A stretch of DNA of 26,431 nucleotides from a virus: IMG/VR virus record IMGVR_UViG_3300008217_000070, positions 1 through 26,431 of that record; one strand, written 5' to 3'. The notes beneath the pieces are model-generated. The model was given only the letters and a program-made list of their open reading frames with translations, searched no databases and had not been told where the DNA came from. The first letter of the stretch is position 1; every line of letters starts with the position of its first letter. Shown one piece after another: positions 1 through 26,431 of the stretch. The translations under genes were made by a program, and so were the position numbers.

Positions 1-221
1 ATATTTACCCAAACAGTCCCATCATCTTTTAAAACATTCTTAATTTTACTAAATAATTGTGTTAATTTAAAGACAAATTTCTCTGGTGATGATTCTTGTC
101 CTAACTGACCATCATTGTTATAATCTCTTAATCCCCAATAGGGAGGTGATGTAACTACTGTTTGAATACTTTTGGAAGATATTTCCTCTACTTTATTAAG
201 ACAATCCCCTTCCAATATCAT
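1..221 (-). CDS. DNA methyltransferase, N-terminal part (partial)
   Basis: The first 73 residues of a DNA methyltransferase; the rest lies beyond the left edge of the window. The peptide contains TSPPYWGLRDY at about residues 24-34. The SPPY core is the catalytic motif IV of N4-cytosine and N6-adenine methyltransferases. Its position near the N-terminus, before any AdoMet-binding FxGxG motif, fits the beta-class order. The start ATG at 221 lies 7 bases after AAGGAG and overlaps the end of the preceding gene by 26 bases, so it is probably translationally coupled. In phages such enzymes usually protect the genome from host restriction. The base modified and the recognition site cannot be read from this fragment. 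Confidence 0.85.
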   Translation of the reverse strand, partial: MILEGDCLNKVEEISSKSIQTVVTSPPYWGLRDYNNDGQLGQESSPEKFVFKLTQLFSKIKNVLKDDGTVWVN

Positions 222-408
222 CCATTCTCTCCTTATCTTCTAGTTCTTGTATTCTGCTTTCTATGTTTCTAATCAGCCTTGTTGTGACTATAGTACCATA
301 TTCTGTTTCTTTTCCTATCATTCCTTTGTATCGTCTAACATCCTCTCGGTACCAGTCGATGATTCTTTGTCTGTCTGTAATTTGCTTGTGGCCTGATTCT
401 CTTGACAC
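196..408 (-). CDS. Small helical protein, GTG start
   Basis: A 70-residue charged, predicted mostly helical protein of unknown function. Arg, Glu, Lys and Ile are spread as in an amphipathic or coiled-coil helix (RQRIIDWYREDVRRYKG, then RLIRNIESRIQELEDK). The start is GTG at 408, with AAGGAG six bases upstream. An ATG at 321 overlaps the upstream stop as ATGA, but its only SD-like sequence (AAAGGA) is directly adjacent, so I prefer the GTG. That choice makes it overlap the upstream gene by 91 bases, and its own 3' end overlaps the methyltransferase start by 26 bases. The gene is probably real because it keeps a coherent heptad-like pattern through the overlap. The exact start is uncertain. 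Confidence 0.6.
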   Translation of the reverse strand: MSRESGHKQITDRQRIIDWYREDVRRYKGMIGKETEYGTIVTTRLIRNIESRIQELEDKERMDDIGRGLS

Positions 409-608
409 TCACTGCTCCTTTCTGATTCTTTGTCAATTCGTGATTTTATTGTCTGTTCAAATTCATCTAAGTTTACTTCATTAACTTTAAATAAAGTTGA
501 TGATGAATCCTTAACAGGTAATACTTGCATTGGCTCACTTTTAAAGTAGATACCCCATCTATTTTCTTTTAACACATCCAATACAAATCTCGCTATTTTA
601 TCTTTCAT
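318..608 (-). CDS. Hypothetical protein with low-complexity tail
   Basis: A 96-residue protein I do not recognise. The first half (FVLDVLKENRWGIYFKSEPMQVLPV) looks like a small folded domain. The last 40 residues are rich in Ser, Glu, Gln, Lys and Thr, look disordered, and coincide with the part that overlaps the next gene in another frame. I chose ATG 608 because AAAGGAG lies ten bases upstream. The open frame continues upstream to 761 but then overlaps the preceding gene without a good ribosome binding site. It belongs to a chain of overlapping small genes from 1060 down to 196. Confidence 0.55.
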   Translation of the reverse strand: MKDKIARFVLDVLKENRWGIYFKSEPMQVLPVKDSSSTLFKVNEVNLDEFEQTIKSRIDKESERSSECQENQATSKLQTDKESSTGTERMLDDTKE

Positions 609-675
609 TGATTCCCAACTCCTTTGTTGTTTTCTTTTGTCTTCCAATCCACTCTCGTGAATTATTGCCTTATAT

Positions 676-915
676 TCATTTAGAAACTTTTTGTTGTCCG
701 TTGTCACGCTTACTACTGCTAGCTCTGTCCTTATTAAGCTTTTCAAGTCTCTGTTCAACATATTTCTTTACGTCTCCTTTTTCGTCTTTTAGTTCAAAAT
801 AACAATCAACTAGAAATTCAAGATTTGCTATTCTTTGAAGAAGATACCGACTTTCGTTTATTAGATTTTCCACTACTTTTACCATTTCCTTCATCGTTGG
901 TTTCTTTCTTGCCAT
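676..915 (-). CDS. Coiled-coil hypothetical protein
   Basis: A 79-residue basic protein starting MARKKPTM. Residues about 6-60 form a leucine-rich amphipathic stretch (MVKVVENLINESRYLLQRIANLEFLVD, then KKYVEQRLEKLNKD), so a short coiled coil and an oligomer are likely. The tail is Ser/Lys-rich. The start ATG at 915 lies seven bases after AAAGGAG. A start further upstream at 939 has no such site. It overlaps the upstream gene by 98 bases in another frame. Function unknown; its neighbours on both sides are similar small charged proteins. Confidence 0.65.
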   Translation of the reverse strand: MARKKPTMKEMVKVVENLINESRYLLQRIANLEFLVDCYFELKDEKGDVKKYVEQRLEKLNKDRASSSKRDNGQQKVSK

Positions 916-1060
916 CTGTTTTCTCCTTTGTTTCTTCAACTATATCAATATGTTTTGTTTCTGACATAGTATGAGTCATACCTCTTACTATATTCTCAAG
1001 TTTTTCAACTTTACTTTTTAACATATCAATGTCTTTCTCCATCTGTATTGCTCTACCCAT
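818..1060 (-). CDS. Coiled-coil hypothetical protein with basic tail
   Basis: An 80-residue protein whose first 30 residues form a heptad-like helix (MEKDIDMLKSKVEKLENIV). The second half is low-complexity, rich in Lys, Ser, Gly, Asn and Glu, and probably disordered. The last 98 bases are also read by the next gene in another frame, so the composition of this tail may be set by the overlap. AAAGGAG seven bases before ATG 1060 supports the start. The same spacing and almost the same bases precede the next gene, a hint of duplicated translation-initiation segments. Function unknown. Confidence 0.6.
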   Translation of the reverse strand: MGRAIQMEKDIDMLKSKVEKLENIVRGMTHTMSETKHIDIVEETKEKTDGKKETNDEGNGKSSGKSNKRKSVSSSKNSKS

Positions 1061-1721
1061 CTGCTTTCTCCTTTATCTTTGATATAAAACTTGGTTTTCT
1101 AAAATTACACGATATTACTACTCTGTTTTTTTTTGATAGATTTGGTGGCACAGAATGTTCAAACCATCCTGGAAAAAAAATCGCATCTCCTTCTTGTATC
1201 TCAACTACAGATGTACACTTGGCATAATCAGCATCTTGTTTTCTTGCTTGAATTGGGTCATGAAAGTAAATGTAATTATTACCTTTAGGTAAACTAATAT
1301 AATATGAACAGGCCATCCAAGCTCTTGGGTGTGAGTGTATTGTATTAGCATGACCTTTACCATTTACCATAAACCACATACTTTCTAAAGTTCCTTTAAT
1401 ACATTTATAGTTTTCAGTATTTTTAATACACTCCCTTCCAAAATACATAGACACTATAGCTGCATATGAATTTATAAGTTTTAATGTTATTGTTTTAAAT
1501 TTATCTAAATGCTGTATATTTTGCTCACTATGATACCCCCCATAATTAGATTTTTTGAGACCTCTTTTATTCTTAATTCTATAATTCTTAATCGATTTCA
1601 TTAAGCTTTCATTGTTTTTAGTATGAGCTTTGTTTGCTAAAACAAAAAAAGTTGTAGGAAAAAGATTAACAGGCTTAGGTATTGTTAAATCTTTAAGTTC
1701 TTTAAGTAGTTTTTTATTCAT
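1053..1721 (-). CDS. 2OG-Fe(II) oxygenase family protein
   Basis: A 222-residue protein resembling the putative 2-oxoglutarate-Fe(II) oxygenase family (2OG-FeII_Oxy_5 type) found in cyanophages and other marine phages. The double-stranded beta-helix signature is visible. NTIHSHPRAWMACSYYISLP at about 126-145 carries the proximal iron ligands His129 and His131, in the HxH rather than HxD form. FFPGWFEHSVPPN at 182-194 carries the distal ligand His189. Arg200 in NRVVISCNF is the likely 2-oxoglutarate anchor. The substrate is unknown; phage members are suspected to hydroxylate proteins or modified nucleotides. ATG 1721 has only a weak GGTGG upstream. The 3' end overlaps the next gene by 8 bases. 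Confidence 0.82.
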   Translation of the reverse strand: MNKKLLKELKDLTIPKPVNLFPTTFFVLANKAHTKNNESLMKSIKNYRIKNKRGLKKSNYGGYHSEQNIQHLDKFKTITLKLINSYAAIVSMYFGRECIKNTENYKCIKGTLESMWFMVNGKGHANTIHSHPRAWMACSYYISLPKGNNYIYFHDPIQARKQDADYAKCTSVVEIQEGDAIFFPGWFEHSVPPNLSKKNRVVISCNFRKPSFISKIKEKADG

Positions 1722-1827
1722 TAATTATTTCCACCATTTTTCAAATTCTTTTAACTCCTGGTACTAATTCACTACCTTTAAATCTTTTTTTTCTATCTTT
1801 TAAACCCACAATTCTTCCTTTCACAAA

Positions 1828-1871
1828 GGGCATATGAGTCCGACAGCCCACAATAAAGCTCTCATATACCC
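1828..1871 (-). ncRNA. Intergenic stem-loop (element A)
   Basis: In the 170-base gap between the lipoprotein gene and the oxygenase gene, the minus strand reads GGGTATATGAG, a 22-base loop, then CTCATATGCCC. The 11-base arms pair fully in RNA if one U-G wobble is allowed. No T-run follows, so it is not a standard terminator. It could be an mRNA stability or attenuation element in the 5' region of the oxygenase transcript. The rest of 1722-1891 holds only ORFs of 30 codons or fewer, none of them convincing. Confidence 0.5.
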
Positions 1872-1891
1872 ATTGTTTTGTTTAGTATCTA

Positions 1892-1996
1892 TTATTCGTT
1901 AATAAGCTCTTCTTCTTCTACAGGTTCTGAAGATGGAGCTTCCTCGCATGAAAATGCAAACAAGGATAATAGTATTATAATCCATACGTTCTTCAT
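1892..1996 (-). CDS. 34-residue putative lipoprotein
   Basis: A very small gene: MKN, a hydrophobic stretch (VWIIILLSLFAFS), then Cys17, followed by an acidic tail rich in Glu, Pro and Ser. This is the layout of a lipoprotein signal peptide with a lipobox ending in Ser-Cys. Phe at the -2 position is atypical. The mature peptide would be an 18-residue acidic lipopeptide anchored in a membrane. ATG 1996 follows directly after the stop of the HTH gene, and the AAAGGAG site lies in that gene's last codons. Rz1-type o-spanins and lipoprotein-type superinfection-exclusion proteins are small lipoproteins like this, but no partner gene overlaps it here. Function is inference only. Confidence 0.6.
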   Translation of the reverse strand: MKNVWIIILLSLFAFSCEEAPSSEPVEEEELINE

Positions 1997-2146
1997 TTAC
2001 TCTCCTTTTTTTAAGTGTCTATAAATAGTAGCTCTCGACACTCCAAACATACTTACAAGTTTACTAGGTCTAACTCCAACTTTATGCAGTATATTTATAA
2101 GCATACTTTTCATAGGTCTTATCTTTGTCCTAGAATGGTATCTCAT
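1997..2146 (-). CDS. Small helix-turn-helix protein
   Basis: A 49-residue basic protein whose C-terminal half is a helix-turn-helix: VRPSKLVSMFGVSRATIYRH at residues 25-44. It closely resembles the DNA-binding domain of Hin-type serine recombinases and resolvases (pattern ...A..FGVSR.TIYR.). No catalytic recombinase domain is present, so it is a stand-alone DNA-binding domain, likely a small transcription regulator. ATG 2146 lies four bases after GGAGGA and inside the 3' end of the SSB-like gene (17-base overlap). The open frame extends upstream to 2272, but only as a shadow of that gene. Confidence 0.7.
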   Translation of the reverse strand: MRYHSRTKIRPMKSMLINILHKVGVRPSKLVSMFGVSRATIYRHLKKGE

Positions 2147-2762
2147 TACTTCCTCCACTTGATATGTCTCTTTTCTTACCATCTTCCCATTTCTTACAGA
2201 ACTTACAATCAAAGTACTGCTTTGTTTCTCCTTCTTTGTTTTTAAAAGGTCTCCCTTTATCCACAAATGCAATCACAGGTTGCCCTAGAAAATCCTCAGT
2301 AGATAGAGTTGGTAGTAATTGTACCTCTACATCTTGACCATCTATTGATTTGGTTTCTTTAGGACACTCTTTACCAACGTTTTCACAGAATCTTAAGTAT
2401 GCCGTATTACCTTCAGAATTTGATTCAAACTTATCGCCTTCTTTTGGTTCTAAAAATCTCCAAAGATTTCCTCTGAATTTTTTGCCTACCCAAGAATCCC
2501 CTACTTTAACAGGTTTTTGTGATTCTTCATCTACTGCCATCTTATCAGCGTTTTCTATAGAAGACTCTACAACATAGTTATACAGCCTTGCTTTATACTT
2601 ACCACCTTTTACATCCAACACCTTAGTAGTAACTTCAACTATATGCCCAAAGTACTCGCCTTTTACTAAAGGTACATATTTTATTTTACTTTTCTTAGCG
2701 TTAGGATTATAAAAGCTCTGCTCTTTTGTTATGTCGTCAAACATATCATTTACTTCTGCCAT
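2130..2762 (-). CDS. SSB-like single-stranded DNA-binding protein
   Basis: A 210-residue protein likely to act as the phage single-stranded DNA-binding protein in replication and recombination. The evidence is the C-terminus, Ser-Gly-Gly followed by SNEIPF. This matches the flexible linker and acidic-hydrophobic tip (D/E-IPF) by which bacterial and phage SSBs recruit partners. The body (about 25-190) is rich in beta-forming segments (YFGHIVEVTTKVLDV, KARLYNYVVE) compatible with an OB fold. Two Cys near the end (FDCKFC) may bind metal. Context is strong: it follows a DUF1071-type annealing protein and a Cas4-like nuclease. ATG 2762 uses an AAAGGAG site lying in the end of the previous gene. 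The fold is inferred. Confidence 0.72.
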   Translation of the reverse strand: MAEVNDMFDDITKEQSFYNPNAKKSKIKYVPLVKGEYFGHIVEVTTKVLDVKGGKYKARLYNYVVESSIENADKMAVDEESQKPVKVGDSWVGKKFRGNLWRFLEPKEGDKFESNSEGNTAYLRFCENVGKECPKETKSIDGQDVEVQLLPTLSTEDFLGQPVIAFVDKGRPFKNKEGETKQYFDCKFCKKWEDGKKRDISSGGSNEIPF

Positions 2763-2763
2763 C

Positions 2764-3339
2764 TTATTCTCCTTTCACTGCTTGTTTTTCATGTGACATT
2801 TCATCTATCTTATTCATGCAGTTTTCGTAGTTATTAGTATTAATCTCCATCTTTGAAACTTTAGCCTTTAGGTCATCAATAAATTTCTTACCTAAAGGTT
2901 TAGCAAAATCATAGAGATTTTCTTCTTCCTTTGGTGTTAACGCATCAGGCTCAGGTAAATCTTCTCCTGCAAATATATATAAACCTAAACCATGTAATGC
3001 TATACATTTTGCTAAAGCTCTCTGTAAGCTAGTATTTATATGAAAAGAATTTGGATTTTCTATTGGTTGGTTTCTATTATCTAGTACAGGATGTACTTGT
3101 GATAAGGAAACATTATCAACATCTACCCAAACCTCTACAAAATACCCACAACTTGTTTTAAAGAATGGTGAACCATCCTCAGCTTTAGTTACTCCCCATC
3201 TTGCAGTTGGACAAACCTTCTTAAGTTCTTGAACTGCATACGCCCAAGACAAATATGTAAACTTACCTTTCTTTTGAGTATATTTACTAACATCTGTCTT
3301 GAAGAGTTTATTGAATGTGTTTTGTTTTGTGTTACTCAT
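2764..3339 (-). CDS. DUF1071/Sak3-like ssDNA annealing protein
   Basis: A 191-residue protein resembling the DUF1071 group of phage recombinases (Sak3-like, suggested to belong to the Rad52/ERF-like annealing proteins). Recognisable parts are FTYLSWAYAVQELKK near residues 27-41 and the conserved core SLQRALAKCIALHGLGLYIF with AGEDLP at 104-129. Such proteins anneal complementary single strands during phage recombination and repair. The C-terminal third is a charged helical region. Its neighbours fit: an SSB-like protein follows one base after the stop and a RecB/Cas4-like nuclease precedes it. ATG 3339 has AGGAG seven bases upstream. The leader before this gene contains structured element B. 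Confidence 0.8.
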   Translation of the reverse strand: MSNTKQNTFNKLFKTDVSKYTQKKGKFTYLSWAYAVQELKKVCPTARWGVTKAEDGSPFFKTSCGYFVEVWVDVDNVSLSQVHPVLDNRNQPIENPNSFHINTSLQRALAKCIALHGLGLYIFAGEDLPEPDALTPKEEENLYDFAKPLGKKFIDDLKAKVSKMEINTNNYENCMNKIDEMSHEKQAVKGE

Positions 3340-3356
3340 TTTACTCTCCTATGTTT

Positions 3357-3424
3357 ATATGAAAGACTGCCTAGGTCATTCGGCAATACTCTGCTAGGAC
3401 ATTCGGGTCTTACATCTCTCATAT
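3357..3424 (-). ncRNA. Structured leader element (element B)
   Basis: The gap between the nuclease and annealing-protein genes is closed by a 10-base inverted repeat. On the minus strand ATATGAGAGA pairs with TCTTTCATAT, with one G-U wobble. Inside are an AGAC/GTCT pair, a TGCC/GGCA hairpin, and two imperfect direct copies of CCGAATGNCCTAG. It ends ten bases before the ribosome binding site of the annealing-protein gene, so it is placed to act as a translational control element or processing site. No T-run follows it. Confidence 0.5.
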
Positions 3425-4212
3425 TATGTTGGTGGATTACAATGGTCTTTAAATTGACAATAGTTGCACCGCCATTTCTGAACAGGCGATATGCCAACTT
3501 TAAATCCTGGTAATCCCATTTTATGTTCATCGTTTAAATTCCTCCAAAAGAGGTATGCTCTAGACACATATGTCAACGGTACTTCTACAGCCCTCATTGC
3601 AGATGTATCTTTATTATAGTAATACAAATACATACCATCTAATTGTCCGAATTTCTCTTTTACTGCATATCCATATGTTCCTAATTGCAACTCATAATGT
3701 ATTGATGGATTGAATTGTTTTTTCCTACCAAATTTCAATGACCATGAATACCCACCACAAGTCTTAATATCATACAGATAAACTTTTCTATCTTTTGTTT
3801 TATCATCAACAATAATGTCGTAATGCCCCCTAACATTAAGCTCAGGTATAGATAGTTCCCCCTCAGTATGAAACTCAACACTTTTTTCTTTATTATTAAT
3901 TTCTTTATTACTTTCTAGTATGTTACTATTATGTACTTTATTATAGCGTGTGTGCGTAAGAGAATTTTGAATATCATCATGCACAATATTACCTAGTTTT
4001 AGTAATCTTTTAGTTCTGCTATCTATTGGATTTGTTGGCTCAGATTGTTCAACTGATTCGAAGTATAATTTCCTTGAACAAGAGCCTGCACCACTTGCGT
4101 GATACCAACTTTCTTTCCCCTCATATCTTTTAATTCTGTTTTCTTCTTGCTTTTCATTAATGTATTCTTCATAAATACCCTCAATGTCAATAGGACTACT
4201 TTTTAACTGCAT
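3424..4212 (-). CDS. Cas4/RecB-like PD-(D/E)XK nuclease with Fe-S cysteines
   Basis: A 262-residue exonuclease-like protein of the PD-(D/E)XK superfamily. The motifs are in Cas4/AddB order: Cys45 in SCSRKLYF, His79 in KLGNIVHD, Asp132 in GHYDIIVD, Asp148-x-Lys150 in YDIKT, and Gln176 in ELQLGTY. Three C-terminal cysteines, Cys249, Cys252 and Cys258 (CNYCQFKDHC), follow. The four cysteines together suggest a 4Fe-4S cluster as in Cas4. There are no cas genes or CRISPR repeats nearby, so it is best read as the phage recombination exonuclease partner of the downstream annealing protein. The start ATG 4212 has GAGGG upstream. A TTG at 4230 in the same frame is less likely. It overlaps the previous gene by 17 bases. 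Confidence 0.85.
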   Translation of the reverse strand: MQLKSSPIDIEGIYEEYINEKQEENRIKRYEGKESWYHASGAGSCSRKLYFESVEQSEPTNPIDSRTKRLLKLGNIVHDDIQNSLTHTRYNKVHNSNILESNKEINNKEKSVEFHTEGELSIPELNVRGHYDIIVDDKTKDRKVYLYDIKTCGGYSWSLKFGRKKQFNPSIHYELQLGTYGYAVKEKFGQLDGMYLYYYNKDTSAMRAVEVPLTYVSRAYLFWRNLNDEHKMGLPGFKVGISPVQKWRCNYCQFKDHCNPPT

Positions 4213-4360
4213 TAATCTTATCCCTCGCAAACAGTCTTATTAACTCATTCATACATTCGTTTGCTGAATCAAAACCATTCATTATTGATTTTGCTCTAAA
4301 TTTACGCCAGATAAGTTTATCAATATTTTTTATCTGTGTAACTGTTGTCTCGTTACTCAT
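4196..4360 (-). CDS. Ribbon-helix-helix-like small protein
   Basis: A 54-residue gene. The segment IDKLIWRKFRAKSIMNG, followed after a short gap by ANECMNELIRLF, resembles the ribbon-helix-helix pattern of CopG/Arc-type or plasmid-type DNA-binding proteins: a beta strand with a Leu-Trp-Arg-Lys-Phe core, then two helices. It may be a repressor autoregulating this cassette; that is inference. ATG 4360 has AGGAG ten bases upstream, and the gene is the first after the promoter at 4388-4416. Its end overlaps the nuclease start by 17 bases, suggesting coupled translation. Confidence 0.65.
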   Translation of the reverse strand: MSNETTVTQIKNIDKLIWRKFRAKSIMNGFDSANECMNELIRLFARDKINAVKK

Positions 4361-4387
4361 TGTTATAATCTCCTATATATGTTATAA

Positions 4388-4416
4388 AATATAATATACT
4401 TAATATAATATATCAA
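4388..4416 (-). promoter_or_regulatory. Sigma70-like promoter for recombination cassette
   Basis: Read on the minus strand: TTGATA (4411-4416), a 17-base spacer, then TATATT (4388-4393), in the gap before the ribbon-helix-helix gene. This is close to the TTGACA-17-TATAAT consensus and has optimal spacing. The surroundings are extremely AT-rich, so chance matches are possible. Confidence 0.5.
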
Positions 4417-4425
4417 GTGTTATTT

Positions 4426-4611
4426 TTATGTCAATTTATCCAACTTTTGTCTTTGAAGCTCTTTTTGGTAGTTTTTTATGAGGTTTTCTTTCACCTCTAG
4501 CTTTGCCTTAAGTTCATCCATTTGCTCCATTAATAAGGCAATTTCACGCAAATAAATGCTATCCTTATCATTTGAGCTAAGTTCTTTCAGTAATCTACTA
4601 ACTAAATCCAT
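4426..4611 (-). CDS. Small coiled-coil protein
   Basis: A 61-residue protein made almost entirely of one long amphipathic helix (IALLMEQMDELKAKLEVKENL, continuing to QKELQRQKLDKL). Leu, Ile and Met recur about every three or four residues, so a dimeric coiled coil is likely. ATG 4611 has GAAAGGGG five bases upstream. It lies between structured element C and the promoter of the recombination cassette. No function can be assigned. Confidence 0.65.
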   Translation of the reverse strand: MDLVSRLLKELSSNDKDSIYLREIALLMEQMDELKAKLEVKENLIKNYQKELQRQKLDKLT

Positions 4612-4630
4612 TTTTCCCCTTTCTGTTTAA

Positions 4631-4713
4631 TTCAAAGGAGCTTCACAGCTACTTCTTGCGTTCACCACTACATGTCCACGACTTACAGTTTCAATGATAT
4701 TAGCTCCTTTGAA
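4631..4713 (-). ncRNA. Long-stem structured element (element C)
   Basis: A perfect 12-base inverted repeat, TTCAAAGGAGCT at 4702-4713 and AGCTCCTTTGAA at 4631-4642 (minus-strand reading), closes a 59-base interior without a gene. The stem pairs a Shine-Dalgarno-like AAAGGAG with its complement CTCCTTT. Inside, GTC-GTG-GAC and other short pairs are possible. It starts right after the stop of the membrane-protein gene and ends shortly before the next gene's ribosome binding site. No T-run follows, so termination is not the obvious role. Confidence 0.55.
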
Positions 4714-4722
4714 AGTGTCTCA

Positions 4723-4980
4723 TTACTGCACTTCTTCTTTTATTGTTTCTTCAACAGATTGCTTAACATCTTTCACTATCACGTTTGTGTCTCGTTGCAT
4801 CAATACATCAACCTTATCAATGAGACTAGCCACCTGTCGTTGAAATGAATGTACTTCAGTCCTATACTCGTTTAACTTAATAATGTAACCACCACTATTA
4901 ACTGAGTTCCAAGTACACCAAACTGTAAACATAACAGCAAGACAATATAATACTGTTATATTTTTATTTGTTTTATCCAT
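4723..4980 (-). CDS. Single-pass membrane coiled-coil protein
   Basis: An 85-residue protein with one N-terminal transmembrane segment (about residues 8-25, ITVLYCLAVMFTVWCTW) and then a charged helical domain (EVHSFQRQVASLIDKVDVL, then VKQSVEETIKEEV). A short N-terminus before the membrane segment, with a helical ectodomain, is the layout of i-spanins and of some holin-like or inner-membrane phage proteins. There is no o-spanin overlapping it. ATG 4980 follows GGGAGG and comes one base after the stop of a 24-residue membrane peptide gene. A lysis or host-envelope role is inference. Confidence 0.68.
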   Translation of the reverse strand: MDKTNKNITVLYCLAVMFTVWCTWNSVNSGGYIIKLNEYRTEVHSFQRQVASLIDKVDVLMQRDTNVIVKDVKQSVEETIKEEVQ

Positions 4981-4981
4981 T

Positions 4982-5056
4982 TTACCTCCCTTGTATTATT
5001 GTAGAATATATTAAAACTACCATTAGTGTAAACATAAGCCAATCAAATATATTCAC
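4982..5056 (-). CDS. 24-residue membrane microprotein
   Basis: A GTG-initiated ORF of 24 codons. The predicted peptide is one hydrophobic helix (NIFDWLMFTLMVVLIYSTII) with a short Gln-Gly-Arg tail. The start overlaps the stop of the upstream coiled-coil gene (TAGTG) and has AAGGAG seven bases before it. Its stop lies one base before the ATG of the 85-residue membrane protein, and its last codons provide that gene's ribosome binding site. This exact fit between two genes argues for real translation. The role is unknown; the pair could act together in the membrane. Confidence 0.55.
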   Translation of the reverse strand: MNIFDWLMFTLMVVLIYSTIIQGR

Positions 5057-5403
5057 TACTCATCTCCTTTATCTTCAAGCATGTCATCAACTGCTTCACT
5101 TGCTCTTTCTGCTGCTTTTCTAGCATAACTACAATTACTATTTACTTCTTCTGCTTGACCATACATATCATTTGAATAATTTTCTGCAGAATTAATATCA
5201 CTTACAGCATCTTCTATTTGCTCTGATAGGTCTCTCAAGTCTTCTCTTTTAATAAGTGCATGAGTTTTTGTATCAAACTTACTATATCCATCAGATTTTT
5301 CTTGCTCTAACTTCTGAATATCTTCCGTTAACTTCTCGTTGTCTTTCTCCATCTGTTCTATTTCGCTTAAAAAATCAGCGAATTTGTCATGTAACTTTGA
5401 CAT
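5056..5403 (-). CDS. Coiled-coil acidic protein
   Basis: A 115-residue, mostly helical acidic protein. Residues 1-40 (DFLSEIEQMEKDNEKLTEDI) and 50-75 (REDLRDLSEQIEDAVSDI) follow a heptad-like pattern. The remainder is Ala/Glu/Asp-rich and ends MLEDKGDE. I do not recognise a family. The start ATG 5403 has AAAAGGAG six bases upstream. An upstream in-frame start at 5445 would lie inside structured element D and lacks such a site. The leader between element D and this ATG is short, so the element could control this gene. Confidence 0.7.
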   Translation of the reverse strand: MSKLHDKFADFLSEIEQMEKDNEKLTEDIQKLEQEKSDGYSKFDTKTHALIKREDLRDLSEQIEDAVSDINSAENYSNDMYGQAEEVNSNCSYARKAAERASEAVDDMLEDKGDE

Positions 5404-5432
5404 GTTATTCTCCTTTTGTTTTGTTAAAATGT

Positions 5433-5567
5433 ATGCGAGTGTCAAAAAAGACGAGTACAGGAAATAACAATAACCAAAAAACCTGTACTGAAAGGACTAG
5501 GAATGAAAACAAACCTAGATACACGTTACGCCCCGTCTGTGGTCACCCTACAGCTCTCCACTCGCAT
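5433..5567 (-). ncRNA. 135-base multi-branched RNA element (element D)
   Basis: A gene-free region closed by a perfect 9-base stem (minus strand ATGCGAGTG at 5559-5567 with CACTCGCAT at 5433-5441). Inside, on the same strand: a hairpin CTGT-A-GG-GTGA-CC-ACAG with a GNRA tetraloop and one bulged A; a 5-base AGACG/CGTCT pair enclosing two further hairpins; CTAGG/CCTAG with a 12-base loop; and AGTACAGG/CCTGTACT with a 20-base loop, followed directly by CGTCTTTTTT. The first and second stems share one or two bases and may alternate. This is far more pairing than expected for an AT-rich spacer. It may be an independent small RNA or a cis element. The last hairpin and T-run could also terminate. 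Confidence 0.62.
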
Positions 5568-5570
5568 TAA

Positions 5571-5738
5571 TTATTTATAATATTCTTCCTTTGTCATACC
5601 ATTGTATTCCCATACAGGAATATTGTAGGTAATAACTAATTCTATATCTTTAATCTCAGGTAGATTATCACTATCATACCCTAAATCCCTACCCATAGAT
5701 TCAAGGAAATTTGCCTCGTAATCACTTATTTTACTCAT
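5571..5738 (-). CDS. 55-residue hypothetical protein
   Basis: A small gene: acidic first half (SDYEANFLESMGRDLGYDSD) and a beta-like segment IELVITYNIPVWEYNG, ending in EEYYK. ATG 5738 lies inside the last codons of the upstream gene (8-base overlap), with GAGGT seven bases before it. I do not recognise a family. Structured element D begins four bases after its stop. Confidence 0.6.
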   Translation of the reverse strand: MSKISDYEANFLESMGRDLGYDSDNLPEIKDIELVITYNIPVWEYNGMTKEEYYK

Positions 5739-5892
5739 CTTTATACCTCGTTATTATTATTCTCTTTTTACCATTAATCTCATCATAATTAACATTAAGC
5801 TCATCACTTATTGTAAATCCATTGATGGTTAATACACTTTGTAATATGTCGTAAGTATCTTCTGTTAAGCCTCCTTTAAATTTTACTTTCAT
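5731..5892 (-). CDS. 53-residue hypothetical protein
   Basis: A small protein with alternating basic and hydrophobic residues (KVKFKGGLTEDTYDILQSVL, then NGKKRIIITRYKDE). It suggests a compact alpha/beta fold of the type seen in many tiny phage proteins. ATG 5892 has AAGGAG four bases upstream; an upstream in-frame start at 5922 has none. It overlaps its neighbours on both sides by 8 to 17 bases. Unknown function. Confidence 0.62.
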   Translation of the reverse strand: MKVKFKGGLTEDTYDILQSVLTINGFTISDELNVNYDEINGKKRIIITRYKDE

Positions 5893-6022
5893 TTTTCTCC
5901 TTAATTTTATCAATCCAATCACATAATTCTTTTGATGTGCAAGATTTCTTTTCTGTGTTTTCAGTAAAATAACTTGCGATAATCATATCTTTATAATACT
6001 TACTTTTGAATTTATATTTCAT
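5876..6022 (-). CDS. 48-residue hypothetical protein
   Basis: A Lys/Tyr-rich small protein (MKYKFKSKYYKDMIIASYF, then CTSKELCDWIDKIKEK). ATG 6022 follows AAGGAG by seven bases and overlaps the end of the upstream gene by 11 bases. Its own 3' end overlaps the next gene by 17 bases, including the ribosome binding site for it. No recognisable domain. Confidence 0.6.
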   Translation of the reverse strand: MKYKFKSKYYKDMIIASYFTENTEKKSCTSKELCDWIDKIKEKNESKI

Positions 6023-6224
6023 TTTCTTTCTCCTTATTATAGATTATAATAGATATTGGCTCAACATCAAATTCATCAGCATTTTCTTCCATTTCTCCAT
6101 CTGCTATTCTATCTTTATTATGTTCTTCAAGCCATTTTTCAAAGTTGTCTGTAACGCACTCCAACTCTCTAGGCTCATAATTTCTACATTCAAAATTATA
6201 ATATACTGCTACTAAATTATCCAT
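6012..6224 (-). CDS. Acidic hypothetical protein
   Basis: A 70-residue acidic protein (MDNLVAVYYNFECRNYEP, then a Glu/Asp-rich middle and ISIIIYNKEKENEI). Strong negative charge and small size are typical of early phage proteins that contact host factors or mimic DNA, but nothing specific is recognisable. ATG 6224 has AAGGAG four bases upstream and overlaps the upstream zinc-binding gene by 8 bases. Confidence 0.62.
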   Translation of the reverse strand: MDNLVAVYYNFECRNYEPRELECVTDNFEKWLEEHNKDRIADGEMEENADEFDVEPISIIIYNKEKENEI

Positions 6225-6462
6225 TTTTCTCCTTCCAATCGTTTATAGGCATAGGTGTACAGGCATCACTACATGCAATACACCAAAACAAATCGCCTGC
6301 TTCATTTGCATATTTATAATACACCCCATCAGCACAGGTAACATATTCGTTTGCACTTACCCATATTTTTTCTTCAATATCATCACCACCACAGGTATTA
6401 CAAACAATTAAGCTGTCGCCTTTTACTTTCTTTAAATCCCGCTTAAGTTTCTTTGTCATCAT
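6217..6462 (-). CDS. Small zinc-binding protein
   Basis: An 81-residue protein with two Cys pairs about 40 residues apart (CNTCGG near 21-24 and CIACSDAC near 61-68) around an aromatic core (KIWVSANEY, VYYKYANEAG). It resembles a treble-clef or zinc-ribbon fold seen in widespread small phage proteins. The start at 6462 has GGAAGGAG six bases upstream and overlaps the preceding stop as ATGA. Role unknown. Confidence 0.65.
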   Translation of the reverse strand: MMTKKLKRDLKKVKGDSLIVCNTCGGDDIEEKIWVSANEYVTCADGVYYKYANEAGDLFWCIACSDACTPMPINDWKEKNG

Positions 6463-6593
6463 TCGTTCTCCTTCCATATTTCTTGTTGTATATACAGCTG
6501 TAAAGATTGATGTAAATCTTCTCTTTCCTTAGCATCTGATGTAAACCAATCACAAAAGTGCTGTATTATATCCCATCTGTCTTCACTATTCAT
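6459..6593 (-). CDS. 44-residue hypothetical protein
   Basis: A small gene, MNSEDRWDIIQHFCDWFTSD followed by an acidic-aromatic helix with QSLQLYIQQEIW. AAAGGAG five bases before ATG 6593 and the ATGA overlap with the next gene support translation. It fills the gap between the WWWRPLWNY protein and the zinc protein exactly. No family recognised. Confidence 0.58.
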   Translation of the reverse strand: MNSEDRWDIIQHFCDWFTSDAKEREDLHQSLQLYIQQEIWKENE

Positions 6594-6603
6594 TTAATCT
6601 CCT

Positions 6604-7194
6604 TTAGTTTATTTCAAATCCACCACTTTGTATGCAAAACTCTGCAAACTCCTTAACATTATCTATATCAAATGGATAGTGTTTATTAAAGTTTGTTGAT
6701 TTACCTGTTTTTTTACAGTTTATGCAATCTTTCTTCTTGTTGTTTCCATGATTATTATTATTACACCTCATGCAATCATCGTCAGGTAAGTCCATTAAAT
6801 ACTGTTCATAGTCCACTTGGTATTGAAAAGTTGCCCCAATCTTTATCTGTTTTAATAATTTCTCACCTAACAGTTTTGCTCCTTTATCATCAAGCCCTGC
6901 CCCACTATTACCATGCCCATGTTCAAAGGTTTCTTCATCAATTAAATTAGGTGCAACAGCATAACAGTAGTTCCATAATGGTCGCCACCACCAACAGTTG
7001 TTCCTAAAATAACAACCTGGATTTTGTTGTTCATAATCATCTTTCTCAAGCCAATATGTTTCTCTTAGCTTTGTGTCTTTATCTAACAGTTTCCATTTTT
7101 CACGAAACTCCATTGAGTCGTATTTATATAATGTAGGAAACTTATCAATCTCTTTGTTCTGTTTTGGTTTTATACCATATACATCCATTCCCAT
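6604..7194 (-). CDS. Conserved phage protein, MGMDVYG/WWWRPLWNY family
   Basis: A 196-residue protein of a hypothetical family I recognise from many phages by its start MGMDVYGIKP and the block GCYFRNNCWWWRPLWNYC at about 60-77. The middle contains a His/Gly-rich stretch (HGHGNSGAG). Near the C-terminus two Cys pairs (DDDCMRC and KKDCINC) frame an Asn/Lys-rich insert and probably bind zinc. The biochemical function of the family is unknown to me. ATG 7194 has AAGGAG eight bases upstream. It is a free-standing member of the early-gene run, with 11 bases to the upstream gene. Confidence 0.72.
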   Translation of the reverse strand: MGMDVYGIKPKQNKEIDKFPTLYKYDSMEFREKWKLLDKDTKLRETYWLEKDDYEQQNPGCYFRNNCWWWRPLWNYCYAVAPNLIDEETFEHGHGNSGAGLDDKGAKLLGEKLLKQIKIGATFQYQVDYEQYLMDLPDDDCMRCNNNNHGNNKKKDCINCKKTGKSTNFNKHYPFDIDNVKEFAEFCIQSGGFEIN

Positions 7195-7205
7195 CTTATT
7201 TCTCC

Positions 7206-7949
7206 TTATTTTTGTGTGAATTGTACTCTGTTTTCTTGTTTCACTCCATAGTTGTATACCATTTCAATATTAGCTGTATATCCCTCTGGGTTTGCTTGTT
7301 TTGTTAGCATGTTTGAACATTTGTTGAGTTGATATATCATTCTATCGTGGTCATATTTACCTGAATCAAACACTTTGCCAAATCCCCATATGAATCTTGC
7401 AAATCTAACATGTTTGATATTGAATGATGTTTCAATGTCTTTTATATATCTAAGTATATTATGACCTCTAACAACAGTTAATGCTCTCCATTTTAATTCT
7501 TTAAATGATGCGTTTGCATAACCTCCACCATACATCATTATAAGAGCAGTTAGTGGTAGTTTTTCTTCACTGTATATTTTGTTTAAGAATACATAGTCAT
7601 TAATATTATCTGTTACTCCAAATTTAAGATAGTCTTTTAATTTCCATTTTCTTGATTTACCATTCAATGAAATCATTGCTCTGTTGCTTACGTTTTCAAA
7701 CTCATTGTAAATAATTGGTAGATTTAACCTCTTACATGCAATAATTGTATGCTGTCCATCAAATGTTTCATACTTACCTTTATGGTTTGATGATTTTCTT
7801 ACAGATACAGCTGATATTATTCCATGTTCTTTCATGCTCTCCATTATAGCTTTTATGCTATTATTGTCTATATCTCTCTGATGAGCTGGTGATATAAACA
7901 AGGAGTATTTCTTTGTTTCTCCTGTTTTTATGTATTTACTTATTATCAT
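7206..7949 (-). CDS. ParB/sulfiredoxin-like domain protein
   Basis: A 247-residue protein whose N-terminal 85 residues match the ParB/Srx fold: QRDIDNNSIKAIMESMKEHG at 24-43, then AVSVRK and YETFDGQHTIIACKRLNLP at 60-78, where DGQH replaces the usual DGxHR. In ParB this motif region binds and hydrolyses CTP. Other phage members are nucleases, or small regulators of unknown target. The remaining 160 residues have no helix-turn-helix I can identify but contain aromatic-rich helices (FARFIWGFGKVF). No parS-like repeats or ParA gene are visible. ATG 7949 has AAAAGGAG seven bases upstream. It overlaps the previous gene by 14 bases. Confidence 0.72.
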   Translation of the reverse strand: MIISKYIKTGETKKYSLFISPAHQRDIDNNSIKAIMESMKEHGIISAVSVRKSSNHKGKYETFDGQHTIIACKRLNLPIIYNEFENVSNRAMISLNGKSRKWKLKDYLKFGVTDNINDYVFLNKIYSEEKLPLTALIMMYGGGYANASFKELKWRALTVVRGHNILRYIKDIETSFNIKHVRFARFIWGFGKVFDSGKYDHDRMIYQLNKCSNMLTKQANPEGYTANIEMVYNYGVKQENRVQFTQK

Positions 7950-8259
7950 CTTCTGTCTCCTTTTCGTTTATGTGTTCATACAATCCCTCACAGATTGCTT
8001 CATATATATTCATTTGTATTTGTTTATATGGTTCACTGTCGCTACCACATTCAGGTATTTCTATCATAAGCCAAGTATTCCACGCTGCATATTGTGCAAT
8101 ATCCCAATAATATATTGGAACAGCGTTATCTGCTACTTCGTGCACTATGTCATCTTTGTCATAATTATCACCATCTTCTCCCCAATCAAAATCATTATCA
8201 AATGAATCACAGGCATCTCTGATTAACGATTTGATACTGTAATCTTTTTCTTTACTCAT
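7936..8259 (-). CDS. Acidic hypothetical protein
   Basis: A 107-residue strongly acidic protein (DSFDNDFDWGEDGDNYDKDD near the middle, ending EKETEDDNK). It has a helix-forming aromatic segment (YYWDIAQYAAWNTWLMIEIP). The family is unknown, but acidic proteins with this Trp/Tyr pattern are common in early phage regions. The open frame reaches 8379, but ATG 8259 with GGAG five bases upstream and an 8-base overlap with the upstream gene is the better start. Confidence 0.64.
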   Translation of the reverse strand: MSKEKDYSIKSLIRDACDSFDNDFDWGEDGDNYDKDDIVHEVADNAVPIYYWDIAQYAAWNTWLMIEIPECGSDSEPYKQIQMNIYEAICEGLYEHINEKETEDDNK

Positions 8260-8593
8260 CTGGCTCCATCCTTTCTCCAGCATACGCTGGGTCATAGTAT
8301 TCATCTTTTCTGTAAGTATACTTACTTGGGTCATCATAACATTTATCACAGTATAAACCTGTGTATATACCATAAGCATCAGCTCTTGCCCACATATGAT
8401 ATTCTACTGATGTTCTTGGCATATATTTTCCATATCCATTACATTTCCAACAGCCTTCATCATTAATATCTTCCTCGTAATCAATATTAGCATATCCTAT
8501 ACCTTCACAATCATCACACTCAATTTCTTTATTTGGAAACTCTTTATCAGGCTTACTGCAACCTCTACAGTGATATAAATAGTTGTTATCCAT
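8252..8593 (-). CDS. Cysteine-rich DnaJ-type zinc protein
   Basis: A 113-residue protein with four Cys pairs: Cys9/Cys12, Cys26/Cys29 (CDDCEGIGY), Cys48/Cys51 (CWKCNGYGK) and Cys82/Cys85 (CDKCY). The middle two are CxxCxGxG-type, as in the zinc domain of DnaJ. No J-domain is present. The C-terminal block (ADAYGIYTGLYCDKCYDDPS, then YRKDEYYDP and GERMEPDE) is one I recognise from many phage hypothetical proteins. It probably makes a small two-zinc scaffold for protein or nucleic-acid contact. ATG 8593 has GGGGAGGT six bases upstream and overlaps the upstream gene by 8 bases. Confidence 0.7.
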   Translation of the reverse strand: MDNNYLYHCRGCSKPDKEFPNKEIECDDCEGIGYANIDYEEDINDEGCWKCNGYGKYMPRTSVEYHMWARADAYGIYTGLYCDKCYDDPSKYTYRKDEYYDPAYAGERMEPDE

Positions 8594-8975
8594 ACACCAC
8601 CTCCCCAAAGCAAGCAGTCTGTACTACTATATCTGCATCATCAGCATCATATTGTTCATTTAATATTCTGCTAAGTGCTTTTGTGTATTTATATTCAGGG
8701 TTATCCATTTTCTGTAATGCATCAATGATTGATTTCTTTGTCATTACAACCTCGCCACCACTTATTGTATGTATAATGAGCTTTGCTTCTTTCAGCTTTG
8801 AGCCTGTTAAATACTCATGCTTCCAGCCTCCTACCTTTTTCATATCTTTATTATTATGACAACTAACATTATCTGCCCAATATGTTATGCCTCCCTCAAA
8901 TGCAGTGCATAATATATCTTCAATCAGCTCGTCAGATATTTCTAGCCTTCTGTTTATTATATTCATTTCACTCAT
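8586..8975 (-). CDS. Conserved phage protein (TYWAD / FGEVVYG family)
   Basis: A 129-residue protein of a widespread phage family of unknown function. It is recognisable by ITYWADNV near residue 30, the middle block GWKHEYLTGSKL, and the C-terminus DADDADIVVQTACFGEVVYG. The last motif is almost invariant in the relatives I recall, which suggests a structural or ligand-binding role for the end. ATG 8975 shares its last base with the preceding stop (ATG-A/TAATG arrangement), with AGGAGGT upstream. Confidence 0.68.
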   Translation of the reverse strand: MSEMNIINRRLEISDELIEDILCTAFEGGITYWADNVSCHNNKDMKKVGGWKHEYLTGSKLKEAKLIIHTISGGEVVMTKKSIIDALQKMDNPEYKYTKALSRILNEQYDADDADIVVQTACFGEVVYG

Positions 8976-9178
8976 TATACCTCCTTTTTATTTGAATCAT
9001 GTAAATACTCTAAGTTTTCTGTATTGTGATTTTCTTTAATTGCTTTAACTCTACAAAATAAATGTGGAAAACCTAATACAGCCTTACCAACAGCTTGATA
9101 TTTATCTACATAATCCCATATTTCTATTCCATGTGTCATTCCAGCTTTGTTTTCAAGATATACTTTGCATTTTTTCAT
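8975..9178 (-). CDS. 67-residue hypothetical protein
   Basis: A small basic protein (MKKCKVYLENKAGMTHGIEI, then a helix and VKAIKENHNTENLEYLHD). The fold is probably alpha/beta. ATG 9178 has GGGAGGT eight bases upstream and overlaps the upstream stop by one base. No recognised family. Confidence 0.62.
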   Translation of the reverse strand: MKKCKVYLENKAGMTHGIEIWDYVDKYQAVGKAVLGFPHLFCRVKAIKENHNTENLEYLHDSNKKEV

Positions 9179-9522
9179 TACACAAACCTCCCTTCAAGGT
9201 GTTCAATTGGATAATCAGGATATAGCACAAATAATTGAGATACCAAATCATTGTATTCATATACAGTTAAATCAGTTAAGTCTTCCACTTGTACCCAATT
9301 ATCTTTACAACCATCTGATAGTTTTTGCCTACTTTCTAAATACACATTACCTTTCCATTCACTTACAATAAACTCAACTTCTGATACTTTAATGATTGGT
9401 TTCCCAATAATAGTCATCAGTTTTTCTATTAGTTCATCTTGTGTTATTTCTCTTTCAATATGACAGTCAACCAAATCACGTATCCTTTCCATCTCTGTCT
9501 TTTTACTTGCTGTTTTTTTCAT
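9178..9522 (-). CDS. Hypothetical protein, alpha/beta
   Basis: A 114-residue protein with a charged N-terminal helix (EMERIRDLVDCHIEREITQDE), a beta-rich middle (IIKVSEVEFIVSEWKGNVYL) and a C-terminal acidic/aromatic part (YEYNDLVSQLFVLYPDYPIE). I do not recognise the family. Before ATG 9522 lie four tandem AAAGG units (9525-9544), the nearest two bases from the start codon. Any of the others could serve as the ribosome binding site, so translation strength may depend on repeat number. Confidence 0.66.
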   Translation of the reverse strand: MKKTASKKTEMERIRDLVDCHIEREITQDELIEKLMTIIGKPIIKVSEVEFIVSEWKGNVYLESRQKLSDGCKDNWVQVEDLTDLTVYEYNDLVSQLFVLYPDYPIEHLEGRFV

Positions 9523-9524
9523 TG

Positions 9525-9544
9525 CCTTTCCTTTCCTTTCCTTT
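9525..9544 (-). repeat. Four tandem AAAGG units in a leader
   Basis: On the minus strand the pentamer AAAGG is repeated four times without interruption directly before the start codon of the 114-residue gene (after AAAGAA on the 5' side). Two similar units lie before the gene at 9869. Each unit is a usable Shine-Dalgarno core. Short tandem repeats at this place can change copy number by slippage and tune expression. Confidence 0.8.
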
Positions 9545-9555
9545 TCTTTAAAGTT

Positions 9556-9621
9556 TTGTGTAGGTAGCTATAATGAGGCTATACTTTCAAGCTCTGATAA
9601 TAACATTTATCACCTACACAA
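9556..9621 (-). ncRNA. Three-way-junction RNA element (element E)
   Basis: Between the genes ending at 9624 and starting at 9522, a perfect 10-base stem (minus strand TTGTGTAGGT at 9612-9621 with ACCTACACAA at 9556-9565) closes a 46-base interior. The interior contains GATAA/TTATC with a six-base loop and a TAGC/GCTA hairpin, giving a plausible three-way junction. No T-run directly follows. It sits in the 5' leader of the 114-residue gene, three bases after the previous stop. Confidence 0.55.
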
Positions 9622-9623
9622 TA

Positions 9624-9869
9624 TTATCTTACTAAATTTATCAGTTGCTTTGCTTGAACATAATGCTTCTTACAAAACCAGCCGTTAATATTGTGTCTAT
9701 TCTTTGTTTTCCAAATCAGGAACTCGCCACCTTTTGATTCAAATTCTTTTCCACAGGCTTTGCATTTCCTTTTCTTTGGTGTTAACACAATATTAATAAC
9801 GCCATCATAATCAACAACTTGCTTCACATGATATTTCTGTTTTACTTCGCTGTCCATATTTACTCGCAT
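9624..9869 (-). CDS. Small zinc-finger-like protein
   Basis: An 81-residue basic protein. KRKCKACGKEF at about 34-44 and WFCKKHY at 64-70 give a CxxC...CxxH set that can bind one zinc, in a fold like an HNH-type or treble-clef knuckle. There is no catalytic HNH histidine pair that I can see. The N-terminal 30 residues are beta-rich (YHVKQVVDYDGVINIVLTP). ATG 9869 has AAAGGA four bases upstream. It is the first gene after the terminator at 9941-9975. Confidence 0.66.
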   Translation of the reverse strand: MRVNMDSEVKQKYHVKQVVDYDGVINIVLTPKKRKCKACGKEFESKGGEFLIWKTKNRHNINGWFCKKHYVQAKQLINLVR

Positions 9870-9906
9870 ATTTTCCTTTCCTTTTTCACTATCACATTTT
9901 TCTACA

Positions 9907-9935
9907 TAATTAAACTTGTATTAAATAATTGTCAT
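9907..9935 (-). promoter_or_regulatory. Possible promoter after the terminator
   Basis: On the minus strand ATGACA (9930-9935) is followed after 17 bases by TAATTA (9907-9912), just downstream of the intrinsic terminator and ahead of the gene starting at 9869. A promoter here would explain transcription of the following gene run. Both boxes depart from consensus and the region is AT-rich. Confidence 0.3.
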
Positions 9936-9940
9936 ATAAC

Positions 9941-9975
9941 AAAAAACCCCAAACAAAATTAATTGCTTGAGGTTT
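9941..9975 (-). terminator. Intrinsic terminator
   Basis: Minus strand: AAACCTCAAGCAA pairs over 13 positions (two G-U) with TTGTTTGGGGTTT around a six-base loop and runs into TTTTTTG. It lies 27 bases after the stop of the first left-arm gene (10003), so most transcripts from the 10461-10488 promoter should end here. On the plus strand the hairpin is followed by a weaker TTATTGTTTTT. Confidence 0.85.
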
Positions 9976-10002
9976 ATTGTTTTTACTTGTTACTAAATAA
10001 AA

Positions 10003-10446
10003 CTACTTTTTTATCGTGCTTTTAAAAAAGATAGTTTGTCCGTTCTTTACTACATAAGGTGTTTCTTGTGTTTGAAAGCCACAACAATAGATAGTAAAGT
10101 TACCTATTTTAAATCCACCTTGTGTAGTTGTACCGTCTTTAGCTTTAAACGTGCTTTCTTTACTCGGTAAAACTAGTTGATAACCTTTAACGTTTGAGCT
10201 ATATACCTCGCCACTCTTTTTAGTGTGCATTACTATTGTATCGCCAATCTCGTAGTAATACTCGCTAAATTCCGTGCAAAGTGTTTCATGCATAACCTCG
10301 TTCAACCTTTCACTTATTACTTTTTTCAATGAATGGTTTTTAGTCTTTGTTGCACTTGTTTTTGTTGGAACATCTAAGCCCATTAAATTAGCTAAATCTT
10401 CTTTAGTCATTGTTGCACTTGGATTTACTGATTTTTCTTTAGACAT
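10003..10446 (-). CDS. Hypothetical protein under its own promoter
   Basis: A 147-residue protein: a Ser/Thr/Lys-rich, probably disordered N-terminus (about 1-38), a helix (KKVISERLNEVMHETL), and a beta-rich C-terminal domain (YYYEIGDTIVMHTKKSGEVY, then GGFKIGNFTIYCCGFQTQ). I do not recognise it. It is a single-gene unit, flanked by a sigma70-like promoter and a strong terminator. That is unusual in this compact genome and suggests high or early expression. ATG 10446 has AAGGAT eight bases upstream. Confidence 0.72.
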   Translation of the reverse strand: MSKEKSVNPSATMTKEDLANLMGLDVPTKTSATKTKNHSLKKVISERLNEVMHETLCTEFSEYYYEIGDTIVMHTKKSGEVYSSNVKGYQLVLPSKESTFKAKDGTTTQGGFKIGNFTIYCCGFQTQETPYVVKNGQTIFFKSTIKK

Positions 10447-10460
10447 AGGATTATCCTTCC

Positions 10461-10488
10461 ATTATCTTTTATTTAGTTAAATTGTCAA
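10461..10488 (-). promoter_or_regulatory. Sigma70-type promoter, leftward
   Basis: Minus strand TTGACA (10483-10488), 16-base spacer, GATAAT (10461-10466). The -35 box is a perfect consensus and the -10 box matches five of six. Transcription would start about 10 bases before the coding region, giving a very short leader that carries the ribosome binding site. Confidence 0.72.
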
Positions 10489-10624
10489 AAAGCCACGCCG
10501 TAGCGTATTCAAATATAATAATAAAAAGATATATAACAATAGAAAATAATATAAATAATAAGGAACATTATAAAATATTATTAGTATATTAGTTATCAAA
10601 TAAATAATGAAAGGACGTAAAGTT
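10489..10624. promoter_or_regulatory. Divergent intergenic region
   Basis: The switch point between leftward and rightward transcription. It holds a small GC-richer island with the inverted repeat ACGC-cgta-GCGT (10495-10506) just upstream of the leftward -35 box, a possible operator. Very AT-rich DNA follows, with several TATAAT-like boxes (for example near 10514-10519) that could serve the rightward genes. No single rightward -35/-10 pair stands out. Confidence 0.45.
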
Positions 10625-10798
10625 ATGAGAATAGTAAATAAAAATATCGTCATAAATAAGAGTATTTATGAACAAGTTAATATATTTATATTAAATGAAT
10701 ATATCAATAGAATAAATAAGAATACGCATGATTACAAGGTATTAACAACCGAAAAACAATATAAAATAATCGTAACACCTAAATTGGAAAGGGCATAA
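10625..10798 (+). CDS. 57-residue basic protein
   Basis: First gene of the short rightward operon. It is rich in Ile, Asn, Lys and Tyr (MRIVNKNIVINKSIYEQVNI, then HDYKVLTTEKQYKIIVTPKL), with beta-forming segments and no recognised motif. ATG 10625 has AAAGGA nine bases upstream; an in-frame ATG at 10607 lacks one. The next gene starts two bases after its stop. Confidence 0.6.
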   Translation: MRIVNKNIVINKSIYEQVNIFILNEYINRINKNTHDYKVLTTEKQYKIIVTPKLERA

Positions 10799-10800
10799 AC

Positions 10801-11232
10801 ATGAAAAGAATAATAAATAATATATTAGAATGGATTGGGTATCATTTTGTAGGATATAAAGTGGACATAAAACACCTTGAAAAAAGAATAGAAGCACTTG
10901 AAACGCCCGAAGTATTACAAACGCCGTTTAATGATAACGAATGTAATATATGCGATGAAGTCGGGCGTAATTGTGCCGAACTACAAACGAAACTAGATGA
11001 AGTAGTAAAAGAAAAAAAACAATATGTTAAAAAGTATCTTCATTTAATGGTAAAATATAAAGCAATAAGAATGAATGAAAAAAGTATATATGACTTAAAT
11101 GAACATATAGAAAAGCTAGTTGATGAATTAATAGAATGTTGTAATTATGGAAGTTTTAATACAAAAGATGAAATAAAAGAAATAATAACTAATCATATTA
11201 ACTTAAGTGATGAAAGGGGTGAAAATGCTTAG
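10801..11232 (+). CDS. Coiled-coil protein with amphipathic N-terminus
   Basis: A 143-residue protein. The N-terminus (RIINNILEWIGYHFVGYKVD) is amphipathic and may touch a membrane. Residues about 24-37 and 57-110 form heptad-like helices (KHLEKRIEALE, then ELQTKLDEVVKEKKQYVKKY). CNICDEVGRNC at about 47-57 holds three cysteines that might bind metal. Function unknown. AAAGG lies upstream of the ATG, and the gene overlaps the next by 8 bases. Confidence 0.65.
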   Translation: MKRIINNILEWIGYHFVGYKVDIKHLEKRIEALETPEVLQTPFNDNECNICDEVGRNCAELQTKLDEVVKEKKQYVKKYLHLMVKYKAIRMNEKSIYDLNEHIEKLVDELIECCNYGSFNTKDEIKEIITNHINLSDERGENA

Positions 11233-11407
11233 TAGAAAACATTATGTAAGTATTGCAAAGATAATCAATGAGAACACAACACAAGACACTTACGGCGATG
11301 AACATATACACAAGGATGATTTAATAAATGATTTGTGCATTATGTTTGCACGTGATAATAGTTTATTTAGTCGTAGTAGATTTGTTAGTGCTTGTAATGA
11401 TGAGTAG
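11225..11407 (+). CDS. Conserved small phage protein (RKHYVSIAKII family)
   Basis: A 60-residue protein of a family found in many phages. It opens LSRKHYVSIAKIINENT, has a middle helix with a DDLINDLCIMFARDN pattern, and ends SLFSRSRFVSACNDE, equivalent to the common DNPRFDRERFLxAC ending. Its function is not known to me; the constant small size suggests a helical adaptor. ATG 11225 has AAAGGGG upstream. It is the last gene of the rightward early operon, followed 30 bases later by a terminator. Confidence 0.72.
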   Translation: MLSRKHYVSIAKIINENTTQDTYGDEHIHKDDLINDLCIMFARDNSLFSRSRFVSACNDE

Positions 11408-11436
11408 ATAGTCCGCGATTATAGTTGTTATAATAG

Positions 11437-11469
11437 AACGCCATACGTTGTTAGTGTGGCGTTTTGTTT
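11437..11469 (+). terminator. Intrinsic terminator
   Basis: AACGCCATAC pairs over 10 positions (one U-G) with GTGTGGCGTT around a seven-base loop, then TTTTGTTTG. It closes the 10625-11407 operon and separates it from the terminase module. Confidence 0.88.
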
Positions 11470-11642
11470 GTCCTTTACTTTTATACAAATAGAATTAGAT
11501 ATGCTTTATATAAAACGTTATATAACTAACTTTCAACCTAATTTCTAACCCCTAGAGGACTTTCAACGGGGGGGTGGTTGATATAACAATACCCACACTC
11601 ATTCTAAGGCTATTTTTGGGGTTTTGTAACAAAATCCTTTTT
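11470..11642 (+). ncRNA. Possible small RNA between twin terminators
   Basis: A gene-free stretch that ends in its own terminator. It holds ACTTTCAAC twice, 30 bases apart (11529-11537 and 11559-11567), an unusual G7 run (11568-11574), and a foldable segment in which CAACC (11534-11538) pairs with GGTTG (11576-11580) and ACCCC with the G run. The longest open frames are trivial. A second terminator would be pointless unless something is transcribed here. It could equally be a packaging or terminase-binding region, which often lies next to the small terminase gene. No promoter for it is clear. Confidence 0.4.
11618..11642 (+). terminator. Second intrinsic terminator before terminase
   Basis: GGGTTTTG pairs with CAAAATCC (one G-U) around a three-base loop TAA, followed by TTTTTC. 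It is a compact, strong rightward terminator only about 150 bases after the first one. Confidence 0.75.
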
Positions 11643-11671
11643 CTTTATATATAATTTCTTTTTACTTAAAG

Positions 11672-11715
11672 TACTATACTATATTGTATATACTATATAG
11701 TATTTATAATATAAT
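11672..11715 (+). promoter_or_regulatory. Palindromic AT-rich late-promoter candidate
   Basis: Contains TTGTAT (11684-11689) and two overlapping TATAAT boxes (11705-11710, 11710-11715), with spacers of 15 and 20, neither optimal. The perfect 12-base palindrome TACTATATAGTA (11691-11702) lies between the boxes, and a further TACTATA half-site lies at 11672-11678, so this may be an operator for a late regulator. The region lies 60 bases before the first late gene. Confidence 0.4.
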
Positions 11716-11773
11716 CAAATAAACGACAAAGTCAAGTATTTTTATTTTTGGGAAAAATTATCTATATTTATTC

Positions 11774-12541
11774 ATGGAAATCAAGGAAATCAAAGGAATA
11801 AAGCACTATTTGTATGAAACCTTGGAGGAATTCAATGTTTTTTGTCCTGGGATTGAGGTTGTTGGTAATTGGAGGAATGGACTACAGGGGGAATGGGTCT
11901 ATACTGACGACTTATTTATATGTCAAGTGCTTAAGCGTAGTCATTTAGTTCATCCTGGCTATAAAAAGCCTAGAACACTAATTAGGACTATTTGTGGTTC
12001 TTTCATTGTTGAGCAGAAAACACACGAAATGTTGGGCGATAATGGTATTGCTGAGAATATATACGCATTTTCGGGTAATTATGATGCAATCTACGAAAGA
12101 GCAAAAGAAAGGAAGCTTAATAATCGTGAGTTCCTATTTGCTAGATATGTAGCTGCGGGGGAGAATACGCTAAAAGCTTATAAAAAAGCTTACCCAAAGG
12201 CAAAAGATGAGGATTATATTAAAAAGAAGACAAATTCTTTATTAAAAAAAGAGGAAATAAGGTCAATGGTAAAAGAAGAAATAAAAAAGATATTACAAGA
12301 AGAGGGAGTTACGCCTGATTGGATTATTGGAATGTATAAAGATATTGCAAGTTTGTCTGATAGAGACTCTGATAGACTACGTTCTCTTGAATCTTTAGCT
12401 AAAATCTCTGGATTGTTTGATACAGAGAAAAAACAAGAACAATTAACTGTTTGGACAGGATTTACTGAAGAACAAATGGAGGCCTTACAAAGTGGGCAAA
12501 AAGCAAAACTTGTCGCACATGGTGAAAAAGAAGAGGATTGA
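11774..12541 (+). CDS. terS: Terminase small subunit
   Basis: A 255-residue protein, the likely DNA-recognition subunit of the packaging motor. The C-terminal half fits small terminases: NNREFLFARYVAAGENTLKA (about 116-135), then KKAYPKAKDEDYIKKKTNSL, a long helix with KEEIRSMVKEEIKKIL, and SLESLAKISGLFD. The N-terminal 95 residues (HYLYETLEEF, NWRNGLQGEWVYTDDLFICQ) form an extra beta-rich domain that I recall in metagenomic phage relatives. The ATG has only a weak purine-rich stretch upstream. It lies downstream of the palindromic promoter region. The large subunit is separated from it by five genes rather than adjacent. Confidence 0.78.
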   Translation: MEIKEIKGIKHYLYETLEEFNVFCPGIEVVGNWRNGLQGEWVYTDDLFICQVLKRSHLVHPGYKKPRTLIRTICGSFIVEQKTHEMLGDNGIAENIYAFSGNYDAIYERAKERKLNNREFLFARYVAAGENTLKAYKKAYPKAKDEDYIKKKTNSLLKKEEIRSMVKEEIKKILQEEGVTPDWIIGMYKDIASLSDRDSDRLRSLESLAKISGLFDTEKKQEQLTVWTGFTEEQMEALQSGQKAKLVAHGEKEED

Positions 12542-12734
12542 TGAAGATTTATGTCCTGTATGTGATGGAGACTTATATTATAACGAAAAGTATACACAAA
12601 GAATTGGAATTATTGATATAACGGGTAATCATGATGTTATTGGATGGATATGTCCACACTGTAAGTCAGAATTTGATAATTCAAATAAAATTATGTATAT
12701 TTACGGGGAAAATTTCAATGCAGGAGACACATAA
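12519..12734 (+). CDS. Zinc-ribbon protein
   Basis: A 71-residue protein with CPVCDG near residue 12 and CPHCKSEFD near 45. Each CPxC pair is a zinc knuckle, so the whole is a classic zinc ribbon. It overlaps the end of the small terminase by 23 bases, and its last base is shared with the next start. ATG 12519 lacks a clear ribosome binding site, and GTG at 12522 is an alternative. It may assist packaging or late transcription, but only the position suggests this. Confidence 0.62.
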   Translation: MVKKKRIDEDLCPVCDGDLYYNEKYTQRIGIIDITGNHDVIGWICPHCKSEFDNSNKIMYIYGENFNAGDT

Positions 12735-13315
12735 TGGCTAATGCCCATGAAAATATAGATAGATTATCGATTTTAAATGATTTAGATGAATTTTTAAAAC
12801 ACCATCATAGGCGTTTAGAAAAAGGGTACTATAAAGATTATGGACTAAATGACCATGAGCGTTTAATAGATAAACAGTATAGCGATTATGCTTCTAAAAG
12901 AGATATATCAAAAGACTTAAGGTCTATACCCGAATTACAGGAAATAATAAGTTGGTTTAATGAAAGGGGACAATGGAACAAGTCTCCAACTGGTGAAAGA
13001 AATCTTCAATCGCATATAGGTATAACCCCGTATGATACATCGATGAGATTTGGAAGAGATATGAATCCACCTCTTTCCGATTTTTTTTTAGAAGCAGCTG
13101 CAATTCCTAATATGTTAGAAGGATTAATGGGAGTTTTATCTGGAGTATATGACCCAATGAGTGAGGCAAATATTGCTAGTCAGGGTTGGTATGAAGGTGG
13201 AGAAAGAGTACATGATGTAGAAGGGGAGAAACAACTTGATGCATTATCAAAAACTGTAGATGCTATGCATGGGGATGATATGAATATTCTTGATATAGTA
13301 GGAGCATTAAAATAA
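12734..13315 (+). CDS. Hypothetical late protein
   Basis: A 193-residue protein between the terminase subunits. The N-terminus is charged and helical (NIDRLSILNDLDEFLKHHHR), the middle carries GRDMNPPLSDFFLEAAAIPN, and a short hydrophobic segment NMLEGLMGVLSGVY follows. No enzymatic motif is visible. By position it is a virion or packaging accessory protein. GGAG lies seven bases before the ATG. Confidence 0.62.
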   Translation: MANAHENIDRLSILNDLDEFLKHHHRRLEKGYYKDYGLNDHERLIDKQYSDYASKRDISKDLRSIPELQEIISWFNERGQWNKSPTGERNLQSHIGITPYDTSMRFGRDMNPPLSDFFLEAAAIPNMLEGLMGVLSGVYDPMSEANIASQGWYEGGERVHDVEGEKQLDALSKTVDAMHGDDMNILDIVGALK

Positions 13316-13336
13316 TGAAATTAGAAAGGTAAGAAA

Positions 13337-13600
13337 ATGTTTGGAGATTTATTAAAAAAGTTAGCAATGAATAAGATTGGCGATATTTCAGAGGATAAAC
13401 TTGGTTTTGATGCCTCTTCTCTTTTTGGAGGTTTATTTGGAGGCGGATTCGGCAAAGGGGATGGTTCAATATTTCAAGACTTTCTTGGTGATAACCCTGA
13501 TTTAAAACCTCTTGGAGATTTGCAAAGTTTATTTGGTGATAAAATGCAAGATGAAGAAAATCAATTCGATATTAAAGGCATATTAGAAAAATATTTATGA
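13337..13600 (+). CDS. Gly/Phe-rich small late protein
   Basis: An 87-residue protein: an amphipathic N-terminal helix (MFGDLLKKLAMNKIG), a Gly/Phe-rich repeat-like stretch (SLFGGLFGGGFGKGDG), and an acidic C-terminal helix (FDIKGILEKYL). The FGG repeats suggest a flexible linker or peptide-like membrane-active segment. AGAAAGG lies upstream. Unknown function. Its stop overlaps the start of a 44-residue ORF as ATGA. Confidence 0.58.
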   Translation: MFGDLLKKLAMNKIGDISEDKLGFDASSLFGGLFGGGFGKGDGSIFQDFLGDNPDLKPLGDLQSLFGDKMQDEENQFDIKGILEKYL

Positions 13601-13731
13601 TATTAGAAATTATATACACAGTCGCAGATGAATCTCAATATCCCCAAAAACCACGTTTCTATGGTAATCTTCTTGTATCTCATGATTTATCTGTGGCTGT
13701 GGATTGTACCAACCTTATAAAGTTTCAATAA
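13597..13731 (+). CDS. 44-residue hypothetical protein
   Basis: A small ORF beginning at ATGA, overlapping the previous stop, and ending one base before the GTG of the lysozyme-like gene. Sequence character: ILEIIYTVADESQYPQKP, then a beta-like NLLVSHDLSVAVDCTNL. Start and stop placement that fills the gap exactly suggests a translated, coupled gene. No family recognised. Confidence 0.5.
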   Translation: MILEIIYTVADESQYPQKPRFYGNLLVSHDLSVAVDCTNLIKFQ

Positions 13732-13732
13732 C

Positions 13733-14446
13733 GTGGAACTTTTTAACTACCTAACACAACCATTCGACCCAACTTATGAAACCAATAATGACACAAATAC
13801 ATTATTAGATTCTTTATTATTTACCGCAGCAAACAAATGGGAGATGACTGAAGACCAAATTATGGAAAATATGAATAAGATTGCTTTTCATGAAAGTAAA
13901 GGAGTATCTGATGCTATACAACAATCTGATAAAACCGAATCAGGTATAGGCCCAGGTAGAGGATTATTTCAATTTGAGGAAGGTGAAAACCAAGGTGCAA
14001 ATACTGCTATTAATCGTTTAATATCTGAAATTGGGTATACGCCTACATTTTTAAAAGGTATTGCAGAAGGAGGGTATGATATTAGTAGTTTATCCCCAGA
14101 GCAACAACAAATGATATTTTTAGGTAATTTATTACAAATGCCTCAAAAAGAAGGAGAAGGTTATCTTCCTTCTTCATTTGAAGGTATAGACACTGATGAA
14201 GAATTAGCTGAGTATTGGGCTCAACATCATCAAGCAGGTACAAAACCTGGTACTGATGAATATGAAGATATGCTTACCAAATTTTTAAGTGATATGTCTT
14301 ACTATAAGCCTCAATATCAAGAAGGAGGACAAGTTCCAATAATACCTAAAGAGACTAGTTGGGATAATATTCCTATTAAAGATGCATTTCATATGTATAA
14401 AGATAAATACTCTAGCTTTGATGACCTTGATGAAATGTATGATTAG
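13733..14446 (+). CDS. Lysozyme-like (transglycosylase) virion protein
   Basis: A 237-residue protein with the signature of the lysozyme superfamily. KIAFHESKG at about 48-56 carries the likely catalytic Glu53, and a Gly-rich block with GPGRGLFQFEEG at about 73-84 follows, as in soluble lytic transglycosylase-like domains (E-S-x-G...GLxQ). This would cleave peptidoglycan, probably during DNA entry, since the gene sits in the structural module rather than in a lysis cassette. The C-terminus (YQEGGQVPIIP) has the EGG motif common in metagenomic phage virion proteins. GTG start one base after the previous stop; no strong ribosome binding site, so coupling is likely. Confidence 0.68.
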   Translation: MELFNYLTQPFDPTYETNNDTNTLLDSLLFTAANKWEMTEDQIMENMNKIAFHESKGVSDAIQQSDKTESGIGPGRGLFQFEEGENQGANTAINRLISEIGYTPTFLKGIAEGGYDISSLSPEQQQMIFLGNLLQMPQKEGEGYLPSSFEGIDTDEELAEYWAQHHQAGTKPGTDEYEDMLTKFLSDMSYYKPQYQEGGQVPIIPKETSWDNIPIKDAFHMYKDKYSSFDDLDEMYD

Positions 14447-14462
14447 GTAATAATAAAACTAA

Positions 14463-16031
14463 ATGGCTAATTTAAACTTAAATGGCGATGTTTCAAAGAA
14501 TGAAAAGATTCTTGAGATGGCTTATAAAGACCTTATTGTATTTGGCAAACTATTCTCTCCTCAAGACTTCCTAGCCTCCGCAACCCCCGAATTTCATAAT
14601 ATAGTAGGTGAAAAGCTTTTAGATAGAACAAAACAACAATTGGCTCTTGTATTGCCTCGTGACCACGCAAAATCAACCTTAGCTGCAGCTGCAGTGCTGC
14701 ATCGGTTTTTATTTGCGAAGAAAGAAAGCCCAGAATTCATCGCTTGGGTCGGCGAGGCACAAGACCAAGCTACTGATAACCTTAATTGGATTTCTAATCA
14801 TATATACGAGAATCCTGCAATACATTACTATTTCGGTGATTTGCAGGGTGATAAGTGGACAAAGACCGAAATTGTATTGAAAAATAATTGTAGGATGATT
14901 GCTAAGGGAACTTCTCAAAGATTAAGGGGTAAAAAGCAATTATCTACAAGATACACTGGAATTATACTAGATGACTTCGAATCTGAGTTAAATACTAAAA
15001 CTCCTGAAGCTAGACTCCAAATTAAGAATTGGGTAACTGCTGCGGTATATCCAGCGATTGATTTTGATAAAGGTGGGACTTTATGGTGTAATGGTACTAT
15101 AGTTCATTATGATTCATTTTTAAATGGTATAGTTAAAAATTATGGTGCAGCTATGAAAAATGGAGAAGATTATTCATGGGATGTTGCTACTTATAAAGCC
15201 ATACTTGATAATGGAAAACCATTATGGCCTTCACGTTGGCCTCTTCCAAAATTAGAAGAAAGAAAACAATTTTATGTAGATTCAGGGACTCCTGCTAAAT
15301 TTTATCAAGAATATATGAATCAGGCAAAATCTCCTGAAGACCAAATATTTAGTGAAGATGATATAGTAGACAATTTTTATAAAGGAAAATTAAAATTTAA
15401 TGAAGAATGTAATTCATGGTATATAACATTAGATGATGGGAGGACTGAATATGTCAATATTTACATGGGGGTTGACCCTGCTTCAACTCTTTCTGTTAGG
15501 AACGATTATAGCGTTATCATGGTTATTGGTGTTACCGCTGAGTATGATTATTATATTATTGAGTATTGGAGACAAAGAGTATTACCAATGGACTGTGCAG
15601 AAGAGATATTTAAGATTGCAGAACGATATAGACCAATTAAAAGAATAAATATTGAAACAATATCATATCAGGAGATGTTGAGGGATTATATACATAAGAA
15701 AAGTAAAAAGGAAGGAAAGTTTCTTCCTGGTATAGAACAAGGAATAAAGAATTACGGAAATCAAAAAAAGAAGGATAGATTATTTGAAGGACTCCAACCA
15801 ATGTTTAAAGCGGGTGCTGTGCATCTAAAAAAGGATATGCATGAGTTTATTGGTGAATTATTAGATTTTCCCAAAGGTTCTCATGATGATACTATAGATG
15901 CGTTTTGGTTATCAACTCAATATGCAAAAGGAAATAAAAAAGCTGGTACTGCTAAGAAATTTAAGAATAGTAGAAATGAGTGGGAAAAACCAAAAAAGAA
16001 GTACAATTGGGTTACAGGAGCAAGGTATTGA
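14463..16031 (+). CDS. terL: Terminase large subunit
   Basis: A 522-residue packaging ATPase/nuclease. The N-terminal ATPase has a variant Walker A, LPRDHAKST at 64-72, where the usual Gly before Lys is Ala. Walker B is GIILDDFES at 166-174, with Asp170/Asp171 and catalytic Glu173. The C-terminal RNase H-like nuclease has MGVDPA with Asp338, INIETIS with Glu398, and GSHDDTIDAFW with Asp475, Asp476 and Asp479. Full-length with all catalytic residues present, it drives DNA into the prohead with the portal encoded next and cuts the concatemer. There is no clear Shine-Dalgarno before ATG 14463. The basic C-terminal 35 residues may contact the portal. Confidence 0.95.
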   Translation: MANLNLNGDVSKNEKILEMAYKDLIVFGKLFSPQDFLASATPEFHNIVGEKLLDRTKQQLALVLPRDHAKSTLAAAAVLHRFLFAKKESPEFIAWVGEAQDQATDNLNWISNHIYENPAIHYYFGDLQGDKWTKTEIVLKNNCRMIAKGTSQRLRGKKQLSTRYTGIILDDFESELNTKTPEARLQIKNWVTAAVYPAIDFDKGGTLWCNGTIVHYDSFLNGIVKNYGAAMKNGEDYSWDVATYKAILDNGKPLWPSRWPLPKLEERKQFYVDSGTPAKFYQEYMNQAKSPEDQIFSEDDIVDNFYKGKLKFNEECNSWYITLDDGRTEYVNIYMGVDPASTLSVRNDYSVIMVIGVTAEYDYYIIEYWRQRVLPMDCAEEIFKIAERYRPIKRINIETISYQEMLRDYIHKKSKKEGKFLPGIEQGIKNYGNQKKKDRLFEGLQPMFKAGAVHLKKDMHEFIGELLDFPKGSHDDTIDAFWLSTQYAKGNKKAGTAKKFKNSRNEWEKPKKKYNWVTGARY

Positions 16032-16063
16032 TTAATACCTAAAAATTATTTATATTTATAGTT

Positions 16064-18076
16064 ATGATTGAACAAGATAAAAGAGCAACAGAGATAAAAG
16101 AACTTTGGAAAAGATGGGATGATGCTCGTAAAGAGTGGGCTGACCATGCAAGAGAAGATATTGATTTTTATTTAGGTAATCATTTTAGTGAAGCAGAACA
16201 AAGTGAATTGGAATCAAGAAATCAATCAAATATACCTTTAGATAGGATTTATTCTGCTATTGAACAGTTTAAGGCTATTATAACATCTAAACCTCCAAAA
16301 TTTTCGGCTATGCCGAGAGAAGACTCAGATAGCGATTTAGCTAATGTATGGAAAACAATACTTGAATATATATGGAATATATCTGATGGTAATGAAATTT
16401 TCAAACAGGTTGTGCATGATTATGCAGTTACAGGATTAGGATATTTTTATGCATATACTGATATTGAAGCTGACTATGGTAGAGGTGAAATTAAATTTAC
16501 CTATGTAGACCCGTTTAGAGTTATTGTAGACCCTAATGCTAGAAGTAGATATTTTGATGATGCAGCAGGAATGATGCTGTCAACTATATTTACTAAATTT
16601 CAATTGTTAGATTTATATCCTCAATTAAGCGAAGAACAAGAAGATGGAAAACAAATGATTGATTTAATTGAAGGATATTATGAAGATGATACATACCCTT
16701 CTCCTCTTAATAATAGAATTAAAGGAAGTTTTACTCCTGATTATATAAAAGATGCTGATAAAGGAGAAGGTTCTGAAAAATATCAATTAATAGAGTATTT
16801 CCATAAAGTGAAAGTTCCATATTATAGAATACTTAATATGGAAACTCAAGAAGAAAGAATATTAGATTCTAAAAATATGGAACAATTCTTATCTGACGAT
16901 AAGGTTAAAGGTGCTGTTGAAGCTGGCGTAATTGATATAGTAGAGGTTACACAAACAAGGATTCAATTAACTTGTATTCTTGGTCAAACAATATTATATG
17001 AAAGAATTTTAAATACAGATAAATATCCTATTATACCTGTTCCTAATATATGGACAAATACTCCATATCCAATGAGTGATGTTAGGAAAAATAAAGATTT
17101 TCAAAGATTTTTAAATAAAACAATGTCTTTAATTACATCTCATGCACAAGCATCTTCAGGATTAAAATTACTTATTCCTCAAGGAAGTGTTGATGATATA
17201 GAGGAATTGGAAAGAGATTGGGCAAATCCAAATGCAACAATTGAATATGACCCATCTTTTGGAGAACCTCATTTTCCATCTCCTCAGCCATTATCTAATT
17301 CAGTAATGCAATTACCACAATTGATTGAAAAGTATATTGATTTAAATATGGGTATATTCGAAATGATGCAAGGTAATACTGAAGTAGCCCCTAAAACATC
17401 ATCGGCAACAATGATGCTTGAGGATTTTGGTCAAAGAAGAAGTAAATCAAAATTAAGAGATATTGAAGGTTCTTTAAGAAGATTAGGGCAAGTTGTTTAT
17501 AATCTATGTAAAGAGCATTATACATATAAAAAAGTTTTTAGAGTTGTACAGCCAAATAATGATATGAGTGAATATATGGTTAATCATTATAATGACAAAT
17601 CTCAGGCTATTGGCGAGATGATGAATGATTTAACTATAGGTCAATATGATATAAACATAATAGGTAATTCAACGATGCCTTCAAATAGATGGGGTGAATG
17701 GTCTATATATATGGAAGCATATCAAGCAGGGCTTATTGATAGAACTGAGGCATTAATGAAAACTGATATATTTGATAAAGAAGGAGTATTGCAAAGAATG
17801 GATATTGTTAATAAATTACAACAACAATTACAGCAAGCTCAAGAAGGAATTAAAAATTTACAAGGTGATTTACAAACAGCTAATAGAGAGTCAGTCTCAG
17901 CTAGGAAACGTACAGAAGTTGAGAAATTCAAAGCTGAACTTAAATCACAGGAATCACAAACTAAGTCTGCTACTAATTTAGCAGTTAGTAAACTTGAAAA
18001 TGCAGTCGACCTCGAAACAGAAAAATTACGTTTACGTAATAAAGCTAACGAGAAATTGCAAAGAAAAGGAGAGTAA
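16064..18076 (+). CDS. Portal protein (P22-like)
   Basis: A 670-residue portal, the dodecameric ring through which DNA enters and leaves. Evidence: the typical N-terminus with WKRWDDARKEWADHAREDID and YLGNHF, the NIPLDRIYSAIEQ block, ITSKPPKFSAMPRE, and YVDPFRVIVDPNAR near 150, all reminiscent of the P22-like portal family. It also has the usual position directly after the large terminase and before scaffold and capsid. The middle has SSATMMLEDFGQRR typical of the stem/clip region. The last 100 residues form a long coiled coil (NKLQQQLQQAQEGIKNLQGD onward), as in portal barrels. Its stop overlaps the scaffold start. Confidence 0.9.
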   Translation: MIEQDKRATEIKELWKRWDDARKEWADHAREDIDFYLGNHFSEAEQSELESRNQSNIPLDRIYSAIEQFKAIITSKPPKFSAMPREDSDSDLANVWKTILEYIWNISDGNEIFKQVVHDYAVTGLGYFYAYTDIEADYGRGEIKFTYVDPFRVIVDPNARSRYFDDAAGMMLSTIFTKFQLLDLYPQLSEEQEDGKQMIDLIEGYYEDDTYPSPLNNRIKGSFTPDYIKDADKGEGSEKYQLIEYFHKVKVPYYRILNMETQEERILDSKNMEQFLSDDKVKGAVEAGVIDIVEVTQTRIQLTCILGQTILYERILNTDKYPIIPVPNIWTNTPYPMSDVRKNKDFQRFLNKTMSLITSHAQASSGLKLLIPQGSVDDIEELERDWANPNATIEYDPSFGEPHFPSPQPLSNSVMQLPQLIEKYIDLNMGIFEMMQGNTEVAPKTSSATMMLEDFGQRRSKSKLRDIEGSLRRLGQVVYNLCKEHYTYKKVFRVVQPNNDMSEYMVNHYNDKSQAIGEMMNDLTIGQYDINIIGNSTMPSNRWGEWSIYMEAYQAGLIDRTEALMKTDIFDKEGVLQRMDIVNKLQQQLQQAQEGIKNLQGDLQTANRESVSARKRTEVEKFKAELKSQESQTKSATNLAVSKLENAVDLETEKLRLRNKANEKLQRKGE

Positions 18077-18819
18077 TGGATAACGCATTAGGAAATGAAA
18101 ATCTTGAAAATCAAGGTGAAATCAAAGATAATGTAGGGCAAGATGAAGCAACACAGAATGGAGAGTCTGGAGATGGTTGGGAATCTCAAGCTAAGTATTT
18201 TCAATCAGAAAAAGATAAACTACATGCTGAAAATCAAACTTTAAAGAAATATGAACAGATTGGACAAATGTTGGAGTCTAGACCTGATATTGTACAAACA
18301 ATATCTGGAATGGTTCAAGGCCAACCAGCACAAACTGAACAACGTATATCTTTAGATAAAGATGAGTTTGACCCTTGGGAAGCCTATAATGACCCATCGT
18401 CTAAGTCGTATCAATTTCGACACCAAGAGTTACAAGACTCTATTAATAACGCAGTTCAAAGTCAAGTAGGACCAGTAGTAGGACAGGTTCAAAAGCAAGT
18501 TGGTATGAATCAACTTACAGGAGAACTTGAAAAAAGAGGATTAAATGAAGAACAAATACAATCATTTTATGAATTTGCTCAAAAGAATCCTGCCGAATAT
18601 GGTATTGATGGTGCAATTAATATGTGGAGTTCTGTGACTCAATCTCAATCTGGTGAAGAAGGACAAAAAACCAATCCATTAGATAACATTCGTCAAAATC
18701 AGAATGTTCCTCAACAAGCTGGAATCCTTAATGGACAACAGCCTGTTAAACAATCTGATGACGATGCTAGGTGGAAAGGTGTATTGTCAGCTTCTAGGGT
18801 TGGGAATAAAATACCATAA
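18076..18819 (+). CDS. Scaffold-like protein
   Basis: A 247-residue acidic, Gln/Glu-rich protein between portal and major capsid, the canonical place for the capsid scaffold. It has a disordered N-terminus (NLENQGEIKDNVGQDEATQN), a coiled-coil segment (YFQSEKDKLHAENQTLKKYE), a middle with FDPWEAYNDPSSKSYQFR, and a short C-terminal end (DDARWKGVLSASRVG) that could bind the capsid protein. There is no visible protease motif. Its start overlaps the portal stop by one base, and GGAG lies upstream. Confidence 0.78.
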   Translation: MDNALGNENLENQGEIKDNVGQDEATQNGESGDGWESQAKYFQSEKDKLHAENQTLKKYEQIGQMLESRPDIVQTISGMVQGQPAQTEQRISLDKDEFDPWEAYNDPSSKSYQFRHQELQDSINNAVQSQVGPVVGQVQKQVGMNQLTGELEKRGLNEEQIQSFYEFAQKNPAEYGIDGAINMWSSVTQSQSGEEGQKTNPLDNIRQNQNVPQQAGILNGQQPVKQSDDDARWKGVLSASRVGNKIP

Positions 18820-18849
18820 ACTAGAATATAACAAAAAGGAGATGTCATA

Positions 18850-20223
18850 ATGGCAAATCAAACTGGAACATTATATTCGTATAACGTTGACCAAACTGGA
18901 AACAGTGTACCAGCAGCAGTTGGTGCATCGGCTGACTTAAGACGAATACATAACTTTGGCGAGAGAGTCGCTGAGTTATCTCCAGAAGAATCTCCCTTTT
19001 TTGTATATCTTAATAAGGTAGCAAAAGTACCAACGGATGACTCAGTCTTCCGTTTCTTAGAAAATCGTTCAAAAATCGATTGGACAAGCAGAAACTTTTT
19101 TGTTGATGGAACAGCTTTAACTGACGTTGTAGCTGATTCAACATATTCAATAACAGTTGATGATAATGCATCATCTCCTTCAAAAGTTGATTGGCTTGTT
19201 AAAGGCATGGTTTTTGCGGTTGAAACAGATAGAACAGCACAATCACAAGTAATATTCAGAGTTGAGGGAATTACTCAAAACTCTGCTGATACTACATTAA
19301 GTGTGAGATGTATTTCTTTATCTAATTCAGCTAACGATTCAGATAACTATAATGACATTGAAGATGGTAATGAATGTCAAGTTATAGGTACTTCATTTGC
19401 TGAGGGTTCAGGTTCTCCTGATGTTTGGTCAAGTCAATTAGACGATGACTTCGGATATTGTCAAATATTTAAAACAGCAGCAGAAATGACAAATACAGCA
19501 ATTGCTACAAATTACAGAGGATATGCAAATGAGTGGGACAGAATCTGGAATTTAAAACTAAGAGAACATAAAGTAGATATTGAAAGAGCTATGCTTTTCT
19601 CAATGAGAGCAAGAAGCGATAGCTTACAATATTCAGAAGGTATAGTAGGACATATACTTGCAAATGCAACTGCAGTAGCAAGTGGTAGTGCTTCTTATAC
19701 TTCTGGGGCTTCTTATATGTTTTCACAAGCAGCAGCAAGTGTAACATATGATTCTTTATTAAGTGATTTTGAAGTATTATATGACCCTGCAAGGGGTGGC
19801 AATAAAAGTAAACTAGGATTAGCAAGTAGACCTGTTATTAGCTATTTTAATAAATTAGCTGGTTTCGCTGATACATCAACAGCTTTAGGGTCTGGTGATA
19901 ATTATAGATATAACTTTAATGCCTCACAACGTGATGGTGCTTTTGGTCATTCAATTATGCAAGTAAACACAGTACATGGTGACTTATCCATGATTTCTGA
20001 ACCTATGTTCAGAGGTATTGCAAGTGGTTATTTAGCGTTAGTTGATTTAGACCACGTTGCTTACAGACCTTTGGTCGGAAATGGTCTTAATCGTGATACT
20101 CATATTATCACAAACGTACAACAAGCAGACGAGGATTTAAGAAAAGACATGATTCTTACAGAAGCAGGTCTTGAAATTACAATCCCTGAAACACATGCTT
20201 TGTATTCGTTTACTGACCTGTAA
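18850..20223 (+). CDS. Major capsid protein (SU10-like)
   Basis: A 457-residue HK97-fold capsid protein resembling the SU10-type family. Features: a helical N-arm (ADLRRIHNFGERVAELSPEE, ESPFFVYLNKVAKVPT), the core segment FGYCQIFKTAAEMTNTA followed by the long helix EWDRIWNLKLREHKVDIERA, and a C-terminal part with HSIMQVNTVHGDLSMISEP. The relevant family has the same TQIF...ALKELKRDIE arrangement. The gene has the best ribosome binding site of the late module (AAAAGGAG eight bases before ATG), fitting high expression. It follows the scaffold by 30 bases. Residues 105-160 form an insertion with VDWLVKGMVFAVETDR, perhaps a surface domain. Confidence 0.88.
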   Translation: MANQTGTLYSYNVDQTGNSVPAAVGASADLRRIHNFGERVAELSPEESPFFVYLNKVAKVPTDDSVFRFLENRSKIDWTSRNFFVDGTALTDVVADSTYSITVDDNASSPSKVDWLVKGMVFAVETDRTAQSQVIFRVEGITQNSADTTLSVRCISLSNSANDSDNYNDIEDGNECQVIGTSFAEGSGSPDVWSSQLDDDFGYCQIFKTAAEMTNTAIATNYRGYANEWDRIWNLKLREHKVDIERAMLFSMRARSDSLQYSEGIVGHILANATAVASGSASYTSGASYMFSQAAASVTYDSLLSDFEVLYDPARGGNKSKLGLASRPVISYFNKLAGFADTSTALGSGDNYRYNFNASQRDGAFGHSIMQVNTVHGDLSMISEPMFRGIASGYLALVDLDHVAYRPLVGNGLNRDTHIITNVQQADEDLRKDMILTEAGLEITIPETHALYSFTDL

Positions 20224-20235
20224 GGAGGGTGACAA

Positions 20236-21147
20236 ATGAGAAGTGACAGATTAAATGTAAATAGTAGTAATTACAATAAGGAATATCCATCAAATACAGT
20301 CTTTAAATGGAATTACATTGATTGTGCCTATCCAATAGTTACAAGTCTTGGTAATTCAGGAGATGGTGTTATGGCTACGGAAGATAAGTTTGGTATGATT
20401 TTCCCTGGCCCTAATGGTGAATGGTATCCTGCAACAGGAATATCAATCGGAGCATTTACAGCAGCAGGCAAAACCCCTCAAGTTGACGGAAGTGTGCCAG
20501 CAACTGATACAGCGTCTACAGCAGCAGGTCTTGACTTGCAAATGGATTGTGAAACAGCTGGAGCTGATGTAGGTCTTGAAATGGTATTAGGTGGAGGCCC
20601 TCTTGGTGGTAACCATGCTTTCACAATTGGTACTCATACAGGATATATTGATGCAACATTCTTCACTGCTGATTGGACTGATTTTGACTTAGCTTGTATT
20701 GGATTCAGAAAAGTTCAGGACTTCGATGATGGTCATGTTCCAATCTTAAAAACTGCGGCATCAGGTAATGGTATTTATTCTGATTATGCAGCTTTTGGAG
20801 CAATGGGTGATACAAATCTTGAGACAGCTACTGAGTTAAATACTGGTGGTGCGTCTACTTCAACTGATTTAGGTGCTTCTGTGCCAGTTGATGCTCAAAA
20901 TCTAAGGTTAAAAATGCATATTTCTTCAGGCGGAGTTGTTACATATAACTTCGTAGTGAATGCTGTAGCAGGTGCGGGCACATTAGCTCCACCAGCATCA
21001 GTAGCATCTTTTACCTTTGATGATGGAGATGTTGTAGTGCCTTACATTGGTACTCTAAGTGATACAGCAGCAGCTGATGAACTTTTTTTAAAAGACATTA
21101 CTGTTAAAAAGTATCCAAGTACAAGTGCTTACGCTACACAAGTATAA
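20236..21147 (+). CDS. Beta-rich capsid decoration-like protein
   Basis: A 303-residue Gly/Ala/Thr/Asp-rich, almost Lys-free protein with many predicted beta strands. It runs FKWNYIDCAYPIVTSLG at the start, then GLEMVLGGGPLGGNHAF, WTDFDLACIGFRKVQDF, LRLKMHISSGGVVTYNF and FTFDDGDVVVPYIG. The pattern fits a lectin/jelly-roll-like fold. Its place directly after the major capsid, 12 bases apart with GGAGG upstream, suggests a head decoration protein. The function is inferred from position and composition. Confidence 0.68.
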   Translation: MRSDRLNVNSSNYNKEYPSNTVFKWNYIDCAYPIVTSLGNSGDGVMATEDKFGMIFPGPNGEWYPATGISIGAFTAAGKTPQVDGSVPATDTASTAAGLDLQMDCETAGADVGLEMVLGGGPLGGNHAFTIGTHTGYIDATFFTADWTDFDLACIGFRKVQDFDDGHVPILKTAASGNGIYSDYAAFGAMGDTNLETATELNTGGASTSTDLGASVPVDAQNLRLKMHISSGGVVTYNFVVNAVAGAGTLAPPASVASFTFDDGDVVVPYIGTLSDTAAADELFLKDITVKKYPSTSAYATQV

Positions 21148-21167
21148 TCCAAATTCATAAGGATTAA

Positions 21168-21223
21168 TAGTTTTGTAGAACTATGGGAGTTGTCGTATAA
21201 AGGGCGACTCCCGAATCTACTAA
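21168..21223 (+). ncRNA. Structured element in late mRNA (element F)
   Basis: In the 107-base gap after the decoration gene, GGGAG plus TCG (with a TTG bulge) pairs with CGACTCCC (8 pairs) at 21185-21212. GTAGA (21175-21179) pairs with TCTAC (21216-21220) outside it. An alternative small hairpin TAGTT/AACTA (21168-21183) competes with the outer pair. Only AT-rich sequence without a run of five T follows, so it is more likely a processing, stability or attenuation element than a plain terminator. Confidence 0.5.
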
Positions 21224-21254
21224 AGAATTCAAATTTTATAATTAAGGAGAAAAT

Positions 21255-21488
21255 ATGGCGTTTGTATCAAAGTCATTCATAGGAGACGCAACAGCTTTAA
21301 CTAATGCTGATACTGATGGAAGAGGAGTCGATTCTTTAGCAAAACAAGTTGAAGATTATCTTAGCAATCAAACAAGTGAAGTTGGGACATTAGCAGGGAG
21401 TGCTGGAACAAGAGAAGTACAGGTTAGTTGTTGTTCATTAAGAGGTGATAGAGTTTTTATAATAGTTACTGCTGAAAACACCGCTTAG
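21255..21488 (+). CDS. Small virion protein, paralog 1
   Basis: A 77-residue protein paralogous to the next gene. They share KSFI-x-DATALTN, TDGRG, VEDYL and a C-terminal (L)xGD(R/K)VF(I/V) with hydrophobic beta strand. Shape: an N-terminal helical or loop region, then a beta hairpin. Likely virion-associated because it lies between capsid and neck genes. AAGGAG lies six bases before the ATG. Distinguishing insertion at residues 42-54 (VGTLAGSAGTREV). Confidence 0.7.
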   Translation: MAFVSKSFIGDATALTNADTDGRGVDSLAKQVEDYLSNQTSEVGTLAGSAGTREVQVSCCSLRGDRVFIIVTAENTA

Positions 21489-21496
21489 GAGGATTT

Positions 21497-21742
21497 ATGG
21501 CAAATGTAATTAGAGCAAAATCATTTATAGCAGATGCAACAGCTTTAACTAATACCCAGACAGATGGAAGAGGTAATGATGGTATATCTAAGTTAGTTGA
21601 AGACTATCTTACTACTCAAGATTCTGGAGGTTCTTCTACTGATATAGATACAATTTTTTCAGTAACATCTTGCAAATTAAGTGGCGATAAAGTTTTTGTT
21701 TTAGTAGTTTTAGAAGACGACATTGCTGGTGGAGGTGGCTAG
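21497..21742 (+). CDS. Small virion protein, paralog 2
   Basis: An 81-residue protein that closely resembles the upstream gene (KSFIADATALTN, TDGRGNDGISKLVEDYL, SCKLSGDKVFVLVVLED), so the pair arose by tandem duplication. The middle Ser/Gly/Asp-rich loop differs. It ends in four glycines. AGGAGG upstream; only eight bases separate it from its paralog. Two copies may form alternative subunits of one capsid or tail component. Confidence 0.7.
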   Translation: MANVIRAKSFIADATALTNTQTDGRGNDGISKLVEDYLTTQDSGGSSTDIDTIFSVTSCKLSGDKVFVLVVLEDDIAGGGG

Positions 21743-21746
21743 ATTA

Positions 21747-22160
21747 ATGTCTAATAGAGACTATAAAGACGAATATAAAAAGTTCCAAAAACACAAATCT
21801 GATTATCGTGCTAAATTAAACAAATACAATCGTGATAAAGGCACTTATGGAAATGGTGATGGGAAAGATGCATCCCATGGAGAAGGTGGAGAAATTGCAG
21901 GTTTTGTTGAATCAAGTACTAACAAGGGTAAAAATGAAAAGAGTAGATTGAAAGGTTCTGAGAGAAAAAATTATGCTAAAAATGGTGGTTTAATGAATGG
22001 TAAACCACATTCAGAAGGCGGTATTGATATTAATGTTGAAGGTGGTGAGTATATAATTAATAAGGGTTCAGTAAATGCGTCAACTGAGCCTTATTTGGAA
22101 TATATTAATCAACATGGTAAATTACCATTAAGTATTGACGCTAGAAAAAGGAGAAAGTAA
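21747..22160 (+). CDS. EGGEYIINK-type virion protein
   Basis: A 137-residue basic protein. The N-terminus is Lys/Tyr/Asp-rich (SNRDYKDEYKKFQKHKSDYR). The C-terminal block KPHSEGGIDINVEGGEYIIN followed by KGSVNAS is a motif frequent in virion proteins of uncultured phages (pattern HSxGGxxxxxEGGExVINK). I chose ATG 21747 (GGAGGT upstream) over the in-frame TTG at 21723. It would be a virion minor protein; the motif function is unknown. It abuts the next gene. Confidence 0.62.
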   Translation: MSNRDYKDEYKKFQKHKSDYRAKLNKYNRDKGTYGNGDGKDASHGEGGEIAGFVESSTNKGKNEKSRLKGSERKNYAKNGGLMNGKPHSEGGIDINVEGGEYIINKGSVNASTEPYLEYINQHGKLPLSIDARKRRK

Positions 22161-22612
22161 TGCCAAAAGTAGGAGAAAAAGAATTTGCATATACTCCAAA
22201 AGGAGTTGCGGAAGCAAACAAAAAATCTGCAGAGACAGGTATTCCTGTTTCAAATGCTATTAATAGAGGAGAAAGTTATCAACTTGGAGGATTAGTTCCA
22301 GGAATGACAGGATTTGGACAAAGACCAGGAGTTAACCCTCAAGCACAAGGAATTGGTCAAAACCCAATGGTTGACCCTTTAGCAAGGTTTGATAAAGGTG
22401 GAAAAGTTGAAGAATATAAAAAAGGTGGACAAACTAAAAAGAAAAAAGCAGGAGTTCAGCAACCTAAATATAAACCTTATGAAAAACCAGCCTTAAGCGC
22501 AGAGCAGGAAAAGAAAAAAAGACATAAGGGAAAAACAAAAGAAGAAATAGCTTTAGCTAAAAAAATAGGAACTACGCCTACACCTTATATTCCTTCATCT
22601 GGAAGAGAATAG
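22160..22612 (+). CDS. Gly/Lys-rich virion protein, MPKVG-YTPKGV type
   Basis: A 150-residue protein with the opening MPKVGEKEFAYTPKGVAEAN that I recall from many marine phage proteins (MPKVGxKKFxYTxKGxxxAK). A low-complexity Gly/Gln/Pro region (MTGFGQRPGVNPQAQGIGQN) and a Lys-rich tail follow. Short FDKGGK and YKKGGQ repeats resemble the KKGG motifs of these proteins. It is probably a small positively charged, capsid-internal protein. AAAGGAG lies upstream and the ATG shares its first base with the previous stop. Confidence 0.62.
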   Translation: MPKVGEKEFAYTPKGVAEANKKSAETGIPVSNAINRGESYQLGGLVPGMTGFGQRPGVNPQAQGIGQNPMVDPLARFDKGGKVEEYKKGGQTKKKKAGVQQPKYKPYEKPALSAEQEKKKRHKGKTKEEIALAKKIGTTPTPYIPSSGRE

Positions 22613-22818
22613 TGAAAATCATATATTGTCAATGTGGTGAAAAGACTGAGATTAAAAAAGGTCAAGCAAAAGAATGCTCCTGTGGTAAAGTATTTGGAGT
22701 AAGAAGTAATAATATATCTGATTACATAAATATGAGGAATACTTGGAGTGGACAAACAAAAGTTGAGTTCAATCAAACAACTATGGAAAAAGATATAAAA
22801 CAAAGGAATAGTAGATAA
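22612..22818 (+). CDS. Zinc-ribbon small protein, GTG start
   Basis: A 68-residue protein with CQCGEK at residues 6-11 and CSCGKVFG at 22-29, two CxCG knuckles that can bind one zinc. The remainder is polar. GTG at 22612 shares a base with the previous stop, and the stop shares a base with the next ATG, so it is tightly coupled. A weak GGAAGAG lies upstream. It is located before the neck proteins. Confidence 0.62.
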   Translation: MKIIYCQCGEKTEIKKGQAKECSCGKVFGVRSNNISDYINMRNTWSGQTKVEFNQTTMEKDIKQRNSR

Positions 22819-24158
22819 TGGCTACATTTCAAGCACAAGTCACAGGTTTAACTAATATTAGTATATCTAGTAGTGGTACAAATCCAATTGAATCAGAGTT
22901 AACCACGTTTTTAACTGATGGTGCAAAAGAAATTATTAATATTCTTCCTTATGATTTAAAAGAAAAATGTGCTTCAATTTCTATTGTTAATGCTACAAAT
23001 GGAACAACTTTAGATATGGATGCTGGGGGGGACATATTACAAGTAACTCGCCTTTCTGCTAATTCTGGAGGTTATTATATTCCTTGTAGGCAATTACATC
23101 CTATGTATGGAGATTTAACAAACGATTCATCTAGTTTATATTATGCGAGTGCTACTGACCCCGCTTATTGGATAACAAGTAATTCTTCAGGAGCAAGTAC
23201 TTTGTTTATAAAACCAACTACAACGGATGCTCAACCATCAAATGTATATAGAGTAGCATATCCATCAGTTGCTTATAGTGATTCCGTAGTTGCTAATTTT
23301 CCAAATGAAGCTGAATATTTAGTTACATTATATGCAGCAATAAAAACATTACAAAATGCAATGGGTGGAATGAACTCTGTCACGGCAATTGACACAACAG
23401 CATTTGATGCTATTAAAGCTTCTGTTGCAAATGCAGAAGATGAAATAGAGGATGCTAACAAAATGACAGCTAATATTGTTTTAGGAGTTACTGAAATTGC
23501 CGAATCTGCCGTAGATACCGATACAACTTCATCTGAGATTAAAACAGCAGCAGATGCAATTGCTACTGCATTATCTAAATTTAGAGCTGATGGAAGCGAC
23601 CCAGGATTATTTGGAGAAGAAGGTACTTATGATACTGACAATAGTGAAATGACAAGAGTTAAGGATGCTTTAGATAAAGCTAGAAATTTAGTTGATGGAG
23701 CTTCTATGAGTGGCGACACAGAACCTGAGAGTGTACAATATTGGTTAGCTGATGAAGATACTGAGATGGCTCAAGCAACATTAGCAGCAGCTCAAACAGA
23801 AATACAAAGAGCTCAAACACATCTTGCAGAATGGGGTTCAACAGTTCAAGCATTAAAAGCAGAAGCAGATGGATTTGCAAAAGAAATTCAAGCAAGAGGA
23901 GCTTGGACAGCTGCAAAAGCTCAAGTTTGGAATGGTTATTTTGCATCTGCTCAAGCATATGCAGCTGCAGCTCAAACTTATTTAGCTTCAGCTCAAGGGT
24001 ATCTAGGAGAAGCAAAGATTAGAATGGAAAGAGAAAATCAAAAGTATCAATGGTATCAAGCTCAACAAGTGAAATTACAACAAGATTATGATAAAGGTAT
24101 TCAAATGTTAATATCTCAAGGAATGCCACAACCTGCTCAACAACAAGGTAGACAATAA
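22818..24158 (+). CDS. Helix-rich head-to-tail adaptor-like protein
   Basis: A 446-residue protein. Residues about 1-180 form an adaptor-like domain (FLTDGAKEIINILPYDLKEK, ANFPNEAEYLVTLYAAIKTL). The last 270 residues are Ala/Gln/Glu-rich helical repeats (AQATLAAAQTEIQRAQTHLA, YFASAQAYAAAAQTYLASAQ), ending YQWYQAQQVKLQQDYDKG and a Pro/Gln tail. This family is common in marine phage metagenomes. The domain order suggests a neck protein whose long helices run along the connector or into the tail. It is possibly the site of DNA-level repeats (GCTCAA units at 23770-24065). Stop overlaps the next start by one base. Confidence 0.62.
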   Translation: MATFQAQVTGLTNISISSSGTNPIESELTTFLTDGAKEIINILPYDLKEKCASISIVNATNGTTLDMDAGGDILQVTRLSANSGGYYIPCRQLHPMYGDLTNDSSSLYYASATDPAYWITSNSSGASTLFIKPTTTDAQPSNVYRVAYPSVAYSDSVVANFPNEAEYLVTLYAAIKTLQNAMGGMNSVTAIDTTAFDAIKASVANAEDEIEDANKMTANIVLGVTEIAESAVDTDTTSSEIKTAADAIATALSKFRADGSDPGLFGEEGTYDTDNSEMTRVKDALDKARNLVDGASMSGDTEPESVQYWLADEDTEMAQATLAAAQTEIQRAQTHLAEWGSTVQALKAEADGFAKEIQARGAWTAAKAQVWNGYFASAQAYAAAAQTYLASAQGYLGEAKIRMERENQKYQWYQAQQVKLQQDYDKGIQMLISQGMPQPAQQQGRQ

Positions 24159-24463
24159 TGACAGTTAAGAATGTTATAGAACAAATAGAGAAATTATTTG
24201 GAAGACAATCAGAACAATATATGTTTCAATTGATTAATGATGCTTTAGATGATATTTCAACAAGTAAAGGTAATTATACTGTTTCATCAACAACAACTTT
24301 AGAGCAATATAAAAGATGGTATGAATTAGCAGATAAAGTTATTGATATAAAGAAAGTAGAAATATTAGATACTAATGATAGATATATAATGATACCAAAA
24401 CTTACAGACCCTCATAAATTATTAAGGGAAGATACTGATTCAGGAGATGATACTTTAAAATAA
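24158..24463 (+). CDS. Small neck-type protein
   Basis: A 101-residue mixed-fold protein (NVIEQIEKLFGRQSEQYMFQ, then DALDDISTSKGNYTVSST, WYELADKVIDIKKVEILD, PKLTDPHKLLREDTDSGD). It is recognisable as a conserved companion of the helix-rich adaptor in metagenomic phages, probably a head-closure or connector component. It starts on the stop of the adaptor (shared base) and ends seven bases before the next start. Confidence 0.58.
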   Translation: MTVKNVIEQIEKLFGRQSEQYMFQLINDALDDISTSKGNYTVSSTTTLEQYKRWYELADKVIDIKKVEILDTNDRYIMIPKLTDPHKLLREDTDSGDDTLK

Positions 24464-24470
24464 GGAAATT

Positions 24471-24863
24471 ATGGCAAATAGAACTTATCCAAATAATAAT
24501 TTTGCATGGTATAACGATGATAATAGACTTGCTATTGTTGCAAGAGATAATACTTCAACACCTGGGGAAAGAACAAAAGAATGGTATGATACATTTCAGG
24601 ATGATGATGTATCAAGTGGTTTAAGAATTACAACAAATTCAAGATTTGATTATGTTGATGCACAAACAGATAATTTAAAAACAACTATTGGATTAGATAC
24701 AGGATTACATTTATGTGTTGTATGTTATCTTAAATCAAGAATGTTTGAAGATGCTGGAGACTTACAGCAATCTCAATATTATAGAACTATGTATGAAAAA
24801 ATAATGAAACAATATCCGTCAAGGAAAAGTGGTGTAAGGTCTTTAGCAGTACCAAGATTATAG
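24471..24863 (+). CDS. Connector or head-closure-like protein
   Basis: A 130-residue protein with a C-terminal helical half (GLHLCVVCYLKSRMFEDAGD then QSQYYRTMYEKIMKQY) ending PSRKSGVRSLAVPRL. The signature of a helix pair around LKxRxFEDxGDLQ and YYRxMYEKxxKQYPSRKSGVR is one I recall from virion connector families. The N-terminus is Asn-rich and flexible. AAGGA is upstream and the gene lies tightly between its neighbours, typical of a neck gene cluster. Confidence 0.58.
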   Translation: MANRTYPNNNFAWYNDDNRLAIVARDNTSTPGERTKEWYDTFQDDDVSSGLRITTNSRFDYVDAQTDNLKTTIGLDTGLHLCVVCYLKSRMFEDAGDLQQSQYYRTMYEKIMKQYPSRKSGVRSLAVPRL

Positions 24864-24870
24864 GAGAATT

Positions 24871-25458
24871 ATGGGTTACGATACAACAGCATGGACAACA
24901 GCAGGTAATACACTAACAATTGGTGGAACAACTATGTATGCTAATTTTTTTATAAATTCAGCTGAGTCTTATGGTTTTGCTGCAGGAAATCATGAAATGT
25001 TAATTTTTGAACATTCTAATTATTCACAATCTGGCAATACTCCACATTTAGGAACTGGAACTGACCCAGCAACATCGTTAGATACGGGAGATTTTGGTGA
25101 CCGTGCAGCTGATGATATAGTTCCAGTAATTTGGTATATTCCTGATAGTATTTATATTGATGCAGTGTATTCATTAGAGGGAGCTGATGCAAATAATAGT
25201 GGAGGAGCTGATACAACTCGTATGCATTTGATGGGCTTTGATTTTAATAGTGGTTCAACTTCTTGTCTTACAAACGGGATATTATTAGCACACAATTCAG
25301 ATGTAACTAATGAAGGAAATGAGCAGATATATTTATCAACATGGACAGTGGACAGCCCTTCTGTTTTATCGGGAAAGGTTATAGTAGCAACTTTTGAATC
25401 TGATACTGTTAATTCAGATTATTCATTAAATGTGAAAGTAAAATATCATTTAACATAA
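24871..25458 (+). CDS. Beta-rich structural protein
   Basis: A 195-residue, Thr/Ser/Gly/Asp-rich protein with few Lys and a beta-sandwich-like pattern (NTLTIGGTTMYANFFINS, HEMLIFEHSNYSQSGNTPH, IVPVIWYIPDSIYIDAVYSL, STSCLTNGILLAHN, VNSDYSLNVKVKYHL). It belongs to the same metagenomic family set as its neighbours and is likely a virion surface, decoration or tail-tip protein. AGGAG lies upstream. It ends nine bases before a small coiled-coil gene. Confidence 0.6.
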   Translation: MGYDTTAWTTAGNTLTIGGTTMYANFFINSAESYGFAAGNHEMLIFEHSNYSQSGNTPHLGTGTDPATSLDTGDFGDRAADDIVPVIWYIPDSIYIDAVYSLEGADANNSGGADTTRMHLMGFDFNSGSTSCLTNGILLAHNSDVTNEGNEQIYLSTWTVDSPSVLSGKVIVATFESDTVNSDYSLNVKVKYHLT

Positions 25459-25467
25459 GGGGAATAA

Positions 25468-25608
25468 ATGAGTGACTTGAAAAAAAAGTTAGAAGAAGAA
25501 ATAAAGGTCTATGAAAATCAAAGAGAACAAGCAAAGGAAATCTATATAAAGGCAATTGGTTCTATAGAAGCCTTAAAGAAAGTTCTTAAAGAAAAAAGTA
25601 GCAAATAG
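25468..25608 (+). CDS. 46-residue coiled-coil protein
   Basis: A single amphipathic helix rich in Lys and Glu (SDLKKKLEEEIKVYENQREQ, then AKEIYIKAIGSIEALKKVL). The start ATG 25468 has AAGGGG six bases upstream, and the frame stops at 25608. It occupies the gap between the structural protein and the phosphoesterase. Role unknown; it could be a small assembly chaperone or a tail accessory. Confidence 0.65.
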   Translation: MSDLKKKLEEEIKVYENQREQAKEIYIKAIGSIEALKKVLKEKSSK

Positions 25609-25633
25609 TTTTTTGAAATAAATTGAGGTTAAA

Positions 25634-26422
25634 ATGGCGAGATTAGACAAAGGCATTGTTAGGAGAGCTATTGTTACTCCTGATAAACACTTTCCTTTGC
25701 ACGATGATAAAGCGATAAGTGTGGTATGCCAAGCGATAGAAATGATTAAACCCGATACTTATATTGATTTAGGGGATACAGGAGAGTGGAAATTATTTAG
25801 TAAACACTATTGGAAGAATAAAGAAAAACCACCATTAGAAGTTTTAATTCCAATGCTTGATGAAGAGGTTGCTTTAGTTAATGAAGGTATGGATAAGATA
25901 GATGAATCATTAGATAAGGCTAAATGTAAAACAAGACATTTTATACAAGGTAATCACGAATTATGGTTAGATAATTTTGTAACAAGACATCCTTATCTTC
26001 CACAGTATAAAACAGAAAACGCATTAAGGATTAAAGAAAGAGGATATAAGTATCTTAAGTATTTATCTAATAAGCCTCTTAAAATAGGTAAACTTAACTT
26101 CATACATGGAAAATATACTCCAATACATCATGCTAAAAAGCATTTAGAAAAAGGTGGACAAAGTGTTATATATGGCCATACTCACGATTTTCAAAGATTC
26201 ACAGATACAAAGTGGGGTGGAACAATAAGTGCATGGAGTATGGGTTGTTTAAAGGATATGTCCTCAGAAGCTAATGAATTTTTAAGAGGAAATCTACATA
26301 ATTGGAATCATGGATTTGCAATAGTAGATTGGTTTAAAGGTGGAAACTTTAAAGTAGAAGTAGTAGAAATAATTGATGGAAAAACCTCTTTATGGGGTAA
26401 ACTAATAGATGGCAATAAATAG
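25634..26422 (+). CDS. Calcineurin-like metallophosphoesterase
   Basis: A 262-residue phosphoesterase with the full metal-binding set: Asp17-x-His19 (TPDKHFP), Asp45 and Asp48 (IDLGD), Asn107-His108 in GNHE (106-109), His158 (FIHGK) and His182/His184 in GHTH (181-184). The family includes protein phosphatases, nucleotide hydrolases and nucleases; the phage target is unknown. Its place after structural genes suggests late expression, perhaps nucleotide or DNA-end processing, or removal of a host signal nucleotide. GAGG lies before ATG 25634. An AGGAG ribosome binding site follows its stop at the window edge, so another gene continues the operon. Confidence 0.88.
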   Translation: MARLDKGIVRRAIVTPDKHFPLHDDKAISVVCQAIEMIKPDTYIDLGDTGEWKLFSKHYWKNKEKPPLEVLIPMLDEEVALVNEGMDKIDESLDKAKCKTRHFIQGNHELWLDNFVTRHPYLPQYKTENALRIKERGYKYLKYLSNKPLKIGKLNFIHGKYTPIHHAKKHLEKGGQSVIYGHTHDFQRFTDTKWGGTISAWSMGCLKDMSSEANEFLRGNLHNWNHGFAIVDWFKGGNFKVEVVEIIDGKTSLWGKLIDGNK

Positions 26423-26431
26423 GAGAAATAA

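What the first reader, a model, noticed from the sequence alone, without database searches (positions are those of the whole stretch)
5433..5567. Multi-branched 135-base RNA element (D)
Between two minus-strand genes there is no ORF but much pairing: a 9-base closing stem, a GNRA-tetraloop hairpin with a bulged A, an enclosing AGACG/CGTCT stem, a 5-base hairpin and an 8-base hairpin followed by a T-run. The GTGA loop is a GNRA only on the minus strand, the direction of transcription, which supports a functional RNA rather than chance symmetry. I know no phage RNA class it matches.
Basis: partly seen in the sequence, partly recalled or inferred. Interest (0 to 1): 0.78.

Follow-up and report, generated by a model that had tools for sequence, protein, structure and literature searches.

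The report
Unlisted phage structured RNA family
A 135-base stretch between two early genes of an uncultured phage is a real folded RNA that recurs, with its base pairs preserved through compensating mutations, beside unrelated genes in other environmental phages, matches no family in the Rfam library, and has an unknown job.

Summary
The minus-strand RNA at 5433-5567 folds better than shuffled sequence (z -3.3). It has relatives at the same gene junction and at unrelated junctions in about 22 other environmental phage contigs. In 23 distinct members, 22 of 25 base pairs show changes on both sides, and a structure-blind alignment finds the same closing stem and GNRA hairpin. Consensus: P1; GAGA facing UUGA; a hairpin with UA bulge and GNRA loop; P5 (RRGGNN/NNYCUY) enclosing P3 and an unpaired CCUUU. 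Nothing in Rfam 15 matches. The RNA lies on the coding strand, usually within about 10 nt of the preceding stop codon, beside unrelated genes, and often in tandem with other unlisted structured RNAs or a hammerhead ribozyme. I think it most likely acts in cis as an intercistronic processing or stability element of early phage mRNA. A new self-cleaving ribozyme and a stable trans-acting RNA are open rivals; a gene-specific riboswitch or a terminator is unlikely. It is new as an RNA family; the mechanism is unproven.

The parts
5433..5567 (-). whole element D (RNA read 5567 to 5433)
   Evidence: CM R1 match 5566-5434, 44.6 bits; 23-member alignment A5
5559..5567 (-). P1, 5' strand AUGCGAGUG
   Evidence: 5 of 8 modelled pairs with double changes, 96.7% of cells paired
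5433..5441 (-). P1, 3' strand CACUCGCAU
5555..5558 (-). J1/2 GAGA; faces UUGA and could form tandem G-A mismatches followed by G-U and A-U pairs
   Evidence: RNAalifold pairs 21-145 and 22-144; free of search bias only in the 8 members found without the pattern scans
5537..5553 (-). P2 hairpin CUGU-A-GG-GUGA-CC-ACAG (GNRA loop, bulge reduced from UA to A)
   Evidence: all six pairs covary; GUGA or GCGA in the other members
5529..5534 (-). P5, 5' strand GGGGCG
5448..5453 (-). P5, 3' strand CGUCUU
   Evidence: all six pairs with double changes in the family, 86.7% of cells paired
5497..5518 (-). P3 hairpin CUAGG/CCUAG with UUUUCAUU in its loop
   Evidence: stem sequence differs completely between clades with pairing kept
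5490..5496 (-). unpaired UCCUUUC 3' of P3
   Evidence: CCUUU kept in the seed members; imposed by the pattern
5454..5489 (-). P4 hairpin AGUACAGG/CCUGUACU, an insertion of this lineage
   Evidence: present in window and L007 only
5442..5447 (-). J5/1 UUUUGA (UUGA before P1)
5571..5738 (-). upstream gene, 55 aa; stop codon 3 nt before P1 of the element
5056..5403 (-). downstream gene, 115 aa, predicted coiled-coil-like, no PHROG match; AAAAGGAG Shine-Dalgarno at 5410-5417

Best explanation
Element D is one member of a family of about 85-140 nt structured RNAs, absent from Rfam 15, carried by environmental phages. It is presumably transcribed as part of the polycistronic early message, usually starting at the stop codon of the preceding gene, and folds on its own as a compact P1-P2-P5-P3 domain closed by P1 (the fold is shown by covariation; transcription is inferred from strand and spacing). 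I infer that it works in cis as an intercistronic module: it sets or protects a processed end of the phage mRNA segment it sits in, rather than sensing a ligand for, or regulating, one particular gene. Whether the end is made by the RNA itself or by a host nuclease, and whether CCUUU pairs with Shine-Dalgarno or similar AAAGGA sequences, is not shown.
For: Shown: conserved fold; no Rfam family; sense to the flanking genes in nearly all members (longest ORF on the same strand upstream in 20 of 22, downstream in 20 of 22); start usually within about 10 nt of the preceding stop codon while distance to the next start ranges from 18 to about 300 nt; unrelated neighbours (coiled-coil gene, radical-SAM-like, HNH, small ORFs); one copy per record in nearly all D-bearing records searched whole, two in one; no consistent U-tract after P1; tandem with other long-stem RNAs and with hammerhead ribozymes in the same gaps. 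Inferred: the cis-processing or protection role.
Against: No transcript, cleavage or stability data exist. Gene-independent contexts, single copies, clustering with other RNAs and a nearby GOLLD RNA fit a trans-acting stable RNA equally well. Position next to the stop codon could merely reflect compact genomes. Most close relatives do without it.
Confidence: 0.45

Rival explanations
1. [quoted passage not shown]
For: Hammerhead ribozyme motifs with intact core and covarying stem I occur in the same gene gaps of relatives, directly before D in L042 and L044. Size, four helices, conserved junction nucleotides and a purely viral-metagenomic distribution resemble hatchet, which was found by looking near genes associated with known ribozymes and is known only from metagenomes (PMC4604424). 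Phage and early-gene hammerheads are known (PMC3088659).
Against: Conserved junction nucleotides are equally expected of an aptamer or a protein-binding RNA. Part of their invariance (AGURGAGA, CCUUU, UUGAYACU) was imposed by the pattern scans. The second copy in G035 lacks GAGA/UUGA. No known ribozyme model matches.
Confidence: 0.22
2. D is a stable trans-acting noncoding RNA processed out of the early transcript, in the manner of phage-borne GOLLD or ROOL, with P1 joining its ends.
For: Context independence, single copy, clustering with other structured RNAs, and a GOLLD RNA about 3 kb from D in L169 (171 bits).
Against: In line with the operon and tightly spaced to coding genes; no tRNA cluster nearby in most loci; much smaller than GOLLD or ROOL.
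Confidence: 0.22
3. D is a 5' leader of the downstream gene: a riboswitch or protein-binding leader in which UCCUUU masks the Shine-Dalgarno AAAGGA.
For: In window, L007 and L011-L013 the Shine-Dalgarno lies about 16-25 nt after P1 and UCCUUU is its complement.
Against: In most members the next start codon is 80-300 nt away, often behind other RNAs, and the downstream genes are unrelated; AAAGGAG is the usual Shine-Dalgarno of these phages, so complementarity is uninformative; L042 and L044 have ACCUUU.
Confidence: 0.1
4. Chance symmetry, DNA-level palindromes or an intrinsic terminator, with no RNA function.
For: Antisense folds have similar z-scores; the window copy has a hairpin followed by T's.
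Against: Compensatory changes in 22 of 25 pairs with register controls at background, GNRA loop conserved on one strand, P4 plus T-run not shared by the family.
Confidence: 0.01

Closest known systems
Hatchet self-cleaving ribozyme (Rfam; PMC4604424)
   Same: Similar size, four stems, conserved junction nucleotides, known only from metagenomic sequence
   Different: No covariance-model match even at E 10; cleavage untested
GOLLD and ROOL RNAs of phages (PMC12286853)
   Same: Phage-borne structured RNAs of unknown function; a GOLLD lies near D in L169
   Different: They are several hundred nt long and form multimeric cages; D is about 100 nt with unrelated sequence and structure
Hammerhead ribozymes in phage intergenic regions (PMC3088659)
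   Same: Same gene gaps and same strand in L042, L044
   Different: D lacks the CUGAUGA and GAAA core
T7-type RNase III processing sites between early genes (own knowledge)
   Same: Structured RNA in early intercistronic gaps
   Different: D's P1 is 8-9 bp, too short for a typical RNase III substrate, and D is multibranched with conserved loops

Membership tests
Any Rfam 15 family | covariance-model score at or above gathering | tested here: not met
   no gathering match in window or the relatives scanned; at E up to 10 only S774 at 18 bits against a cut-off of 48; no match at D in 9 further D-bearing loci at E up to 1
Hatchet ribozyme | match to hatchet covariance model | tested here: not met
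   no hit at E up to 10
Hatchet ribozyme | self-cleavage | not testable with these tools
   needs in vitro transcription
Hammerhead ribozyme | CUGAUGA and GAAA core | tested here: not met
   absent from all D members; present in neighbouring elements
GOLLD/ROOL | match to Rfam model | tested here: not met
   (GOLLD found elsewhere in L169, not at D)
Riboswitch (cis regulator of one gene type) | conserved downstream gene function | tested here: not met
   downstream genes unrelated across members
Riboswitch (cis regulator of one gene type) | ligand binding | not testable with these tools
   needs in-line probing
Intrinsic terminator | G+C-rich hairpin directly followed by a U-tract at the 3' end of the element | tested here: not met
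   no consistent U-tract after P1 in the family; P4 absent in most members
D family defined here | P1-P2(GNRA)-P5-P3 architecture scored by CM R1 or R2 | tested here: met
   window 44.6 bits with R1 (a seed member, so partly by construction); non-seed members 28-66 bits; best non-members 14-22 bits, the higher ones among preselected pattern hits

The most novel reading that the evidence does not exclude
D is a previously unknown class of self-cleaving ribozyme, one of several unlisted structured RNAs (D, and families X, Y, W, Z noted in passing) with which one group of environmental phages cuts its early polycistronic RNA.
Probability: 0.18. Interest if true: 0.92.

Novelty: categorically new. 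Interest (0 to 1): 0.72.

Why it matters
It is an RNA family with a well-supported secondary structure and no counterpart in Rfam, recurring in unrelated gene contexts of phages that also carry hammerheads, GOLLD and several other unlisted RNAs. The covariance model and about 20 diverse members make its function testable at once (in vitro cleavage, ligand or protein binding). If any of these RNAs is catalytic, it would add to a short list of natural ribozyme classes. 'Categorically new' refers to the RNA family; its mode of action may yet prove to be of a known kind.

Tried and rejected
blastn against 50,697 phage records with window D and two relatives: only chance-level fragments. R2 on three named phages (oyster phage T5S1-k141_653015, Venkman EXVC282S, MEP401): none. 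GTDB pattern scan: 8 hits, none with the fold; Dictyobacter 22 bits lacks the GNRA hairpin with its bulge. R2 on 200 bacterial genomes of one phylum: none, with a limited first look. Single-query scans with the flanking proteins found only near-identical copies plus L007 and L081. Direct MAFFT of all members misaligned P3, so the seed was trimmed and aligned by hand. MS2-type operator considered for the bulged-A hairpin: the loop is GNRA, not ANYA (own knowledge). K-turn considered for GAGA/UUGA: G-U and A-U pairs continue on the far side, so a tandem G-A mismatch in an extended P1 fits better. Pairing of GUGA with UCAU in the P3 loop rejected: GCGA members keep UCAU. Literature searches found no description of the motif, but the library lacks most subscription journals.

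Full report
What was checked. The window is a 26.4-kb virus record with phage genes: a terminase, a major head protein, and a minus-strand early region with a Sak-like annealing protein and a Cas4-like exonuclease. Element D lies in that early region, between a 55-aa gene (stop codon 3 nt before P1) and a 115-aa coiled-coil-like gene with no PHROG match. Folding energy does not settle the strand, since the antisense of family members folds almost as well relative to shuffles.

Finding relatives. A 19-base core found three near-identical contigs. Relatives of the annealing protein gave L007 (81% identical) and, by nhmmer, L011-L013, which keep P1, the GNRA hairpin and the 3' end but lack P4. 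A structural descriptor requiring a P1, a UA-bulged GNRA hairpin and a P5, with no fixed sequence in the linkers, found L042, L044 and L100 (L042 and L044 were first seen by eye and with a looser descriptor), whose primary sequence differs almost everywhere. A covariance model (R1) from a hand-trimmed seed of seven scored seed and near-seed members at 40-72 bits, with the next hit at 14 bits in 520 kb. Two pattern scans of IMG/VR (AGTAGAGA...CCTTT...TTGATACT and AGTGGAGA...CCTTT...TTGACACT) gave 72 loci; 23 of the 69 newly fetched ones score 28-72 bits with R1, and the next scores 17.8. Counting distinct sequences, 23 members were aligned. A second model, R2, found no further members in the 59 loci searched, and one divergent extra copy in record G035.

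Evidence for the structure. On the model-fitted alignment of 23, 93% of cells are paired, 22 of 25 pairs have changes on both sides (shuffles 15.0 +/- 1.5; slid controls at most 11), and the covariation score is 0.607 against 0.161 +/- 0.016. That alignment leans towards the model, so I also took a structure-blind MAFFT alignment of 21 members with flanks. RNAalifold by itself finds P1, P2 and part of P5, 12 of 18 pairs with compensatory changes, 96% of cells paired against 38-50% when slid. Bias to note: AGU-R-GAGA, CCUUU and UUGA-Y-ACU were imposed by the scans, so their invariance in later members is partly by construction. The outer P1 pairs, P2 with its GNRA loop, P5 and P3 were not imposed, and they covary.

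Anatomy. Consensus from 5' to 3': P1; GAGA(G); P2 of about four pairs, UA bulge, two pairs, GNRA (GUGA or GCGA); C; P5 5' strand RRGGNN; variable linker; P3 (loop often with UUCAU); CCUUU; optional P4; P5 3' strand NNYCUY; UUUGA; P1. GAGA facing UUGA could form two G-A mismatches followed by G-U and A-U pairs (inference).

Context. The RNA lies on the strand of the flanking genes (longest ORF on the same strand in 20 of 22 upstream and 20 of 22 downstream flanks), usually within about 10 nt of the preceding stop codon, and 18 to about 300 nt before the next start. Neighbouring genes are unrelated between members. Many gaps hold further structured RNAs in tandem: family X, GAGAGCCAAYAACUGGUCCU...GGCAAAGGAAUAUGUGAGGCUCUC, in the same gap as D in L154, L168, L172, L175 and L110, and elsewhere in L158, L163 and L166; a hammerhead motif with covarying stem I in L042, L044, L016 and L090; a GOLLD RNA near D in L169. 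Most relatives of the window phage have no D in their records, but several have other structured RNAs in corresponding gaps. None of the GTDB pattern hits is real, and no named phage tested carries D.

Mechanism. The unrelated neighbours argue against a gene-specific riboswitch, and the lack of a shared U-tract against a terminator. What remains is a module acting on the message itself (processing or protection), a self-cleaving ribozyme, or a stable RNA released from the message. I rank them in that order, with the first only moderately ahead. The ribozyme reading gains from hammerheads in the same gaps; the new classes found in 2015 came from looking near genes associated with known ribozymes, and hatchet is likewise known only from metagenomes. 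Nothing here demonstrates catalysis.

Comparison. No Rfam 15 family matches D in any member tested, and the literature searches found no description, although that library is incomplete. I therefore rate it as a new RNA family of unproven function.

Noticed in passing
L008:4538, L011:2504, L012:4542, L015:616, L018:53, L027:700, L048:59, L110:5331, L154, L158:320, L163:9310, L166, L168, L172:1952, L175: RNA family X: long closing stem around CCAAYAACUGGUCC...variable insert...AAAGGAAUAUGUGAGG, 15 distinct copies, often in tandem with D, no Rfam match. Its AAAGGA is complementary to D's UCCUUU.
   Followed up: partly
cores (CUGAUGAG) at L016:1432, L042:1202, L044:835, L090:4907, + strand: Hammerhead ribozyme motifs (GCCGUC^A, covarying stem I, CUGAUGAG, one-pair stem II, CGAAAC, UGUA/UACA loop complementarity) just after the coiled-coil gene; not reported by the Rfam searches.
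   Followed up: partly
L024, L025:4296-4371, L043, L049: RNA family Y: AUAGAGAGUCAGYGAYUGGUCACGCACAAGGGAAUAU...CAGGUAGAGCUGAUGGCUCUCUAU, upstream of a small gene.
   Followed up: no
window 1828-1871 (-), L007:about 7480, L011:about 5335: Hairpin family W: GGGYAUNNGAGAGC...GCUGUCGGACUCNNRUGCCC with a conserved 3' bulge GUCGGA.
   Followed up: no
L014, L018, L019, L021, L022, L026-L028, L031-L033, L035, L036, L047: Long hairpin family Z with internal GUAAUGUC ... UUUAGAAA, after ACCNUUUUAA, before an early gene.
   Followed up: no
window 4631-4714 (-): Another multibranched RNA closed by UUCAAAGGAGCU/AGCUCCUUUGAA, upstream of the 61-aa gene, where relatives L011 and L012 have an X RNA.
   Followed up: no
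L195:1505-1575 (-), second copy in record G035: Divergent D with P2, P5, P3 and UCCUU but without GAGA/UUGA; closing stem AAAUGAGAG/CUCUCAUUU.
   Followed up: partly
L169:4150-4541 (-): GOLLD RNA (171 bits) about 3 kb from D, with a tRNA-like sequence at 3313-3389 carrying a 4-base anticodon call.
   Followed up: no
window 18641-18846 (-): The strongest local folding z-score (-7.8) of the minus strand lies antisense to the 3' part of the 247-aa gene (18076-18819), running into the gap before the head gene.
   Followed up: no
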